Shown: positions 1 through 64,000 of the stretch, piece after piece
How the letters are laid out: the number at the start of each line of letters is the position of its first letter
Position numbering within the stretch: the stretch's first letter is position 1
DNA from: Sutcliffiella horikoshii
GTDB lineage: Bacteria; Bacillota; Bacilli; Bacillales; Bacillaceae_I
Assembly: GCA_001636495.1 (NCBI GenBank)
Contig: KV440964.1
Location: forward strand, 2,248,666-2,312,665
Reading direction: 5' to 3'
DNA length: 64,000 nucleotides
Translations under genes and position numbers: made by a program
The notes under the pieces: generated by a model
Told to the model about the DNA's origin: nothing
Databases searched by the model: none
The model's input: only the letters and a program-made list of their open reading frames with translations

Positions 1-486
1 GAGGTGCTCACGCTTAAGCTGGCAACGTACCCAGGAAGACCTGAGCTTCCATTGCTTGCTCAATACCTGCAGGGCGAAGCTGCATCTGCCGGAGTTAAAA
101 TAGAAATTGTCACCATCGAAAACATTGATAGTTATTTATGGGAGAAACAGGATGAGTGGGATATGGTGACTTACTCTAACCTGACAGCTCCCCGTGGGGA
201 TGGCGGTTACTTCCTTAATGTTGCTTATTTGCCGGAGGGGGCGTTGAATCCTGGCCAAATTAATATTCCGGAATTAAATGAATTAACCCAACAATTAAAC
301 ACTACAGCAGATCCGGAAAAAAGAATGGAGCTACAGAAAGAAGCTGTGGCTGTTATACAGAAAGAGGTTCCACACTCCTTCATCTTGCACCCACACATTA
401 TCGTAGGCGTAAATGATAGAGTGAAAGATTGGGAGCCAGGATCAGAAGAATATTACCTAATAACAAACAAGATGGATGTAAAATAA
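1..486 (+). CDS. ABC transporter substrate-binding protein, C-terminal part (oligopeptide/nickel family 5)
   Basis: Only the last ~161 codons are inside the window; the frame is open to base 1, so the start lies upstream. The visible part resembles the C-terminal lobe of family 5 solute-binding proteins (DppA/OppA/NikA/CntA type): a late segment with LPLLAQYLQGEAASAGVKI, then a Gly-rich stretch, a helix with TADPEKRMELQKEAVAVIQ, and the terminal VNDRVKDWEPGSEEYY. In this family such proteins are extracellular lipoproteins that hand a peptide or metal chelate to the permease. The permease and ATPase genes follow on the same strand, which supports the call. Substrate cannot be decided from this fragment. 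Confidence 0.85.
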   Translation, partial: EVLTLKLATYPGRPELPLLAQYLQGEAASAGVKIEIVTIENIDSYLWEKQDEWDMVTYSNLTAPRGDGGYFLNVAYLPEGALNPGQINIPELNELTQQLNTTADPEKRMELQKEAVAVIQKEVPHSFILHPHIIVGVNDRVKDWEPGSEEYYLITNKMDVK

Positions 487-493
487 AATGATG

Positions 494-528
494 AAGTGAA
501 AGTATCCTAGATGCTTTCACTTTTCTTC
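494..528 (+). terminator. Intra-operon intrinsic terminator/attenuating hairpin
   Basis: AAGTGAAAG (494-502) pairs with CTTTCACTT (514-522). The stem extends inward through a G-T wobble to a 5-nt loop and is followed by a T-rich tract. It lies between the binding-protein gene and the permease genes, where partial termination would give more binding protein than membrane components, a common arrangement in ABC importer operons. Confidence 0.6.
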
Positions 529-550
529 ATGAAAAGAAGTGGGTGGAAAA

Positions 551-1501
551 ATGCGACAGGTTGTTTCTATTATCGGCTCAAGGTTATTTCAATTGACTAT
601 TATGATTTTGATGCTTTCCTTCGCAACATTTGTCCTGATGAAAATAGCCCCGGGAGATCCGGTCAGGGCATTATTGAAAGTGGATGATGTTGTATCCACC
701 ACAGAGGATAAAGAAAGGGTCATGAAAGAATATGGATTTGATAAACCGATTTTAATCCAATATGTCCAATGGCTATGGAATGTAGTTCAATTGGATTTAG
801 GAGAGTCTATTATCTCTAAGCGGCCTGTATTGGATATCATTTTGGATAGACTCCCAGCAACCTTCGCCTTATCCCTAGGAGGCCTGATTGCCCTTTTTGT
901 TATTGCTGTGCCCCTCGGTGTACTTGGGGCGGTATATGAAGGAAGGTGGCCGGATTATATCAGCAGATGGTTTGCCATACTCGGTGCATCCATCCCTAGC
1001 TTTTGGCTTGGGTTACTACTCATCTACTTTTTTTCATTAAAGTGGAATCTGCTGCCAGTTATGGGGAAGGGAACACTTGCCCACTTTGTCCTGCCTTCTA
1101 TCACCCTAGGGATTGCAATGGCACCTTTATATATAAAATTACTGAGGGAAAGGCTCGTTTCTACCTTGCAGAGTACATATATCGAATCGGCTTATGCGCG
1201 GGGATTGGGAAAAGGAAGAATCCTTTTATTTCATGCTTTACGCGGTAGTCTCGTACCCCTTGTAACTATGTTTGGCTTGAGTATTGGGAGTCTTCTCGGA
1301 GGGATTACCGTAATTGAGATTCTATTCTCCTGGCCGGGTATGGGAGAAATGATTGTTCAAGCAGTGATGCAACGGGATTATCCGTTAATCCAAGGATACA
1401 TTATGGTGATAGGTCTCTTAGTGGTCATGACCAATTTAATGGTTGATTTGCTCTATTTGATCATAGATCCACAGATTAGGCATGGAAGGGAGATAAGTTA
1501 A
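551..1501 (+). CDS. ABC transporter permease, NikB/DppB family
   Basis: Integral membrane subunit of a peptide/nickel-type ABC importer, about six transmembrane helices in 316 residues. The cytoplasmic coupling (EAA) loop is recognisable as YIESAYARGLGKGRILLFHA around residues 208-227. The ATG at 551 is preferred over the in-frame GTG at 539 because GGGTGG sits about 6-10 bases before it. The stop overlaps the start of the next gene (TAATG), indicating translational coupling with the second permease. Specificity (Ni, Co, metal-metallophore or peptide) is not shown by the sequence. Confidence 0.9.
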   Translation: MRQVVSIIGSRLFQLTIMILMLSFATFVLMKIAPGDPVRALLKVDDVVSTTEDKERVMKEYGFDKPILIQYVQWLWNVVQLDLGESIISKRPVLDIILDRLPATFALSLGGLIALFVIAVPLGVLGAVYEGRWPDYISRWFAILGASIPSFWLGLLLIYFFSLKWNLLPVMGKGTLAHFVLPSITLGIAMAPLYIKLLRERLVSTLQSTYIESAYARGLGKGRILLFHALRGSLVPLVTMFGLSIGSLLGGITVIEILFSWPGMGEMIVQAVMQRDYPLIQGYIMVIGLLVVMTNLMVDLLYLIIDPQIRHGREIS

Positions 1502-2355
1502 TGGAAAGCATGACGATAAAATGGAAAAGTACTAGTCTTCTTCGTAATCCTAATCTAGTGATTGGTTCCATTCTTGCGAGCTTACTGACTGGTGTCATTT
1601 TGTTTGGAAGCGCAATGGCTCCCCATGACCCTTTCCAAATAGATATGGGAAATAGGCTTAAAGAGGCTTCATCCATCCATTGGCTTGGGACAGATCAATT
1701 GGGCAGAGATGTCTTTTCAAGAATTTTGTATGGAGCCAAATTAACCATCGGGCTTGGATTGCTTGCGATTTTCCTTGCGATTGTAATTGGTGTTCCTATC
1801 GGCCTCCTCTCCGGTTACATAGGAGGGAAAGTAGATGCCGTTTTCATGAGAATAATAGATGGTATTTTGGCATTTCCCGATTTTATCCTGGCAATAGCTA
1901 TTGCCGGCATTTTGGGTCCGAACCTGACCAATATTGTGCTCGCCATCATTTTAGTCAGATGGATCATGTACGCGAGGGTTGTCCGAAGTCTGGTTATGGC
2001 AGAAAAGGAAAAAGAGTATATTCTTGTGTCTAAGATTTCTCATTCTAGTACATGGAAAACAATTCGCATGCATCTTTTTCCACAAGTGTTACCGGAGATC
2101 ATTGCGATGGCAGCCATTGATGTAGGTAAGGTGATACTCATGATCTCTGCCTTATCCTACATCGGACTTGGAGCACAACCGCCAATTCCGGAATGGGGGG
2201 CCATGTTGAATGAAGGGCGAGGATATTTTCAAGCAGTGCCTTCCCTCATGATTTATCCTGGTCTTGCCATCATGATAACCGTCTTAACATGCAATTTATT
2301 GGGAGATGGATTAAAAGATCACTTTGACATTAGAAAGGGCAGTGATAATCGATGA
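1501..2355 (+). CDS. ABC transporter permease, NikC/DppC family
   Basis: Second membrane subunit of the same importer, 284 residues. It has an N-terminal helix with LFGSAMAPHDPFQIDMGNRL, typical of DppC/NikC (short N-terminal domain PF12911-like), then the WLGTDQLGRDVFSRILYG motif that marks this family. The EAA loop near residues 172-195 is degenerate. Its start overlaps the upstream stop by one base and its stop overlaps the ATPase start (ATGA), so all four downstream transport genes are tightly coupled. Confidence 0.9.
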   Translation: MESMTIKWKSTSLLRNPNLVIGSILASLLTGVILFGSAMAPHDPFQIDMGNRLKEASSIHWLGTDQLGRDVFSRILYGAKLTIGLGLLAIFLAIVIGVPIGLLSGYIGGKVDAVFMRIIDGILAFPDFILAIAIAGILGPNLTNIVLAIILVRWIMYARVVRSLVMAEKEKEYILVSKISHSSTWKTIRMHLFPQVLPEIIAMAAIDVGKVILMISALSYIGLGAQPPIPEWGAMLNEGRGYFQAVPSLMIYPGLAIMITVLTCNLLGDGLKDHFDIRKGSDNR

Positions 2356-3179
2356 GTGAACCATTGCTTACTATTGAAGAATTAGTCGTAGAAACACACA
2401 ATGAGTCTAAAGCAATCATTAGCAGATTAAATCTACAGATTGCTAAAGGGGAAATGATTGGTTTGATAGGGGAAAGTGGTTGCGGGAAAAGCATGACGGC
2501 TAGAGCCATCTTGAACCTGCTTCCAGGACAAATGAATGTAAAAGGGAAGATCCTCTATAAAAATAGAAATCTATTAGGTCTGTCACATCAGGAACACCGT
2601 AAGCTTCTTGGGAAAGAGATAGGAATTATTTTTCAAGATTACAGAGGGAGTTTCACGCCTTTTATCCGAATAGGAAAACAAATAATGGAAACCATACAGG
2701 CGCATCATTCTCTCTCCAAAAAAGAAGCAAGAAAAATAGCATTGGATGTACTTACCGAAATGGGTTTAGAAGCAGAAAGAGTCTATAGAAGTTATCCATT
2801 TCAATTAAGTGGAGGGCAGGTACAAAGGGCTGCTATAGCCATGTCCCTAGCATTGAAGCCCTCATTGCTAATATGCGATGAGGTGACCACTGCGCTTGAT
2901 GTCATGAGTGGAGAAAAGGTATTGGATTATATTGAAAAGATGAGAAAGGAGACGGGGTGTGCGGTTATGATGATCACACACGATCTTACCCAGGCTTACA
3001 AGCGGACGGATAGGATATATGTGATGGAACATGGTGAGATTGTAGAAAGTGGAACTCCCGAAGTGATTCGATGTCATCATCAACACCCTTATACGAAAAA
3101 ATTATGCGGTTGTGTATTGGCTCTACCTGGAGAAAAAAATGTGGTGGAGTCGAATAGGGAGAAGGTGATGTCCATATGA
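2352..3179 (+). CDS. ABC transporter ATP-binding protein, NikD-like
   Basis: First nucleotide-binding subunit of the importer, 275 residues. Walker A GESGCGKS at residues 40-47, signature LSGGQVQR, and Walker B LLICDEVTTALD, where the usual DEPT is DEVT. The Ala-Leu-Asp D-loop and His-loop (MITHDL) are present. It lacks the long C-terminal oligopeptide-transporter extension, as in short NikD/CntD-type ATPases, though it does carry the peptide-family sequence HPYTKKL near the end. ATGA overlaps on both sides couple it to the permease and to the second ATPase. Confidence 0.9.
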   Translation: MSEPLLTIEELVVETHNESKAIISRLNLQIAKGEMIGLIGESGCGKSMTARAILNLLPGQMNVKGKILYKNRNLLGLSHQEHRKLLGKEIGIIFQDYRGSFTPFIRIGKQIMETIQAHHSLSKKEARKIALDVLTEMGLEAERVYRSYPFQLSGGQVQRAAIAMSLALKPSLLICDEVTTALDVMSGEKVLDYIEKMRKETGCAVMMITHDLTQAYKRTDRIYVMEHGEIVESGTPEVIRCHHQHPYTKKLCGCVLALPGEKNVVESNREKVMSI

Positions 3180-3946
3180 GTCAATTAATTGTAGAGAAGC
3201 TCGCGATCGAATATTCCAAAGGCGTTAAAGCCCTAGACAATGTGTCTCTCGCAGTAAATAAAGGGGAGTGTGTTGGGATTGTAGGAGAAAGCGGTAGTGG
3301 AAAGAGTACGCTTGCGAAGGTACTATTGGGTCTTCAACCTTATAAGGAAGGTTATATAGCATTTAACGGGAATCCAATTGTGCCAAAAAAGAAACAGGCG
3401 TTGCGGGAGTACCGCAGACAAGTCCAAATGGTATTTCAAGACGCTAACAGCACTCTTAATCCCAAACTTCCAATATGGAAAAGTGTTTTGGAACCATTAG
3501 ATAATTTCAAGGAGGTTCAGCCCTCTTTTCTAAATAGAAAAGAGGCATCCCGCAAAGAATTAGCGAAAGTACTCCTTGAAATGGTGGGTCTAGGCGGGCA
3601 TCTGTTGGAGCGGTTTCCAGGCGAGTTAAGTGGAGGGCAAAAACAGCGTGTTAGTATTGCCAGGGCACTAAGTCTAGAACCAGGCCTTCTAGTTTGTGAT
3701 GAACCTACCGCAAGCCTTGATGTTACCGTCCAAAAGCAAATCCTACAGTTACTAAAGAACCTTCAAGAAAAACAAGAAATGACGATACTTTTCATTTCGC
3801 ATGATATAAGAGCTGTCACCTTTTTATGCAACCAGATAATCGTCTTAAAAAATGGAATTGTAGTGGATCGGTTCCCATTGGAAGACCTATACCACGATAA
3901 GCGGCATCCATATACGAAGGCATTGATTAAGGCTGCTTCGTTTTAA
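3176..3946 (+). CDS. ABC transporter ATP-binding protein, NikE-like
   Basis: Second nucleotide-binding subunit, 256 residues, forming the predicted heterodimeric motor with the preceding ATPase. Walker A GESGSGKST, Q-loop MVFQDA, signature LSGGQKQR, Walker B LLVCDEPTASLD and switch His in FISHDI are all intact. The peptide/nickel family C-terminal HPYTKAL motif is present. It overlaps the upstream gene by four bases and is followed after 21 bases by a MATE transporter gene, probably in the same transcript. Confidence 0.9.
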   Translation: MSQLIVEKLAIEYSKGVKALDNVSLAVNKGECVGIVGESGSGKSTLAKVLLGLQPYKEGYIAFNGNPIVPKKKQALREYRRQVQMVFQDANSTLNPKLPIWKSVLEPLDNFKEVQPSFLNRKEASRKELAKVLLEMVGLGGHLLERFPGELSGGQKQRVSIARALSLEPGLLVCDEPTASLDVTVQKQILQLLKNLQEKQEMTILFISHDIRAVTFLCNQIIVLKNGIVVDRFPLEDLYHDKRHPYTKALIKAASF

Positions 3947-3967
3947 GGACAGAAAGGAAAAGAAGGA

Positions 3968-5302
3968 ATGAATATAGTAGTAGCAAAAGAGAAAGCAGCC
4001 TTTAGTAACAGGCAGTATGTAGCATTGGCATTTCCCCTAATTATTGCTGGAATTACCACACCGCTAATCGGAGCGGTCGATACGGCGGTTGTTGGAAGGC
4101 TGCCTGATCCCTCTTCCATAGGTGGAGTGGCAATTGGTGCTGTTATCTTCAATACTATGTACTGGCTTCTTGGATTTTTAAGAGTAAGTACAAGTGGCTT
4201 TACTGCACAGGCACATGGCTCAAATAATACCAATGAAACTATATTAACTTTACTAAGGCCGATGATTATCGCAATAATATTTGGCTTGTTTTTTATCATT
4301 TTTCAAAAGCCGATCTTACATATTGCAATAAATGTAATTGGAGGGAGCGAAGCGGTATCTTCCTTTGCCTCCACCTATTTTTCCATTCGCGTTTGGGGTG
4401 CCCCGTTTATCCTTATAAGCTATGTGTTTATTGGGTGGTTAATCGGAATGGGCAAGGTACGGCTATCCCTTGCCACCCAACTCGTTATGAATGTGATGAA
4501 CATAGTCCTTAGCATTGTATTTGTATTGGTTTTAGGACTGGGGGTGGCTGGAGTAGCCTATGCCACACTTATCTCTGAAATAAGTGTGGTTCTCTTTGGT
4601 GGATTCGTCATTGCCAGACATAACAAAATAGGGTTCTCCAGCGTAAAGCTTCGCATGATTTTAAATCCAGATCCTTTGATGAAAATGATAAAAGTAAATA
4701 GGGACCTCTTTTTAAGAACGGTATGTTTATTGGTTATGACCGGAATTTTCACATCCAAGGGTGCCGGTATGGGAGAAGTAACACTCGCGGCAAACGCAAT
4801 TCTGCTTCAAATTCATTATATAATGGCTTATTTAATTGGAGGATTTGCAAATGCCTCCAGTATTTTGACGGGCAGGGCTGTAGGAAGAAAAGATTCATTC
4901 CTATTTAAAAGAGCTGTAAATCTGTCTGCAGTATGGGGGTTAGGAACTGCTGTCATGCTGGCTATCATCATGATGCTATTTGGAGATGGTATTGTCACAT
5001 TGTTTACTAGTATAGACTCGGTGAGGGCAATGGCCATTGAAAACTTGGTGTGGTTGGTGATATTCCCGTTTGTGGGTTTTTGGGGTTTGCAACTAGAAGG
5101 GATATTTTCAGGGGCAACAGACGCGAAGTCTATTAGAAACTCTATTTTCCTTGCACTACTTCTATTTTTGTTGGTCATCTGGTTATTCGTACCGACACTT
5201 CAAAATCAGGGAATCTGGCTGGCTTTTGTTGTATTCAGTCTGGGACGCTCTATCTTTTTGTTTCTTTACCTTCCGAAACTCCAGCGACTACATTTTTCAT
5301 AA
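3968..5302 (+). CDS. MATE family efflux transporter (DinF-like)
   Basis: A 444-residue polytopic protein with about 12 predicted helices and MATE-type signatures near the N-terminus (LAFPLIIAGITTPLIGAVDT, then GFLRVSTSGFTAQAHG). MATE/DinF proteins export cationic or organic compounds using Na+ or H+ gradients. It starts 21 bases after the ABC ATPase with its own site AGGAAAAGAAGGA, so it is likely the last gene of that operon. An importer followed by an exporter resembles metallophore recovery operons such as cnt, but there the exporter is MFS type; the analogy is an inference. Confidence 0.88.
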   Translation: MNIVVAKEKAAFSNRQYVALAFPLIIAGITTPLIGAVDTAVVGRLPDPSSIGGVAIGAVIFNTMYWLLGFLRVSTSGFTAQAHGSNNTNETILTLLRPMIIAIIFGLFFIIFQKPILHIAINVIGGSEAVSSFASTYFSIRVWGAPFILISYVFIGWLIGMGKVRLSLATQLVMNVMNIVLSIVFVLVLGLGVAGVAYATLISEISVVLFGGFVIARHNKIGFSSVKLRMILNPDPLMKMIKVNRDLFLRTVCLLVMTGIFTSKGAGMGEVTLAANAILLQIHYIMAYLIGGFANASSILTGRAVGRKDSFLFKRAVNLSAVWGLGTAVMLAIIMMLFGDGIVTLFTSIDSVRAMAIENLVWLVIFPFVGFWGLQLEGIFSGATDAKSIRNSIFLALLLFLLVIWLFVPTLQNQGIWLAFVVFSLGRSIFLFLYLPKLQRLHFS

Positions 5303-5307
5303 TAGCA

Positions 5308-5332
5308 AGGAGGGGGGAGTGTTTTCCCCCTC
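5308..5332. terminator. Possible bidirectional hairpin between convergent genes
   Basis: GAGGGGG and CCCCCTC can pair around a short T-rich loop between the convergent MATE and CDGSH genes. There is no clean T-tract on either side, so its role as a terminator is uncertain. Confidence 0.35.
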
Positions 5333-5361
5333 AAGGCTTTACTGGTGGCGGCTGCGCCAAA

Positions 5362-5574
5362 TCAGTCGTTCAATACCTGAGCAGCCCGCACACAGGACTC
5401 AAAATTGCCTTTATGTGAAGCATCACAGTAGGGTAGCTTTTTAGATAGGCCGCAACGGCACAAAGTGAATGCCGGCTTGTCCTCAAATTTGTTTCCTTCT
5501 GCATCGATTAACTCCACATCACCGGTTACACGAAAGCCTCCATTATCCATTACTTTAATTGTTACTTTTGACAT
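5362..5574 (-). CDS. CDGSH iron-sulfur domain protein
   Basis: A 70-residue protein ending in a CDGSH-type 2Fe-2S motif: CRCGLSKKLPYCDASH, matching C-x-C-x2-(S/T)-x3-P-x2-C-D-(G/A)-(S/T)-H. The three Cys and one His are the cluster ligands in mitoNEET-like proteins. Start chosen at 5574 because AAGGAGGAG lies 6-8 bases before it; an 18-residue upstream extension has no comparable site. Small single-domain CDGSH proteins occur widely in bacilli, with electron or cluster transfer as the usual proposed role. Divergently oriented to yqkB, another Fe-S related gene. Confidence 0.85.
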   Translation of the reverse strand: MSKVTIKVMDNGGFRVTGDVELIDAEGNKFEDKPAFTLCRCGLSKKLPYCDASHKGNFESCVRAAQVLND

Positions 5575-5677
5575 TGGTAATCTCCTCCTTCTTATAAAGA
5601 TATTAGTATCGTACCTACAATTATCCATTTTGACAACAAGAACTTATCCACTACCATCCTTTCCTAATGCCTTCTAG

Positions 5678-5706
5678 TTATACTAATGAGCAATATATGG
5701 TACAAT
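5678..5706 (+). promoter_or_regulatory. Candidate sigma-A promoter for yqkB-yqkC
   Basis: TTATAC (5678-5683), a 17-base spacer and TACAAT (5701-5706), about 35 bases before the yqkB start. Confidence 0.45.
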
Positions 5707-5740
5707 CAGGCTAACAATGAAACAGTTGGAGGCATGAAAC

Positions 5741-6076
5741 GTGAAAGTAACGTTCACAGAGAAAGCAGCAGAAAGAGTAAAAGCAAAGCTTGAAAACCAA
5801 GAAGGAAAATGGTTGAAGCTAAAATATGATACAGATGGATGCGGATGTGTCGTTAGCGGAGTTTCCGCACTATGGATCACACCGGAAAAAGACGATGACG
5901 ATGTAGAGCTAGAAACAAACATAGGACCATTACTAATGGAAAAGTCCAAGCTTGTCTTTTTTGATGAAGACATGAAAGTCGATTTTGTGGAAAGTGCAAA
6001 CTGCTATATGTTGAAATGTCCGAGTCAGATTCTAAATCCACGTATGAGTTTATTGGTAGTGGAGGGAGCAAAATGA
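5741..6076 (+). CDS. yqkB: HesB/IscA-like iron-sulfur domain protein YqkB
   Basis: A 111-residue protein of the HesB-like (Fe-S biosynthesis) fold. The N-terminal [18 protein letters not shown] and the [16 protein letters not shown] segment are typical of the Bacillus YqkB branch, in which the A-type cluster-scaffold cysteines are not conserved as CxC at the C-terminus. It starts with GTG at 5741 after GGAGGC. Its stop overlaps the start of the next gene by ATGA. The exact function of this branch is not established; a role near Fe-S assembly is inferred from the fold. Confidence 0.8.
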
Positions 6077-6321
6077 GCAATGGGGGTAAAATCAACTCAT
6101 TGAAAAATGTGGCCCAGTCCAAAACATGGGCTTCATTTTTAAATCACAATCATCCATACAGCCTGTTGCACTGGTCGATTGGTGGCATTAATCATGAAGA
6201 CAAAGATGTATGGCTGCTTCAGGATGAAGTAACATTTGAGGTTCAAGAGTTTGAGAATTTGGATGTTGCGGTTGAATGGATCTCGGAAAATATGGACGGG
6301 ATTACGGATGTGCTAGGGTAA
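6073..6321 (+). CDS. yqkC: YqkC-like protein (DUF2552)
   Basis: An 82-residue cytosolic protein beginning [19 protein letters not shown]. It matches my memory of Bacillus YqkC (DUF2552), a family of unknown function found next to yqkB. Start at 6073 fits the GGAGGG site at 6061-6066 and the ATGA overlap with yqkB; longer in-frame starts would sit inside yqkB. Aromatic-rich middle ([12 protein letters not shown]) and acidic end. No catalytic motif is visible. Confidence 0.7.
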
Positions 6322-6335
6322 GGTCGGTCTAGCGG

Positions 6336-6367
6336 AAAAGTCGGGGAACTTTGTTCTTCGGCTTTTT
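6336..6367 (+). terminator. Intrinsic terminator of yqkB-yqkC
   Basis: A 14-bp stem, AAAAGTCGGGGAAC (6336-6349) with GTTCTTCGGCTTTT (6353-6366), with G-T wobbles and a 3-nt loop, running into a T-tract. It lies directly after the yqkC stop. Confidence 0.85.
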
Positions 6368-6436
6368 TGTGTATCGGCGAGAGATAAAGAACTATAAACA
6401 AATCTCCTATATTCTCGGAGAATATGGAACCAATTA

Positions 6437-6465
6437 TTTACACCTCACCCAATCTTCTCTATAAT
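6437..6465 (+). promoter_or_regulatory. Sigma-A promoter of the ABC exporter operon
   Basis: TTTACA (6437-6442), spacer exactly 17, TATAAT (6460-6465). It lies 34 bases before the ATG at 6499, which rules out the upstream in-frame ATG at 6424 as the translation start. Confidence 0.7.
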
Positions 6466-6498
6466 AACAGTTATAATTTTCAGAATGGGGCCAAAAAT

Positions 6499-7449
6499 AT
6501 GAAAAAAGCAATTGAGGTAGAGAACTTATCAAGAACATACAAAATGAAAGGGGATAAAAAGACGGCACTTAATCAAATAAACTTCGAGGTCATGGAAGGG
6601 GAAGTGTTTGGACTTCTTGGACCGAATGGTGCAGGGAAAACCACCACGATAAAAATTTTGACGACGTTGCTTTTACCATCTGCAGGAAGCGCCAAAGTGC
6701 TAGGGTATGACGTGGTAAAAGAAGGCAGTAAGATCAGAGATAAAATAAACTTCGTCTACGGAGGGGAGCGCGGAGTTTACGGCCGTCTTACAGCAACAGA
6801 GTATATGCACTATTTCTGCACTCTTTATAAAATACCAAACAAAGAGCAGTCCCATCTGATTACCAAGTTACTAGAACTTGTAGGATTGATAAAGGCAGAA
6901 AACCAGAAAATACATACATACTCTAAAGGAATGGTACAACGACTACATATTGCAAGATGCTTGATCAATGACCCGAAAATAATCTTCCTTGATGAGCCGA
7001 CAATAGGGCTAGATCCGATTGGTGCAAGACTTCTCCGCGATATTGTGAAAGACCTTGCCCAAAAAGGTATTACCATCATTTTAACGACACATTACATGCA
7101 AGAAGCGGATGAGCTGTGTGATCGAATTGCGTTTATTAAAAATGGAGAAATCAGTATGATTGGTGACCCGACACATATTAAAGAGAGTTGCAACCATCTA
7201 AAGCTGTTTGAAGCTACTATGCAAGTATATGATACTGGCAAACTAAAAGAGGATAAGTTCCTGCAACAGGTAGACGTGACAGAAATTAAAGCGCCTTATT
7301 ACTCTGTTATGTTTCAGGTGGGAGTGGAAGAAGCCCATTTGGAGCAATTGAATGAATATCTTGCAAAGTATGGCGATGTCATTAAGCTTGAACGACGTGA
7401 GATATCGTTAGAAGATGCGTACGTACACCACATGAAGGATGTGGGGTGA
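6499..7449 (+). CDS. ABC-type exporter ATP-binding protein (DrrA/CcmA type)
   Basis: Nucleotide-binding subunit of an ABC-2 exporter, 316 residues. Walker A GPNGAGKTTT, Walker B IIFLDEPTIGLDP and His-loop TTHYMQEA are intact; the signature is YSKGMVQR, a common variant for this family. A C-terminal regulatory-type domain of about 90 residues follows the ATPase core. Two ABC-2 permease genes follow directly with an overlap of four bases and zero spacing. Likely exports a drug, lipid or peptide; the substrate is unknown. Confidence 0.9.
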   Translation: MKKAIEVENLSRTYKMKGDKKTALNQINFEVMEGEVFGLLGPNGAGKTTTIKILTTLLLPSAGSAKVLGYDVVKEGSKIRDKINFVYGGERGVYGRLTATEYMHYFCTLYKIPNKEQSHLITKLLELVGLIKAENQKIHTYSKGMVQRLHIARCLINDPKIIFLDEPTIGLDPIGARLLRDIVKDLAQKGITIILTTHYMQEADELCDRIAFIKNGEISMIGDPTHIKESCNHLKLFEATMQVYDTGKLKEDKFLQQVDVTEIKAPYYSVMFQVGVEEAHLEQLNEYLAKYGDVIKLERREISLEDAYVHHMKDVG

Positions 7450-8219
7450 CGAGCATGAATTTTTTCTTCTTATTAGGAAGAGAGCTCAAATATTTTACTA
7501 ACTTTCAAAACAAAATGTATCAGTTCCTACTATTTTTCCAGCCCTTGATGTTCCTGGCTATCGTCTATTTCCTGCAGCAAATGCGTGGGGATGTAAACGT
7601 AGAGAAGTTTGTAGTGGCATCTGCCTTGATTAGCATGTGGAGTTATGTGCTTTATTCTTCAGGATCGGCGTTAATTGCACAAAAATGGAGCGACACATTG
7701 AAGCTTTTGATTGCAGCGCCGGTCTCTTTATTCCAAGTGATTTTGACAAAGGCGATCAGTAATGCATTTATCGCTCTTTTATCCATGATTCTAAGCTTTG
7801 TATATGCAAGATTCATTTTTCAATTGCCGATCGGAATACCAAATTATTGGCTGTTTTTCCTTTCCGTTCTGGTACTGTTATTTTCATTAAGTGTTGTCGG
7901 CATGATACTTGCCATGGTATTTGTTGCGTTCCAAAATGTATTTGATTATCAGAATTTAATTTTGATCCCGGTTCTTTTAATATGTGGAGTGTTTTTGCCG
8001 GTGGACAGTTTGCCATGGATTTTTAGAGCGGTAGCATATGTTATTCCGATGACGTGGGGCATTCAGGGGGTATATGAAACCCTTGCATTGTCACCGCAAA
8101 TGTTTACGACCATGGGCGTTGCATTACTTGTAAGTGTTGTGTATTTTCTGCTGTCCATTTTCATCATCAAAAGAATGGAAATGGTGCTAAGAAACCATGG
8201 CAGTCTGGGGGCCATATAA
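7446..8219 (+). CDS. ABC-2 type permease, first subunit
   Basis: A 257-residue membrane protein with six predicted helices and the ABC-2 layout (N-terminal amphipathic segment, then SSGSALIAQKWSDTLKLLIAAP, similar to the family's conserved region). GTG at 7446 overlaps the ATPase stop; an ATG nine bases later (7455) is an equally possible start. It forms a heteromeric exporter with the next gene, whose ATG follows the stop immediately. Confidence 0.85.
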   Translation: MTSMNFFFLLGRELKYFTNFQNKMYQFLLFFQPLMFLAIVYFLQQMRGDVNVEKFVVASALISMWSYVLYSSGSALIAQKWSDTLKLLIAAPVSLFQVILTKAISNAFIALLSMILSFVYARFIFQLPIGIPNYWLFFLSVLVLLFSLSVVGMILAMVFVAFQNVFDYQNLILIPVLLICGVFLPVDSLPWIFRAVAYVIPMTWGIQGVYETLALSPQMFTTMGVALLVSVVYFLLSIFIIKRMEMVLRNHGSLGAI

Positions 8220-9005
8220 ATGATACTGCTAAACAAATTCGGCTTTACTTATCTATCTTATAAAGCCCTATACTCATTTCAAACATTGAGATTGTTTATT
8301 CTCTTCAGGGTTCTGGATCCTTTCATGCACTATTTATTTTTTGCCACATTGGTAAGTGCGATTGCGGGTCCTGAGTATTCGTCCTATGTTGTACTTGGTA
8401 ACGTTGTTTTCTATACCGGCCGGACGATGATGATTAATTTTATGTCGATGTTCAGGGGGGAGAGGCAATATGGGACATTGGAGTTGAATATTGCCTCCCC
8501 AACTTCAACGTTTGTCATCATCTCAAGAAAAGCGATAGTGCCGTTGCTGGACGGATTGTTTGTTTTTATAGTAGGGCTTATCATCGCGAGGTTATTGTTC
8601 GGTATTGTATTGCCGCTCGAGCAACTCGGTCATTTGCTCCTTCTATTTGTCGTCACTATGTTTTCCTTGTTAAGTTTTTCGTTACTTTTTGCATGTGTAA
8701 GTTTATTGTTTTCTAATGTAAACTTGTTTGTGAATTTCATGATCGCCTCACTTCAGGTTTTCTGTGGAGTGAATTTTTCGGTCAGCCTGCTTCCAGGACC
8801 GATGGAGGCTGTGGCAAGAGTATTGCCTCTTACCAACAGCATAGAAGCGATTCGATCCATTTATCAGTTGGAAAACAATGCAATAAGTCCGCTCTTGTTA
8901 AATGAGTTAATGGTAGGTACCGCGTATTTCATGATTGCCCTCTTACTGGTCAATGTAATGGAACGGCTTGCAAGAAGACAGGGAGCTTTGTTTAAAAATG
9001 TGTAA
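8220..9005 (+). CDS. ABC-2 type permease, second subunit
   Basis: A 261-residue membrane protein with six predicted helices. The segment MFRGERQYGTLELNIASPTS matches the ABC-2 cytoplasmic motif after the second helix. It starts on the base after the preceding stop. With the ATPase and the first permease it forms a three-gene ABC exporter. No dedicated immunity or biosynthesis gene lies beside it, so the substrate cannot be inferred. Confidence 0.85.
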   Translation: MILLNKFGFTYLSYKALYSFQTLRLFILFRVLDPFMHYLFFATLVSAIAGPEYSSYVVLGNVVFYTGRTMMINFMSMFRGERQYGTLELNIASPTSTFVIISRKAIVPLLDGLFVFIVGLIIARLLFGIVLPLEQLGHLLLLFVVTMFSLLSFSLLFACVSLLFSNVNLFVNFMIASLQVFCGVNFSVSLLPGPMEAVARVLPLTNSIEAIRSIYQLENNAISPLLLNELMVGTAYFMIALLLVNVMERLARRQGALFKNV

Positions 9006-9023
9006 GGGTGAAAGGAGTAACCA

Positions 9024-9377
9024 ATGAAATTTTTCCGGTTTGATAAAGAAGTAGGTTTTCCGATAAAGCAATACGATTCACAGGCTTCCCATTTTATAAA
9101 AGTAAGTAGAAACAAGCACGAGAATAGTATAGGATTTATTCAATTGGATGCTGGCGGTGTGGTGGGATATCATCAGGCAACCGTGCAGCAGTTGTTCATT
9201 GTTGTCCAAGGGGAAGGGTGGGTAACTGGAACAGACAGAGAAAGAATCTCCATAAAAAGTGGGGAGGGAGTCATGTGGGATAAGGGAGAATGGCATGAAT
9301 CAGGAAGCGAGAGCGGGATGCTTGCGTTGGTAATTGAGTCTGAAACATTAGATACCTCCCTTCTTCAAGAAAAATAA
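9024..9377 (+). CDS. Cupin domain protein
   Basis: A 117-residue single cupin. The core is visible as GYHQATVQQLFIVVQGEGW and later SGEGVMWDKGEWHESGS, placing one metal-ligand His in each cupin motif region, though the first motif has fewer His than classic enzymes. It starts 18 bases after the exporter permease with AAGGAG, so it is probably co-transcribed. Small bacterial cupins may be isomerases, dioxygenases or binding proteins; the specific role is unknown. Confidence 0.75.
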   Translation: MKFFRFDKEVGFPIKQYDSQASHFIKVSRNKHENSIGFIQLDAGGVVGYHQATVQQLFIVVQGEGWVTGTDRERISIKSGEGVMWDKGEWHESGSESGMLALVIESETLDTSLLQEK

Positions 9378-9403
9378 ACAACGAAATAGAGGAGCAGATA
9401 ACA

Positions 9404-10066
9404 ATGCAAGCAATAATTTTTGACATGGACGGAACTCTTTTTCAAACAGATAGAATACTAGAGTTGGCTTTAGATGATACATTCAGTCTTTTAGCGGAAA
9501 TGAATGTTTGGGAGAAAGAAAAGCCAACTCCCATTGATACCTACAGAAGAATTATGGGAGTACCCCTTCCTGTGGTGTGGGAAACCCTTTTGCCGTCACA
9601 TTCACTCAAAATTAGAGTCATGGCAAATGAGCTATTCCATGACAAACTGATAGACAATATTAAGAATGACAAGGGAGCACTTTATCCTGGTGTAACTGAT
9701 GTTTTAGAATTTTTGAAGAAGGAGAACTTGGATTTATACATAGCAAGCAATGGACAGACTCCTTACCTTAAAGCGATAGTGGAGCAGTATGGTCTGAACC
9801 GATGGGTGACAGAAGTATTCAGTATTGATCAGATTGAATCGCTGGAAAAAACGGAGCTGGTAGGGGAAATTATCAGAAAATATGCCATTGAATATGGAGC
9901 GGTAGTTGGGGATCGCCTCTCTGACATAAATGCGGCAAAACAAAATGGGTTAACGGCTATTGGATGCAGGTTTGATTTTGCACAAGAAGACGAGTTGGCG
10001 CAAGCCGATATGGTAATAAATAGTTTGGAAGAGTTAAAAAAGATAGCCTTTCAAATGGTAGAATAA
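9404..10066 (+). CDS. HAD-superfamily hydrolase (phosphatase/beta-phosphoglucomutase-like)
   Basis: A 220-residue haloacid-dehalogenase fold protein. Motif I FDMDGTLFQT gives the nucleophile Asp at residue 8 and the acid Asp at 10; motif II is ASNG; motif III is the Lys of SLEKTELVGE; motif IV is VVGDRLSDINAAKQNG. An alpha-helical cap lies between motifs I and II. These enzymes remove phosphate from small metabolites. The 26-base gap from the cupin gene suggests the same operon. Confidence 0.88.
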   Translation: MQAIIFDMDGTLFQTDRILELALDDTFSLLAEMNVWEKEKPTPIDTYRRIMGVPLPVVWETLLPSHSLKIRVMANELFHDKLIDNIKNDKGALYPGVTDVLEFLKKENLDLYIASNGQTPYLKAIVEQYGLNRWVTEVFSIDQIESLEKTELVGEIIRKYAIEYGAVVGDRLSDINAAKQNGLTAIGCRFDFAQEDELAQADMVINSLEELKKIAFQMVE

Positions 10067-10130
10067 TAATTAGAAGAAGAAGACGAAACCTTTTCCTTCC
10101 AAAATTCGTCTAAGGCCAAGGGTGGTACAT

Positions 10131-10751
10131 ATGAAAACAACAAAACTAAAAAATGAAATTATTAGTTGGGGAAAAGCCTGTGTTGTCGGACTCTTTTTTG
10201 CCTTTCTTGTTAGTGCATTAATCGTCCAACCTTTTACAGTGAAGGGAAGCTCCATGGAACCAACTTTGACAGGGGAAGATGTTTGGGCTCATAAGGAAGA
10301 AGGCGATAAAGTGCTCATTTTCAAGAGTGGTTATATGCTGGGAATTGAACCAAAATATAATGATATTGTAGTAATAGACAGCAGGGTAGAGCGCGAAAGA
10401 AATCTGGCTGATAATTTTAAGGAAAGCCCTCTCGTTAGTGCATTATTAAAAGAACAGCAGGGGAATAATTACTGGATTAAGAGAGTGATAGGGGTAGAAG
10501 GGGATAAGCTCGAATATCGTGGGGGAACGGTTTATCGCAATGGAGAAGAGCTGGAGGAAGCATACATACAAGAAGAGATGCATTTTCCATTTGATGAAAT
10601 GATTGTTCCAAAAGACCACGTTTTTGTAATGGGAGATAACCGTAATGACAGTAGGGATAGCCGGGAAATAGGCTCGATTCCAAAAGAAAATGTAATGGGG
10701 AAAGTGGTTCTGCGTTATTATCCATTCGATAGATTGAATACGCTTGAATAA
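10131..10751 (+). CDS. lepB: Signal peptidase I (SipS/SipT type)
   Basis: Membrane-anchored protease that removes signal peptides from secreted proteins. From the ATG at 10131 (site AAGGGTGG) it has 206 residues, with one N-terminal helix (about 16-33), then box B GSSMEPTL with nucleophile Ser41, box D WIKRVIGVEGD with general-base Lys117, and box E MGDNRNDSRDSR. The Ser/Lys dyad and short size fit Gram-positive P-type signal peptidases. A 7-bp inverted repeat (10081-10087 with 10105-10111) lies just upstream. The window encodes at least two secreted substrates, the subtilase and the lipase. Confidence 0.93.
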   Translation: MKTTKLKNEIISWGKACVVGLFFAFLVSALIVQPFTVKGSSMEPTLTGEDVWAHKEEGDKVLIFKSGYMLGIEPKYNDIVVIDSRVERERNLADNFKESPLVSALLKEQQGNNYWIKRVIGVEGDKLEYRGGTVYRNGEELEEAYIQEEMHFPFDEMIVPKDHVFVMGDNRNDSRDSREIGSIPKENVMGKVVLRYYPFDRLNTLE

Positions 10752-10772
10752 GTGGGGGAGCTGGGTAGCTAA

Positions 10773-11162
10773 ATGGAAAAAGGGAGAGGGAAAAAGTATA
10801 ACATCATTATTATCATTTTAATAGGATGTGTAATTATAGGTGGCACGACATATTATGTCCTTTTCTATACACCCAAAAATTCTTTAGAACTTTATCAAGC
10901 TATACGTTTCTCAAAGAGTTATCAAGAATCAACTGAACTAATTCTTGAAGGGTATAATGAGAACTTTAAGGAAGAAGATTACGACTTTATGGGTCAACTT
11001 GAAAACACACCAAATAGAATAACCCAGTTCACTCTTTTTGAATACAAAGAAAAAACGTATTTAATCATGACTACACCAGGGACAAATAGATTACAAATAT
11101 TAGATGTGAAGGAACTACCAGAGGAGATCCGCAATTATTTTTTGGCGCTTCCTGCTGAATAA
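10773..11162 (+). CDS. Small membrane-anchored hypothetical protein
   Basis: A 129-residue protein with a basic N-terminus, one hydrophobic helix (about 10-30) and an extracytoplasmic hydrophilic domain rich in Glu and aromatic residues. It starts 21 bases after the signal peptidase gene and may be co-expressed with it. I do not recognise the family. The topology suggests an uncleaved signal anchor. Confidence 0.6.
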   Translation: MEKGRGKKYNIIIIILIGCVIIGGTTYYVLFYTPKNSLELYQAIRFSKSYQESTELILEGYNENFKEEDYDFMGQLENTPNRITQFTLFEYKEKTYLIMTTPGTNRLQILDVKELPEEIRNYFLALPAE

Positions 11163-11181
11163 AAGATAAGGAGCTAACCTC

Positions 11182-11676
11182 ATGAAGATAAGAAATATCC
11201 AAGATGGTGATTTCCTTCGTATATCAACTAACCTGAATACGTGGTGGGGTGGTCGGGATATGGTTGACATGCTGCCAAGGTTATTTATCCATCATTTTAA
11301 AGACACAAGTTTCATAATAGAAGAAAACGGGGAGACCGTAGGGTTTGTGATAGGTTTCATTTCTCCATCCCATCAGGAGCAGGCATACATACATTTTGTT
11401 GGCGTAAACCCGAAGATCCGCCAAAAGAATGTAGGAAGACGGCTTTACGAACATTTTTTCCAGGCAGTAAAGGACCAAGGGTGCAAGGAAGTGAGCTGCG
11501 TCACCTCCCCTGTAAATACAACCTCTATCAACTTTCATAAAAAAATGGGTTTTAGCATGAAAGAAGGGGACATGAGTAGGAACGGCATACCTATCCATCA
11601 AAATTATGATGGCATGGGCCAAGATCGGGTGGTATTTGAGAAGTTTTTAGAGGATGGAAGAGGGGAGCGTTTCTAA
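11182..11676 (+). CDS. GNAT family N-acetyltransferase
   Basis: A 164-residue acetyltransferase. The acetyl-CoA site is visible as HFVGVNPKIRQKNVGRRLYEHF (core Q/R-x-x-G-x-G/R reduced to RQKNVGRRL), preceded by the strand GFVIGFISPSHQEQAYIH and followed by the C-terminal NFHKKMGFSM typical of the family. The acceptor is unknown. The next gene appears to start within its last codons, implying coupled translation. Confidence 0.85.
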   Translation: MKIRNIQDGDFLRISTNLNTWWGGRDMVDMLPRLFIHHFKDTSFIIEENGETVGFVIGFISPSHQEQAYIHFVGVNPKIRQKNVGRRLYEHFFQAVKDQGCKEVSCVTSPVNTTSINFHKKMGFSMKEGDMSRNGIPIHQNYDGMGQDRVVFEKFLEDGRGERF

Positions 11677-12109
11677 ACTGAAAAAATTCTACTTGTTTTC
11701 TATTTTCATTCTTACATACATAAGCCTTGTGGTTTTTACGACGATGACAAATTTCAACTTGACAGGATACTCCTATTCTTTTCATGGAAACGGCATGTTG
11801 ACGATTGAAAGAGGCTTTTTCCAAAATGAGCAAGTACTTCAAATTCCAATTAATGAAGCAATCAAGGCAATCGAGCTGATATCAGAGGCAGATCATTATT
11901 GGAATATGACATTTTCTTTGTTTTTATTATTCACCATCCTTATTTCAGTGAATTATTTCAAAGCATTACGGCCTGAAAAACACAGGAAAAGGTATGCTGC
12001 GATATATCTTCTTTTGCTTGTTGCCATCTTATTATGGATTATTCCTACTCAATTGGCGTTAACGGAAGAAATCACAAAATTAGTAAGCGATCTGAAAGGA
12101 GAGGCATAA
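11654..12109 (+). CDS. Hypothetical membrane protein, two helices
   Basis: Up to 151 residues with hydrophobic segments at about 12-30 and 80-125. The ATG at 11654 lies inside the acetyltransferase gene and has a poor site; a non-ATG start a few codons later (after GAGGGGAG at 11660-11667) is possible. The middle carries SFHGNGMLTIERGFFQNEQVLQ, predicted to be extracytoplasmic. I do not recognise the family. Confidence 0.5.
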   Translation: MEEGSVSKLKKFYLFSIFILTYISLVVFTTMTNFNLTGYSYSFHGNGMLTIERGFFQNEQVLQIPINEAIKAIELISEADHYWNMTFSLFLLFTILISVNYFKALRPEKHRKRYAAIYLLLLVAILLWIIPTQLALTEEITKLVSDLKGEA

Positions 12110-12111
12110 CC

Positions 12112-12576
12112 ATGGATGTTGTTTTTCACACTGAGCAAGCAGTTTTCAATTATAGAGTGGCGGGGATTTGGATACAGGACGACCGTATTTTATTACATAG
12201 AGCAAGCGATGATCATATCTGGTCTCTTCCAGGTGGGAGAGTGGAGATGAACGAAGCTTCCCCAGCCAGCCTGCAACGGGAATTCAAAGAAGAATTGGAC
12301 TTGTCCATGACTATTGAAAGGCTAGTATGGGTGGCTGAAAACTTTTTTGAGTATCGTGGAAAAAAAGTACATGAAATAGGATTCTACTATATCGTTTCAA
12401 ACAAGATAGAAGAACCCATCCCAACTGGACAATTTCACGGCATAGAAGGCGAAAGATTGGTCTATGAATGGGTACCAATCTCCGAGCTAGAAGAAGTTAT
12501 CCTTTACCCTGAATTTCTGAAAAAGGCATTGAAGGATATACCTGAGAAAACGGAGCACTATGTGGTAAGCAACTGA
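12112..12576 (+). CDS. Nudix hydrolase
   Basis: A 154-residue Nudix-fold protein. The Nudix box runs from GRVEMNEA through LQREFKEELDL (about residues 43-65), matching G-x5-E-x7-R-E-x2-E-E-x-x with all metal-binding Glu residues. These enzymes cleave nucleoside diphosphates linked to another moiety. Start at 12112 follows AAAGGAGAGG; the longer in-frame extension overlaps the upstream gene and has no good site. Confidence 0.85.
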   Translation: MDVVFHTEQAVFNYRVAGIWIQDDRILLHRASDDHIWSLPGGRVEMNEASPASLQREFKEELDLSMTIERLVWVAENFFEYRGKKVHEIGFYYIVSNKIEEPIPTGQFHGIEGERLVYEWVPISELEEVILYPEFLKKALKDIPEKTEHYVVSN

Positions 12577-12620
12577 ATTACAGGGACTTACTAAGCTATT
12601 TTAAACAAGGTAAAATAGGC

Positions 12621-12649
12621 GTGACTTTCAAAAGTGTATCAATTATAAT
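12621..12649 (+). promoter_or_regulatory. Sigma-A promoter of the attenuator leader
   Basis: GTGACT (12621-12626), spacer 17, perfect TATAAT (12644-12649). Expected transcription start is near 12656, giving a leader of about 380 bases before the MutS2-like gene. Confidence 0.7.
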
Positions 12650-12681
12650 GGATATATCTTCAAACAGAAGGAGTTTGTTTT

Positions 12682-12705
12682 ATGGAAAAGGTAGTTCTTA
12701 ACTAA
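12682..12705 (+). CDS. Leader peptide uORF, MEKVVLN
   Basis: ATG at 12682 follows AAGGAG with 8-base spacing and is about 26 bases downstream of the predicted transcription start. It encodes seven residues and then TAA. Its 3' half is exactly complementary to a downstream leader segment, so translation or ribosome stalling here would change RNA folding. I do not know the stalling signal; the peptide does not match the erm leader motif IFVI. Confidence 0.6.
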   Translation: MEKVVLN

Positions 12706-12900
12706 ACGTAATCAAATACGTGCGATATGAGAGAAAAGTTCGACAAAGTCGAGCTCTGTTTGAGTACGCTTTTTTTCTCATAGCGAAATGTTAAGAACAC
12801 GGGTTTGCGCCTGCTCCATAAAATGATAGTTACAGCATGAGTATAGGTATTTATTTATTTATTTGCCTATCCTGCATTCAAATTTCAAACTACCATTCAA

Positions 12901-12936
12901 AACGCAAAGGACGAGTGTTGTTCTTTGTGTTTTTTT
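12901..12936 (+). terminator. Attenuator terminator before the MutS2-like gene
   Basis: A 12-bp stem with wobbles (AACGCAAAGGAC, 12901-12912, against 12920-12931), a 7-nt loop and seven Ts (12930-12936). It lies 100 bases before a gene on the same strand and downstream of that gene's only visible promoter, so it must be read through for expression. Confidence 0.8.
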
Positions 12937-13035
12937 ATATGTAAATATAGTTACGGCCCTGCTCTTACCATTTCCTCGCACGGTTTTAGTGGCTGCATCC
13001 ACAAACTCCTTACTAATTACTAGGAGGAAAAAACA

Positions 13036-14967
13036 ATGAATAACGAAACAATTAAAGCTTTACAATTTACCGATTTAAAGAAAGACGTGGCAGCCCTTGC
13101 TCTCTCAGAACCAGGGAAAAAAGCCGTATTGGCATTGGAACCATCCCTTAATAAAAGACAGATTGAAGCATGGTTAAATGAAGTCACAGAAGGAAAGAAG
13201 ATTCTCGCCATAAGTTCAAGCGTGCCGATCCATGGCTTACAAGGGATTGAATACATTCTCAAAAATCTCCACAAAGGAATTGCATTCAGACCTGATCAGC
13301 TGATGGGATTATATGATTTCTTGGATACCATTGAAAAACTGAAGCGGTTTATGAAAGACAAAGAATTTGCAGCGCCTGTTATCACGAGCTACATGTATTC
13401 TGTTGTGGAGCTATCTCACGTGTCGGAAGAAATCATCCGTTGCATTCGAAACGGGAGGGTGGATGATTACGCAAGCAAAGAGCTGCTGAAGGTTAGAAAG
13501 CAGATTTCCACATTGGAGGAACGAATAAAGAACCGCATCGAGCAATTGGTCAAGTCGAGCAAATACAGTAAATATCTTCAGGAAAGTTTATTTAGCACTA
13601 GAAATGGCAGATATGTTGTCCCTGTTAAAAAAGAATATAAAAATAATATAAAGGGTGTTGTGCTGGATGTTTCTGCTTCAGGATCCACCGTGTTCATGGA
13701 GCCAGAGGAAATCAGTATCATGCAAGATTCCATCAGTGTTCTGAAGTACCAGGAAGAGGCGGAAGAGGAGCAGATTCTGTTTGCTTTAACCGGCTTGGTC
13801 CAGGAGCATGAAAAAGAAATCAAACTGGCAATGGATTTGATGGTCAGTTATGATGTTATTTTTGCAAAGGCGAAGCATAGCTTATTGTTGGGTGGAACGT
13901 CACCTCAGATGAATGAACACCATGTCATACGATTAGCCGGGGCAAGACATCCTTTACTTGGAAAAAACGCTGTGCCTTTAGATCTGATAATAGGTGAGGA
14001 CTATGATGCACTTGTCATAACTGGTCCGAACACTGGTGGGAAAACGGTCACCATTAAAACGGTGGGACTCCTGACGTTGATGGCTCAGTGTGGAATGCAC
14101 ATCCCTGCTGAACAAGGAAGCGAGATTGCCATCTTTCACAAGGTGCTTGTGGACATCGGGGACGGTCAGAGTATCGAGCAGTCATTGAGTACGTTCTCTT
14201 CCAGAGTGAAAAATATCATTGAAATTTTGGCGGAGTCCACACCGCAAACGCTGGTGCTCTTGGATGAGCTGGGTTCCGGAACAGATCCAGCAGAAGGGAT
14301 GGGTCTCGCTACCTCCATCTTAGAAGAGCTATATAATAAGGGAACGACGATGCTTGCCACAACCCACTACAGTGAAATCAAGGAATTCGCAAATGAGCAG
14401 GAGGGATTCTGCAACGGCTCCATGGAATTCGACGTGGACACCCTAAAACCAACGTACCGCCTAATCGTTGGAGAAGGAGGAAGCAGCCAGGCCTTTGCCA
14501 TTGCATTGCGACTTGGCATGCACCCTAAGTTAATAGAACGAGCACACGAAATAACTTATAAAGAAACAGTAGATTACAGCGAAAAAACGGATAGGCCAAA
14601 GCATGAACTCGAGAGGCAGCTTGCGATGAACCGTAAGTATGTCAGAAAGATGAAGCATCCGGAAAAAGAGAAGACAAAACAAGAGATTATTTTTAAAAAG
14701 GGGGACAATGTAAGGATACCATCCATTGGTGAGTTCGGAATCGTTTATAAACCGGCAGATGATAAGGGGGATTTGGAGGTTCTAGTGAAAGGGCGGATGG
14801 AAACTTTCAACCATAAGCGACTATCTCTTTATATCAAATCGGAAGACTTATACACCGATGACTACGACATGGATATTGTGTTTGAATCGAAAGAAAACCG
14901 GAAGCTCCGAAATAAGATGAAGAAGCATCATGTGGATGAGGTTATTTTTGAAGAGTCGGACGACTGA
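13036..14967 (+). CDS. MutS2-like ATPase without Smr domain
   Basis: A 643-residue MutS-family ATPase of the MutS2 branch. N-terminal residues 1-300 form the helical core and clamp region. The ATPase follows, with Walker A GPNTGGKT (330-337), signature region IEQSLSTFSSR (380-390), Walker B LVLLDELGSGTDP (406-418) and switch His444 in ATTHYSEIKE. A KOW-like beta domain is visible at about 555-600 (GDNVRIPSIGEFGIVYK). MutS2 is usually about 780 residues with a long coiled coil and a C-terminal Smr nuclease domain; here the coiled coil is cut to about 35 residues and Smr is absent. MutS2/RqcU splits collided ribosomes in B. subtilis, so a ribosome role is plausible. Start site AGGAGG. Expression is probably governed by the leader and terminator upstream. 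Confidence 0.88.
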   Translation: MNNETIKALQFTDLKKDVAALALSEPGKKAVLALEPSLNKRQIEAWLNEVTEGKKILAISSSVPIHGLQGIEYILKNLHKGIAFRPDQLMGLYDFLDTIEKLKRFMKDKEFAAPVITSYMYSVVELSHVSEEIIRCIRNGRVDDYASKELLKVRKQISTLEERIKNRIEQLVKSSKYSKYLQESLFSTRNGRYVVPVKKEYKNNIKGVVLDVSASGSTVFMEPEEISIMQDSISVLKYQEEAEEEQILFALTGLVQEHEKEIKLAMDLMVSYDVIFAKAKHSLLLGGTSPQMNEHHVIRLAGARHPLLGKNAVPLDLIIGEDYDALVITGPNTGGKTVTIKTVGLLTLMAQCGMHIPAEQGSEIAIFHKVLVDIGDGQSIEQSLSTFSSRVKNIIEILAESTPQTLVLLDELGSGTDPAEGMGLATSILEELYNKGTTMLATTHYSEIKEFANEQEGFCNGSMEFDVDTLKPTYRLIVGEGGSSQAFAIALRLGMHPKLIERAHEITYKETVDYSEKTDRPKHELERQLAMNRKYVRKMKHPEKEKTKQEIIFKKGDNVRIPSIGEFGIVYKPADDKGDLEVLVKGRMETFNHKRLSLYIKSEDLYTDDYDMDIVFESKENRKLRNKMKKHHVDEVIFEESDD

Positions 14968-15109
14968 TGTTTAGGGGACGTAAAGTTGAAGTAAACAATG
15001 TATAGTTGATGTGTATTAATGGTAAATTTGCTTTTTTTGGTGCTGATTTTTTGTATGATGGAACATGTAATCCAATAAATCAAGCATAGCTCAAGGAGGA
15101 AGTTCCATT

Positions 15110-15256
15110 ATGAAGAAATGGTTTTTGGCTTTATCATCTTCCGTACTATTACTAGCTCTTGCCACTGGATGCGCCGCTGAAAATGAAGAAATGAACAACA
15201 ACGAAACAAACATGGAACAGAATGAAACGAATACTGGTGAGACGAACGAAGAATAG
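15110..15256 (+). CDS. Small Asn/Glu-rich lipoprotein
   Basis: 48 residues, ATG at 15110 after AAGGAGGA. It has a lipoprotein signal (MKKWFLALSS, then hydrophobic core) with lipobox L-A-T-G-C, Cys at residue 21, followed by a 27-residue tail composed almost entirely of Asn, Glu, Thr and Met. It is followed by a strong terminator. The short disordered acidic tail suggests a surface-tethered peptide; the function is unknown. Confidence 0.7.
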   Translation: MKKWFLALSSSVLLLALATGCAAENEEMNNNETNMEQNETNTGETNEE

Positions 15257-15273
15257 AATGAATGTAAATGAAG

Positions 15274-15330
15274 GTACCTGGGAGTGACGGTTCTTTTAAA
15301 AGGAGCCGGTATGCTTCTAGGTGCTTTTTT
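15274..15330 (+). terminator. Long-stem intrinsic terminator of the small lipoprotein gene
   Basis: GTACCTGGGAG (15274-15284) pairs with CTTCTAGGTGC (15314-15324), and an inner CGGTTCTTTT pairs with AAAAGGAGCCG. Six Ts follow (15325-15330). Confidence 0.85.
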
Positions 15331-15348
15331 ATGTTGAGGTTGCTGTTG

Positions 15349-15556
15349 TGACGGGATTGTTGACTGTTATGCCGGGATTTTTTAGTATTATGAAGGGATT
15401 ACACGGAGTTGTGAAGGGTTTTCCCCTCCTTGTGACGGGATTGTTTGTCGGGGATATCCTCCAGTTAAATAGAGAACCCGAAAAACGGTCAGTTGTGACG
15501 GGATTTCCTCTTTTTATGAAGGGATTAGCCAATCAAGTGACGGGTTTTTCCTCAAA
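15349..15556. repeat. Array A: 21-bp phased repeat, core TTRTGAMGGGATT
   Basis: Ten consecutive 21-base registers start at 15349, 15370, 15391, 15412, 15433, 15454, 15475, 15496, 15517 and 15538. Eight begin with TGACGGG, TGAAGGG or TGCCGGG, mostly followed by ATT and preceded by TTA or TTG; registers 6 and 7 are degenerate but keep the phase exactly. The remaining ~8 bases vary. It lies between the lipoprotein terminator and the 3' end of the convergent subtilase. The 21-base period is two helical turns. It creates a false open frame with a heptad peptide pattern but has no start site. Confidence 0.8.
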
Positions 15557-15639
15557 AAACAAAATACCAATAAAAAAAACCACTGCAATCGAGAGTTATT
15601 CCCCTCAACTACAGCAGCTTCCTAAAATCAAAATCAAAA

Positions 15640-17571
15640 TTAGTTCACAATCGCCAATGAAAACGCCTGTGGACCCTGTGGCACATTGTATGCTTGAACC
15701 TCTACTGTATATGTTCCACTTTGTGGAGCATTGATAAATACATTCTCTACGTTATTACGGCCATCCCAGTTGTTATCAAACGGAGCAGTAAAGTCGTTTC
15801 CAACATATTTCGTTCCGTTCGGAGCAGTAATCACCAAGTCAAGGTCATTCACCAGCGTTATAGAAGCGGAAGTACTTGCAGGAGCATCAGACCAAACTAG
15901 AGAGATCTTAAGTGGCTTGCCTGCTGTTGCTGTAAAGGAATATGTTGCCTTTTGACTTGTAGATAAAGAGCTTGTCTCATTCACAAATGCTGTGTTTAAA
16001 GACTTATCCAATGTTACACGGCCCCAACCTTGGTTGCCGTTCGGGAAGCCTAGACCAACATCTGTTGCACCTGCGATTAGAGCAGCCTTCAACAAGGATG
16101 GCTTAGGAGTGATTCCTCTGTTTTTGATGAAGTGCTCACGTAATTGTGCCACGTTTCCGGCAACAATCGGTGTGGCCATGGAAGTTCCGCCCATGTAGGC
16201 ATATTTGCTGTCATGGTTTGCCCAGAAGGAAGAATTTGGTGCTAGGGAAGAGCGTGCTGACAAAATGTATGTGCCCGGTGCCATTACGTCCGGCTTGATA
16301 CGTCCGTCGCGAGTAGGTCCGCGAGAAGAGAATTGTGCAACATGATTGATATTGTCTGCATAAGATCCAAAGCTTGGACGCAAGTTTTCGGTCGCGCCAA
16401 CTGTGATGGCGTTTTTCGCAGTACCCGGTGCACTGATGGTCCCGCCGTTTGGTCCTTCATTCCCTGCTGCGAAAAGAACAGCCATGTCATTTTTACGTAC
16501 ATAGTCATCCACGTTTCTGGAATCTGTTGTGTACGCTCCATTCACTGCAGCACCCCATGAGTTGGTGTGAATTCGTGCCCCGGCAGTATAGGCTTGGCTG
16601 AACAATGTGCTCAGGTTGGAAGGAAGACCGCCCAATCCGCCGCTGCTGTCCATGATGGATTGAAACACTAGATTTGCCTGTGGTGCCATTCCTTTATTGG
16701 TTGCTCCGTTTCCAAGCACCGATCCTGCTACGTGAGTACCGTGACCATTTGGATCATTGGAGTTATTCGATCTTCCTAGCGCATATAAAGCTGTGATTTT
16801 CCCACGGAAAGCTTCATGCATGGAGCTGTCGTTGCGACCGGTGTCAAGACCTGTGTCTGCCACAGCAACTACTTGCCCTTGTCCATATAATCCGTAGCTG
16901 TTCTGGGCAACGTCCGCTTTGACGATTCCTCTCGCTACATCATTCATCACTTTATATTCCGGCTTTGGAGAAATGTAGAGAACATCATTGTTGGCAGCAT
17001 ATTGAACAATTTCGTCTATACCTTTAAAATCGATTTCTTTATTGTTTTGTTTTGCGTCAAGTGCAACAGCCTTTACTAAAGCAGAAGCCCCTTTGGTGAA
17101 TAAAAGTGGATCGACTTTATAAAGTGGTAGATATGGCTCTACTGATTCAAGGTGAGCAATGCCGTCCGTGGCTTTTGCAATATCCCCTTTGTATTCCACA
17201 ATGTATGCATAGTCCGGTATGTAATCTACAATGGTTGCTCCTGTAGACTCCAGCTCTTTTTTCGTTTCTTCTAATATTGGACCATCAAATTGAACGATAT
17301 GAAGCTTGTTGTCTTTCGGTACAGCTTCTAACTTTTTCTTCAAGCCATTTGGTATTTTACTATTTTCTGTATTTGCTAGAAAGGAAGCTTCACCGGTTTT
17401 TCCATCTTTAGAAACTGCCTTCTTCTCTGTTATCTGGCTGACTCCCTTGAAATCTAATTCAAAGCTGTTTGCTCCCCCTGTTGATGGACTGCTTAACGCA
17501 ACAGTTGATAGAATCGTTGCGGCTGACAAAACGGATAAAAACACTTTCTTTGATTGACCTTTTTTCTTCAT
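15640..17571 (-). CDS. Secreted subtilisin-like serine protease (KP-43/oxidatively stable family)
   Basis: A pre-pro-protease of 643 residues from the ATG at 17571 (a TTG start 12 bases upstream is possible; GAGAGGAG lies before both). Signal peptide about 1-35, propeptide to about 209, mature part predicted to start at Asn210 (NDVARGIVKADVAQ). Catalytic residues: Asp239 (VADTGLD), His277 (GHGTHVAG), oxyanion Asn371 (FAAGNEGP) and Ser464 (GGTSMATP). A C-terminal beta-barrel domain of about 100 residues follows, ending FSLAIVN. The mature region agrees closely with my memory of the alkaline, oxidation-resistant protease KP-43 of Bacillus sp. It should be cleaved by a signal peptidase such as that at 10131. 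Confidence 0.93.
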   Translation of the reverse strand: MKKKGQSKKVFLSVLSAATILSTVALSSPSTGGANSFELDFKGVSQITEKKAVSKDGKTGEASFLANTENSKIPNGLKKKLEAVPKDNKLHIVQFDGPILEETKKELESTGATIVDYIPDYAYIVEYKGDIAKATDGIAHLESVEPYLPLYKVDPLLFTKGASALVKAVALDAKQNNKEIDFKGIDEIVQYAANNDVLYISPKPEYKVMNDVARGIVKADVAQNSYGLYGQGQVVAVADTGLDTGRNDSSMHEAFRGKITALYALGRSNNSNDPNGHGTHVAGSVLGNGATNKGMAPQANLVFQSIMDSSGGLGGLPSNLSTLFSQAYTAGARIHTNSWGAAVNGAYTTDSRNVDDYVRKNDMAVLFAAGNEGPNGGTISAPGTAKNAITVGATENLRPSFGSYADNINHVAQFSSRGPTRDGRIKPDVMAPGTYILSARSSLAPNSSFWANHDSKYAYMGGTSMATPIVAGNVAQLREHFIKNRGITPKPSLLKAALIAGATDVGLGFPNGNQGWGRVTLDKSLNTAFVNETSSLSTSQKATYSFTATAGKPLKISLVWSDAPASTSASITLVNDLDLVITAPNGTKYVGNDFTAPFDNNWDGRNNVENVFINAPQSGTYTVEVQAYNVPQGPQAFSLAIVN

Positions 17572-17638
17572 CCTACTGCTCAACTCCTCTCAATTAGTAA
17601 CACAAGAATAATTTAGCACAATAAAGGAAAATTTTATA

Positions 17639-17704
17639 TTGGGAAAATTCAGAATAAAATCCTTTAATTACACTAGAAAATTCGGTTCATTTTCCCAATG
17701 GGAA
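17639..17704. promoter_or_regulatory. Inverted repeats between protease and bceR genes
   Basis: TTGGGAAAAT (17639-17648) recurs inverted as ATTTTCCCAA (17689-17698). The second copy overlaps the 13-base palindrome TTCCCAATGGGAA (17692-17704). Three GGGAAxATT-like half sites in a divergent intergenic region could be an operator for the protease or the regulator gene. Confidence 0.35.
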
Positions 17705-17797
17705 TTTTGTGGTATCGATTATTAGAGAGTCGGGTGTAACTTGTATGGTAAAATATACATAAAAACAGTCGTGGCAAAATAAAAGGGGATTTAAAAC

Positions 17798-18505
17798 ATG
17801 CATAAGATCATGCTTATTGAAGATGATAGGCAATTAAGTGAACTTGTCGGAGGGCATTTAGAACGATACGGTTATGTGATCTATCAGCCAACGGATTTCC
17901 AACATATCATGGAGGGTTTTGCAAAAGCCCAGCCAGACCTTGTCTTATTAGATATTAATCTACCATACTATGACGGATACTTTTTATGCAGGAGCATTAG
18001 GCAACAATCAACCGTTCCTATCATCATCATTTCTGCGAGAAGTACCGAGATGGATCAAATTATGGCTATAGAACTTGGAGCGGATGACTATATAACAAAA
18101 CCCTTCACTTTTGACTTATTACATTCAAAAGTAAAGGCTACCATGAGACGGGTTTACGGGGAATACGCAGGAAAAGATAGTGGCAGTCTAACTGTAGGCT
18201 CTTTGAAAATAAACAGTCAAACCCTTGCAGCTCATTTTGAGGGGAAGCGCGAAGAACTTAGTAAAAATGAATACATATTGTTAAAAAAATTAATGGAACA
18301 ACACAATACTTTTATTCCAAGAGAAACACTGATTGAAGAAGTATGGGACTCGTTAATCTTTGTTGATGATAATACATTGACGGTCAATATGACTAGAATC
18401 AAGCAAAAGCTTTCTTCCCTTGGACTCCCAAAGGTCATCACAAGTAAAAGAGGGGTGGGCTATATGCTGAGTGTGCCTGCTGAGTTAGACAAAACAAATG
18501 GATAA
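17798..18505 (+). CDS. Response regulator, BceR-like (OmpR family)
   Basis: A 235-residue regulator. Receiver domain residues 1-115 with phosphoacceptor Asp52 in LVLLDINLP, Thr/Ser in IIISARS and Lys in YITKPF. Winged-helix DNA-binding domain at about 130-228 (ENTLLKKLMEQH-like helix, then TLIEEVW and a C-terminal KRGVGYML). The gene overlaps the histidine kinase gene by eight bases and is followed by a BceAB-type transporter. In such modules phosphorylated BceR switches on the transporter genes in response to a cell-wall-active peptide. Confidence 0.9.
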   Translation: MHKIMLIEDDRQLSELVGGHLERYGYVIYQPTDFQHIMEGFAKAQPDLVLLDINLPYYDGYFLCRSIRQQSTVPIIIISARSTEMDQIMAIELGADDYITKPFTFDLLHSKVKATMRRVYGEYAGKDSGSLTVGSLKINSQTLAAHFEGKREELSKNEYILLKKLMEQHNTFIPRETLIEEVWDSLIFVDDNTLTVNMTRIKQKLSSLGLPKVITSKRGVGYMLSVPAELDKTNG

Positions 18506-19511
18506 GAGAATATTAAAGAGATTCTTCAAAGATAGAAGTCTACTCATTTCGTTTTATATATTTAATATGGCTGCTGTTATCACCTTTTTCCATCTGATTG
18601 AGCCTGCCAATACAGAAATACTATATCCTTTTTCTGTAGGGGTATTTCTCCTAATTGTCTACCTTCTCATTGATGGTTACCGTTACTATCAGGTAAATGA
18701 AGCGATAGAAAAGAAGCTCGCAAATCAGCATGCAGTTATGAAGGTGTATACAGAAGAGCAAAAGGGTTTTTATAATTGGATTAAAAAAATGAACCACGAA
18801 CATTCCAGGGAAAAGAATGAACAGATCGAAAAGAATAAAGAAAGGCTGTATTTCTTATCTCATTGGATGCACCACTTGAAAACACCGGTATCTGTTATGG
18901 ATTTAATTATACAGAATGAGAAGAAATCACAAACCAGTTCGGAAGCTATTGATAAATTACAATTGGAAAATAAACGACTACATACTGCCATTGAACAGGG
19001 ATTGACCATGATCAGGATGGACAGCTTCGAAAATGATTTGGATATAAAATCAATCGACCTTCTATCATCCTTGCGAAAGGTGATAAATAATCGAAAAAGT
19101 GAGTTTATCTATCAATCAGTTTTCCCGGTATTGGAAAGTAAGGAACAAGCTGTTTCCATCATTACAGATCAAAAATGGAACGAAGCGATGCTAGATCAGA
19201 TCATCTCCAATGCCATTAAATATTCAAGCGGAAAAGAAGGAAGCAAAAAAATAAAGTTTCAAGTGGATATAGAAGAAGAGGCTGTCCTACTAGTTATAAC
19301 AGATGAAGGGGTTGGCATTCAGTCCTATGACCTAGAAAGAGTGTTTGAAGCATTTTTCACTGGAGAAAACGGGAGGAAATACGAAAACTCATCAGGTATA
19401 GGGCTATATCTATGTAAGAAAATCGCGGACCGGCTGAATCATAGGATCTCGATTGATTCGAAACCTTCAAAGGGGACAACTGTCACGATTCGATACCTTA
19501 CAAAAGTGTAA
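18498..19511 (+). CDS. Intramembrane-sensing histidine kinase, BceS-like
   Basis: A 337-residue kinase with two N-terminal helices (about 15-33 and 42-60) joined by a very short loop and no extracellular sensor domain, the hallmark of BceS-type kinases. H-box HWMHHLKTPVSVMD with His126 in H-x3-P; N-box in QIISNAIKYS; G1 DEGVGIQ and G2 SSGIGLYLCK. Kinases of this class do not bind the antibiotic themselves but read the flux of the cognate BceAB transporter. Confidence 0.9.
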   Translation: MDKRILKRFFKDRSLLISFYIFNMAAVITFFHLIEPANTEILYPFSVGVFLLIVYLLIDGYRYYQVNEAIEKKLANQHAVMKVYTEEQKGFYNWIKKMNHEHSREKNEQIEKNKERLYFLSHWMHHLKTPVSVMDLIIQNEKKSQTSSEAIDKLQLENKRLHTAIEQGLTMIRMDSFENDLDIKSIDLLSSLRKVINNRKSEFIYQSVFPVLESKEQAVSIITDQKWNEAMLDQIISNAIKYSSGKEGSKKIKFQVDIEEEAVLLVITDEGVGIQSYDLERVFEAFFTGENGRKYENSSGIGLYLCKKIADRLNHRISIDSKPSKGTTVTIRYLTKV

Positions 19512-19580
19512 GGTTTTTTTCGTATTGTTCCATGGCAGGTAAAACGGCTACTTAGTACTATAAAGATATAAATAGAAGAT

Positions 19581-19597
19581 AACTTGCATCTTAAGTT
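19581..19597. promoter_or_regulatory. Inverted repeat upstream of BceA-like gene
   Basis: AACTT (19581-19585) and AAGTT (19593-19597), 7-base spacer, 19 bases before the start codon. It could be an operator half-site pair, but its position so close to the gene is unusual for BceR boxes. Confidence 0.2.
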
Positions 19598-19615
19598 GCG
19601 TGAGGAGGCCATACA

Positions 19616-20386
19616 ATGGGGGAAACAATCTTAGAAGCCAGTAAATTAGTAAAAGTATATGGGGATGCCGGTGCGGAAGGAGCAACAACTGCAATCGATG
19701 GTGTAAACCTTTCTATAAAAAAAGGCGAATTCATCGCCATCATGGGTCCGTCTGGAAGTGGAAAAACGACATTGCTTCATATGATGAGTGGAATTGATGC
19801 ACCTACATCTGGGGAAGTATTGATTGCAGGAAGAGAAATCAGTGAAATGAACGGGGATGAATTAGCCCTTTTCAGAAGAAAACAATTAGGGTTTGTTTTC
19901 CAAGAGTTCAACCTGCTAGATAGTCTGACTGTGAAAGAAAATATGCTAATTCCGATGGTGTTGGAGAAAAAATCAGTGGCAGAAATGGAGGAGAAGGTGA
20001 AGGGACTATCCGAGTTGTTTGGCATAGACGCCATATTGGATAAATATCCTTTTAACATTTCCGGTGGGCAGCAACAAAGGACGGCCGTTAGTCGTGCTCT
20101 GGTGAATGATCCTACCATTATTTTTGCGGATGAACCAACCGGAAACCTGGATTCGAAATCATCCACAGTCATCATGGAGTGTTTCGAGAAAATTGTGAAA
20201 GAGCTCTCCACAACCGTCGTTGTAGTTACACATGATGTATTCGCCGCAAGCTATTGCCGAAAGGTTGTTTTCATTAAAGACGGAAAAATAGATTCCTATA
20301 TTGTCAGAAAAGGAGACAGAAAGGAGTTTTTGAACCAGATTATGGACAATCTTGCCGTGTTGGGAGGTAGGAGCCATGACATTTAA
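19616..20386 (+). CDS. ABC transporter ATP-binding protein, BceA-like
   Basis: A 256-residue MacB/LolD-type ATPase. Walker A GPSGSGKTT, Q-loop FVFQEF, signature ISGGQQQR, Walker B IIFADEPTGNLDS and His-loop VVTHDV. Start at 19616 follows GAGGAGG. The permease gene overlaps its 3' end by 11 bases. It powers the BceB-like permease, which detaches antimicrobial peptides from cell-wall precursors; the particular peptide (bacitracin, nisin or other) is not decidable here. Confidence 0.92.
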   Translation: MGETILEASKLVKVYGDAGAEGATTAIDGVNLSIKKGEFIAIMGPSGSGKTTLLHMMSGIDAPTSGEVLIAGREISEMNGDELALFRRKQLGFVFQEFNLLDSLTVKENMLIPMVLEKKSVAEMEEKVKGLSELFGIDAILDKYPFNISGGQQQRTAVSRALVNDPTIIFADEPTGNLDSKSSTVIMECFEKIVKELSTTVVVVTHDVFAASYCRKVVFIKDGKIDSYIVRKGDRKEFLNQIMDNLAVLGGRSHDI

Positions 20387-22364
20387 TCAACTAGTTTGGA
20401 AGATGGCGAAAGGGAACAAGGGCAAATACTTATTTTATTATTTATGTAACAGCTTTGCGGTGTTGTTCCTTTTCATGTATTCGACTATTTATTTTAATCA
20501 AGCGATTGAAGAGGTTAAAGTAATTGAAGGTATAAGGGATATACTCAGGATACCAGGTGTGGGACTTGTATTGTTTACCGTATTTTTCATTACCTACGCT
20601 CATCGGATTTTTACCCGGCGACGGAAGAAAGAATTTGCTCTTTTGATGACACTTGGGATGTCTAAAAGGGATATAGCCAGGCTCCTATTATTAGAAAATA
20701 CTTTGATTGCCATTGTTTCCATTGTTACAGGGATTGTATCTGGTATGGTGTTTTCTCGATTGATTTTTCTAGTTTTCATAAAAGTAACCGGATTAGGGGA
20801 GATTCCATTTAATCTCTCACTAGAAATGTTTAGTTATTCAATAGGTGCTTACCTTGGAATCTTCCTTATTTCCGTTCTCATCACGCTTTACCTGACACTA
20901 ACAAAAACGGTATCTCAAAATATGAAAAGTGATCGAGTGGCAGACGCCATTAAGCATCGAAGTCCGATGTTTGGTCTATTGGGAGTATTGATGGTAATTG
21001 GGAGTGCAGTGCTACTTTATAGTACATTTTCGAACCCCTCAATGGCGAGTGATGCCGGTGCATACCTTCTCATGAGTACCTTGGGCATACTAATGGGCCT
21101 TTATGTAGCTCTGTCTCAAGGTATGAGTTTTTTCATGAAGTTAGCAAAGAAGCATAAACCTTTTTATTACAATGAGCTCCTTCCATTAAGTAGTCTTGAA
21201 TTTAAATTTAAACAACTGACAGCCATCATGCTGCTTGTGACAATTATGAGCATGGTCACCATCTTTTACAGTACAACTATATTGATTATCAATACCATGG
21301 GTGAGCAACAGGTGATGGATGATAATCCTAATGACCTGACTTTCATTGAAACAGAGGCGAAAAATAACATATCCTCGGAAGAATTGTATTCTATTGTGAA
21401 TAAGGCAGATAATCCTCTTAAAGAACACGAATCGGTAAAATTGTTTGCGTACTATGAGAGTGATCGTTATTGGGAAGAAGCTTATTATGAATACGTATTT
21501 ATAGGTTTATCAGATTTTAATCGAATTGCGGGGAGAGAGGAAACTTTAAATAGTAAAGAATATATCTATCTAATAAATGATATCCCTAAATATGCCCTTC
21601 CAGATAGCACTTATGAACATGGGCTATCTTTTAACGTAGAAGGTAATGAAATGGAGTACACGTTAAAAGAAACCATTATCGATCAAATAATTAATCGAAC
21701 AAGGATCATTCCAACTTCCATTATAGTCATCAGTGATGAGGAGTTTGTGAAAATAAACAATGCTTTAACAGGAGATAAGATGAAGGTACACATCTTGAAT
21801 TTTCAAGATTGGAAAGCTAGTAAACTAGTGATAAATGAATTGAAGAATAGATTAGAGCAGTATAACAACACTACTCCGCCTTACCAAAGTGTCCGTCTTA
21901 GCTATAGTGAGGAAGAGGAAGAGGAAGAGTATTTTCTTCAGCCAACATCTAAAGTGATAAACTACAATTATATCAAAAACTCATCTAGAATCATGTTCTT
22001 TGTCACCACCTTTATCAGCATTCTTTTCTTCTTTGGATCCTTCATCCTTTTATACCTAAACATATTCTCCAACACGGAAGAGGAGAAGGCCAAGTATAAA
22101 AAGCTATTTAAAATCGGGATTACGAAAAGAGAGATAAAGAAGCTTGTTTCAAAGGAAATGAGTGTACTGTTCTTCTTTGCTCCGCTACTCGGTTGCACCT
22201 TGGCATTTGTTTATATTATTTCCTTTGCCCAAGATGTAGGTGGAATCATGGAGAATCCGCAATTTCTTGTTCATTTTGCAAGAATCTCGGGAGTTTACTT
22301 ACTGATACAGACGGTTTATTACTTTTATTCGAGGAAAAAGATGTTACGTGAGTTGGAAATTTAA
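20376..22364 (+). CDS. ABC transporter permease, BceB-like
   Basis: A 662-residue FtsX-family permease. FtsX-like helices occur near residues 20-290 and again in the last 120 residues, with a large extracellular domain of about 210 residues (about 300-520) before helix 8, as in BceB/YxdM. It contains the acidic run EEEEEEEYF near residue 515. ATG at 20376 (site GGGAGG) is preferred to an in-frame start at 20352, which has no site and lies further inside the ATPase gene. The extracellular domain decides peptide specificity in this family and is too variable to assign by eye. Confidence 0.9.
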   Translation: MTFNQLVWKMAKGNKGKYLFYYLCNSFAVLFLFMYSTIYFNQAIEEVKVIEGIRDILRIPGVGLVLFTVFFITYAHRIFTRRRKKEFALLMTLGMSKRDIARLLLLENTLIAIVSIVTGIVSGMVFSRLIFLVFIKVTGLGEIPFNLSLEMFSYSIGAYLGIFLISVLITLYLTLTKTVSQNMKSDRVADAIKHRSPMFGLLGVLMVIGSAVLLYSTFSNPSMASDAGAYLLMSTLGILMGLYVALSQGMSFFMKLAKKHKPFYYNELLPLSSLEFKFKQLTAIMLLVTIMSMVTIFYSTTILIINTMGEQQVMDDNPNDLTFIETEAKNNISSEELYSIVNKADNPLKEHESVKLFAYYESDRYWEEAYYEYVFIGLSDFNRIAGREETLNSKEYIYLINDIPKYALPDSTYEHGLSFNVEGNEMEYTLKETIIDQIINRTRIIPTSIIVISDEEFVKINNALTGDKMKVHILNFQDWKASKLVINELKNRLEQYNNTTPPYQSVRLSYSEEEEEEEYFLQPTSKVINYNYIKNSSRIMFFVTTFISILFFFGSFILLYLNIFSNTEEEKAKYKKLFKIGITKREIKKLVSKEMSVLFFFAPLLGCTLAFVYIISFAQDVGGIMENPQFLVHFARISGVYLLIQTVYYFYSRKKMLRELEI

Positions 22365-22378
22365 AATAATGATTGTGG

Positions 22379-22413
22379 CAGGTTTTATTCTATAACGAAT
22401 AAAGCCTGTTTTT
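22379..22413 (+). terminator. Intrinsic terminator of the Bce-type operon
   Basis: CAGGTTTTATTC (22379-22390) with GAATAAAGCCTG (22397-22408), 6-nt loop, then five Ts. Confidence 0.88.
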
Positions 22414-22468
22414 AGTTTTTAATTGTTTAATAGTGGTTAGTCTTCAAAGTAATACTTGATCGACGGGA

Positions 22469-22640
22469 TGATGACCTTAGTGACAAGAAATCAAGAGGAG
22501 AAAGGTCCTCATCGCCGTTATGAAGACCTCAGTGACGGGATATCAAGAGGAGAAAGGTCCTCATTGCTGTTATGAAGACTTCAGTTACGAGAAATTAGGA
22601 GGAGAGAGGTCCTCATCGCCATTATGAAGCCCTTGGTTTT
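22469..22640. repeat. Array D: 52-bp tandem repeat, three full units and a partial one
   Basis: Units begin at 22469, 22521, 22573 and 22625, exactly 52 bases apart; the last is truncated. Each has TGAAGACCTCAGTGACGRGA, an A/G-rich middle (AAGAGGAGA), then GGTCCTCAT and a short GC-containing end before TTA. The whole unit is conserved, so there is no spacer/repeat division as in CRISPR. GAGGTCCTC and GACCTC allow pairing across unit borders. The array follows the Bce operon terminator. The rest of 22414-22921 holds no gene I can support. Confidence 0.8.
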
Positions 22641-22742
22641 TATTGAATAGTTAAGATGAGCACAATGGAAAGATCCGGCCAAGGCCAATATTCCGAAGCT
22701 ATGCGAAGAACGAGAAAATGTTCCAAGTGAGTATGATTTTGA

Positions 22743-22778
22743 GACGTGGTTTTAGGTCGAGTTAGCAATTTTATTCTT
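22743..22778. repeat. Tail element shared with the 48-kb array locus
   Basis: Contains GGTTTTAGGTC (22748-22758) and GTTAGC (22761-22766). Aligned by eye to 48087-48122, 29 of 36 bases agree. It lies downstream of array D as its partner lies downstream of array E. Confidence 0.6.
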
Positions 22779-22921
22779 TTGAAAATAGATATAGAGCTAT
22801 TGACCCTAGCAATCTATTATATTAGTTTGTATTAATAAAAAATTAGTATTGAGTTAATGATTACTATTTGAAATAATTGGCATATGCAGAGTATACACAC
22901 GAAAAGTATTGGGAGGAAATT

Positions 22922-23689
22922 ATGAACATTGCAAAATTTAATACCACTATTAATGAGCTTTTCCCAATAGAATTATTAGAAGAATTCAATGATGATTACG
23001 GATTTACCAACACTTCCAATGACATGATAAAGACGATAGGATTTTCAACCAATCTTTCAATCGAAGTAATTGAACAGGCAAAAGCTGAACAAGTTGATTT
23101 AATCATTACTCATCATGACGCATGGGATTTCATTTATGGATTAAAAGATGAATGTACAAAGAGATTAAAAGAGTATAACATAAGCCATTTCTGGATCCAT
23201 GGGCCACTGGATTATATTGAATTTGGTACTTGCACTTCATTGATGAACAGAATTGGAATTGATAACATTGTACGATTTTCCGAGTACAAGAGCGGTAGTG
23301 TTCCTGGTATAGGTGAGTTTGACGAAGCTAAAAGTTTTGAGGCTCTTGTAGATAGATTGGGAATTGAATTGGACGAGCCTGTAAGAGCGTGGAAAAACAA
23401 TGGGAACAAGGTAAAGAAAGTGGGTGTATTGACCGGTGCAGGGCACTCAACGGATCATATTAAATTTGCTTTGGAACAGGGCTGCGACACATATCTAACT
23501 GGAGAGGCAAGCTTATATTCCATTCAATATGCTCGGTTTGCAAGGATAAATCTTTTGGTAGGTAGCCATACCTTTACTGAAATGTTTGGAGTGGAGAGTT
23601 TAGTGTTAAAGATAGCGGGGCTAAACAAAAGTATCTCGCTTATTGAATTGCGGGAAGAACACGTTGAAATGAATCCTGGAACATGGTAA
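22922..23689 (+). CDS. Nif3-like dinuclear metal centre protein (DUF34 family)
   Basis: A 255-residue NIF3-family protein. N-terminal metal-site region DLIITHHDAWDF (consecutive His as expected for LLIxHHP-type motifs) and C-terminal KKVGVLTGAGHSTDHIKFA followed by GCDTYLTGEASLYSIQYAR, where the TGE motif is another family marker. Family members form hexameric rings with two metals per subunit; proposed roles include GTP cyclohydrolase II-like or metal-chaperone activity, none settled. Start at 22922 follows GGGAGG. It is shorter than the YqfO form, lacking the inserted PII-like domain. Confidence 0.85.
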   Translation: MNIAKFNTTINELFPIELLEEFNDDYGFTNTSNDMIKTIGFSTNLSIEVIEQAKAEQVDLIITHHDAWDFIYGLKDECTKRLKEYNISHFWIHGPLDYIEFGTCTSLMNRIGIDNIVRFSEYKSGSVPGIGEFDEAKSFEALVDRLGIELDEPVRAWKNNGNKVKKVGVLTGAGHSTDHIKFALEQGCDTYLTGEASLYSIQYARFARINLLVGSHTFTEMFGVESLVLKIAGLNKSISLIELREEHVEMNPGTW

Positions 23690-23730
23690 AGATCTTAAAT
23701 AATTATGGGGAAAAGTAAAGGAGTAGTTCG

Positions 23731-24486
23731 ATGTCCAATAAACCAGCAATATTGATAGTAGGTACAGATCACTTTGAAAAGTCTGCTGTTCAAGATTATG
23801 CAAAAACGGAAGAGGTGGACATTTTCTCGCCACGTAAACAGTTGGAGATACGTAATATTATAAGTTGTTTGAAAGAATTCTCCCCTACGAAAATAGTATT
23901 AGAGTATCCCTTAAAGTATCAAATGAAACTAACAAATGAGTATCAAGATTACATAGCTGGAAATTTTAAAATATCTGCTAATGAACGCCATCAAATCGGA
24001 TTCCAACTAGCAAGAGAATTAGGTCATTCAAACATATTCGCAGTAGATTGGAACGAAGAAGAAGGTGCACCAGATATATTTGAACACATGCAAACGCATC
24101 AAACGAAAATGTCTACGCAACTATTCTTGGATTTAGAAAGAATGGTAGCAGAAGCCAACGAAAAGTCTCAGACAGCTACAATCGGAGAATACCTTATATT
24201 CCTGAATGAAACTCAACAAGTGAAGAAGAATCATCAATTATATATGGATATGGCGTTAATTGGGGAATATGACAATCCAATTGGTGCTAAATGGGTCGCA
24301 AATTATTGGTATTATCGTAATTTACTAATCTATAAAAATATAGACAGTCTAGCCTACGAAAGTGATCGTCTATTGATTATATATGGAGTTGGACATGTTC
24401 ATCTGCTAAACCAATTAGTCCATGAAGGGGATAGATTTAATATTGAATATGCCGGGGATTATTTAAAATCTATGGGCAGCAATTAA
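23731..24486 (+). CDS. DUF5694 family protein
   Basis: A 251-residue cytosolic protein. It opens with a strand ILIVGTDHFEKSA, has KIVLEYPLKYQMKLTNEY, and near the C-terminus RLLIIYGVGHVHLLNQLV. This layout fits DUF5694, which resembles TraB/ChaN-like folds with a conserved Glu in the second motif and His in GxGHxxLL. Biochemical activity is not known. It starts 41 bases after the Nif3-like gene and may share its transcript. Confidence 0.7.
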   Translation: MSNKPAILIVGTDHFEKSAVQDYAKTEEVDIFSPRKQLEIRNIISCLKEFSPTKIVLEYPLKYQMKLTNEYQDYIAGNFKISANERHQIGFQLARELGHSNIFAVDWNEEEGAPDIFEHMQTHQTKMSTQLFLDLERMVAEANEKSQTATIGEYLIFLNETQQVKKNHQLYMDMALIGEYDNPIGAKWVANYWYYRNLLIYKNIDSLAYESDRLLIIYGVGHVHLLNQLVHEGDRFNIEYAGDYLKSMGSN

Positions 24487-24488
24487 AG

Positions 24489-24513
24489 GAGAAAACGCTC
24501 AATCCTGAGCGTT
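24489..24513 (-). terminator. Terminator between convergent genes
   Basis: AACGCTCA (24494-24501) with TGAGCGTT (24506-24513), loop ATCC. On the minus strand the stem runs into TTTTCTCC, serving the SGNH hydrolase gene. Confidence 0.75.
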
Positions 24514-24520
24514 CTCAATC

Positions 24521-25240
24521 TTAAAAATCATATTCATTAACGATCTTTTTAGTCATCAAATCATATCCCTTTTCGTTAGGATGCAAGGAATCACTGAAAT
24601 ACTCCTTTGACTTTTCTTTGAAAAGATCGTTAGTGGAAATAAATTTAATCCGCTCATACTCATCCACAATCTCTTGGCTATTCGCATTCCACTCCACAAT
24701 GATGTTTTCATGTTCAGCGGAATCGGGATAAGAATTGTATAATCCGAGAAATAATATTGGAGCATCTTTATTTTCTTGACGAATTGTATTTAGAATTTCT
24801 TGTATATTTTCCTCGTATTCCACAGCGCCTTCTTTGATCTTTTCTTCATTGATTCCTTTTAAGTCGCCGCCATTGCTTTGAATTAAATCATTAGTTCCAA
24901 TAAAGAGGATGATATAATCAGCGTTGCGAATGTCGTTCTGAATGTTAGTAAGTTTTACTTGCTTTACAACACCGTCCGATTCTTGTCCGGGGATGCCGTA
25001 GTTTTTCACTTTTACATTTGCGCCTTTCTCTTCCTGAATCAGTTTTTCTAAATTTTCTACGTAACCTTCACCAGACTTATCACCGACTCCATATGTCAAT
25101 GAGTCTCCAAGTGTAACCATCGTCTTCGATGATTGATCCGAATCAGTTGTTTCCTTATTGTCCTGATAGCCATTATAGAAACCTGCCCCTATAAGAGCAA
25201 CGACAATTAAGGCGGCAGCATAGATGATTGTTTTTTTCAT
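24521..25240 (-). CDS. SGNH/GDSL-family hydrolase, membrane anchored (YpmR-like)
   Basis: A 239-residue secreted or anchored esterase/lipase. N-terminal hydrophobic segment (about 4-22) followed by a Thr/Ser/Asp-rich linker. Block I VTLGDSLTYGVGD holds the nucleophile Ser, block III is FIGTNDL, and block V DSLHPNEKGYD holds the Asp/His pair. Site GAGGAGG before the ATG. In Bacillus such proteins act outside the membrane on lipids or acyl esters; the substrate is unknown. Confidence 0.88.
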   Translation of the reverse strand: MKKTIIYAAALIVVALIGAGFYNGYQDNKETTDSDQSSKTMVTLGDSLTYGVGDKSGEGYVENLEKLIQEEKGANVKVKNYGIPGQESDGVVKQVKLTNIQNDIRNADYIILFIGTNDLIQSNGGDLKGINEEKIKEGAVEYEENIQEILNTIRQENKDAPILFLGLYNSYPDSAEHENIIVEWNANSQEIVDEYERIKFISTNDLFKEKSKEYFSDSLHPNEKGYDLMTKKIVNEYDF

Positions 25241-25360
25241 AGGTGAACCTCCTCAATGTTGTAGTAGTTCCCTAATGTAAAAGTAAATAAACGGACCGAT
25301 GAAACCTTTTTGCTTTTAGAATCGTTTAGTTCATAGAAGGTATATAAAAGGGGGATTAAT

Positions 25361-25825
25361 ATGAGTTTGAAGAAAACTATACCGTTCGGTGTGGCATTTT
25401 TGTTTTTCTTCATCGCAGCATTCGCTGCATGGTATGAGGGGAGTGGGTTGGTAGATGACACTTTTGAATGGAAGCACACTGCAATTATCACTTCATGGAT
25501 GAACAACGGGGTGGTGGAAAAGGGAAACATATCACAACTAGACTTTTTTGTGTATGCCATTAAGTTTAAACCGATCTTTCCCATTATCATGCTGATAAGT
25601 TCTATTTACATATTAGTTGCTTTAGGGCAGAAATTAATTAAACAGGAAAGATTCGTGAATATGTTTGTAGTATCATTAGGAATTTTCCTATTGATTGGTG
25701 CAATATTTTTAATGGATTCTCCTACAGCAGGGGCAAAGGCGTTTATGTTTTCACAACTGTTTATTGCGAGTTTGCTAATAGGATATTCCGTACTTCGTTC
25801 TACTAAAAAAATACAAATTGATTAA
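25361..25825 (+). CDS. Hypothetical membrane protein, four helices
   Basis: 154 residues with hydrophobic segments at about 7-25, 68-88, 99-117 and 125-145, the first two separated by a hydrophilic, probably extracytoplasmic, loop (GSGLVDDTFEWKHT). ATG follows AGGGGGAT. Divergent from the SGNH hydrolase gene. No family recognised. Confidence 0.6.
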   Translation: MSLKKTIPFGVAFLFFFIAAFAAWYEGSGLVDDTFEWKHTAIITSWMNNGVVEKGNISQLDFFVYAIKFKPIFPIIMLISSIYILVALGQKLIKQERFVNMFVVSLGIFLLIGAIFLMDSPTAGAKAFMFSQLFIASLLIGYSVLRSTKKIQID

Positions 25826-25827
25826 CA

Positions 25828-25860
25828 AAAGTGCTCATCCCTCAAGGGTGAGCACTTTCT
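25828..25860. terminator. Bidirectional terminator
   Basis: AAAGTGCTCA (25828-25837) with TGAGCACTTT (25849-25858), plus an inner CCC-GGG pairing, located between convergent genes. Confidence 0.85.
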
Positions 25861-25865
25861 TGAAA

Positions 25866-27347
25866 TCAGTATCTATTTCCGTTTTTATCTACATAAATGG
25901 ATTTTACAATTGTCCGTTCAAACGGATTCCCGTTTTTTGTGGTACCTTTCACATCTAGAGTGATGGTGTAGACACCTTCTTCTTTAAAGTCCACGTCCAC
26001 CTTGCCTTTGTTAGCTACCTTCATTCCGAAATTAGCTTTTGCCTTTCCATCCTTGTTGATTTTGACATCTACATTCATGTTTTTCACTTTTTGTCCTTTA
26101 TTTTTCAGTTCGAATGTGTCATCTTCCAAGACCACTTCCTCATTTAAATCGGTATGATATCCAACCGTCATCAAGTAGGCGGCTTTGTCTTTCTTGGCTT
26201 TTACGGTCCATTGGCCTTGTTCAGGTGACGGAATCTGGAATGTGTGGTGATGCCCACCTTTGAAAATCTCCTGATCGACGGAATGGACGAAGTTTTTATA
26301 AACTTTCCCGGATGGGCTGATAATTTCAATATCTTTTGTCTGCTTGTCGCTCAACCAATCTAGATCAATCTTTTGAACGTTTTCCTCCACTGCGAAGGTT
26401 TCTTTCACTTCTTTCTGGAACTGCCCTCCACGATGTAGTGCACTTATATTGATTGGCTCTTGCTCCAGAGGCTCGACTGTAGCAGCTGCCTCACCAAGTG
26501 CAAAGCCAGCCGCTTGTGTAGTTGTTAGATAGGGACGGAAGTATTGGAACGTAACGCCTTCTCGGACTGTCGTATGATTCCAGTTGCTTACTCTTACTTC
26601 CGTACTATAGGTAAGGCGGGAGTTGTTGACGGTGACGGCACCATCGTTAGATCCATATGAGCTTAAGTACAGACCACCCCAGTATAGGGAGGAACCGAAA
26701 CTGCCCCAGCCGGTACCAGCTAGTGTATAAATTCTGTTGCGATTACGATTTGTATGATTATCCATTTGAGGTCGGTAGCTGTTCATATAACCGGTTTGAA
26801 GCGAGTAGGTTGCATCATTTTTACTTCCAAGAATACTGGCAAGCCAGCTTGCCCAGCCACTGTATGCGAGGTCTGCGAGCTGAGACCCGTAATGAGGGGT
26901 TGATAATGTAATGAGGTTAGACACATAAGGGTGCGCTCCATAATGGACAAGGGCGTTCTGAGCATCAATGCCGCCTTTACTGTGTGCGACAATCACAATC
27001 TTCTTTTGGTTGAAATGGTTGGCTATATCACGAATCCTATTATTGATAATGGCCCCGTTATCCCACATGTTCTTATCAGGGTGGACATCAATAAACGCAG
27101 TTTCATATCCATTATTCAGTGCTGTCTGGTACATATTATTGCTTTCCCACCATGTACGAGACGAACTGTTTATTCCGTGAATGAATACAAGGACAGGTTT
27201 GTTCGGATCAACGGTGCTTGGTGTGTCTCCAACATACCATTGACCAGGCACACCACCAGGATTATTTTTCCCACCAATGGTGCCGGCATTAACAGAAATC
27301 GGTATAACTAGCAATGCTACTAACAAAATGACCACCAACCTTCTCAT
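25866..27347 (-). CDS. Secreted alpha/beta-hydrolase lipase with C-terminal beta domain
   Basis: A 493-residue secreted enzyme. Signal peptide about 1-21 ending SVNA. Hydrolase domain to about 285: oxyanion region VLVFIHGINSSS, nucleophile elbow IVAHSKGGIDAQN (Ser in A-x-S-x-G), acid probably Asp in GSNDGAVT, and base His in SNWNHTTVREG. Residues 300-493 form a beta-rich region with a late segment KGKVDVDFKEEGVYTITLDV, resembling carbohydrate- or cell-surface-binding modules. Probably a triacylglycerol lipase or esterase. Its size, with a ~200-residue tail, is larger than standard Bacillus lipases. Confidence 0.85.
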   Translation of the reverse strand: MRRLVVILLVALLVIPISVNAGTIGGKNNPGGVPGQWYVGDTPSTVDPNKPVLVFIHGINSSSRTWWESNNMYQTALNNGYETAFIDVHPDKNMWDNGAIINNRIRDIANHFNQKKIVIVAHSKGGIDAQNALVHYGAHPYVSNLITLSTPHYGSQLADLAYSGWASWLASILGSKNDATYSLQTGYMNSYRPQMDNHTNRNRNRIYTLAGTGWGSFGSSLYWGGLYLSSYGSNDGAVTVNNSRLTYSTEVRVSNWNHTTVREGVTFQYFRPYLTTTQAAGFALGEAAATVEPLEQEPINISALHRGGQFQKEVKETFAVEENVQKIDLDWLSDKQTKDIEIISPSGKVYKNFVHSVDQEIFKGGHHHTFQIPSPEQGQWTVKAKKDKAAYLMTVGYHTDLNEEVVLEDDTFELKNKGQKVKNMNVDVKINKDGKAKANFGMKVANKGKVDVDFKEEGVYTITLDVKGTTKNGNPFERTIVKSIYVDKNGNRY

Positions 27348-27571
27348 TTCAACACTCCTTTTCGTATTCAGTTAGGAGATATCTCCCCATCTATTTTATC
27401 TGATAAGGTATCGCTTTCAGAATAGTTTTTCGAAAAATAAGCGGAAGGACTTGGAGTCGAAATGAAATTGATAGGAAGAAAGATACATATTCGACAAATA
27501 GAAGCAGGATTTTTAAGATAAGAAAAGAATTGTATGGAGTGGGTTTAACTAATAACAAAAGAGGGTTGCAG

Positions 27572-27856
27572 ATGATATTTATTTTATGGGCTTTATTATG
27601 TATAACTTCAATAGGCAGTATTTATGGCATTGTCGTAGCCAGTTCAACAGCAGAGCTTATTGTTAGTATCATTTTTCTTGTACTTAGTTTGATTGGACTG
27701 CTTGCAAGCATCCATTACTATATGAAAAGAAGTAATAAGAAAACGAGAAGTGACGGAGGGTGCGATTGTTACTATTGCGATATTCCACTTTCAAGGTCTT
27801 CAGGTAAATCAAATGGTTTGGATTGCACAGACTGTGACTGCAATCCATTTAATTAG
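27572..27856 (+). CDS. Small membrane protein with cysteine-rich tail
   Basis: 94 residues from the ATG at 27572 (site GAGGG). Two hydrophobic helices (about 1-22 and 27-48), then a basic stretch KRSNKKTR and a tail containing CDCYYCD and, 20 residues later, DCTDCDCN. Seven cysteines in 25 residues look like a metal- or Fe-S-binding or disulfide-rich tail, cytoplasmic by the positive-inside rule. It lies 11 bases before a DUF2085 gene, whose product also has conserved Cys. Family not recognised. Confidence 0.6.
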   Translation: MIFILWALLCITSIGSIYGIVVASSTAELIVSIIFLVLSLIGLLASIHYYMKRSNKKTRSDGGCDCYYCDIPLSRSSGKSNGLDCTDCDCNPFN

Positions 27857-27867
27857 GGGAAAAGAAT

Positions 27868-28260
27868 ATGAAAGATTATATAAATTCTATTATCACCTTG
27901 CGTTTTTTTCCCTGTCATAAAAGAAAGGAGCGCTCACTAGTCATAGGTGGAAGGCAATTCCCTATGTGCTACAGGTGTATGTCCATACTGTTGGGATATC
28001 TTGGTGTGGTTCCATTACTATGGCTAGCAACAGACGTCGCATTTTTTAAAATGGTTCTAATCGGTATTTTACTGAACATTCCAATGGTCGTAGATGGTTA
28101 CTCACAGGTCCGTGGCTGGAGAGTTAGCAATAACTTTCTCCGAACATTTACGGGCTTGTTAAGCGGCTTTGGTATGTCTTGTATCATCGTGGCAGGATCT
28201 ATTCAGTTTCATCGAGGAATTGAGGGGTTTGCTAATTTTATTGATTCCTCTATTGGTTGA
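27868..28260 (+). CDS. DUF2085 family membrane protein
   Basis: 130 residues. The N-terminal motif FFPCHKRKERSLVIGGRQFPMCYRCMSILLGYL is the DUF2085 hallmark (C-H-x3-R-S then C-x-R-C), split here by the limits of quotation. Three following hydrophobic segments indicate a membrane protein. The family's function is unknown; the paired cysteines suggest metal binding. Its TTA-rich spacing and ATG at 27868 follow GGGGAAAAG and continue the unit begun by the cysteine-rich protein. Confidence 0.78.
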   Translation: MKDYINSIITLRFFPCHKRKERSLVIGGRQFPMCYRCMSILLGYLGVVPLLWLATDVAFFKMVLIGILLNIPMVVDGYSQVRGWRVSNNFLRTFTGLLSGFGMSCIIVAGSIQFHRGIEGFANFIDSSIG

Positions 28261-28285
28261 TTATAAATATTTTTAGAATGGAGAA

Positions 28286-28981
28286 ATGAAATTGAAAGTA
28301 GCAGGGAGAGTTTTAGTCTACATATTAGGATCTTTATTGGTTCTAATTTTAAGTTTTTCAATTTTTATCCTTATAGGATTTTTTCAAAACACAATTTTTG
28401 TACCTGATGACTACATTTTATGGATTTTTAAATATCCATACTCTAGATTTATCGTTATTATAGTCATCTATTTATTTCTAGTATTCTTCTATTTCTTCTT
28501 TAGAAAACATAGGAAAAAGGCCCAGATCACTCGAAAGCGTAAAGTTCTATTGATCGGTTTCATTGCCGCCAATATTATTGGTTTCTATATTGTTTTTTCC
28601 TCAGTCACTGTAATAACAGAGGAGAAAATCATTGATTATTCATTCCTGCATCCACAAGGCAAGAAGTATGATTTTAATGATGTAGTGAAAATAGAAGCTG
28701 GCGTTCGCGGGGATAAATTTTACCTTCCTTTCACACACAATAGAGGTGATTTCTATTACAAGATACAGTTAAGCGATGGAAAAATAATAGATTTGAATGA
28801 TGAAGCGGGCGGTTATGAAGATGAAGATGAACATCCAACCTTTGTTTTGAATAAACTTGATACTCGTTTAATAGAGATTGGGATAACTAAGGAATCAAGC
28901 ATGGAGAATTTTCATTATACAACGGAAAGTTTAGATAGGATGTATACGGATCAAATCAAAAGCATATTGGAAAGAAAATAA
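28286..28981 (+). CDS. Hypothetical membrane protein, three helices
   Basis: 231 residues with helices at about 8-31, 46-71 and 84-105, then a soluble C-terminal domain of about 125 residues (EEKIIDYSFLHPQGKKYDF and a run of Asp/Glu near residue 175). The soluble part is likely extracytoplasmic. No known motif. It ends at a perfect terminator hairpin shared with the opposite-strand gene. Confidence 0.6.
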   Translation: MKLKVAGRVLVYILGSLLVLILSFSIFILIGFFQNTIFVPDDYILWIFKYPYSRFIVIIVIYLFLVFFYFFFRKHRKKAQITRKRKVLLIGFIAANIIGFYIVFSSVTVITEEKIIDYSFLHPQGKKYDFNDVVKIEAGVRGDKFYLPFTHNRGDFYYKIQLSDGKIIDLNDEAGGYEDEDEHPTFVLNKLDTRLIEIGITKESSMENFHYTTESLDRMYTDQIKSILERK

Positions 28982-29003
28982 GGCATTGCTTCGAGCAATG
29001 CCT
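28981..29003. terminator. Perfect 10-bp hairpin shared by convergent genes
   Basis: AGGCATTGCT (28981-28990), TCG loop, AGCAATGCCT (28994-29003). It overlaps the stop codons of both genes. On the minus strand it runs into TATTTTC. Confidence 0.8.
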
Positions 29004-29754
29004 ATTTGCATGTGAATTTTGAAAGGCTCCAGATGCTGCCACTTTCAACAACCGCGGTTCCACCCTCATCCATACAAGCTTCCATCTGAGGTAGGATACT
29101 TTGCGAATTAGAATGGATTTGAGCTATTCTTCCTATAGATAAAGCTACAATAATTAGACTAACAATCGCAATGCCTCGAACCACTCCTTTATTCACTTGC
29201 GAAAGTTCTCGACCTGTTTTTTTACCTTTATTGCTGAATGTATAATTGCCAGAATAGTATTGATTGATTTCATTGTAAAAAAGAAGGTTCTGAAAGATTA
29301 TAACAAGCAGGATCGCCATAATGAATACAGATCGGTGAAGAGGTATCACCATCAGAAAGGCAAGTACCGGAAGTGCATTTGCAAAAAGTATGTATACCTT
29401 TTTCGTTGCATTTTTCGATACTTGTTGCAGCATTTCATCATCTTCAAGGATCTCACCAGGTTTATAAAAAACAAAGAAGTACAGTTTTTTACTAGGATTC
29501 TCTCTATTATGCTTTCTATACCTAAGATAAAATGCAATATAGAAAGAGATTAGTAATATGATACTAACCATGAAAAGTTGAATGGACATTATGCCCCAAT
29601 TAAAGGAGATTTCTGTGCCGCTTGCTACGAAAAGAGCATCAAAATTATGTATTATTAAATCAATTAACTGGACCAGACTAAACGTTAGCGGCATCAAAAG
29701 AATGCAAAAAGTGATAGTCCACAGTGGCAACTGAATCCGTAAATCTTTATTCAT
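29002..29754 (-). CDS. Multi-pass membrane protein paired with XRE regulator (DUF3169-like)
   Basis: 250 residues from the ATG at 29754 (AAGGAGAGG about nine bases upstream; an ATG at 29763 is closer to it). About six hydrophobic segments. The middle has YYSGNYTFSNKGKKTGRE before the last helical pair and a C-terminal extracytoplasmic tail with Cys. It overlaps the XRE gene by eight bases. Membrane proteins of the DUF3169 type often sit beside such small regulators in Firmicutes; the family match is from memory and tentative. Confidence 0.6.
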   Translation of the reverse strand: MNKDLRIQLPLWTITFCILLMPLTFSLVQLIDLIIHNFDALFVASGTEISFNWGIMSIQLFMVSIILLISFYIAFYLRYRKHNRENPSKKLYFFVFYKPGEILEDDEMLQQVSKNATKKVYILFANALPVLAFLMVIPLHRSVFIMAILLVIIFQNLLFYNEINQYYSGNYTFSNKGKKTGRELSQVNKGVVRGIAIVSLIIVALSIGRIAQIHSNSQSILPQMEACMDEGGTAVVESGSIWSLSKFTCK

Positions 29755-29962
29755 TTTCTTCATCCTCTCCTTCTAACCAAAATAACTCATCTACTTTTAC
29801 TTTCAAATGCTTGGCAAGCCTTAAAGACAAAGCGATGGATGGCGAAAATTCTCCTTTTTCAATAAAACCGATTGTTTGCCTAGTTACGCCGACTAAGCTA
29901 CCCAAATCAGATTGGGAAAAGCCATGGCGAGCCCTTAATTCCTTCACCCGATTACTAAGCAT
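29747..29962 (-). CDS. XRE-family transcriptional regulator
   Basis: 71 residues, nearly all a Cro/CI-type helix-turn-helix: NRVKELRARHGFSQSDLGSL, then GVTRQTIGFIEKGEFSPS (recognition helix), and a hydrophobic end KVDELFWLEGE. Start at 29962 follows AAGGAG. These short regulators (YvaO/SinR-like size) often control the membrane protein encoded next to them; the overlap with the downstream gene supports this. The operator was not identified. Confidence 0.88.
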   Translation of the reverse strand: MLSNRVKELRARHGFSQSDLGSLVGVTRQTIGFIEKGEFSPSIALSLRLAKHLKVKVDELFWLEGEDEENE

Positions 29963-30047
29963 ATGGTTCTCCTTTTTGTTAATTTTTATATACTTAATGT
30001 AAAGTATTATTAACATATTGTCAATGATACTTAACTTACGTACTCAT

Positions 30048-30079
30048 AAAAAAACAGTACAAGGTGCGCCTTGTACTGT
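30048..30079 (-). terminator. Terminator of the small alpha/beta-hydrolase gene
   Basis: Perfect 11-bp stem ACAGTACAAGG (30054-30064) with CCTTGTACTGT (30069-30079), TGCG loop, and a minus-strand T-tract from 30048-30053. Confidence 0.88.
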
Positions 30080-30086
30080 GGTGTAT

Positions 30087-30707
30087 TCAGTTTGAAAATT
30101 GGATAACACCTTCTATAACATTCTTAAGCATATCAATAGAACCTAATACATCCTCTTTATCTTCAAGACTGTGATCTCCATTTGGGATAAGTAGTGTTTT
30201 TAAAGATGGATTAGATTTTAGGTTTGCAAATCGTTCTTCACGATAGCAAAAATCTTTATCCCCAAGAATGCAGAAAGAGCTATTTTCACCCTCTAATATA
30301 GCTTGATACACATCATCCCGATGCAGCAGTGGAGTCAGCCAAATTGCAGAAGCATTTTCGAAAGTAGGTTGTCTTAATAGATTTGCCAATGCAATGGTAC
30401 CTATTGATTTTGACACAATAACAAATTGGTCATAATGTGTCTCTTTTAGAGTTTCATCCAACGTATGTAGAACATTTGCTGAAAACCCTTCTGCATCAAA
30501 GGGATTAAGTTCCGCATCGCTAAACCGATAATTGACTTGAAGGACATTAAAACCCTGTTTGAAATAGTGTCCTGAAGAGAAGTGCAATAAAGGCCCTTGA
30601 GAAGTGTAGCCGGCTCCAGGAAGAATTATGGCAAGTTTAGTGGTAGTGGTTTTTTGTTTCATTAGATTAGTTGGAAACATTTTAACTTCTGATTTTTGGT
30701 TTATCAT
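30087..30707 (-). CDS. Alpha/beta-hydrolase family protein
   Basis: 206 residues with a compact hydrolase fold. The N-terminal strand-turn LAIILPGAGYTSQGPL forms the oxyanion region; nucleophile elbow VIVSKSIGTIA (Ser in S-x-S-x-G); late acid region CILGDKDFCY and His in NGDHSLEDKED. Resembles small dienelactone-hydrolase or KANL3/Tex30-like hydrolases. ATG follows GAGGTG. Substrate unknown. Confidence 0.8.
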   Translation of the reverse strand: MINQKSEVKMFPTNLMKQKTTTTKLAIILPGAGYTSQGPLLHFSSGHYFKQGFNVLQVNYRFSDAELNPFDAEGFSANVLHTLDETLKETHYDQFVIVSKSIGTIALANLLRQPTFENASAIWLTPLLHRDDVYQAILEGENSSFCILGDKDFCYREERFANLKSNPSLKTLLIPNGDHSLEDKEDVLGSIDMLKNVIEGVIQFSN

Positions 30708-30848
30708 AGATTCACCTCGGATTTGAATTTTAAAGAATTATATCATGTAAATTAGCAATAGAGGGAAAAAATGTATAATTAATTTTAAGGAAAAACTATG
30801 CTATTCTAAAAAGAGTGAAAAATAGAGCGTAAATGGAGGAACTCATAA

Positions 30849-31184
30849 ATGTCAACACTGCCAAACTGCCCAACATGTAATTCTGAATATACATATGAAG
30901 ATGGAAACTTACTAGTATGTCCTGAATGTGCATATGAATGGACCCCAGGTTCAGAGGGAACGGAAGAAGAGAAAGTGTATAAGGATGCAAATGGAAATAC
31001 CCTTATTGATGGAGATACAGTCACAGTCATAAAAGACTTGAAAGTAAAAGGCAGTTCTTCTGTTGTTAAACAGGGAACCAAGGTGAAAAATATACGACTA
31101 GTGGATGGCGATCATGATATTGAATGCAAAATTGATGGATTTGGGGCTATGCAGCTGAAGACGGAGTTTGTTAAAAAAGTGTAA
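30849..31184 (+). CDS. PhnA/YjdM family zinc-ribbon protein
   Basis: 111 residues. N-terminal zinc ribbon [20 protein letters not shown], with the second CxxC in VCPECAYEW, followed by a C-terminal beta domain [20 protein letters not shown] that is diagnostic of the PhnA/YjdM family. Despite the name, the family is not an established phosphonate enzyme; its function is unclear. It has its own site (GGAGGAA) and ends at a strong terminator, so it is monocistronic. Confidence 0.9.
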
Positions 31185-31185
31185 G

Positions 31186-31214
31186 ATGAATCCTGTTTGG
31201 GTTCATTTTTTTTT
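31186..31214 (+). terminator. Intrinsic terminator of the PhnA-like gene
   Basis: ATGAATCC (31186-31193) with GGGTTCAT (31199-31206), 5-nt loop, then nine Ts. Confidence 0.85.
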
Positions 31215-31280
31215 GTAGTCGTTAATTGGAATTTAATGCTAAAATAAGGTATCGGTCAGGTGTGAAAAGGGGAAGAGAAA

Positions 31281-31778
31281 GTGAAATATTTTACATATGA
31301 ATTATTTCTTGCTCAAAATGTTGAGAATTTAAGTCAGATAGAAGAAGAGAAAATTAAGGACCAGTGGGATCAGAACCTAGCAGATTATAAATTATCCTAT
31401 AAAGCTTTGGCTGATAGGATGCCACGGGAGGTCTTTAAACATTTTAACGGTTGGGGGTTTCATGATTACCAACTATTAAGTTTTGAAATAAAGCATAAAA
31501 GTCTAAGGAAAATGGATTTAAAGCTAATTTTGAGTCATGACGATGGTTTAAGTAAAAGTATCCTAATATTTAATAATGTGTCCTTTTTGGAGTATCATCA
31601 TGAAAACTATTCTAACGAGAAATCTGTAATGAATCGTGATATGGATAATTGGTTATATGAAGAATTTCTGTCTGTCGATCCTTGTACACTATCTTTTGAA
31701 GTGATTTTCTCTTCAGGGGCGTCAATTGCAATAAAGTTTCCAAACCATGCTGTTTCCATTATAGAGGAGGGAATTTAA
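31281..31778 (+). CDS. DUF4085 family protein
   Basis: 165 residues beginning MKYFTYELFLAQNVENLSQI, matching my memory of DUF4085 proteins of bacilli. Features include a charged N-terminal helix, FNGWGFHDYQLLSFEI in the middle and a beta-rich second half. Soluble, with no catalytic motif. It starts after AAGGGGAAGAG. A small membrane-protein gene begins on its stop codon (TAATG). Confidence 0.65.
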   Translation: MKYFTYELFLAQNVENLSQIEEEKIKDQWDQNLADYKLSYKALADRMPREVFKHFNGWGFHDYQLLSFEIKHKSLRKMDLKLILSHDDGLSKSILIFNNVSFLEYHHENYSNEKSVMNRDMDNWLYEEFLSVDPCTLSFEVIFSSGASIAIKFPNHAVSIIEEGI

Positions 31779-31942
31779 TGTTTAATGGGATTATTCTTGC
31801 TATTTTAGTAGTCCTTTTTTCTTTACTTTTTGGAGCGATGGGGATGGAAGAAATGCTCTACACATTTCTTTTTGCATCCATGTTTTTTAATATATATATG
31901 GTTATACAATTAAAAAAGGTAAGGAAAGAAATGAATAAGTAA
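31778..31942 (+). CDS. Small two-helix membrane protein
   Basis: 54 residues, ATG at 31778 overlapping the preceding stop, with GAGGAGGG eight bases upstream. Hydrophobic segments about 3-20 and 26-44, then a basic end KKVRKEMNK. Translational coupling to the DUF4085 gene suggests a joint role. No family recognised. Confidence 0.6.
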   Translation: MFNGIILAILVVLFSLLFGAMGMEEMLYTFLFASMFFNIYMVIQLKKVRKEMNK

Positions 31943-31995
31943 CATACATGTTAGCTGACTAATTTGTAAAAAGCAGCAAAGAGGAGAGATGCAAA

Positions 31996-32451
31996 ATGAA
32001 AATTAAGATAGATGATGTCACACACCCCACTGTCATAGCATTTGTAGAGGAGCACATGAGAAATTTAAATCTGCTTTCTCCGCCAGAAAGCAATCATTAT
32101 TTAGACCTTGATGCTTTGAGAAAACCTGATGTTACTTTTTGGAGCGTGTGGGAAGGCGATGAGGTTGTCGGTTGTGGAGCTCTTAAGGAGTTGGATGCCA
32201 AGAGTGGTGAGGTGAAATCTATGAGGACTTCGTCGTTTCATTTAAGAAAGGGTATAGGTGCCCAGATTCTCCAATCCATTATTCAAGCGGGGAAAGAACG
32301 TGGCTATCAGAAATTGTATCTGGAAACAGGTTCGATGGAGGCATTTTATCCTGCGCAGAAACTGTATAAAAGTTTTGGATTCGATTATTGTAAGCCGTTT
32401 GCTGATTACGAAGAAGATCCAAATTGTGTTTTTATGGTGAAGGAATTATAG
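31996..32451 (+). CDS. GNAT family N-acetyltransferase (YsnE-like)
   Basis: 151 residues. Conserved features: EVVGCGALKELD then GEVKSMRTSSFHLRKGIGAQ, which contains the acetyl-CoA loop R-K-G-I-G-A, and the C-terminal YLETGSMEAFYPAQKLYKSFGF. These last residues are typical of the YsnE/putative acetyltransferase branch. Acceptor unknown. Site GAGGAGAG. Confidence 0.88.
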   Translation: MKIKIDDVTHPTVIAFVEEHMRNLNLLSPPESNHYLDLDALRKPDVTFWSVWEGDEVVGCGALKELDAKSGEVKSMRTSSFHLRKGIGAQILQSIIQAGKERGYQKLYLETGSMEAFYPAQKLYKSFGFDYCKPFADYEEDPNCVFMVKEL

Positions 32452-32550
32452 AAAATAGAAAATTTAGGAAGGTTAAAGTTCATGCTTTAGCGAATTTATA
32501 ATGGCAACAAGATTTTAAAAAGAAGGACGCTTTGTCGTTATTTGTCGGTT

Positions 32551-32645
32551 GGCTAGTATTTATTAGTTTTTCGACAGTAAGGGGTGAAGTTTGGACAGTA
32601 TTTTTAATTTTCCGACAGTATTTGATGAGTATGGACAGTAACTAT
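32551..32645. repeat. Array B: ~21-bp phased repeat, core SGACAGTA
   Basis: GACAGTA (first copy GCTAGTA) starts at 32552, 32573, 32594, 32614 and 32634, that is, intervals of 21, 21, 20 and 20 bases. The base before each full core alternates C, G, C, G. Spacers are AT-rich and differ. It lies between the acetyltransferase gene and the DinB gene. In-frame reading through it creates a false N-terminal extension of the DinB protein. Confidence 0.7.
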
Positions 32646-32663
32646 AAGAATGGGGGGAATATC

Positions 32664-33203
32664 ATGACCACAACAAAGGATAAAACATTTATTTTGGAAC
32701 CTACTGAAGGATATACACATGAGGTTGGTCGATTATTAGCTATGATGGAATATGCAAGACGAACTACAATTGAAGCGACTCAACATTTATCGGTGGAAGA
32801 ATTGGATTATAGAATTAATGGTCAAGGTAATTCTATAGGTAGCTTATTATTACATATTGCGTGTGTAGAAGAGGTTTATCAAATATTAACCTTCGAAGAA
32901 AGAGAACCTACAGAGGAAGAAATGCAGGAACTGGAGGCCGGTTTGACATTAGGAGATACAGCGTACAACCAGACGAAAGGTAATGCTGCTTCCTTCTATA
33001 TTGAAAAACTGGCCAAAATTCGAGAAAATACCAAATCTCAACTAAAGAAAAAAGAAGACAGTTGGTTGGATGAAGAGTTTCCTTTTGGGCCTCAACATTT
33101 GGCTAACAACTATTTCCGTTGGTTTCACGTGTTTGAGGATGAGTTGAATCATCGAGGGCAAATCAGGTTAATTTTCAGTCATATGAAAAGGAAAAATAAC
33201 TAA
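32664..33203 (+). CDS. DinB family protein (DUF664)
   Basis: 179 residues with the DinB four-helix-bundle layout. Candidate metal ligands are His in SLLLHIACVEE and two His in the late helix WFHVFEDELNHRGQI. Such proteins bind one divalent metal; many act as thiol-dependent transferases or hydrolases (bacillithiol-S-transferase type), but this member is not assigned. Start at 32664 follows TGGGGGG; the longer frame would run through the repeat array upstream. Confidence 0.85.
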   Translation: MTTTKDKTFILEPTEGYTHEVGRLLAMMEYARRTTIEATQHLSVEELDYRINGQGNSIGSLLLHIACVEEVYQILTFEEREPTEEEMQELEAGLTLGDTAYNQTKGNAASFYIEKLAKIRENTKSQLKKKEDSWLDEEFPFGPQHLANNYFRWFHVFEDELNHRGQIRLIFSHMKRKNN

Positions 33204-33209
33204 ATTCAA

Positions 33210-33251
33210 AAAAGGTGCTGATCCATTAAGTGAATGGGAAGCACCTTTTCT
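33210..33251. terminator. Bidirectional terminator
   Basis: AAAAGGTGCT (33210-33219) with AGCACCTTTT (33240-33249), with an inner CCATT/AATGG pairing, between convergent DinB and LysE genes. Confidence 0.88.
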
Positions 33252-33268
33252 TGTTGGACGCATCTTGC

Positions 33269-33898
33269 CTAAAAAACCAGGTTAAGAAACTTATTTAAGA
33301 ATGGAAAAGCGGAAGCAATCAGGAATAGGCCTGCTCCAAGATTTACAGTTTTAAGGATGCGCTCTTTGATGAAAGCTCTGGCAAAGTGTACGGTGAAGGC
33401 GATATTTAAATTCCATAAGAAAATTCCGAGCAACAACGAAACGCATCCGACTATTGCAATGAACCAACTACTCTCAGAAAGAGATTGGATGGAAGAGCCG
33501 AAAACACCAAACCAGAAGACAAAATTAATTGGGTTAAAAGCGGCAATTCCGAATCCAACGAAGAATGAGTTCCTTGAAATGGGTTGTCCAATTTCAAGAA
33601 TCCTTATTTTAGAAAATGAACGATATGTGGTGGTTATGCCAAGGTATAACAAAAGGGTGCCTCCAATACCGTACATGCATAGCTCTACCCACGCTATCTG
33701 AAGATACGGTGCCATCCCAATCAATATAACTAATAAAAATAAGATATCAGCGCTCATCCCTCCCAGTCCTACCAGCCAGGAGGCAAAAAATCCGGAAGCA
33801 ATCCCCCGTTTGATCATCTCAAGATTAATTGGCCCGACTGGAGCGGCCAAGCTTATACCAAGCACTATAAAGTGAAGGATGGTCCATAAGATTTCCAT
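33269..33898 (-). CDS. LysE family amino-acid exporter
   Basis: 209 residues, six predicted helices. N-terminal motif ISLAAPVGPINLEMIKRGIASG is diagnostic for LysE/RhtB translocators (G-P-x-x-x-x-x-x-x-G). The middle helix pair carries NPINFVFWFGVFG, another conserved family site. Exports amino acids or related small molecules by proton exchange; the substrate is not predictable. Site AGGAGT before the ATG. Confidence 0.9.
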   Translation of the reverse strand: MEILWTILHFIVLGISLAAPVGPINLEMIKRGIASGFFASWLVGLGGMSADILFLLVILIGMAPYLQIAWVELCMYGIGGTLLLYLGITTTYRSFSKIRILEIGQPISRNSFFVGFGIAAFNPINFVFWFGVFGSSIQSLSESSWFIAIVGCVSLLLGIFLWNLNIAFTVHFARAFIKERILKTVNLGAGLFLIASAFPFLNKFLNLVF

Positions 33899-34026
33899 GT
33901 AATTAACTCCTAACGCTAAGACTTGTCCATAAATTTATATGTGGAAGAAGGGCAGTTTCATGCATAGATGGGCTTATTTGTTCGTATCTATTATTAGTAC
34001 TTTGCTTATCTAAAGGAGGAAATTGG

Positions 34027-35094
34027 ATGCATCAAGTAGATATGGAAGCACTCTATTCACTTAAAGGTGTTCCTCCATGGGGCAGGCATGTGTTCTCTGA
34101 ATTCACTAAGGATATGCTGTCGGAATCAAGGCCTTTTCCATGTGTATTTGGTGTGGAAGGGTTCAAGCAAGGCTCCCTTCGTTTTGCATTTATTGAAAAT
34201 CCCAGACTTCAAAAGGCAATTGAGAAACTAGCATCAGCTCTGAAGGGATACTTGGAGGAAGCAAGGGGACTCGGTAGGAACACATCTTTTGTCGTCTTTT
34301 TCAGACCAGAAGAAGAGAAAACAATGGTGGAGTATGAAAAGCAGTTCTGGAATATACTTTCTAAGCTACATCAATTGGATGAAAAAGAATGGCCGGAACA
34401 AATCCCTACAAATCCGGAACATTATCTTTGGGAATTCTCCTTTCATAATGAACCGATATTTGTTGTATGTAACACACCAGTTCATGAAAAAAGAGCAAGC
34501 AGGAAGTCATCCACTTTTATGATCACGTTCCAGCCAAGATGGGTGTTCGATGGGATTAGTGGTGACACTCAATTAGGAAAGCTTTCTCAAAAAACGGTTA
34601 GAGAACGGTTGGAAGACTATGATGAGATTTCTGTACATCCAGCTTTAAATTGGTATGGAAAAGCGGAAACCAGAGAATGGAGGCAATATTTTCTGATGGA
34701 TGATAACAAAACGGAAACAACTAAATGTCCATTTCACGCATCCTTGAAAAGAGATGAAGCGAAGGTCACTTATAGGGTTAAGACAGAGTTTACCGATTTT
34801 CATATTGACCGTGGAGTAGGAGGTCCTCTAGAAGAAATTATAATAGAACTTCTGCCAATTAAGGGTACTGGTTATGTAGAGGTCCAGAAAGATGAGCCCC
34901 TAAAGGCGCATCCAAGCCACACCCATCCAACCAATGAAATTTTACATATTTTAGAGGGGAGCATCTCCATGGAAGTGGGAGGGCAACTGGTAACGTGCGA
35001 GGAGGGTGACAGAATTTATTTGCCTAAAGATACACTACATGGTTCTTTGGCGGGAGTAGAAGGTTGTATGTACGTGATAGTAGTATTAAAATAA
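34027..35094 (+). CDS. YqcI/YcgG family protein fused to a cupin domain
   Basis: 355 residues. Residues 1 to about 245 match YqcI/YcgG (PF08892): PPWGRHVFSEFTKDML, PCVFGVEGFKQGSLRFAF, ARGLGRNTSFVVFF and NTPVHEKRASRKSS. Residues about 290-350 form a cupin: AHPSHTHPTNEILHILEGS gives motif 1 His ligands and PKDTLHGSLAG motif 2. Standalone YqcI is about 250 residues, so this is a fusion. YqcI/YcgG proteins have no established function, though some act on guanitoxin-type N-hydroxylation; fusion to a cupin suggests metal-dependent oxidative chemistry. AAAGGAGG precedes the ATG. Confidence 0.85.
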   Translation: MHQVDMEALYSLKGVPPWGRHVFSEFTKDMLSESRPFPCVFGVEGFKQGSLRFAFIENPRLQKAIEKLASALKGYLEEARGLGRNTSFVVFFRPEEEKTMVEYEKQFWNILSKLHQLDEKEWPEQIPTNPEHYLWEFSFHNEPIFVVCNTPVHEKRASRKSSTFMITFQPRWVFDGISGDTQLGKLSQKTVRERLEDYDEISVHPALNWYGKAETREWRQYFLMDDNKTETTKCPFHASLKRDEAKVTYRVKTEFTDFHIDRGVGGPLEEIIIELLPIKGTGYVEVQKDEPLKAHPSHTHPTNEILHILEGSISMEVGGQLVTCEEGDRIYLPKDTLHGSLAGVEGCMYVIVVLK

Positions 35095-35103
35095 ATGAAG
35101 GGC

Positions 35104-35134
35104 ACTCCATTCTAATAAAAGAATGGAGTTTTTA
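35104..35134 (+). terminator. Intrinsic terminator of the YqcI-cupin gene
   Basis: ACTCCATTC (35104-35112) with GAATGGAGT (35121-35129), 8-nt loop, then T-tract. Confidence 0.88.
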
Positions 35135-35300
35135 TTTGATGATGGGGGAAACTATAAAAAAGCAGGAGTGTGATTCCAGTAGTTTCTAGGGATGCATGAA
35201 AATTCCAAGTATCTTGAAAGCATACATTTTGACATTGAGATATTCTTGTGTTAAAAATTATTAGTAATCAAATTCAACCAGAAGAAGGAGCGATTTCTTC

Positions 35301-35927
35301 ATGAATAACACAACTACTAAATCAGCAATTGAAACGATGAAAGAAAGACATTCAGTTCGTAAATATACGCAATATGAGATGCCTCAAAAGGACCTGCAAG
35401 ATATTCTAGAGGCAACCATTACTGCACCATCTTCATGGAACCTGCAACATTGGAAGTTCCTTGTGATTCAGTCGGCTAGTCAAAAAGAAAAGCTGCTTCC
35501 AATCGCATATAACCAACAGCAAGTGGTGGACAGCTCTGTTACTATAGCGGTGTTAGGTGATCTAGAAGCAAATCACAATGCAGAAAAAGTGTATGGAGAA
35601 GTCGTGGAGAAAGGTTTTATGACACCTGAAGTCAAAGAAATTCTTACAAATCAAATTCACGGAGCATACACAAACGACCAGTTTGCCCGTGATGAAGCAG
35701 TAATGAATGCATCACTTGCTTCCATGCAATTGATGCTTGCTGCTAAAGAAAAGGGCTATGATACAGTACCGATGGGTGGATTTGACAGAGCGGCTTTTAA
35801 AAAGGAATTTAAAATCCCTGAGCGCTATGTACCAGTAATGCTGATTTCCGTTGGTAAAGCAGCTACAGAAGCGCACGGCACATTACGTTTCCCGCTAGAT
35901 GAAGTTGTAACATATGAAACGTTTTAA
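35301..35927 (+). CDS. Nitroreductase family protein
   Basis: 208 residues of the FMN-dependent nitroreductase fold (YodC/YdgI type). MKERHSVRKYTQYEMP contributes the phosphate-binding R-x-S-x-R-x-Y residues; ITAPSSWNLQHWKFLVI is the FMN-binding loop with N and P; late AKEKGYDTVPMGGFD and ISVGKA complete the site. It reduces nitro compounds or quinones with NAD(P)H. AGAAGGAG precedes the ATG, and a strong terminator follows. Confidence 0.9.
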   Translation: MNNTTTKSAIETMKERHSVRKYTQYEMPQKDLQDILEATITAPSSWNLQHWKFLVIQSASQKEKLLPIAYNQQQVVDSSVTIAVLGDLEANHNAEKVYGEVVEKGFMTPEVKEILTNQIHGAYTNDQFARDEAVMNASLASMQLMLAAKEKGYDTVPMGGFDRAAFKKEFKIPERYVPVMLISVGKAATEAHGTLRFPLDEVVTYETF

Positions 35928-35940
35928 GAAATAAATAGGA

Positions 35941-35973
35941 AAAGGACTCACTCGTAGGGGGTGAGTCCTTTTC
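35941..35973. terminator. Bidirectional terminator
   Basis: AAAGGACTCAC (35941-35951) with GTGAGTCCTTT (35961-35971), 9-nt loop, between convergent nitroreductase and esterase genes. Confidence 0.88.
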
Positions 35974-35976
35974 AAT

Positions 35977-36747
35977 CTATTTATAAAGGAACTCAAACAT
36001 TACAGGAAGCCTTTCGCGCCAAGCAGCCTCGTTATGAACTGCATCCTCCACCACATCAAAGCGTACCTTACCGACCTTCTCCACCAATAAATCATTCACG
36101 CTTTGACTAGAGTCGATATAAATTTGATGGTTGATAAAAGAGGTATCTTCTTTTGTCCCGACATCCAAATAAAATCGTTCAATTTCACTCAAAACACACT
36201 CTTTTATGTATGCCTCTATTTCACTCTGATTAATCCAGTATGCAGAAGACAAAGAAGCAATTCGCTTAAAAATTTGTGGGTATTTACAAGCTGCATAAGT
36301 AGAAATCAATCCACCCATAGAACTACCTGCCATAGCCGTCTCATCTGGTATGGTCCGATATTTTTCATCGATCAAAGGTTTTAATTCAAAAGTTAGGTAA
36401 TCAATATATTCTTTACCTTTACCGCCTGTAAGCTTGTCATCGTTAAAAAGCTTTTGTCCAAGTTCTTTATTTTCCCAAGGTGCATATTCGTTAAAACGCT
36501 CAAAACCTTCATGATTACAGTCAATACCCACCACAATAATTTCAAGGTCTGACTGCTGCTCTAAATAATCTTTAATCCCCCAACTCACCCCAAAACTAGC
36601 CTCGCTATCGATAAACAGGTTTTGTCCATCATGCATATATAAAACAGGATAACGCTTGTCCGATGTTTCATACCCCTTAGGTAAAAGAACACTAACTCTT
36701 CTTTCTGATTGAAAGGGAGTAATGTTTACGTTGAAATATTCCAGCAT
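35977..36747 (-). CDS. Esterase, enterochelin-esterase/Fes-like alpha/beta hydrolase
   Basis: 256 residues of the PF00756 type. RRVSVLLPKGYETSDKRYPV then YMHDGQNLF is the family's opening; nucleophile elbow AMAGSSMGGLIS (G-x-S-x-G); late acid in LDVGTKEDTS and His in VEDAVHNEAAWRERL. Likely cleaves esters, possibly siderophore or acyl esters. No signal peptide. AAAGGAG precedes the ATG. Confidence 0.88.
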   Translation of the reverse strand: MLEYFNVNITPFQSERRVSVLLPKGYETSDKRYPVLYMHDGQNLFIDSEASFGVSWGIKDYLEQQSDLEIIVVGIDCNHEGFERFNEYAPWENKELGQKLFNDDKLTGGKGKEYIDYLTFELKPLIDEKYRTIPDETAMAGSSMGGLISTYAACKYPQIFKRIASLSSAYWINQSEIEAYIKECVLSEIERFYLDVGTKEDTSFINHQIYIDSSQSVNDLLVEKVGKVRFDVVEDAVHNEAAWRERLPVMFEFLYK

Positions 36748-36879
36748 GCCAGATTCTCCTTTGTCTCTATATTCCTTTTAATTATATAAAAATATATGAG
36801 ATTTAGGGAAGAACACAAAAGGTTTTATGCTAATATGATGATAAATAATTTTTTGATTGCATTATATAGAGGTGATGAC

Positions 36880-37434
36880 TTGAAAGTAGGCTTGATACGG
36901 CATTTCAAAGTGACACGGGGTTATCCGAATAAAATAGTGTCATCAAACGAACTACTGAGCTGGATGGAGGAATATGACCTTTCTGAGGTGGAAGAAAATG
37001 AAATCAATTTAGGTGGTGTGGAATGGAAAAAATGTTTTTCGAGTGATCTTCCGAGAGCACAAAAAACGGCAAGAGCAGTTTTTAACGGGGAAATCCACCT
37101 CCTTAAGGAATTGCGTGAAATCAAATTGGCACCAATACTCCCTGCCGATTTACGCCTTCCTCTCAAAATGCATCTTTTATTTATTCGCGCGGCATGGTTG
37201 CTTAACCATAAGTCGCAACCGGTTAGAAGAAAAGAGCTACTTAAAAGTTTAAGTAATACTCTTGATATTATTCTATCATCAAATGAAAATGTTCTTGTGG
37301 TCAGTCATGGTGGTATCATGATGTTCTTAAGAAAAGAATTGATAAGACGGGGGTTTAAGGGGCCGAATTTTAAAATTGCTAATAATGGTGAACTTTATGT
37401 ATTTGAAAAAAGAGAAACTGATGGAAAACACTAA
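36880..37434 (+). CDS. Histidine phosphatase family protein
   Basis: 184 residues starting at TTG 36880, chosen because AGAGGTGA lies 5-6 bases upstream and the product then begins MKVGLIRHFKV, the usual family start. The catalytic motif is RHF in place of RHG. Other active-site parts are FSSDLPRAQKTA (Arg), ELREI (Glu) and VVSHGGIM (second His). Such proteins dephosphorylate small phospho-metabolites or proteins; the target is unknown. Confidence 0.82.
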   Translation: MKVGLIRHFKVTRGYPNKIVSSNELLSWMEEYDLSEVEENEINLGGVEWKKCFSSDLPRAQKTARAVFNGEIHLLKELREIKLAPILPADLRLPLKMHLLFIRAAWLLNHKSQPVRRKELLKSLSNTLDIILSSNENVLVVSHGGIMMFLRKELIRRGFKGPNFKIANNGELYVFEKRETDGKH

Positions 37435-37473
37435 CAGAGAAGGTGGACAGATGAAGACGTCCACCTACTATTT

Positions 37474-37896
37474 TTAATGCAAATGTTTCTTCAATAGCTC
37501 AATATGTTGCTTGTGCTCATTCAATATGGACTGCACCATATTCTTACTCTCCAAATCAAGGTCACCCTTCACAAACTCCGCCATCATATCAGAAACGAAT
37601 TCCTCACCATGGATAGCGCCTTCAATAATCGCACGAGAATCCTTAGGATAGCCCTTTACCTGCTGCACTCTCTCCTGAAAAGCTCCGACCAGGCCAACAT
37701 CATCTACTGCTTCGCCACCAAGGTTCTGAATTCTTTCCGCTACAAAAATAGCATGCATCTTATGGTTTTGCTGGATTGTTTGCAAATCTTTCTTTATCGC
37801 TTCATCCTGTGTGTTTTTAATATAATGCTCATATGCATGAATGCCCATGAACTCGCCCTCCAAAAAGGCATTCAATTCTTTGATTTGCTCATCCAT
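37474..37896 (-). CDS. Ferritin-like four-helix protein (DUF2383/PA2169-like)
   Basis: 140 residues from the ATG at 37896 (AAGGAG upstream). All helical, with carboxylates and His spaced as in ferritin-like folds: ELNAFLEGEFMGIHAYEHY, NHKMHAIFVAERI, IIEGAIHGEEFV and SILNEHKQHIELLKKHL. Resembles the PA2169/DUF2383 four-helix-bundle proteins of stress and sporulation contexts. Iron binding is suggested by the E-x-x-H patterns but not proven. Confidence 0.7.
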   Translation of the reverse strand: MDEQIKELNAFLEGEFMGIHAYEHYIKNTQDEAIKKDLQTIQQNHKMHAIFVAERIQNLGGEAVDDVGLVGAFQERVQQVKGYPKDSRAIIEGAIHGEEFVSDMMAEFVKGDLDLESKNMVQSILNEHKQHIELLKKHLH

Positions 37897-37966
37897 TCCT
37901 TTCACTCCTTCATAATTGTCGCTATCTTTATGATTCAATTAATAATAGGAAATTATTCTTACCAAC

Positions 37967-37996
37967 AAAAAAGGGCAACCACCGGTATGGTTGCCC
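37967..37996 (-). terminator. Terminator of the YqkD-like gene
   Basis: GGGCAACC (37973-37980) with GGTTGCCC (37989-37996), with a minus-strand T-tract (37967-37972). Confidence 0.85.
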
Positions 37997-38004
37997 CTTA
38001 GGTT

Positions 38005-38931
38005 TTACTCTTTCAAGCCAAAACCAATTTCCTCTAAGAACTCATCAATCGCCTTTTCGTACTCCTCGCGATTTTCACTATAGCTCATTGCATGCATTCC
38101 GTTTCTAGCGACATACAACTGCTTTTTACCTTTCTTTTTTTCAAAAAGTTGCTGTGTCATCATAATCGGAATAAAGTCGTCAGGTTCGCTGTGGATAAAC
38201 AAAACCGGATTATCAATGTTTTCAATAACATTGATTGGTGAGACATCTCTGATGGAGTACTTATCTCTTATGCGTAAAAAAGTATTGGCAATTGGCATGA
38301 CAAGCTGCTTTGGAATTTTGAAATCCGCTTTTAAACGATAAGTCAGCTGTTCCTCAAGATCTGAAAAAGGACAATCAGCGATGTAGAAGTCGGCACCATC
38401 TTCAATTCCCCCGGCATACATCAGTAATGTCGCAGCACCCATGGATTCTCCATGAATTCCGATGGTTGCTTCACTTCCAGCATGTTCGCGAACCCAATCT
38501 ACGACCGCTTTTAAATCGTGCTTTTCATAAAAGCCATAGCTTGTTGTCTTCCCACCAGATTTACCATGTCTACGATGATCATATAATACGACATTCCAAC
38601 CTCTTTCAAGGAATATATTCATGTATTTAATGGAATTGAGGGTGTTTTGCGTCACACCATGACTGAAAATCATATAACGGGTTGAACCCGGTACATCAAA
38701 CATTTCCCCGTAAATATTGTATCCAAGTGGGGAAGGAATGGTCAGTTCTCGTTTAGGTAACTTCAAATAAACCTCTTCTTTAAAGTGGCCGAGCAATTTT
38801 TCCCGTTCTAGGATTTCCTCATTTGTTTTTTTTCGAATGTACATAACTTTATTGGTGAAAAAAATACCGATAAACAGAATATAGGAAAGTAAAATACCCA
38901 TAACAATTAAAATGCGTTTTAGCTGTTTCAC
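38005..38931 (-). CDS. yqkD: YqkD-like alpha/beta hydrolase with N-terminal membrane anchor
   Basis: 308 residues from GTG at 38931, chosen because GGAGG lies 7-8 bases upstream. N-terminal helix about 5-25. The hydrolase domain reads as the Bacillus YqkD type: FSHGVTQNTLNS oxyanion region, YDHRRHGKSGGKTTSYGFYE, nucleophile Ser in GIHGESMGAATL, acid Asp in HSEPDDFIP and His in ARNGMHAMSY. Probably faces the outside or membrane surface. Activity unknown. Confidence 0.85.
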   Translation of the reverse strand: MKQLKRILIVMGILLSYILFIGIFFTNKVMYIRKKTNEEILEREKLLGHFKEEVYLKLPKRELTIPSPLGYNIYGEMFDVPGSTRYMIFSHGVTQNTLNSIKYMNIFLERGWNVVLYDHRRHGKSGGKTTSYGFYEKHDLKAVVDWVREHAGSEATIGIHGESMGAATLLMYAGGIEDGADFYIADCPFSDLEEQLTYRLKADFKIPKQLVMPIANTFLRIRDKYSIRDVSPINVIENIDNPVLFIHSEPDDFIPIMMTQQLFEKKKGKKQLYVARNGMHAMSYSENREEYEKAIDEFLEEIGFGLKE

Positions 38932-39079
38932 TGTAAAACCTCCAAAAAGGATATATATACCATAGTTTATCATTTGGATAAGCCTGAAGGGAATGGGAGG
39001 GGAATTAATTTCTGATAATCAGTCTATATGTATGCTATGCTTTTAAGGATAAATTATTTAGAAAGGGCGTGTAACCACG

Positions 39080-39478
39080 ATGAAAATATCGGAATTGCAC
39101 CATGTAAGCCTTGCAGTAAATGATGTGAAACAAGCAAAACACTTCTACGGAACACTTCTTGGTTTTCCTGAGTTGAAAAGACCAGACTTTGACTTTCCTG
39201 GTGCATGGTATGAGGTTGGGAATTCACAGCTTCATTTAATAGAAAATAAACAGGCAGAAACCTTGAGGCACAAAGATAATATCGACAGTAGAGATGGTCA
39301 TTTTGCCATCAGAGTAGACGATTATTATAAAACGGTGGAATTTCTTCAAAGTAAAAGTATTGAAATCGTGCAAAAACCTCACAGCAAAAGCGGTTTTGCA
39401 CAAATCTTTTGTTTGGATCCATCGAATAATTTAATTGAATTTAATGTAGATCAGAAGGACCTTGATAGAAAGGAGTAG
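39080..39478 (+). CDS. VOC/glyoxalase superfamily protein
   Basis: 132 residues with a typical vicinal-oxygen-chelate fold. First module ISELHHVSLAVNDVKQAKHF (His as metal ligand) and LHLIE (Glu); second module DGHFAIRVDDY (His) and DPSNNLIEFN (Glu). All four ligand positions are present, so it may bind a metal. Could be a glyoxalase, fosfomycin-type transferase or dioxygenase relative. AAAGGGCG precedes the ATG. Confidence 0.87.
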   Translation: MKISELHHVSLAVNDVKQAKHFYGTLLGFPELKRPDFDFPGAWYEVGNSQLHLIENKQAETLRHKDNIDSRDGHFAIRVDDYYKTVEFLQSKSIEIVQKPHSKSGFAQIFCLDPSNNLIEFNVDQKDLDRKE

Positions 39479-39500
39479 CTATTATAACTACTCCCTCCTG

Positions 39501-40262
39501 TTATTTTTTTTGGCACACATAAACCATTTGGGAACTATTAGGAGTTAATGAATTCTTATTCCAATCTCCATATTCATGTAATAACTTAAATCCATGTTCA
39601 TTTATAAGACGTCGCATTTCCAAAGGGAAGACATAGCGTAATGAAATTTTATCCTTCTCTACAGATTCTAAATTCCCCCCCTTAAAGAACCTTCTTTCCG
39701 TCTCGCAGTGAAGTATCTGTGTCATGGGATTAAAAGTTTCTTTATGATACTCGCTCACCTGCAAACCATTAGAATGAGTAAAATGCTCTTCATACTCATC
39801 CATCTTTGATAACTCCTCTATAATTGGATTTCTTGTATCGAAAATAAATATCCCACCATCTTCTAGATGTCTGTGGACGGATTGAAAAAGTGCATCCTGT
39901 ACCTCATTGCTCAAGAAGTGTTGAAAGGAGTTACCACTCATGAACACTAATTTAGTGGATTGTTTAAGAGATAACTGAGTGCAATCCTGTAAGAACCATT
40001 GAATGGTCAAATTCTTATCAATAGCCTTGGACTTTGCCCGTTCGAGCATCCCTCCATGAATATCCACACCAATCATTTCATGACCCTGTTCAGCCAGTGG
40101 AATAGTCAATCTTCCCGTTCCACATGCAAATTCAATAATAGGACCGCTCTTTGGTACCCATTCGAGAATTAGTGGCAAATCTACTAAAAAATCTTTATGA
40201 ATACGATCATACTCTTTAGTGTCTGCATACTTCTCGAGATTTTCACTGAAAATAGTATTCAT
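39501..40262 (-). CDS. Class I SAM-dependent methyltransferase
   Basis: 253 residues. SAM-binding motif I is GPIIEFACGTGRLTIPLAEQ; motif II is the acidic GVDIHGGML; motif III MSGNSFQHFL; later FIFDTRNP. The pattern fits the methyltransferase type-11/25 families. Acceptor is unknown. AAAAGGTGAG precedes the ATG. Flanked by two VOC genes on the other strand. Confidence 0.88.
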   Translation of the reverse strand: MNTIFSENLEKYADTKEYDRIHKDFLVDLPLILEWVPKSGPIIEFACGTGRLTIPLAEQGHEMIGVDIHGGMLERAKSKAIDKNLTIQWFLQDCTQLSLKQSTKLVFMSGNSFQHFLSNEVQDALFQSVHRHLEDGGIFIFDTRNPIIEELSKMDEYEEHFTHSNGLQVSEYHKETFNPMTQILHCETERRFFKGGNLESVEKDKISLRYVFPLEMRRLINEHGFKLLHEYGDWNKNSLTPNSSQMVYVCQKK

Positions 40263-40435
40263 AATTTCTCACCTTTTAGTACTGCTTCATATGTAAAATT
40301 CAATTATATCTCCCCCTAGAGATTATTATAAAATAAATAGAATGAAAATTCTCTACTTTCTCTTTCCGTAATATTGATATAATAGGGAGGAGAAAATTTA
40401 AACGGCTAGGGCATTCCTATCCAGAAGGAGGAACG

Positions 40436-40807
40436 ATGAAACTAGGCGCATTTTCAGTCAGTTTAACGGTTAAAGATATCCATAGATCAAAAGAATTCTA
40501 TGAGTGTCTAGGCTTTGAAGTAATGGGAGGAGAAATCAGCCAGAATTGGTTGATTATGAAGAATGAAAGTTGTGTTATCGGACTTTTTCAAGGGATGTTT
40601 GAGAAAAATATTTTGACATTTAATCCAGGGTGGAATCAAAATGCAGAGAGCTTAGATGAATTTACAGATGTCAGAGTACTTCAAAATTATCTTAAGGAAA
40701 AAGGAATTAAAATGCTAACAGAAGCAGATGAATCAACTAAGGGACCGGCAAGCTTTACAATAGAAGATCCAGATGGCAATTCAATTTTAATAGATCAGCA
40801 TAGATAA
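40436..40807 (+). CDS. VOC/glyoxalase superfamily protein
   Basis: 123 residues, single VOC repeat pair: [25 protein letters not shown], then the end [12 protein letters not shown]. The first metal-ligand position is Ser rather than His (FSVSL), so this one may not bind metal in the standard way. GAAGGAGG precedes the ATG. The substrate is unknown. Confidence 0.83.
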
Positions 40808-40810
40808 AAA

Positions 40811-40855
40811 AGGTCGACTTGTTTAGGAAATGGATCCTAAGCAAGTCGACTTTAT
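40811..40855. terminator. Intrinsic terminator, long stem
   Basis: GTCGACTTGTTTAGGA (40813-40828) pairs with TCCTAAGCAAGTCGAC (40835-40850) with one mismatch and a short loop. T-rich flanks on both sides serve the VOC gene and the convergent small gene. Confidence 0.85.
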
Positions 40856-40860
40856 TTATT

Positions 40861-41043
40861 TTATCGATTAAAGATATCGTCCCAGCTATTTACCATGTCC
40901 CAAGAAAATTTCGGTAACATCGAAAATAAATTATGGTCGGTTACCACAGCTGCAATTACAATCGACGTAATGAACAAAGCTGTCATAGCAATTAAAGACG
41001 CATAAGTCTCCATGGATTTTTGAAACTCAGATTTCTGATTCAA
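40861..41043 (-). CDS. Small single-helix membrane protein
   Basis: 60 residues from TTG at 41043 (GAGG about nine bases upstream). One hydrophobic helix (about 15-35), then an aromatic-rich tail NLFSMLPKFSWDMVNSWDDIF. Unknown family. Probably co-transcribed with the upstream minus-strand gene, with a long hairpin between them. Confidence 0.55.
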   Translation of the reverse strand: MNQKSEFQKSMETYASLIAMTALFITSIVIAAVVTDHNLFSMLPKFSWDMVNSWDDIFNR

Positions 41044-41056
41044 CCTTTTTCCTCTT

Positions 41057-41096
41057 TTCTGTGATTTAGTGTCGATGCAGTATCTAAATCACAGAA
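41057..41096. repeat. 13-bp perfect inverted repeat between two minus-strand genes
   Basis: TTCTGTGATTTAG (41057-41069) and CTAAATCACAGAA (41084-41096), 14-base loop, no T-tract on either strand. It overlaps the stop codon of the upstream small gene and lies before the start site of the next one, so it could be an RNA-stability or translation-coupling hairpin, or an operator. Confidence 0.55.
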
Positions 41097-41416
41097 GAAG
41101 AGAGATAGCCTCCCTGATAAAAGTGAGGGGTAAGGAATAGGTGCGGCTTTGCTAGGATATTTCGACTGATTGAGTGTTTGTATGGAAAATGATGAATGAC
41201 AATTGAAAAAGAAAGTGATGATTGATAAGTAAAATCCTTCTTCTTTTTTTGCCAGCCGTTGGTACTAGGAGACTGTACGGCTGGTTCAATTTGTATGTCA
41301 CTATGGGTGGATATGGTATCTCTGGATAAAGGAAAAGCGTGTGCGATTTCTCCATACGCCAAACAAGGAAAGGAAAGAAATAAGATAGCTATTATGAGGT
41401 AAAGGCGTTTTTCCAA
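41084..41416 (-). CDS. Putative small secreted protein
   Basis: About 110 residues if started at TTG 41416 (AAGGAAAG eight bases upstream); GTG 41425 and ATG 41464 are alternatives. A signal-peptide-like start (EKRLYLIIAILFLSFPCLAYG) is followed by a polar, Ser/His-rich region with no recognisable domain. The signal peptide is the main evidence for a real gene; the low-complexity remainder makes it uncertain. Confidence 0.35.
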   Translation of the reverse strand: MEKRLYLIIAILFLSFPCLAYGEIAHAFPLSRDTISTHSDIQIEPAVQSPSTNGWQKKKKDFTYQSSLSFSIVIHHFPYKHSISRNILAKPHLFLTPHFYQGGYLSSSVI

Positions 41417-41573
41417 TTTGATCACTTTCCTTGTTAAGTTAATTAAGGATAATTGTACTCTCATAAAATGCAGAAGGCAATATCAGAAGAAGCGTGTTGT
41501 GAAAATAATTAAATATGTAATTTTATGTTAAAATTGTTATAGATTAATAGAAAATAAAAAAAGGGGGAGTTGG

Positions 41574-42125
41574 ATGGTTGATGGTGTTCTTACGTTAAAG
41601 TTTCTTATTAGTTTAGTGGTGTTTGGAGTATTACTTGTCGGTGCAGTAAAGCTCTTACTTCGCAAAAACCGTTTCGGACCAATATCTGTAGCATTGGTGT
41701 TACTGATTGGAGGCTTCTATTTGTTTGACCAAATCAATTCCACTACATCTGATGCAACGGTGCTTAAAGAAGTTCATGAGGATAGTGAGATTCGATATTT
41801 GGAAATTAGAAAGCTTGAATTAGAGGGAGGTACCTATTCATTCAAGGAGAGAATTTTGATTGAAGAAGAAGAGACGATACGAGAGATATTGAAAGACTTA
41901 TCAGGTCTTAAGCTAAAGAGGGAACTCAACAAGGAACCAGGAGAAGCGGAGTATGTGCTTAATTTGCTGCTATCTAACAAAAAGGATAACAGGATGGAAA
42001 CAGGCAATATCCAGATTACAGTAGGAAGAGAGTATATTGATGACCTTTATAAAATACAGAGCGACAAGGATCATCTGAAGACAATACAAGAGTTGGAACT
42101 GAGTTTAGAGTGGGAGAAGGAATAA
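41574..42125 (+). CDS. Hypothetical membrane protein with extracytoplasmic domain
   Basis: 183 residues. Two hydrophobic helices (about 5-25 and 36-55), then a soluble domain of about 125 residues rich in Glu and Lys (LELEGGTYSFKERILIEEEE). GGGGGAG precedes the ATG. The soluble part might sense or bind something outside the membrane. Family not recognised. Confidence 0.6.
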   Translation: MVDGVLTLKFLISLVVFGVLLVGAVKLLLRKNRFGPISVALVLLIGGFYLFDQINSTTSDATVLKEVHEDSEIRYLEIRKLELEGGTYSFKERILIEEEETIREILKDLSGLKLKRELNKEPGEAEYVLNLLLSNKKDNRMETGNIQITVGREYIDDLYKIQSDKDHLKTIQELELSLEWEKE

Positions 42126-42206
42126 GTGGTGCATAATGTTATGGACCGATATAAGGTTATGAGGGATAATATAATGTCCATACGTTAATAAAGGGGATGG
42201 GGTTAA

Positions 42207-43115
42207 TTGGATAAAGTTATTGAGCTAGAAATTCCGTTCATGAGAGAAGCAAACAGTGTCCAGCAGCTTACCAAGGGATTTTCCAACGATCAAAAGTTCG
42301 TAATTGATGATAAGTATCTTATCCGTCTTTTTCCTTTAGAAGATGCAGATCATAGAAGGAAAGAATTTGAAACCATTAATAGGTTATCCTCACTCTCGGA
42401 TTTTGTGCCAGAAGCAATCGAGTTTGGTGCTCAGGAAAATCTAGGGTTGGCTTATATGGTATTGACATATCTGCCAGGCAAGGACGGGGATGAAGCGTTA
42501 AGTAGTTTGACAGAAAAAGAGCAGTATCAAGTAGGGTTTCAAGCAGGGAAGGAACTGGAAAAATTGCATGAGTATCCTGCTCCTGAAGGCATCGAACCAT
42601 GGAACATATTCAAGAAAAGAAAAAGTGATAGGTACATAGAAGAATTGAAGCAGCTTGAAGATATTGATAAAGAGATAATAAACAAACTCGAAAGCTATAT
42701 AAAATCCAATGAGTATTTAATGGATGGCCGTCCTAACAGATTTCAGCATGATGATTTTCACCCTTGCAATCTCATTGTCGAGGAGAAGAAATTCACTGGG
42801 TTTATTGATTTTCAGAGGATGGACTGGGGAGATCCCTTACATGACTTACAAAAACTTGGATTCTTTGGAATAAAGGTAAGTGTTCCTTTTTCCATTGGTG
42901 CAATTGATGGATATAATGGTGGAGGGAAAATCAGTCAGGAGTTCTGGCAACTATTTGCTCTTTATAGTGCCATGCATGTGGTGTCATCATTCGTGTGGGG
43001 GAAGAGAATGGGAGACGAGCAGTATGATCTATTATCCCGATATGCTATGGATGTTTTGAGAGATCATGATGATTTTAGGGAGAATATCCCACAATGGTAT
43101 AGGGATATGAAGTAA
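42207..43115 (+). CDS. Aminoglycoside phosphotransferase (APH)-family protein
   Basis: 302 residues, kinase-like fold. ATP-binding N-lobe with GFSNDQKFVIDDKYLIRLF; catalytic loop FQHDDFHPCNLIVEE (Asp acting as base, Asn metal ligand), then FIDFQRMDWGDPLHDL, the DFG-equivalent. In Bacillus such proteins phosphorylate antibiotics, sugars or amino-alcohols. The catalytic His-Gly-Asp is His-Asp-Asp here. Start is TTG at 42207 after GGGGATGGGG. Confidence 0.83.
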   Translation: MDKVIELEIPFMREANSVQQLTKGFSNDQKFVIDDKYLIRLFPLEDADHRRKEFETINRLSSLSDFVPEAIEFGAQENLGLAYMVLTYLPGKDGDEALSSLTEKEQYQVGFQAGKELEKLHEYPAPEGIEPWNIFKKRKSDRYIEELKQLEDIDKEIINKLESYIKSNEYLMDGRPNRFQHDDFHPCNLIVEEKKFTGFIDFQRMDWGDPLHDLQKLGFFGIKVSVPFSIGAIDGYNGGGKISQEFWQLFALYSAMHVVSSFVWGKRMGDEQYDLLSRYAMDVLRDHDDFRENIPQWYRDMK

Positions 43116-43120
43116 ACTAG

Positions 43121-43155
43121 AAAAGGCCGCACAGTGGATGGGCGGCCTTTGATTT
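43121..43155. terminator. Bidirectional terminator
   Basis: AAAGGCCGC (43122-43130) with GCGGCCTTT (43142-43150), between convergent genes. Confidence 0.87.
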
Positions 43156-43156
43156 C

Positions 43157-43372
43157 CTATTTTTTCTTCTTTTTCGTTAAGTCTACAAATCCTTTCTTGA
43201 CCACTTTCTCCAAGGCAACTTGGACATTAATTTGACGGTCATCGACATGAATGACACTTAAGACTTTTCCTTTTCGTCCCTTTATCCTCAATTCCTCATC
43301 CACATACGGCAGCTCTTTCCGGTACTGACTTAATACAACGTTCTTATTTTCCATAAAGTAAACGAAATACAT
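43157..43372 (-). CDS. Small basic hypothetical protein
   Basis: 71 residues starting at 43372 with AGGTGA about seven bases upstream. Beta-rich core (VVLSQYRKELPYVDEEL, GKVLSVIHVDDRQINVQV) ending in a Lys-rich tail TKKKKK. It looks like a small SH3-like or KOW-like nucleic-acid-binding fold, but I do not recognise the family. Confidence 0.6.
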   Translation of the reverse strand: MYFVYFMENKNVVLSQYRKELPYVDEELRIKGRKGKVLSVIHVDDRQINVQVALEKVVKKGFVDLTKKKKK

Positions 43373-43519
43373 AGAGATCTCACCTGTTTCATTAGGAATG
43401 GGTTATAGGAGTTCGTCTCTTATAACACTTCCTACAAAATATGTAACTAACCGTTGATTTAGACCTTATTTAGCGTGTAAGGTAGATAGAATTGAAATGA
43501 TTATTAGGGAGTGTTTATA

Positions 43520-43846
43520 GTGGTTCATGCTTTTGCTCTTTTTCTTATGGCTGGCATAGCTGAAATAGGAGGTGGCTATTTAATTTGGCTTTGGTTAAGG
43601 GAGGGGAAATCTGCTTATTTGGGCTTGACGGGCGCACTTGCCCTAGCACTTTATGGCGTTTTGGCAACGTTTCAAAGCTTTCCTTCCTTTGGTAGGGTAT
43701 ATGCTGCTTATGGAGGGGTGTTCATTATTCTTTCCGTCCTGTGGGGGTGGGGCGTAGATAGAAAAACTCCAGATTTTTATGATTGGGTGGGAGCAGCGAT
43801 TTGTTTGGTCGGTGTGGGTGTTATGCTATTTGCACCTAGGACTTAG
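43520..43846 (+). CDS. UPF0060/YnfA family membrane protein
   Basis: 108 residues, four helices. [30 protein letters not shown] and [13 protein letters not shown] match YnfA family landmarks. GTG at 43520 fits AGGGAG eight bases upstream better than the in-frame GTG at 43511. The family belongs to the drug/metabolite transporter-like group; its substrate is not established. Confidence 0.9.
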
Positions 43847-43879
43847 TACTCATACATAAAAAGTATTCCTCCATAAAAA

Positions 43880-43912
43880 GAAACTGCAAGCAAAAATTTT
43901 GCTGCAGTTTCC
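43880..43912 (-). terminator. Terminator hairpin downstream of the 44-residue protein gene
   Basis: AAACTGC (43881-43887) and GCAGTTT (43904-43910) with nearly continuous pairing of AGCAAAA and TTTTGCT inside; usable on both strands. Confidence 0.75.
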
Positions 43913-43928
43913 TTCCATAAAACAAAGA

Positions 43929-44063
43929 TTATTGTTCCGAGTTCTGACGCTTTGTCGGATGGCTCGCGCGTTCCACTTCTTCAGCAGAAACTACCTGTTT
44001 CGCGTTCTCAGCGTTGGGTTGTCCCTTTTGGCTCGGACCATTATGTTTATTATGCTTTGACAT
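43929..44063 (-). CDS. Small hydrophilic protein, possible spore protein
   Basis: 44 residues beginning MSKHNKHNGPSQKGQPN and ending RASHPTKRQNSEQ. ATG at 44063 has a strong site (AAGGAAGGGAGAG). Very polar, rich in Lys, Asn, Gln, His and Glu, with no hydrophobic core, resembling minor small acid-soluble spore proteins or other short disordered spore proteins. This resemblance is compositional only. Confidence 0.6.
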   Translation of the reverse strand: MSKHNKHNGPSQKGQPNAENAKQVVSAEEVERASHPTKRQNSEQ

Positions 44064-44118
44064 ATAGGTCTCTCCCTTCCTTATTCTCCCTAATTAATGT
44101 GAGTAAGGGAGCGGAGAT

Positions 44119-45039
44119 TTATACACCAGGAGGGACAGCAGTTCCATTAGCTTGTACAAGTTTATAATATTGGCTTTCATATTGCTTATCCAGATGAGGC
44201 AAGAGGTTTTCCAATGCTCTTACTACGCGCTTAAGGTTGATGCCGGTTTCAATGCCCATCTGTTCAAACATATAGACGACGTCCTCTGTGGCAACATTAC
44301 CTGATGCGCCCGGAGCAAATGGGCAACCGCCAAGCCCCCCTGCAGACGTGTCGAACCTATCCACACCTGCCTGGAGGGCTGCAAAGATATTAGCCAGTGC
44401 CATTCCGCGGGTGTTATGGAAGTGTGCTGTTATCATGACATCCTTAAGTTCTTCCTTTAAAGCAGAAAAGAGTGCGTAGGATTCCTGCGGATTTGCCATC
44501 CCAATCGTATCTGCAACGCTCAACTCATCCACTCCAAATTGAACGAAGCGCTTACATAATTCCAATACATCTTCGATTGAAATTTTTCCTTCGTACGGGC
44601 AGTAAAATGACGTAGAAATACACGCTCTTACAAAGTATCCTCGATCTTTTAAGTCTTTTATTAAAGGCTCCAATTCCATTAAGCTTTCTGCAGTTGTTTT
44701 ATTTATATTCTTCTTATTAAACGTTTCACTCACACCTACAAAAACAGCAGCATTCTTACAAGAGGTGCTACGTAATCTCTCTATGCCTTTCTGGTTTGGG
44801 ACTAAAACAAAATTTCTAGTCTCTTTATCGTTGCAGCTTTCAATAATGGTAGCGGCATCTGACATCTGTGGTACCCATCTGGGTGAGACAAAAGAGGTAA
44901 GCTCCATCTCCGGAATTCCAGCTTTCTTCAACTCTTTAATAAATTCAATCTTAGCCTCAGTCGGTACGAATGTTTTCAGGTTTTGCAAACCATCACGTGG
45001 ACCCACTTCAATAATGGTTGCTTTGGACGGTAAATTCAT
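44119..45039 (-). CDS. mvaB: Hydroxymethylglutaryl-CoA lyase
   Basis: 306 residues of the HMGL/DRE-TIM metallolyase family. Opening IIEVGPRDGLQNL carries the Arg-Asp metal/catalytic pair; SFVSPRWVPQMSDA; HFHNTRGMALANI supplies metal-ligand His residues; and GGLGGCPFAPGASGNVATED is the HMG-CoA lyase signature with the catalytic Cys. It cleaves HMG-CoA to acetyl-CoA and acetoacetate, the last step of leucine degradation. Divergent from thiolase-scoAB, which use acetoacetate. Confidence 0.93.
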   Translation of the reverse strand: MNLPSKATIIEVGPRDGLQNLKTFVPTEAKIEFIKELKKAGIPEMELTSFVSPRWVPQMSDAATIIESCNDKETRNFVLVPNQKGIERLRSTSCKNAAVFVGVSETFNKKNINKTTAESLMELEPLIKDLKDRGYFVRACISTSFYCPYEGKISIEDVLELCKRFVQFGVDELSVADTIGMANPQESYALFSALKEELKDVMITAHFHNTRGMALANIFAALQAGVDRFDTSAGGLGGCPFAPGASGNVATEDVVYMFEQMGIETGINLKRVVRALENLLPHLDKQYESQYYKLVQANGTAVPPGV

Positions 45040-45073
45040 CGTTGTTCTCCCCCTTCACGGATAATTTCTCCCT

Positions 45074-45087
45074 ACCCCTAATATTAG
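45074..45087. promoter_or_regulatory. 14-bp palindrome in the mvaB/thiolase divergent region
   Basis: CCCTAATATTAGGG is a perfect palindrome, placed between the two divergent genes. A plausible repressor site controlling one or both. Confidence 0.4.
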
Positions 45088-45141
45088 GGAATAGAGGGTG
45101 CTAAAAGCAAGAATAATAGAAATTTTATAAAAAAAGAAGGA

Positions 45142-45165
45142 ATTTCGACATGAATCTCGAAATTA
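45142..45165. promoter_or_regulatory. Inverted repeat upstream of thiolase
   Basis: AATTTCGA (45142-45149) and TCGAAATT (45158-45165), 8-base spacer, directly before the ribosome binding site of the thiolase gene. It could be an operator or a 5'-UTR hairpin. Confidence 0.4.
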
Positions 45166-45188
45166 ATCAGTCGAGAGGAGAGGAAATT

Positions 45189-46373
45189 ATGTCGAATAAA
45201 GAAGTAGTTATTGTAAGCGCTGTCAGAACAGCGATTGGAAGTTTTGGTGGGGCATTTAAAGATGTTTCCGCTCCACAGTTAGGATCAGTTGTCATTAAAG
45301 AAGCGCTCGCAAAAGCCGGGCTTGCACCAGATAGTGTAGATGAAGTAATTATGGGAAATGTACTGCAGGCAGGTCTTGGCCAGAATCCTGCAAGACAAGC
45401 GGCGATGGCGGCAGGCCTTCCGCAAGAAGTGTCCTCCATGACAATCAATAAAGTATGTGGATCAGGGTTAAAAGCAGTTCACCTTGCAACTCAAGCAATC
45501 CTTGCCGGAGATGCCGACATTGTCGTCGCAGGTGGGATGGAAAATATGTCTCAGGCTCCTTACTTGTTAAAAGGTGCGCGTGACGGATTCCGTATGGGTG
45601 ACCAGAAATTAGTCGACACGATGGTATCGGACGGGCTTACTTGCTCCTTCAACGATTACCATATGGGAGTGACAGCGGAAAACCTCTGCACCAAGTATGA
45701 ATTAACACGAGAAGAACAAGACGAGTTTGCGGCAAACAGCCAACAAAAAGCGGTCCAGGCAATTGAAGGCGGAAAATTCAAAGACGAGATCGTGCCTGTG
45801 GAAGTGAAGAAGAAAAAAGAAATTCTGACGATAGATACAGACGAATTTCCTAGAAAAGGAACCACAGCTGAGAAGCTTGGAGGCTTGCGTCCTGCATTTA
45901 AAAAGGATGGTTCTGTTACAGCTGGTAACGCTTCTGGGATTAATGACGGAGCGGCGGCGGTTGTAGTGATGAGCAAGAAAAAAGCGGAAGAGCTTGGTAT
46001 CAAGCCGCTTGTAAGAATCGTTGCCAACGCAAGCAGTGGAGTAGACCCAAGCATCATGGGCATCGGTCCTGTTACTGCTGTGAAAAAAGCGATGGAAAAA
46101 GGTGGCCAGTCCATGGAAGAAATGGACCTTGTGGAAGCAAACGAAGCTTTTGCAGCACAAGCACTTGCTGTCGGCCGGGAATTGCAGTTTGATCCAGAAA
46201 AGTTGAATGTTAATGGAGGGGCAATTGCCCTAGGTCACCCGATTGGTGCAAGTGGAACTAGAATCCTAGTAACGCTTATCCATGAAATGAAACGCCGTGA
46301 AGCGAAAAAAGGTCTTGCAACATTATGTATTGGCGGCGGACAAGGTGTCGCTACCATTGTAGAAAACATATAA
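45189..46373 (+). CDS. Acetyl-CoA C-acetyltransferase (thiolase)
   Basis: 394 residues. Acyl-enzyme Cys in [14 protein letters not shown] (about residue 88), His in [10 protein letters not shown] and second Cys in LCIGGGQG, all standard for degradative/biosynthetic thiolases. It converts acetoacetyl-CoA and CoA to two acetyl-CoA. Start at 45189 follows GAGAGGAGAGG; an in-frame ATG at 45150 lies within the inverted repeat and has no better site. First gene of the thiolase-scoA-scoB unit. Confidence 0.94.
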
Positions 46374-46393
46374 AGAGAGAGGTGCAACTTAAG

Positions 46394-47083
46394 ATGAAAC
46401 CAATTTATACATCCTTTACAGAAGCGGTTAAAGACATCCAAGATGGTTCTACCATCATGGTTGGCGGATTTGGATTATGCGGCATACCGGAAAACTTAAT
46501 TCTTGCACTTGTGGAAACAGGAGTAAAAGATTTAACGGTTATTTCCAATAACTGCGGCGTTGATGAATGGGGTCTTGGACTTCTTTTGAAAAACAAACAG
46601 ATTAAAAAAATGATTGGCTCGTATGTTGGAGAAAACAAAGAATTTGAGCGTCAAGTATTATCTGGAGAGCTTGAAGTAGAACTAACACCACAAGGTACGC
46701 TTGCGGAGAAAATCAGAGCGGGCGGAGCTGGAATCCCTGCGTTCTATACACCAGCGGGAGTTGGGACACCGATTGCGGAAGGCAAAGAAGTTCGTGAATT
46801 CAACGGAAAAGAGTACTTACTTGAAGAAGCATACAGTGCTGATTTCAGTTTAGTGAGAGCAACCAAAGCCGATAAAATGGGGAACCTCATCTATAATAAA
46901 ACAGCTCGCAATTTTAACCCAATGATAGCTGCAGCAGGAAAAGTGACCATCGCTGAAGTGGAAGAACTTGTAGAAATCGGTGATTTGGATCCAAACCTAA
47001 TTCAGACACCAAGCATCTATGTTCAACGACTCATCGTAGGTCAGCAAGAAAAGAAAATCGAACGCGTTACCACAAGAGACTAG
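46394..47083 (+). CDS. scoA: 3-oxoacid CoA-transferase subunit A
   Basis: 229 residues, the alpha subunit of succinyl-CoA:acetoacetate CoA-transferase. Family marker [13 protein letters not shown] at about residues 25-37 is the CoA-transferase 1 signature; late [12 protein letters not shown] is another. AGAGAGGTG precedes the ATG. With ScoB it activates acetoacetate to acetoacetyl-CoA for the thiolase encoded just upstream. Confidence 0.94.
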
Positions 47084-47101
47084 CAAGGAGGGGAACAAAC
47101 G

Positions 47102-47764
47102 ATGACAACTGTAAATAACCGTGAAAAAATAGCAAAAAGAGCTGAAAAAGAAATAGAGAATGGCTACTATGTAAACCTTGGAATCGGTATGCCCACTCTT
47201 GTGGCGAATTACATATCCGATAACAAACAGGTAGTGCTACAATCGGAAAATGGCCTTTTAGGTATTGGGCCATATCCGACAAAAGAAAATGTGGATCCAG
47301 ACTTGATTAATGCCGGAAAAGAAACAGTCACTGCTATTCCTGGAGCTGCTTACTTTGACAGTGCCGAATCCTTCGCGATGATTCGTGGGGGCCATGTGAA
47401 CATCGCAATCCTGGGTGGTATGGAAGTTAGCGAAAACGGTGACCTTGCCAACTGGATGATTCCAGGCAAGATGATTAAAGGCATGGGCGGCGCAATGGAC
47501 CTTGTGCACGGTGCAGAGCGAATCATCGTCATTATGGATCACGTCAATAAAGCAGGGGAAGCAAAAATCTTGAAAGAGTGCACATTACCTTTGACAGGTA
47601 AAGGTGTGGTGGACAGAATTATCACTGACCGTGCCGTAATGGATGTAACAGAGCAGGGCTTAAAGCTTGTGGAAGTTGCAAGCGGCTTTACGGTGGAGGA
47701 TATCCAGAACTCTACGGAACCGACGTTAATTGTGGATGAGCATGTGAAGCTTGAGGCCTTTTAA
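47102..47764 (+). CDS. scoB: 3-oxoacid CoA-transferase subunit B
   Basis: 220 residues, the beta subunit. The catalytic glutamate lies in [13 protein letters not shown], the CoA-transferase 2 signature, and the N-terminal [13 protein letters not shown] is conserved. Follows scoA after 18 bases with AAGGAGGGG. It completes the acetoacetate-using block with thiolase, and with mvaB if both directions are induced together. Confidence 0.94.
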
Positions 47765-47776
47765 AGTTTTAACATA

Positions 47777-47811
47777 AACAGGAGGGAGCACGAATCCTTC
47801 CTGTTTTTTAT
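47777..47811 (+). terminator. Intrinsic terminator of thiolase-scoAB
   Basis: AACAGGA pairs with TCCTGTT around a GC-containing loop, then six Ts, immediately after scoB. Confidence 0.8.
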
Positions 47812-47855
47812 TGTTTAAGAAATTATAAAATAATGCAATGCTGGATTCGTTGGGA

Positions 47856-48058
47856 TGAAGACCTCAGTGACGAGGAAAAAGGAGAAGAGAAGTCCTCATA
47901 GCCTTTATGAAGACCTCGGTAACGAGGAAAAAGGAGAAGAGAAGTCCTCATCACAGTTATGAAGACCTCACTGACAAGGAAAAAGGATTAGAGAAGTCCT
48001 CATCGCTGTTATGAAGACCTCACTGACAAGAAATCAGGAGCAGAGAGGTCCTCAAAAT
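47856..48058. repeat. Array E: 52-bp tandem repeat, four units
   Basis: Units start at 47856, 47908, 47960 and 48012, exactly 52 bases apart. Consensus begins TGAAGACCTCASTGACRAGG, continues through an A/G-rich stretch (AAAGGAGAAGAGA) and ends AGTCCTCATCGCnGTTA. The unit is the same family as array D at 22469, though the two loci are 25 kb apart. It follows the scoB terminator. 47765-48125 otherwise holds only this array and its tail. Confidence 0.82.
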
Positions 48059-48086
48059 CGTCTCAAGAGATTAAAATCTTAATTAG

Positions 48087-48122
48087 GACAAGGTTTTAGG
48101 TCCCGTTAGCTATATTGTTCTT
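48087..48122. repeat. Tail element shared with array D locus
   Basis: Contains GGTTTTAGGTC (48092-48102) and GTTAGC (48105-48110); 29 of 36 bases match 22743-22778 by eye. Confidence 0.6.
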
Positions 48123-48125
48123 GAA

Positions 48126-48314
48126 TTAATACCTCCATCTTCTAAAATAAAGAACCACTATGCCCAAAATTATTAGTCCTCCTATAAAGAATGGACCTAC
48201 ACCTGAACTATAAACAACATAAATTCTAACGTGACGGACAACATTTACAACAATAAATAGCAATAAAATTACACCTAAAAATAGGATTAATTGTTTATGT
48301 TTATTCTTGTACAA
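48126..48314 (-). CDS. Small two-helix membrane protein
   Basis: 62 residues from TTG at 48314, with AAGGGGCT about nine bases upstream. Helices about 8-26 and 38-57, very short loop, and a basic C-terminus FRRWRY. No family recognised. Confidence 0.55.
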   Translation of the reverse strand: MYKNKHKQLILFLGVILLLFIVVNVVRHVRIYVVYSSGVGPFFIGGLIILGIVVLYFRRWRY

Positions 48315-48471
48315 TTCAATCAGCCCCTTGATTGAAGCTTGGGAAAAGATAAGGAAAGAAAGTCTCCTTATAAAACACTATGTTAACTTGATCTTGTATT
48401 ATTCTGAAAGTTGCACTCGGGTCTTTTTACCTATAAAATGATGATATGTTGTACATGATATCTTATAGACA

Positions 48472-48480
48472 TGCTATAAT
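48472..48480 (+). promoter_or_regulatory. Extended -10 promoter for the coiled-coil protein gene
   Basis: TGCTATAAT (48472-48480) is an extended -10 element; TTGTAC (48449-48454) is the best upstream hexamer but at a 20-base spacing. It lies 24 bases before the GTG start. Confidence 0.5.
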
Positions 48481-48503
48481 AACAAAAAGGGAGGTGAGAT
48501 AAA

Positions 48504-48962
48504 GTGGAAAATGAGCTGTTGAAACAAATCCTTCAAGGAATCAATGAGATGAAGGTAGACATAAGAGAGTTAAAGAGCGATGTTAGTACATTAAAGAGCG
48601 ATGTTGGTACATTAAAGAGTGATGTTGGTAGATTAAAGAGCGATGTTGAAACATTAAAGAGTGATGTTGGCACATTAAAGAGCGATGTTAGTACATTAAA
48701 GAGCGATGTTGGTACATTAAAGAGTGATGTTGGCAAATTAAAGAGTGATGTTGGCACATTAAAAAGTGATGTAGATACGTTAAAAACCGAGTTCAAACAA
48801 TATAGAGTTGAATACCGTCGTGATATGAAAATGATTGATCTACGTCTTAACGCCACAAACGAAAGACTTGATTCATTTAAATTTGATACTGATCTTCTAA
48901 TTGAGAAGAACGCCAAATTGGAATTTAGGGTGAATAGATTAGAGAAAAACACAGAAGTATAA
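48504..48962 (+). CDS. Coiled-coil protein with tandem heptad repeats
   Basis: 152 residues, start GTG at 48504 after GGGAGGTGAG. N-terminal helix MENELLKQILQGINEMKVD, then ten consecutive LKSDVxx heptads and one LKTEFKQ (about residues 23-99), then a basic C-terminal helix. The repeats are encoded by near-identical 21-base units (AAAGAGCGATGTTGGTACAT-like), so the coiled coil has probably grown by recent tandem duplication. Likely forms an elongated homo-oligomer. The opening resembles short bacterial coiled-coil proteins of unknown function. Confidence 0.75.
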   Translation: MENELLKQILQGINEMKVDIRELKSDVSTLKSDVGTLKSDVGRLKSDVETLKSDVGTLKSDVSTLKSDVGTLKSDVGKLKSDVGTLKSDVDTLKTEFKQYRVEYRRDMKMIDLRLNATNERLDSFKFDTDLLIEKNAKLEFRVNRLEKNTEV

Positions 48963-49055
48963 GTTAACCATCTAAAAGCTTCTTAACATCCCCCTTAAAA
49001 ATTACACCTCTAGCACAATATCTTCATTAGCACAAAATGTCATTTAATGAGTTAG

Positions 49056-49086
49056 AACACCGGATTTAGCTTCGGTGTTTTTTTGC
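49056..49086 (+). terminator. Intrinsic terminator of the coiled-coil gene
   Basis: AACACCG (49056-49062) with CGGTGTT (49073-49079) and a T-tract after it. Confidence 0.78.
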
Positions 49087-49133
49087 GCACATTTCTATAT
49101 AATGAGATAATTCTAAATTATCTAGCTTTACTA

Positions 49134-49152
49134 TATGGTACAATATACCATA
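49134..49152. promoter_or_regulatory. Dyad overlapping a candidate -10 of the peptidase E gene
   Basis: TATGGTA (49134-49140) and TACCATA (49146-49152), 5-base spacer, overlapping TACAAT (49139-49144). A repressor could act here. Confidence 0.35.
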
Positions 49153-49188
49153 ATTAACTCGGAACACTTTTAAAGGAGAGAATGGATT

Positions 49189-49884
49189 ATGAAACAACTA
49201 ATTGCCCTCGGTGGAGGAGGCTTTTCTATGGAACCTGAGAACCCACTGTTAGATCGCTATATCCTTAAACAATCAGGTAAGTCCACACCTAAAATATGCT
49301 TTATTCCCACTGCGAGCGGTGACGCGGATAATTATATTGCTAGGTTTTATCAGTTTTTTGAGAAGCAGGAATGTGAACCTTCTCATCTTTCTCTTTTTAA
49401 TCCTCAGACGAGAGACTTCGAAACATTTTTATTAGAAAAAGATATCATCTATGTCGGAGGTGGCAACACTCGAAATCTACTAGTACTTTGGAGAGAATGG
49501 GGACTAGACGTCATTCTAAAAAAGGCATATGACAGAGGTGTTTTACTGGCCGGCATCAGTGCAGGGTCCATTTGTTGGTTTCAAGAAGGTGTGACTGATT
49601 CCTTTGGTGATGTATTGGAGCCTATTCCATGCTTAGGTTTCCTAGAAGGTAGCAATTGTCCTCATTATGATGGGGAAGCAAAAAGGAGACCGTCTTATCA
49701 AGAATTGGTGGCAAGTAATAAAATTATCCCAGGTATTGCAACTGATGACGGTGTTGCGCTCCATTATGTGAACAATAAGCTCGAGCATATTGTTAGTTCA
49801 AGGCCGAGTGCAAAAGCGTACAAAGTTTATTTCGAGAAAAAACTTATGGAAGAAGAGCTTCCAACAAAGTATTTAGGGAGTTAA
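49189..49884 (+). CDS. Peptidase E-like (S51) hydrolase
   Basis: 231 residues. Class I glutamine-amidotransferase-like fold with the catalytic Ser in LAGISAGSICWF and His later in CPHYDGEAKR. IIYVGGGNTRNLLVLWREWG is the conserved substrate-side motif of the S51 family. Peptidase E cleaves Asp-X dipeptides; cyanophycinase is a close relative. AAAGGAGAG precedes the ATG. The next four genes follow closely on the same strand. Confidence 0.88.
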   Translation: MKQLIALGGGGFSMEPENPLLDRYILKQSGKSTPKICFIPTASGDADNYIARFYQFFEKQECEPSHLSLFNPQTRDFETFLLEKDIIYVGGGNTRNLLVLWREWGLDVILKKAYDRGVLLAGISAGSICWFQEGVTDSFGDVLEPIPCLGFLEGSNCPHYDGEAKRRPSYQELVASNKIIPGIATDDGVALHYVNNKLEHIVSSRPSAKAYKVYFEKKLMEEELPTKYLGS

Positions 49885-49899
49885 GAGAGGGATGCAACA

Positions 49900-50709
49900 G
49901 TGATAAATAAACAAAGTTGGGTAGGAAGCAAGAAACATTTTGTGGACGAAATCAGTGTAATGAAAGTTGGGGAAGAGGTCATTCTAGGTCGTTTTGGGGG
50001 CAATTCCACTACAGGACAATATAAAAACGAGGATGGTTGTTTAATCTGGTGTGATGAAAAACAAGATTGGGAGTTTGTAATTTTACTAGATGCCCATTTT
50101 ACAGCGGAGAGTGCCGAATTGGTTATTTCAACAATGGAAAAGAACGAACAAAGGTTTTTGGACATTTTTGCATTGCCGGTAAAAAATTTATTTACAAGTC
50201 TGAATGCCTTGATTTTGGATATCTTTCAAAGCGAGAGGTTCATACAGGAGTGTGAGAATGTTCAGGGTGAGACAGCCTGTTTATTTGCATTACGCAAAGA
50301 GAAGTATTTATGGTGGTTTTCAGTAGGAGACTGCTTGCTGCTACTGCATCACCCTGAACTGGAGCGGCTAGGTGAATACCAACAGAACCACCGCAGCTTT
50401 TATGAATGGGTCGGTAAAGAAAGTACATTTAACAAGGACGTACCTTGTTATAGCACGGGTGTGAAGGAACTGCGAACTGGTGAAAATCATATTTTTATGA
50501 CTACTGACGGGTTAGTGGAATGCCCAAATACTTCCTATATCAGCCCCGAAAATATTTACCGCATGTTTCAAGGTTTCGACACATGTGAGATAGGAGTTCG
50601 GAAACTATTGGAGGATATTCAGTCAAAAAACGTCAGGGATAGTACTACAATGGTTTCTTGGATTATACATAACTATCAAGAGGCAACCATTGCGAGTGAT
50701 TTAAAATAA
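49900..50709 (+). CDS. PP2C-like protein phosphatase domain protein
   Basis: 269 residues, GTG start at 49900 after AGAGAGGGA. The PP2C landmarks appear in order but are weak: EEVILGRFGGNST with NEDG, FVILLDAHFTAE (DG-x-G replaced by DAHF), WWFSVGDCLLLLHH (GDS-like), TTDGLVECP (DGL) and RDSTTMVSWI (D-N/S-T). A metal-ligand substitution (Ala in place of Gly after the second Asp) is visible. May be an active phosphatase or a diverged one. In a run of soluble single-domain genes. Confidence 0.68.
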   Translation: MINKQSWVGSKKHFVDEISVMKVGEEVILGRFGGNSTTGQYKNEDGCLIWCDEKQDWEFVILLDAHFTAESAELVISTMEKNEQRFLDIFALPVKNLFTSLNALILDIFQSERFIQECENVQGETACLFALRKEKYLWWFSVGDCLLLLHHPELERLGEYQQNHRSFYEWVGKESTFNKDVPCYSTGVKELRTGENHIFMTTDGLVECPNTSYISPENIYRMFQGFDTCEIGVRKLLEDIQSKNVRDSTTMVSWIIHNYQEATIASDLK

Positions 50710-50728
50710 AAAGGTAGGTACTAGATAG

Positions 50729-51211
50729 ATGTCATTTCATATTAGAGTAAGAGCTGGTGCATTGATCATACAGGACGGATCTATTTTATTGATTGAATTC
50801 AATGACGAAAATGGATTGCATTATAACTTGCCTGCTGGAGGTACAGAGCCAGGCGAAACGGTAAAGGAAGCAGTAAAAAGAGAAGCGAAAGAAGAAGCGT
50901 CCATTAATGTGGAAGTTGGCCCATTGGCGTTTGTTTATGAATATGCACCTCACTTAAACCAAAATAAGTATGGAGACACGCATTCTTTGGGATTAATGTT
51001 TGTTTGCAATATCAAAGAAGGTTGTAAACCAAGACTGCCCGCTAACCCAGATCCAAATCAGACAGGAGTGAAATGGGTCCCTTTAACAGAATTAGATAAA
51101 GTGATTCTATATCCGAATATTAAGGAACATATTCTTTCTTATGTAGAGAATAAACGATGTGTTGAAATTATAGAAGAGCATCATTTGGATGAGTACCTTA
51201 AAGATAGTTAG
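50729..51211 (+). CDS. Nudix hydrolase
   Basis: 160 residues. Nudix box from GGTEPGET through VKREAKEEASI at about residues 38-60, with E-x7-R-E-x2-E-E intact. HIRVRAGALIIQDGSILLIEF is the typical first strand pair. AAGGTAGG precedes the ATG. Substrate unknown; the box is not distinctive for ADP-ribose or dGTP forms. Confidence 0.88.
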   Translation: MSFHIRVRAGALIIQDGSILLIEFNDENGLHYNLPAGGTEPGETVKEAVKREAKEEASINVEVGPLAFVYEYAPHLNQNKYGDTHSLGLMFVCNIKEGCKPRLPANPDPNQTGVKWVPLTELDKVILYPNIKEHILSYVENKRCVEIIEEHHLDEYLKDS

Positions 51212-51223
51212 GAGTGGGTAGTT

Positions 51224-51679
51224 TTGCAAATTATCCGAGATAAAAAGAGAAGCTTTGACCTAGAAGCAATGTTAGGAAAACCTTTGTTTGCTCATTTGGC
51301 AACCGTTGAGGGGGAAATCCCAAAAGATTCTCCTGTTTGGTTTCATTGGGAGGAAAATGAATTATGGATAATTGGAACTGCCAAAGACACCTTTCCAAAA
51401 AGAATTCAGAATAACTCAAAGTGTGCAATTGGAATAGTAGATTTTGATTTTACTACTGGAAAAGTGTACCATGCAGGATTCCGTGGAAATGGTGTTGTAG
51501 AGCCTTTTGATTCAGATATAGCATATAAAATCATTTCGAAATATCTTGGAAAAGATGAGACTAAATGGGACCAGAGGTTTCAAAACCTAGATTCGTCTAA
51601 TGTGTTAATTAGATTTCAACCTAAGACTGTAGTGGTTAGGGATCAGTCCTATAAAATTTTTGGCAAAGGAAACATGTAA
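51224..51679 (+). CDS. Pyridoxamine 5'-phosphate oxidase-like flavin protein
   Basis: 151 residues with the split-barrel FMN-binding fold. LFAHLATVEGEIPKDSPVWF is the family opening strand, then LWIIGTAKDTFPKRIQNNSKCAIGIV. Start is TTG at 51224, 12 bases after the Nudix stop, with AGGAGTGG. Members bind FMN, F420 or haem; this one is not specified. Confidence 0.83.
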   Translation: MQIIRDKKRSFDLEAMLGKPLFAHLATVEGEIPKDSPVWFHWEENELWIIGTAKDTFPKRIQNNSKCAIGIVDFDFTTGKVYHAGFRGNGVVEPFDSDIAYKIISKYLGKDETKWDQRFQNLDSSNVLIRFQPKTVVVRDQSYKIFGKGNM

Positions 51680-51714
51680 GATAAAATTGAAAAAACTGAT
51701 TGGGGTAAATATTT

Positions 51715-52538
51715 ATGGGCTTGAAACATAAAGCCATAGAAATGGCAACCATATACAAACAGAATTCAAAGGTAGACGCCATCCTCCTAACTGGCTCCGT
51801 TGCATTGGGTTGGGAGGATGAGTTTTCAGACATTGAATTACATATTATTTGGAAGGAAGCCCCTACGGATGCAAATCGGATAGGACCTATTCGATCTGTA
51901 GAAGGGAGAATACTTACCTACCATCCTTATGAAGACGAAGAATGGTCAGAGTCATATGTAACACATGACGGAGTTAAATTGGAGATTAGTAGTTTTCTAA
52001 CTTCCACCATACAATCTCATATAGAAGATGTAGTGGTGAAATCTGAAGTTAGTTTTGATAAACAGTGTCTAATTGCTTCCATTCAAAATGGGGTAGGTTT
52101 GTATGGTCAGAGTGTAATTGATGTGTTAAAAAAAGTGTGGTTAAATATCCAAGTGAACTCGCAGCCAAGATGATTTCAGAGAATCTTGATTTTGGAGCCA
52201 GGTGGAATAACCGGCGTGCTCTCTTAGAACGAAAGGATTGGCTGATGTTTTACAATGTATTGTGTGATGTGCAAAAGAAGTTGATGGGGGTTCTGTTTGG
52301 ATTAAACTCCATATATGTGCATCATCCCGCATATAAGTGGATGCCGCATAAAATAGAAGAAATGCATATAAAACCCGATTACTTTCTTCCAAGAATGAAT
52401 AAAATTCTACTAGGGAACCCGATCGAAAATCTTGTTACATTGGAACAATTAGTAGATGAGGTTATTAAACTGGCGGAATTACATAAGCCCGAAATAGATA
52501 TAGAGATACAAAAGCAGAATATTAGCTATTTAAAGTAA
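51715..52538 (+). pseudogene. Nucleotidyltransferase-domain protein, frameshifted at an A7 run
   Basis: Two consecutive frames form one protein of about 274 residues. The first part (51715 to the A7 run 52128-52134) has AILLTGSVALGWEDEFSDIELH, the G-S-x10-D-x-E/D polymerase-beta nucleotidyltransferase motif. It then continues out of frame to 52173. The second part (VKYPSELAAKMISENL from 52137, ending 52538) is a helical domain typical of the family. A -1 slip at A-AAA-AAA-G would give LKKSVVKYPSEL. The cause may be a mutation, a sequencing error in a homopolymer, or programmed frameshifting. AAATATTT and weak sites precede the ATG. Confidence 0.8.
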
Positions 52539-52549
52539 GGGGATTTGAA

Positions 52550-53329
52550 ATGAATGAAGGTCGATTAAATACTAACAATTTTCACTTGAATTGTATAATA
52601 TACGGGGAGCTACGTGAATTCCCGACTGTCATCATGGACGCTGGGTATGGAGACTACTCCAAAGCATGGGAATCCATCTATCCTGCTATCTCAAAGTTAA
52701 CTCAGGTCATTCTTTATGACAGAGCTGGACTTGGGAAAAGCGAAAGAAACTCTAATCCGAGGACCAGTCTATTTATGGTAGAGGAGTTAAGAGAACTCTT
52801 AAAGAGTAAGAATGTATCGGCACCCTATATTCTCATAGGTCATTCATACGGTGGTGTGAATATGCGTTTATTTAATAATATGTACCCTCAGGAGGTAGCT
52901 GGTTTAGTGTTGATAGACACTACTCCTGAAGAATATCTAGAAAGGTTTCTACCCTCCATGTCTGAAGAATTCAAAGAGGCTTACAATAAACAGTTCACTC
53001 TTGAAGGAGACTTTCATGAATTCAAGGAAAGCTTGGACCAGCTTCATTTTAGTAATAGAATTACTGACACCCCAACAATCGTAGTTTCAGCGGGGAAAAA
53101 AGAGCATTACTCCAATGAATCTCAAGCTTTATGGAACAGAATGCAAGAGGAGATTTTAAGATTCACGACCAAAGGTGAATTTATACTTGCTGAAAATAGT
53201 GCCCATTATATACAGAATGATGAACCGCTACTAGTAATAAGCACAATTAAAAGAATGATAAAAACACTGACTACTATTGATTATGCAAATGAAAAAGGAA
53301 GTAATCATGATTCAAGATTTCTTAAATAG
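52550..53329 (+). CDS. Alpha/beta-hydrolase
   Basis: 259 residues. HG region replaced by MDAGYGDYSKAWESIYPAIS; VILYDRAGLGKSER; nucleophile elbow ILIGHSYGGVNMR; acid in SAGKKEH region and His in AENSAHYIQND. Small-molecule esterase or haloperoxidase-like. GGGGAT precedes the ATG; 12 bases after the split nucleotidyltransferase. Confidence 0.87.
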   Translation: MNEGRLNTNNFHLNCIIYGELREFPTVIMDAGYGDYSKAWESIYPAISKLTQVILYDRAGLGKSERNSNPRTSLFMVEELRELLKSKNVSAPYILIGHSYGGVNMRLFNNMYPQEVAGLVLIDTTPEEYLERFLPSMSEEFKEAYNKQFTLEGDFHEFKESLDQLHFSNRITDTPTIVVSAGKKEHYSNESQALWNRMQEEILRFTTKGEFILAENSAHYIQNDEPLLVISTIKRMIKTLTTIDYANEKGSNHDSRFLK

Positions 53330-53334
53330 ACAAA

Positions 53335-53363
53335 AAAGGTGATTCAACAATTAATCACCTTTC
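53335..53363. terminator. Bidirectional terminator
   Basis: AAAGGTGATT (53335-53344) with AATCACCTTT (53353-53362), between convergent genes. Confidence 0.87.
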
Positions 53364-53663
53364 AATGTATATAGCAACTATTGGGGCGGTAATGGCTAAA
53401 ACAGTAAGAACAATGAAAAATACCTTTTGACCAATTGGAGTTGAAAAATATAATTGAACTAGAAGGAAATAAATGAAGCTCGAAACTAGTAGAAAGGTTG
53501 CAAATTTATATAGCTCTTTTCCTTTAATAACAGCCTTTTCGGTTTGATAGACTCCTAAATTCGGATCTATGGTTAAGGGGTTGGTAAAGGCCATGATAAT
53601 CATACCTAATAAGATTAGAAGGCCCAATAGGTTCATTAAGCGCTTCATTGTGAGTTTTTCCAT
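53355..53663 (-). CDS. Hypothetical membrane protein, three helices
   Basis: 102 residues with hydrophobic segments at about 10-27, 54-74 and 80-99 and a polar loop DPNLGVYQTEKAVIKGKEL between the first two. AAGGAG precedes the ATG. No family recognised. Confidence 0.6.
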   Translation of the reverse strand: MEKLTMKRLMNLLGLLILLGMIIMAFTNPLTIDPNLGVYQTEKAVIKGKELYKFATFLLVSSFIYFLLVQLYFSTPIGQKVFFIVLTVLAITAPIVAIYIER

Positions 53664-53809
53664 GAATGTTGCTCCTTGTAGAGTGTGTTTTTAAAAGAAT
53701 CATTAAATATAGACAATCTGGGACTGAAACTAGATCTCAAAGTGTTTTCATAATAAGTCTATACGATGAAAAGGTTGAAAAGTTTCATAGAAACGAAATT
53801 CAAACTACC

Positions 53810-54520
53810 TTATTGTTTCACATTCTGAACCTTCAACACTTCCACAACCATCCTGCCAATTTGCCGACCAAGCCTTAACCCTTCATCATTGTCTACCTTA
53901 AAATGCACTCCTGCATACAAACGGGACTGAGCCGAAGCATCCACAGTTGCTTTAATTCGGGCTTGCTCTTGAGGAAAATAATACGTCATTATTTCTAGAG
54001 CCGCGCCTGCTAAGCATGCGTGTGCAGAAGGATAGGCTGGAAATCGTGGTGTATCCATTATTTTTCTAATATTTCTCCCATATTGGTTGGGACGGGCAAC
54101 ATCCCATAAATATTTTAAATACCAGCAAACAACAAAAACATCATTCATGGTGGCATGGAAAAAACCTTGCATGCGTGCACAGTTTGGTGATCCCATCGGA
54201 TATTGCTCAGCGAAATCATAAAGCATGGTAGAAAATCTTTCTGCTATTTCACCAGTTGCCCAGTATTGTGCGCTTTGGATCTGTTGTGGGGTTAAAACAC
54301 TCATCGCCTGTTCTACAATTAGTAGTTCACTATTCCAGTCTATAGATAAAGGATTTTTTATTTGCCAAGTAATTTCCTTTCCGAAAGGATCTAGGAATCT
54401 ATTGCCTCCCTCTCTCCTGATGAAAAACATCGGCCAAGAGGCTGCATTAGGATTTCCGACAGGTGGAGTTTGTTCTCCTTGATAGGGATATTGGGACCAT
54501 TGTCTGTATTCTGTTCGCAT
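53810..54520 (-). CDS. PAP2/vanadium-haloperoxidase-like protein
   Basis: 236 residues. The three phosphatase/haloperoxidase motifs are present: KYLWDVARP (K-x6-R-P), FPAYPSAHACLAGAA (P-S-x-H) and SRLYAGVHFKVDNDEG (S-R-x5-H-x3-D). It has few hydrophobic stretches, so it resembles soluble vanadium-dependent haloperoxidase-type proteins rather than membrane PAP2 phosphatases. In motif 2 the usual PSGH is PSAH. No signal peptide. AAGGGG precedes the ATG. Confidence 0.8.
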   Translation of the reverse strand: MRTEYRQWSQYPYQGEQTPPVGNPNAASWPMFFIRREGGNRFLDPFGKEITWQIKNPLSIDWNSELLIVEQAMSVLTPQQIQSAQYWATGEIAERFSTMLYDFAEQYPMGSPNCARMQGFFHATMNDVFVVCWYLKYLWDVARPNQYGRNIRKIMDTPRFPAYPSAHACLAGAALEIMTYYFPQEQARIKATVDASAQSRLYAGVHFKVDNDEGLRLGRQIGRMVVEVLKVQNVKQ

Positions 54521-54657
54521 ATGTTCAACCCCTTAAAAGTTCTTCTAAAATTCTTTATGATGAATGGATGAAATATATGTTAAAAACAGCAAGGTCTAAC
54601 CATGGAAGCATGCTAAAATAGGAAGAAAAGTTCGTTTTGAATAAAAGGGAGAAAATA

Positions 54658-55953
54658 ATGCTAAATCATAAAACACCTTCGGAAGAGATAGTCGCTTCCC
54701 CAGAAAAATTACAAAAATTATATAAACGAACACTTTTTATCGTTGTTCTATCCCAGATATTCGGAGGGGCAGGTCTTGCTGCAGGTATCACAGTAGGGGC
54801 TTTGCTGGCTCAAGACATGCTTGGTACTGATGCATATTCCGGTGTTCCCGTTGCCTTATTGACACTAGGTTCAGCTGGGGCAGCTTACTTGATTGGGCGT
54901 GTATCGCAACTGTATGGACGCCGGATTGGCTTGGCAGGCGGTTTCTTAACCGGAGGAGTTAGTGCACTAGGTGTGGTACTTGCAGCTGTCACCAATAGTG
55001 TGTGGTTGTTGTTTTTTTCCTTGCTATTTTACGGGGCTGGGACGGCTTCCAATCTTCAAGCGAGATATGCGGGAACAGATCTGGCATCTGCTAAACAACG
55101 AGGTAAAGCCATAAGTATTGCGCTAGTTTCGACTACTCTTGGGGCTGTAGCGGGTCCTAACCTAGTCGGTGTGATGGGAGATTTTGCAGTATCAATAGGT
55201 GTTCCGTCATTAGCGGGACCGTTTATTTTGGGAGCGGCTGCTTTTATAATGGCGGGATTGATCTTACTTGTTTTCATGAAACCGGATCCTTTACTGGTTT
55301 CTAAAGCATTGGATGTAGAGACCCCTATAAATACGGAGAATACCCAAAATATAAGTCCTTCAAAAAATAACCGTGGAATTATCGTTGGTGCATCTGTAAT
55401 GGTTCTGACTCAGATGGTAATGGTTGCAATCATGACCATGACGCCCATTCATATGGGGCACCACGGACATGGGCTAGATGCTATCGGGCTTGTAATCGGA
55501 ATCCATATCGGGGCCATGTATTTACCATCATTAGTTACCGGAGTTCTGGTCGATAAATTCGGTCGCACGGCAATGGCGTCGGCAGCTGGGATAACACTGC
55601 TACTTGCCGGGATTGTCGCTGCCACAGCCCCTGGTGACAGTTTATTTGTACTGATCTTGGCATTGGCCTTACTAGGCTTGGGCTGGAACTTTGGTTTGAT
55701 AAGTGGCACTGCAACGATTGTTGATGCAACAATCCCTTCCACACGTGCAAAGGTTCAAGGTTCCATGGATGTGCTGGTAGCCTTGTCAGGTGCCACTGGT
55801 GGTATGATGTCAGGAATGATAGTATCCCATACAAGTTATGCCATGCTTTCCATAGGTGGTGGACTATTATCCCTTTTGTTATTGCCTTTGATTATCTGGG
55901 CGAGCAGAGGAAACGTGGTTGCTAAACACGGGAAAAATAAAAAAACGGCGTAA
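54658..55953 (+). CDS. MFS transporter
   Basis: 431 residues with about 12 helices. Motif A-like IGRVSQLYGRRIGLAGGF in loop 2-3 and GVLVDKFGRTAMASAAG in loop 8-9. A hydrophilic loop with NTENTQNISPSKNN divides the two halves. His/Gly-rich segment MGHHGHGLDAIG in the second half is unusual. Start at 54658 follows AAAAGGGAG. Exports or imports small molecules; the substrate is unknown. Confidence 0.88.
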   Translation: MLNHKTPSEEIVASPEKLQKLYKRTLFIVVLSQIFGGAGLAAGITVGALLAQDMLGTDAYSGVPVALLTLGSAGAAYLIGRVSQLYGRRIGLAGGFLTGGVSALGVVLAAVTNSVWLLFFSLLFYGAGTASNLQARYAGTDLASAKQRGKAISIALVSTTLGAVAGPNLVGVMGDFAVSIGVPSLAGPFILGAAAFIMAGLILLVFMKPDPLLVSKALDVETPINTENTQNISPSKNNRGIIVGASVMVLTQMVMVAIMTMTPIHMGHHGHGLDAIGLVIGIHIGAMYLPSLVTGVLVDKFGRTAMASAAGITLLLAGIVAATAPGDSLFVLILALALLGLGWNFGLISGTATIVDATIPSTRAKVQGSMDVLVALSGATGGMMSGMIVSHTSYAMLSIGGGLLSLLLLPLIIWASRGNVVAKHGKNKKTA

Positions 55954-55985
55954 GCAGCAATCAGCCTGCGTACGCTGTTTTTTTG
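55944..55985 (+). terminator. Intrinsic terminator of the MFS gene
   Basis: ACGGCGTA (55945-55952) with TACGCTGT (55971-55978), then AGCAG/CTGC pairing inside and a run of seven Ts. Confidence 0.78.
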
Positions 55986-55997
55986 TAAATAAAAGTG

Positions 55998-56196
55998 ATG
56001 GCGGGAAAATTATCAAGTATGGGGGGAATATCTTGTTCACTGGTTTAATTTCACTCTGTTATGGGGGGAATAATCTGTTCTTTGGGGGGATTCTGATGAT
56101 GACGGGGGAATTGATGTGAAATATGGGGGGATTCACATCAGATGATAGTTGAAATAAGCATCTATACTGATGAGAAAAACGCTTTGAGTGGGGGGA
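55998..56196. repeat. Array C: ~21-bp phased repeat, core ATGGGGGGAATA
   Basis: Core copies begin at 55998 (ATGGCGGGAA), 56019, 56040 (degenerate), 56061, 56082, about 56102 and 56123, intervals of 20-21 bases, with a further copy at 56188. Variable spacers contain TTGTTCAC, CTGTTCTT and similar. G-runs of six are conserved. It follows the MFS terminator directly. The rest of 56136-56483 has a repeat fragment and hairpins but no gene. Confidence 0.7.
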
Positions 56197-56348
56197 ATAG
56201 AAAGAGGAAATGATTGAATAAGGAAATAGGGCTATAATTATAAGTTTAAGAGGCTAGAAAATGGAGAAAGGATTGACTCCCACTCCCATTGTGCAGAATA
56301 AGTAGCATATCAACAATCTCTGAGAATATCCTATGAAAATCCCCCCAC

Positions 56349-56418
56349 TGTTGATTGCAGTGCAGGGTGAGAGACTCCCATGGGGGATAGCGGTAGACTT
56401 AAGAACTCTCAGGCGAAG
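56349..56418. repeat. Fragment of a dispersed Bacillus intergenic repeat
   Basis: TTGATTGCAGTGCAGGGTG, GAGACTCCCATGGGGGATAG and ACTCTCAGGCGAAG follow one another in the order and spacing of the 5' half of a GC-rich dispersed element that I recall as common in Bacillus genomes. The 3' half appears missing or decayed. Confidence 0.4.
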
Positions 56419-56495
56419 TAAGGGGGTACTCAAGCACCCCCTTATAAATAAGCGAACTATCAGGAGTTTAAAAGATAGTTTACTTATTTTCCCTT
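56419..56495. terminator. Two hairpins at the 3' end of the minus-strand gene
   Basis: TAAGGGGGT (56419-56427) pairs perfectly with ACCCCCTTA (56436-56444). A second inverted repeat (AAATAAG..AACTATC with GATAGTT..CTTATTT) spans 56446-56489 and includes the gene's stop codon. Confidence 0.6.
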
Positions 56496-56786
56496 TACCT
56501 TCTCCATCTCCTCGGACACAACAAATGCCAGATCGTCATTACCAAACATAGAAAGAACCCCTAACACCGTATCGTTAGAAATGTCTCCAGCCTCTTCCTT
56601 TGATACCGTCAATTCCAATGCTTGAGCAAGTGCAGGGTTATTTGCTTGGTGAGGATATGCTTTTGTATAAAGTGTAAATGGGTCCAGGTTATGATTGATA
56701 CACCACTGTGCAAAAACCAATATCATCATATTTTCTTCTTTTTGATAGTTTTGTATGATTGCTTGTTCCAAATCTTTTTTGTCCAT
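56484..56786 (-). CDS. Hypothetical helical protein
   Basis: 100 residues, predicted mostly alpha-helical (KKDLEQAIIQNYQKEENMMI, ALAQALELTVSKEEAGDI), ending in a charged EEMEKVKGK. No membrane segment. AAAGGAG precedes the ATG. Unrecognised. Confidence 0.6.
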   Translation of the reverse strand: MDKKDLEQAIIQNYQKEENMMILVFAQWCINHNLDPFTLYTKAYPHQANNPALAQALELTVSKEEAGDISNDTVLGVLSMFGNDDLAFVVSEEMEKVKGK

Positions 56787-56986
56787 TGTCTAATTTCTCC
56801 TTTGGTTCTGGTAAACTCATTATATAGGAAATAGGTTAATGAACCAACCCTGTCTCTGTTTCGAACAGGTATCTGTTTTTTTAAGGATTTTTTAATTAAA
56901 AATCTGTGACATATGATATATAATTAAGGAAAATGCGTATAGGGATTATTTAACTATTATACATAGATGATGGGGTGGAGCTAGCT

Positions 56987-57520
56987 ATGAAAATGGAAGT
57001 GGGAGATTTGCTTTTTGTGAAAGGGAATTGCAATTTTAGCCCTTTTATCCGTTTTTTTCTGAAATCTGAATACAGCCATGTGACCATTGCAGTGGATGAA
57101 GAGCATATTTGTGAGGTCGATTTGTACAGGAAAATGGAAATCATGAAGAACCCATATAAAGAATATGATTTATACAGACTTAAAATGAATCTGACGAAGG
57201 GTCAACAAGAAGCTCTCCTTCATTTTCTTCATAATAAGGTTTCCACTTCCAAAGGGTATGATTGGTGGCGATTATTATCATTATGCATCAAACGATATTT
57301 CCGTTGGAATCTCATTATCCATGAACAGGACCGTTATATCTGCTCTGAAATAATTGACAAAGCTTTTCAGCATATAGGGATAGATTTGGTGGAGGATTTA
57401 GTCACAGGGGATGTCACGCCGATAGATATCATGAGGTCAGAGCATATTGAGTATATCTCCTCTGTATATAGATTAAAGGAATCTTTGATGGAAAAAGGAA
57501 GCTTAAAGAAAAGTGGTTGA
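56987..57520 (+). CDS. YiiX-type permuted papain-fold (NlpC/P60 superfamily) protein
   Basis: 177 residues from the ATG at 56987 (GGGGTGGAG upstream; a GTG at 56975 is possible). Opening VGDLLFVKGNCNFSPFIRFF, then SEYSHVTIAVDEEHICE with the presumed catalytic His, and later YICSEIIDKAF with the catalytic Cys. The His-before-Cys order is that of circularly permuted NlpC/P60 (YiiX/LRAT-like) enzymes, which cleave amide or acyl bonds. It directly precedes the TPR/C39 protein, another Cys-peptidase-fold gene. Confidence 0.78.
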   Translation: MKMEVGDLLFVKGNCNFSPFIRFFLKSEYSHVTIAVDEEHICEVDLYRKMEIMKNPYKEYDLYRLKMNLTKGQQEALLHFLHNKVSTSKGYDWWRLLSLCIKRYFRWNLIIHEQDRYICSEIIDKAFQHIGIDLVEDLVTGDVTPIDIMRSEHIEYISSVYRLKESLMEKGSLKKSG

Positions 57521-57531
57521 AACTTGCGAGA

Positions 57532-57560
57532 AAAGGTTGCCTAAATTGGGCAGCTTTTTC
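57532..57560 (+). terminator. Intrinsic terminator after the YiiX-like gene
   Basis: AAAGGTTGCC pairs with GGGCAGCTTTT around a short loop, then T-tract. Confidence 0.72.
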
Positions 57561-57671
57561 TTTTTCATTACAGTACTTTTCACCTATGAAAAATAGATGG
57601 TAAAGAGAAAAGAATCGTCGTATATTTAATCTAGTTATGTAAAAATTTTGAATGGGATCTGAGGAGAATTC

Positions 57672-60600
57672 ATGATGAAAATTAAGCAGTTGGCAAAATT
57701 AATGGATGAGGCTAATTATCAAGCTGCGCTCCAATTATTTAGGGATGCTTTCATCGATTATACAAACAAACCTAAATTGTCGGCGTTCCGGGAGGTTCTA
57801 GCTCTCTCGGATGATGAATTGAGACCCATTCTTCAAGTGATGGACCTTGCGCTGATGGATGATATTTCCGGTTTGTTGATAAGAGCTAATCATAGAAAAA
57901 AGAAAACGATAACATCCACCATCTGGTTTTGTGAGGAGCTCATGGACCAAGGGGAGCTCGTACAAGCGGAGGACTTGCTGTTAACATTATTACAAAAAGA
58001 CATCACAAAGAAAGAAGAAGAAAAAATCTTATATAACCTGGCTATTGCCTGCATCCGGATGCGACGCTATCAAGCAACTTATGAGTATATGACAAAGTGT
58101 GAAGAAATGACATCCAATTCCATGAACACCCGCTGGGGCTATTATTATCTTCAGAAAGGTGAATGGGATGAAGGTGTAAAGTTCCTTCTTGAAGGATTAC
58201 AAGATAAGAAGGACGGCGTCTATGCCTATGGAATGTTGATCAGGCATTATATGCTTCAGGGGAATTGGAGGGAAGCGAAAGGTTATATCGACCGTGCCAT
58301 TCTTCAATACCCGGATTTCCCAAGAGTGCAAATGGAAAAATTACGATTCCATTATAAAACGAAAGAGTGGACTGAACTGAGAGAAACAGTTAAGTCACTT
58401 CAGGAGATCACTCCTTTTCATAGCTATCAGACGGTCAACAGCCTTTGGGTTGCAGAGAGCTATTACCATGAACATGATATCTCAGCTTTACGTCATTTCT
58501 TGCTACAAAATGAAACGATTGCCTCTAAGAGCCATTTTAAACACCTGCCAGAAAAGGTAAAAAGAGAATCCATCTTTATTAGGGAGTTCAAGCCTACTAT
58601 TCAAAAGAGCAACTACTGTGTACCTGCCAGTCTTGAAATGGTGTTGAGTATGTATAATATCCACGTTTCTCAAGAGGAAGTGGCAGAATCTATTTTTACC
58701 GTTTCAGGTTCCAGTATTTCTAAAGCGATCACCTTCTTGGAGCAAAGGGGATTTTATAGCAAATATTTCTATAGCAATGTCGACCTGATTAAACAGCTGC
58801 TACAATCAGGAATCTCTGTCATCATGAGCTTGGAATATCCTACTTCCTCCCATGTGCAGGTGGTGGTCGGATATGATGATAATTTACAGTGCCTACTTAT
58901 ACAGGATCCGAACTTAACAGATGTCATCTATGTGGAATATGAGAAGTTTCAGGAAGAATTCAGCAATAGTCACGCGTTAGCTATTGCAGTCGTACCATCG
59001 CAACAGGCTACATCAATAGAGTACTTGAATGAACACGAACATGAAGTTGCCGCGAGAATACAGTGGCTAGGGGAAAATTGTAACGAGGAATTTACGGAAG
59101 AAGATAAAACTTTTATCCGTAATGGCATAACCGACATCATTGTGGCTGCAAGTTATTTGAAATTCCTTGCTAAGAATGAAGAGGAAGAATTACTGTCACA
59201 AGCAGCATCCGTAGTAGAACAGTCCCATTTTGAAAAAGAATATAAATACCTTATCATCGCCATGGCTTATGTCCGCGTAAAAAAATGGAGCCAAGCAGAG
59301 GAATATCTTGAACAAGTAAAACCTCAGTATTATCAATCAGCTTACTGGTACCTAAAAGGAAGGATTCATTATGAAAAGAACGAACATGAAGAAGCGGCAA
59401 GCTCCTTCAAAAAAGGAATTACTTATGAAGCGGATGATTTTGTTTTGTGGTCCTACCTTGCGCTTTCAACTTCCTTCCAAGGGCTGGATGAACAGGCTCT
59501 GAGTTATTCTTTCATTGCAATGGATATCAATGACCTAGATACATTCACCAGAATCAACCATGGAATGATTCTGTTCGATAATACGTTTTTTATAGAGGCT
59601 AGAGAACAATTCAATTCGGTGTTAAAGGAAGTGAAAACGCATGGGCACGCATGGTTTGAAAGAGCCAGATGCGACAAAGAACTGGAACGGTACCGGCATG
59701 CGGAAAGAGGATTCCGAACGGCTATTTCACTCGATCCGGAAATAGCCGCACCATATCGCGAGCTTGCACATCTTTACGAATTTGTATGGATGCAACCGGA
59801 GAAGGTGGAGCCACTTTTACAGAAGGGGTTAAAAGAATCGGAAGAAGCCATTCTCCTACTTCTTGAACTCGGTGACTACTATGAGCGACAGAAAGAATAT
59901 GATAAAGCAAGATCATTATTCTTACGTACAACAGAGAAGTATCCAGAGGATTCAGCTGGCTGGGTGAATCTTGGTCACCTCTTAAAAGAAGAAGGGAAAT
60001 TCAATGACGCGTACGTATGGCTGAATGAACAATATGAAAAGTTCCAGGATGACAGTGAGTATTTGGTGAATGCAGGGAGATATATGTGGGAAGCGGCACT
60101 GGCAATGGATGCACCACCTGGCCATCTCGAGCAAGCATTGGCTTTATTGGAAAAAGGAATGGATCACGCGCCTGCAAATCTCGATGACGCATTGGAACTC
60201 TATGTCAATCTAATTGAAGATACTCCGTATAATGAGAGAGGAATCCAGTTCCTGCAGGCCAAACACGAAGAGGATGTGGAAAACTATCTCTATTCTACCT
60301 ATATGGGATGTTTGTATGAAAGTAGCGGATTGTGGGGTAAAGCGAAAGATTGTTATGAGGTAGGTCTTTCCAACTCATACAAAATTCTCCCGCTTTATCG
60401 GTTAGGGGAACTGTTGGTTAAGCTCGGAGAAGATAAGGAAGCGAGAAAATATTACAAAAAAGTTATTGAACTTGATCCGACGCATGTTCAAGCCCACATA
60501 AATATTGCTGATATCTGTCAACGGCTAAACCACAAAGTACAAGAGCTTTATCACATTCGGAAGGCGTTTGGTCTAAATCCGTATGCCGTAAATATTGAAT

Positions 60601-61898
60601 ATTTAGCCTCTCTTTTAGTGGAAAACGATTTGATGGAACTAAAAGAGGAATTGGAAAATCTATATAATGAAAGAAATGGTTCGTTTATATATGACAGCCT
60701 TGGATATGTTTATGGGAAGTTGGGTGACCACGGAAAAGAGGAAGAGCTTGTGATAAAAGCCCTTGCCATAGAACCGGAAGAAACACCTCTCCTTATGCAT
60801 CATATTAAAATCATGTTAAATAAGAAAAAATATGCGGAAGCCAAGAAAGCGATTCTTCCGTTAATATGTAAAGAGATAGAGGATCGTAGTCTGTATGATC
60901 TTTTTGTAGAAATTCATGTGAAAGCTGGATCTATGCTAACCATAGAAAAGGTGGTTAACAAATTAAAGCTTTCTGATTACCAAACTAGTAAAGTCAGCAT
61001 GTATACGGCTGCTGCCTATGATAAAGTGCTTCTCGAGAGACGAGAAAAGGAAGAATACGATTTGTCCGAACGAAATTGGTTCAAGAAGCTAAAAAAATTT
61101 GGCAAAGCTAGCGTAGACTTTGGCGTACTGATCAGCCTTTACGAAAACGCGCTCAAGTATGACAGGGAGAATGTCACAGCGGTCTTCTGGTTGGCGGACG
61201 TTTACTTGCAGATTGATATGAAAACGGATGCCATCAAAACGTACGAAAAATCTTTAAAATACCATTGGGATCCTGACGTTGCTTACCAACTAACTTCTAC
61301 AATCCTTGAGTATTTAGAAGAAGAAGCACCTGAGAAAAAACATCAACCACTCTTGCTTCAAGCGCAAGAGCTGGTGGAAAGATGTCTGGCGGAAGAAGAA
61401 GCTGCTAGGTATCTGTCACAATATGGATATGTGCTCAAACTACTAGGTGATATCGGAAAAGCAGAAGCAGCCTATCTGCAAGTTATTGAGTTCGAACCTG
61501 ACGATCCAATTGCTTACTACCAGCTGGCCCTCCTATATAGAGAATCCAACCGTTTTGTCGAAGCGAAGGAAACAATATGGAAAGCATTGGAGATTGCTCC
61601 CGACGACACTCAAATTATGAACGAAGCTAGCATAGCATTGAGGTTAAACGGCGAATTCCTCGCTGCGCTGGAAATGGTGGATCGAGCATTAGAATTGAAT
61701 GCCGAAGATGCCCAGCTAGTATATAATCGTGCATGCTATTTATCGTTGTTAGGTCGATTAGAGGAATCAGCCGCTCATTTGGCAGAAGTATTTGAAGCAG
61801 ATGAAGATGGTATTTTCATTGAAATGTCCATGGATGATGAAGATTTCGAACCGTTAAAGGAAGCGGGGATGTTTCCTCTGGAAGTGTCGGAACAGTAG
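57672..61898 (+). CDS. Giant TPR protein with embedded C39-like peptidase domain
   Basis: 1408 residues, cytosolic. Residues 1-300 are TPR-like helices. Residues about 310-440 form a papain-like C39 domain: SNYCVPASLEMVLSMYN with Cys316, TSSHVQVVVGYDD with His394 and QDPN with Asp412. From about 460 to 1390 there are many TPR units (for example HAWFERARCDKELERYRHAE and AEAAYLQVIEFEPDDPIAYY). No transmembrane segment or signal peptide. C39 domains usually cleave double-glycine leaders in bacteriocin exporters, but no ABC exporter is fused or adjacent here. ATG at 57672 follows GAGGAG. Probably a scaffold that presents a protease or inactive C39 fold. Confidence 0.85.
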   Translation: MMKIKQLAKLMDEANYQAALQLFRDAFIDYTNKPKLSAFREVLALSDDELRPILQVMDLALMDDISGLLIRANHRKKKTITSTIWFCEELMDQGELVQAEDLLLTLLQKDITKKEEEKILYNLAIACIRMRRYQATYEYMTKCEEMTSNSMNTRWGYYYLQKGEWDEGVKFLLEGLQDKKDGVYAYGMLIRHYMLQGNWREAKGYIDRAILQYPDFPRVQMEKLRFHYKTKEWTELRETVKSLQEITPFHSYQTVNSLWVAESYYHEHDISALRHFLLQNETIASKSHFKHLPEKVKRESIFIREFKPTIQKSNYCVPASLEMVLSMYNIHVSQEEVAESIFTVSGSSISKAITFLEQRGFYSKYFYSNVDLIKQLLQSGISVIMSLEYPTSSHVQVVVGYDDNLQCLLIQDPNLTDVIYVEYEKFQEEFSNSHALAIAVVPSQQATSIEYLNEHEHEVAARIQWLGENCNEEFTEEDKTFIRNGITDIIVAASYLKFLAKNEEEELLSQAASVVEQSHFEKEYKYLIIAMAYVRVKKWSQAEEYLEQVKPQYYQSAYWYLKGRIHYEKNEHEEAASSFKKGITYEADDFVLWSYLALSTSFQGLDEQALSYSFIAMDINDLDTFTRINHGMILFDNTFFIEAREQFNSVLKEVKTHGHAWFERARCDKELERYRHAERGFRTAISLDPEIAAPYRELAHLYEFVWMQPEKVEPLLQKGLKESEEAILLLLELGDYYERQKEYDKARSLFLRTTEKYPEDSAGWVNLGHLLKEEGKFNDAYVWLNEQYEKFQDDSEYLVNAGRYMWEAALAMDAPPGHLEQALALLEKGMDHAPANLDDALELYVNLIEDTPYNERGIQFLQAKHEEDVENYLYSTYMGCLYESSGLWGKAKDCYEVGLSNSYKILPLYRLGELLVKLGEDKEARKYYKKVIELDPTHVQAHINIADICQRLNHKVQELYHIRKAFGLNPYAVNIEYLASLLVENDLMELKEELENLYNERNGSFIYDSLGYVYGKLGDHGKEEELVIKALAIEPEETPLLMHHIKIMLNKKKYAEAKKAILPLICKEIEDRSLYDLFVEIHVKAGSMLTIEKVVNKLKLSDYQTSKVSMYTAAAYDKVLLERREKEEYDLSERNWFKKLKKFGKASVDFGVLISLYENALKYDRENVTAVFWLADVYLQIDMKTDAIKTYEKSLKYHWDPDVAYQLTSTILEYLEEEAPEKKHQPLLLQAQELVERCLAEEEAARYLSQYGYVLKLLGDIGKAEAAYLQVIEFEPDDPIAYYQLALLYRESNRFVEAKETIWKALEIAPDDTQIMNEASIALRLNGEFLAALEMVDRALELNAEDAQLVYNRACYLSLLGRLEESAAHLAEVFEADEDGIFIEMSMDDEDFEPLKEAGMFPLEVSEQ

Positions 61899-61995
61899 TG
61901 TAGAGAAACAGGGACAATGCACAGGGTGCTTGTTCCTGTTTTGTTTTGGTGCTACTATCAATGAAGTAAATGCTGATATAGAGGAGCGAAGAGCG

Positions 61996-62553
61996 ATGCT
62001 GAATACAAAAAAAGTGATTGTGTACATTGCACAAAGTGTGGATGGATTTATAGCAAAAAAAGACGACGATATCAGCTGGCTTTCCTTAGTAGATGCACCT
62101 GATGAAGATTATGGGTATGGGGAGTTTGTGGGAAAAGTAGACACGGTGATTATGGGTAGGAGAACGTACGATAAAGTACTATCCTTCGGCGTGGATTTTC
62201 CACACAAAGAACGAAAAACCTATGTGCTGTCCAACTCGAGAAAAGGATCAAATGAACTTGTTGAATACTATTCTGGTGATATAAAGGAATTAATCGATTC
62301 CATCCGATGGTCAAATGGTGAGAAACATATATTCATTGACGGCGGCGCAGAAGTGATTAAGGAATTCATCAGACAGGACCTGATTGACGAGTATGTCATT
62401 TCCACCATTCCAACGTTAATTGGGGATGGTGTGAGATTATTTAAAGAAACGGAAAGCGAAAGTAAACTTGAACTTCTTGAGTGTAAATCATTCCCTTCAG
62501 GACTTGTCCAACATCATTATAGAGTTTTAAGAGAGAACGATAAGCAGGTGTAA
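61996..62553 (+). CDS. Dihydrofolate reductase-like protein (RibD C-terminal family)
   Basis: 185 residues from the ATG at 61996 (GAGGAGCGA upstream). VIVYIAQSVDGFIAKKDDDISW, VDTVIMGRRTYDKVLSF and HIFIDGGAEVIKEF are landmarks of the YwjB/YyaP-type RibD_C/DHFR-like family. It binds NAD(P)H and reduces an unknown substrate; it is not the essential DHFR. It follows the TPR protein after about 100 bases. Confidence 0.88.
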   Translation: MLNTKKVIVYIAQSVDGFIAKKDDDISWLSLVDAPDEDYGYGEFVGKVDTVIMGRRTYDKVLSFGVDFPHKERKTYVLSNSRKGSNELVEYYSGDIKELIDSIRWSNGEKHIFIDGGAEVIKEFIRQDLIDEYVISTIPTLIGDGVRLFKETESESKLELLECKSFPSGLVQHHYRVLRENDKQV

Positions 62554-62578
62554 CTCTAGTGAGAGTGCACCTTTTTGT
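62546..62578 (+). terminator. Intrinsic terminator of the DHFR-like gene
   Basis: AGGTG..ACTCT pairs with AGAGT..CACCT around AGTG, followed by a T-tract. Confidence 0.82.
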
Positions 62579-62691
62579 TTTTATGTCTATATTCCAATAT
62601 ATGGATCTTATCTTCTCCTGTACAAGTTAAGCCTTCACCTATTAAGGCATAATCCCATAAGATATCAAAAACTAATGGGGTGATCTTATAT

Positions 62692-64000
62692 ATGTTCGGA
62701 AGAGTAGTCAAGCCGCGTCTGTTTCCTGCGTCCGTTAGAACAATTGAAGGAATAAAATGGGGATATATAGATGAAAAAGGGAAGTTTGTACTGAAGCCTA
62801 CTTTTCAGGATGCCGGAGAATTCCAGCAGAATGGGTTGGCGATTGTCCGCAAAGATGGAGGAACAGGAGTTATTACACAAACCGGAAAATTTGTGATTCG
62901 CCCTATGTACAGCTCTATTTTCCCTTTTACAGAAGGCCGTGCCATTGCCATGTTAAATGAAGGCGGCTCGGTTGTTATAAATGAGAAAGGTAAAGTATTG
63001 ACCCAAAGGCCGTATTCGTTTATCAGTCCCTATCAAGGAGGCCGTGCAGTTTTCCAGGAAATCAAAAATGGGGGACCCACACTCTATGGATACTTAGATC
63101 TTAACGGTAATGTTGCCATTCCTGCCCGATACCAATATGCCTTTGATATGAGTGATGGAAAAGCGCTCGTTCAGGTAAACGATGGGTTGTATGCCTTATT
63201 AAATTCAACAGGAACACAATTGCAAACCTTTTCGTATGAACAGATGAACGGTTTGAGTGAAGGACTTATTTCTTTTAAGAAAACCTACCAGGATAAGGCG
63301 GGGTATGTGGATGAGTGGGGCAAAGTCGTTATTAAACCGCAATTCGGCATGGCCTTACCTTTTCAAGGCGGAACAGCAGTAGTAAATGCTTCCACTGACT
63401 ATAAAAATCAATTCGGCTTAATTGATAAAGCCGGGAACTATATCATTTCTCCAAGGTACAACGATATTAATCAGCTTGGTGGAAACAGAGCAGCAATCGG
63501 GAGAGCAATTAACCCTGAAGAACCATTTGTTGGTTCCACATATGCCATAGCGGATACGGTGAGTGGACAGATTATCACGGACTTTCAATATGATGCAGTG
63601 AACAATTATAAAGGGGAATATAGTTCTGTAACTCAAGGAATTAAAAGTTTCTTTATCAACAAAAGCGGGCGGCAGGCAAAAGATCTTCCTGTCATAGATG
63701 GCATTGGAACGCTATCAATAGAAGGACAGCTAGTAAAAGCTTTTGTGGATCAAAGGTTATCCTATTACGATAAAACCGGAAATCTTGTGTATGCGCAAAA
63801 TTCGGTCATCCCGGTAAATAGGAATGTTTCTATCCGAGAGGAAAAGTACCGTCCTAATAAAGATTATCTGGTGTATTTCCCCCAGCTACAAGGAATGAAA
63901 AATAAAGAAGCAGAGAAAAAAGTGAACGAAGAATTACGCACACAATCTCAAATCATTCCCGTTCCACCAGATAAACAGCTGGATTATAATTACACAGGTG
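62692..64000 (+). CDS. WG-repeat protein with C-terminal DUF3298-like region, partial
   Basis: The frame is open from the ATG at 62692 (GGGGTGAT upstream) to the window end (436 codons and one base), with no stop. The N-terminal ~340 residues contain WG-type repeats (KWGYIDEKGKFVLKP, GYVDEWGKVVIKPQF, FGLIDKAGNYIISP) spaced about 45-50 residues apart, forming beta-propeller-like units. The last part (VSIREEKYRPNKDYLVYF then MKNKEAEKKVNEEL) resembles the start of a DUF3298/PdaC-like domain. No signal peptide at the N-terminus is evident. Function unknown; the C-terminus is outside the window. Confidence 0.8.
   Translation, partial: MFGRVVKPRLFPASVRTIEGIKWGYIDEKGKFVLKPTFQDAGEFQQNGLAIVRKDGGTGVITQTGKFVIRPMYSSIFPFTEGRAIAMLNEGGSVVINEKGKVLTQRPYSFISPYQGGRAVFQEIKNGGPTLYGYLDLNGNVAIPARYQYAFDMSDGKALVQVNDGLYALLNSTGTQLQTFSYEQMNGLSEGLISFKKTYQDKAGYVDEWGKVVIKPQFGMALPFQGGTAVVNASTDYKNQFGLIDKAGNYIISPRYNDINQLGGNRAAIGRAINPEEPFVGSTYAIADTVSGQIITDFQYDAVNNYKGEYSSVTQGIKSFFINKSGRQAKDLPVIDGIGTLSIEGQLVKAFVDQRLSYYDKTGNLVYAQNSVIPVNRNVSIREEKYRPNKDYLVYFPQLQGMKNKEAEKKVNEELRTQSQIIPVPPDKQLDYNYTG

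Follow-up and report, generated by a model that had tools for sequence, protein, structure and literature searches.

We describe here a leader that quite probably works as a ribosome-mediated transcription attenuator of the vmlR/hflXr/msrD kind, found in a stretch of 64,000 nucleotides of DNA (the window), and that would control a MutS2-derived ribosome-rescue factor, a MutS2 counterpart of HflXr. Comparison among genomes strongly supports an attenuator logic in which a helix made with a short upstream open reading frame (uORF), an antiterminator and a terminator would compete. If true, this would constitute a second and independent HflXr-like case, built on MutS2. In this sense, the gene is predicted to answer to translation inhibitors, the uORF becomes a new candidate arrest peptide, and other genes sharing the sensor are pointed out. 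A wider reading, for and against which we see about equal weight, would be that a widespread drug-inducible ribosome-rescue ATPase family derives from MutS2 and that a new class of sensor peptide (seven codons, M..xVLN*) controls acetyltransferases and an enzyme resembling polyamine synthases as well, with one arrest peptide reporting a natural ribosome inhibitor to several defences. A literature search covering few subscription papers and preprints found no account of attenuation at a MutS2 gene or of these peptides, in agreement with an earlier sequence-only reading of this DNA, which knew of no described case in the MutS family.

Leader anatomy and distribution

The elements of the leader and the gene behind it are the following:

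12621..12649, plus strand: sigma-A-type promoter GTGACT-17-TATAAT, consensus score 10/12, also in relatives
12668..12673, plus strand: Shine-Dalgarno of the uORF, AAGGAG (sequence reading; alignment of 14 relatives)
12682..12705, plus strand: uORF of seven codons, MEKVVLN*, ATGGAAAAGGTAGTTCTTAACTAA, same length and type in relatives
12694..12702, plus strand: left arm of P0, the anti-antiterminator helix, GTTCTTAAC, equal to uORF codons 5-7 (fold and comparison)
12706..12721, plus strand: small hairpin ACGTAATCAAATACGT, directly 3' of the uORF stop (fold; alike hairpins in the alignment of relatives, by eye)
12723..12786, plus strand: large internal hairpin, ends approximate (fold; TTNTTT between the P0 arms in 83/94 loci)
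12790..12798, plus strand: right arm of P0, GTTAAGAAC (fold and comparison)
12793..12809, plus strand: antiterminator strand, with AAGAAC at 12793-12798 (partner GTTCTT) and TTTGCG at 12804-12809 (partner CGCAAA)
12903..12908 and 12920..12925, plus strand: terminator arms CGCAAA and GTTCTT
12899..12936, plus strand: intrinsic terminator with U tract, stem to 12933 (terminator scan; terminators in relatives)
13022..13027, plus strand: Shine-Dalgarno of the gene, AGGAGG (sequence reading)
13036..14967, plus strand: SMR-less MutS2 paralog of 643 aa, Walker A and B intact, with a KOW-like C-terminal barrel

The promoter, the seven-codon frame behind its Shine-Dalgarno site, the nine complementary pairs between GTTCTTAAC and GTTAAGAAC and the two terminator arms with their partners TTTGCG and AAGAAC had all been proposed in the sequence-only reading, and each was found again at these positions. 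The leader of the window folds at -80.8 kcal/mol (z = -5.1), a value equalled by 0 of 200 shuffles; the Shine-Dalgarno site of the gene falls outside both folded stretches. When only the window is scanned, the counts lie close to chance, with 2 promoters found versus 2.6 expected and 2 terminators versus 0.8, and no Rfam family matches the whole window at gathering scores. The excess over chance for the leader elements comes from relatives and not from window scans: a promoter of at least 10/12 is present in 68 of 94 related loci versus 3.7% of shuffles. Downstream of the gene (window 15340-15545), imperfect repeats of the GTGACGGGATT / ATGAAGGGATT type were observed by eye.

A paralog match at E <= 1e-130 was found in 173 of the 397 sampled genomes of the order, belonging to 49 of 135 genera; this limit was chosen in view of the canonical copies in the family, whose best score is 8.1e-125, and paralog lengths were checked among the matches listed, down to about 4e-151. 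Within the genus, the gene lies in one frame in 14 of 16 genomes, G010 has it in two frames and G003 (80% complete) is without it. The exact helix pattern, GTTCTTAACTAR-N65-95-GTTAAGRAC, occurs in 115 of the 397 genomes (35 of 135 genera), and its reversed control at one site in the same genomes. Nearly all of its sites (114/119) lie on the strand of the paralog and no more than 1200 nt upstream of it. Of the five remaining sites, three (G198, G062 and G204) are paralog sites read on the opposite strand, one precedes a frame-broken paralog (G133), and the second site of G189 precedes a GNAT gene.

Among the matches listed, the exact pattern is retained in 114 of 131 genomes with a group-A-type paralog (group B is described below). 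Eight of the 17 pattern-less genomes deviate in sequence or spacing (G002, G088, G191, G215, G281, G301, G389 and G396), G206 (locus L092) has diverged, G209 shows the uORF only, in a codon-degenerate search, and seven belong outside the set read (G190, G238, G260, G320, G340, G359 and G377). The 111 loci read, picked for spread, comprise 99 of group A and 12 of group B. By a letter rule, the full element is present in 94 of the 99 group-A loci, the exceptions being L119, with a longer spacer, L126 and L127, which read MLSVILN, the diverged L092, and L095, whose leader runs past the 700-nt upstream limit and whose site is present in the exact-pattern search. The leader is absent from all 12 canonical mutS2 loci checked, out of the 17 copies listed for the family, and the helix pattern has 0 matches in viral contigs.

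The uORF helix and the proposed switch

The start codon lies 12 nt before the helix in all 94 loci. Codon 5 is GTT in 94, codon 6 CTT in 93, codon 7 AAC in 92 and the stop TAA in 93, and the frame of seven codons is kept while codons 2-4 vary; codon 4 is Val in 70 loci, with all four codons used, and otherwise Ala (11), Ser (4), Ile (3), Thr (3), Asn (2) or Tyr (1). As the letter rule behind this set admits almost only changes that keep pairs, which partly predetermines the pair count, the P0 count was repeated with uORFs chosen by their peptide alone. Such a uORF is present in 97 of 99 group-A loci and all nine P0 pairs in 95 of these 97, while in the reversed-arm control a full partner appears in 1/97; L126 and L127 lose the outermost pair. 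Among the variants of P0, GTTAAGGAC occurs five times and GTTCTTGAC, GTTTTTAAC and GTTAAGAAT (G-U pairs) once each; a further variant, in L139, is changed on both sides, which constitutes a compensatory double change. A second compensatory change, synonymous and with Leu kept, occurs in L218, from a genome of another class (uORF VLEVVLN). In the aligned 59 of the 94 loci, under the same letter rule, the nine pairs show no broken cell. The co-variation that the sequence-only reading had suggested looking for in homologous leaders is present. A codon-degenerate search recovered the uORF in 97 of 397 genomes, 95 with GTTCTTAA, and one site in the reversed control; the use of GTTCTTAA in 95 of 97 despite the degenerate search indicates that RNA pairing largely fixes codons 5-7, and for this reason sensing by the nascent peptide is not proven. 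An RLR motif such as that of hflXr is absent from the uORF.

In the switch that we propose, a uORF translated and released without stalling would let codons 5-7 pair with GTTAAGAAC, and P0 so formed would hold the antiterminator strand, so that transcription would stop at the terminator. A ribosome stalled on the uORF would free the strand from GTTAAGAAC to TTTGCG; TTTGCG would then capture CGCAAA, the 5' terminator arm, while the 3' arm is still to be transcribed, and AAGAAC would subsequently capture GTTCTT, resulting in readthrough into the gene. The arrest of MsrDL at termination (PMC10314930) may serve as model for a seven-codon uORF. By analogy with vmlR, hflXr and msrD, an antibiotic is the most likely inducer of stalling. 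An elongation inhibitor acting at the tunnel or the PTC would best fit a uORF of this length, given the arrest of MsrDL at its stop codon, and the shorter uORFs of 3-4 codons that the literature describes for lincosamide/pleuromutilin-type ABC-F genes provide a mild argument in the same direction. Codon 5 could be within reach of an initiating ribosome too, hence initiation drugs could act as well.

Between helix and gene, each of the 94 leaders carries one or more U-run hairpins that reach -7 kcal/mol or lower, and 69 carry at least two; a stricter terminator test is passed by 63 of 94 leaders versus 5 of 282 shuffles. Among 39 representatives of the 94, less than 75% alike, the antiterminator strand pairs with its own terminator at -14.22 kcal/mol versus -12.09 (sd 0.42) with foreign ones, and 0 of 10,000 permutations were as good. 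This excess is weaker without the GTTAAGAAC part (313 of 10,000 permutations), and own terminators take first place in only 4 of the 39 rows and in none of the 39 columns. In Sutcliffiella relatives the terminator arms show, by eye, two changes from G-U to Watson-Crick pairs and one mismatch. When nascent RNA to 12916 is folded, TTTGCG:CGCAAA forms if the uORF is covered and P0 if it is uncovered. In the full-length fold, even a covered uORF leaves the terminator ahead of the antiterminator by 11.4 kcal/mol, which means that the switch has to be kinetic. The motif TTNTTT between the P0 arms exceeds, with its 83 of 94 loci, the mean of 24.9 in mononucleotide shuffles, and excluding its homopolymer form the counts are 67 loci versus 19.1; it is the NusG pause motif that PMC9226507 and PMC10314930 report in the vmlR and msrD leaders. 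In L017 about 190 extra repeat-like bases separate the terminator from the ribosome-binding site, and the gene behind is in two frames.

The sequence-only reading had assigned the leader to the logic of erm and ABC-F leaders. The attenuator logic is upheld by genome comparison, but the nearest models are the transcription attenuators of vmlR, hflXr and msrD rather than erm. The vmlR leader of B. subtilis (PMC9226507) shares with ours a uORF-containing anti-antiterminator, a TTNTTT pause hairpin, an antiterminator and an intrinsic terminator, whereas it has a 3-codon uORF (MIN) and an ABC-F effector and also hides the Shine-Dalgarno site of its gene. The msrDL leader, MYLIFM* (PMC10314930), is likewise a very short uORF with a UAA stop, transcription attenuation and TTNTTT, although of six codons, of other sequence and with an ABC-F effector. 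The hflXr (lmo0762) leader of Listeria, rli80 (PMC6310831), resembles ours in that a uORF-controlled terminator precedes an additional gene for a ribosome-splitting factor, of which the genome has a further copy at another place, and differs in its HflX effector and in its 14-codon uORF with RLR, against a MutS2-derived effector and seven codons M..xVLN here. The same report showed that a duplicate of this kind can act as a resistance gene when an antibiotic leader controls it. A uORFC-6-1 motif has been described upstream of hflX, mostly in Bacillales, in a paper whose main text does not contain 'mutS' (PMC8632094).

The SMR-less MutS2 paralog

The gene at 13036-14967 is an extra, SMR-less paralog and not the housekeeping MutS2; canonical MutS2 and MutS1 are encoded elsewhere in the same genome. 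The sequence-only reading had called it MutS2-like, a family assignment that stands and to which the nature of the copy is now added: the NCBIfam MutS2 equivalog (TIGR01069) scores 622.9 bits versus a cut-off of 400, with only model positions 1-536 of 790 covered. Residues 2-552 align to B. subtilis MutS2 (7qv3), the core being about 39-40% identical, and the 12 best Foldseek matches are all MutS2 structures. Walker A reads GPNTGGKT in 99/99 group-A loci and Walker B of the window LLDELGSG. The paralog stops where canonical copies run on into the SMR domain, which is absent, and the uS10-binding QxxILK is replaced. The predicted model has KOW-like strands at 558-592 (block pLDDT 74-85, whole-model mean 76.6), and a C-terminal tail ELYP.DYD...KHVEG is present in most of the sequences compared. 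A FastTree tree was computed on the 128 sequences that remained after ten near-identical ones had been dropped. In it the SMR-less paralogs, 95 from group A and 13 from group B, cluster in a single clade (support 0.957), and 12 canonical copies and seven MutS2-like proteins from other phyla or classes fall outside it; of these seven, three have frames of only 652-663 aa.

With B. subtilis MutS2 (PMC10897456; 7qv3) the paralog shares the core/clamp/ATPase fold and intact Walker A and B motifs, and differs in lacking SMR and QxxILK and in its shortened linker, its own C-terminal tail and the presence of the leader. The same report describes that B. subtilis without MutS2 is erythromycin-sensitive and that MutS2 splits stalled ribosomes. 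Since SMR and QxxILK are missing, binding of collided ribosomes as in MutS2 cannot be assumed for the paralog. Its product, an ATPase derived from MutS2 and devoid of SMR, probably splits stalled ribosomes or clears them. The annotations given to two named copies, 'endonuclease MutS2' and 'DNA mismatch repair protein MutS', hide their nature.

The same sensor before other genes

A search of the class found the pattern in 21 of 299 genomes, 8 of them of the order of the window; behind it, 6 of the 13 out-of-order genomes carry a MutS2-like gene (L173, L180-L184). In six genomes of one family (L174-L179) a MSVCVLN leader is followed by a 390-aa protein which, as read in L188, is BpsA_C, sequence-related to N(4)-bis(aminopropyl)spermidine synthase structures; the L188 leader DNA has no match in plasmids. 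G656 has MFVVVLN upstream of two GNATs, and G189 has MKVVVLN, with a TTG start, upstream of a 193-aa GNAT; none of the GNATs behind the sensor reaches an NCBIfam cut-off. These loci are:

L188:620-2102: MSVCVLN leader and BpsA_C (branched-chain polyamine synthase-like) gene, a surprising one to find behind this kind of leader, also in L174-L179
L160:6637-7448: seven-codon leader before one GNAT acetyltransferase gene
L186:614-1907: seven-codon leader before two GNAT acetyltransferase genes in a row

The sensor thus stands before three kinds of gene, MutS2-like, GNAT and BpsA-like, and its presence before the latter two suggests that it reads a signal and not MutS2 itself. This bears on other explanations of the leader. 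In one of them the leader senses the rescue state: ribosomes on the uORF would stall of their own accord or in response to general stress, and their clearance by the MutS2-like protein would close a feedback loop that needs no drug. The splitting of stalled ribosomes by MutS2 (PMC10897456) and the suppression of induction through its own leader by ectopic MsrD (PMC10314930) are in its favour. The occurrence of the same leader before GNAT and BpsA-like genes makes such a loop unlikely, although it would be compatible with drug sensing. We know of no ribosome-clearing role for GNAT or BpsA-like genes. The acetyltransferases and the BpsA_C protein would rather suit a uORF at which arrest of the nascent chain reads a small molecule other than a ribosome antibiotic, such as a polyamine or a peptide containing one; we consider this quite unlikely, as 114 of the 119 sites in the order precede a MutS2-like gene and the GNATs reach no NCBIfam cut-off.

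Codons 4-6, often Val-Val-Leu, are reminiscent of classical amino-acid attenuation, by which the leader would sense a shortage of branched-chain aminoacyl-tRNA. Yet codon 4 is Val in only 70 of 94 loci, codons 5-7 are explained by RNA pairing and the genes behind the leader are not biosynthetic, so we give this explanation very little credit. Least probable of all would be an ordinary upstream terminator within a conserved structured RNA, without switching by uORF translation: terminators are indeed found in 94/94 leaders, but the seven-codon frame is kept despite varying codons 2-4 and the start codon keeps its 12 nt to the helix in every one of the 94 loci. The drug-responsive attenuator described above remains our preferred reading.

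Beyond the order, MSVNVLN and MTTGVLN were found in two Paenibacillus records and, in Acetoanaerobium (Clostridia), MSVIVLL with the helix TCTTTTAT/ATAAAAGA. The uORF of Cytobacillus spongiae is MLGVVLN. A search of the phylum with the C-terminal tail matched 12 of 199 genomes, our own included, and upstream DNA was read for nine of the other 11. A seven-codon uORF is present in five of these nine (L210 MSESVIN, L211 MSESVTN, L213 MSASVQI, L216 MLVTVLN and L218 VLEVVLN); L212 has a nine-codon MSEVVHYRL. Among these loci, from outside the class, L210 and L211 keep their seven codons with the 9-bp helix absent, and the upstream DNA of L214, L215 and L217 holds no such uORF.

In group B, with paralogs at about 42% identity, 10 of the 12 loci carry a different seven-codon uORF (MSAVGSK, MSAVGTK, MSAIGSN or MSGVVSK) and 9 of 12 contain ACCTATGAAGATACCTAC, perhaps a parallel attenuator with other sequence. 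In L145-L154, the MSAVGSK-type uORF lies about 330-600 nt upstream of the gene, and GTAGGT/ACCTAC complementarity is seen in most of them. On the minus strand of the helix in L180-L183, the four pattern-matching genomes of their genus, a Shine-Dalgarno site and a seven-codon MISAVLN frame were also observed.
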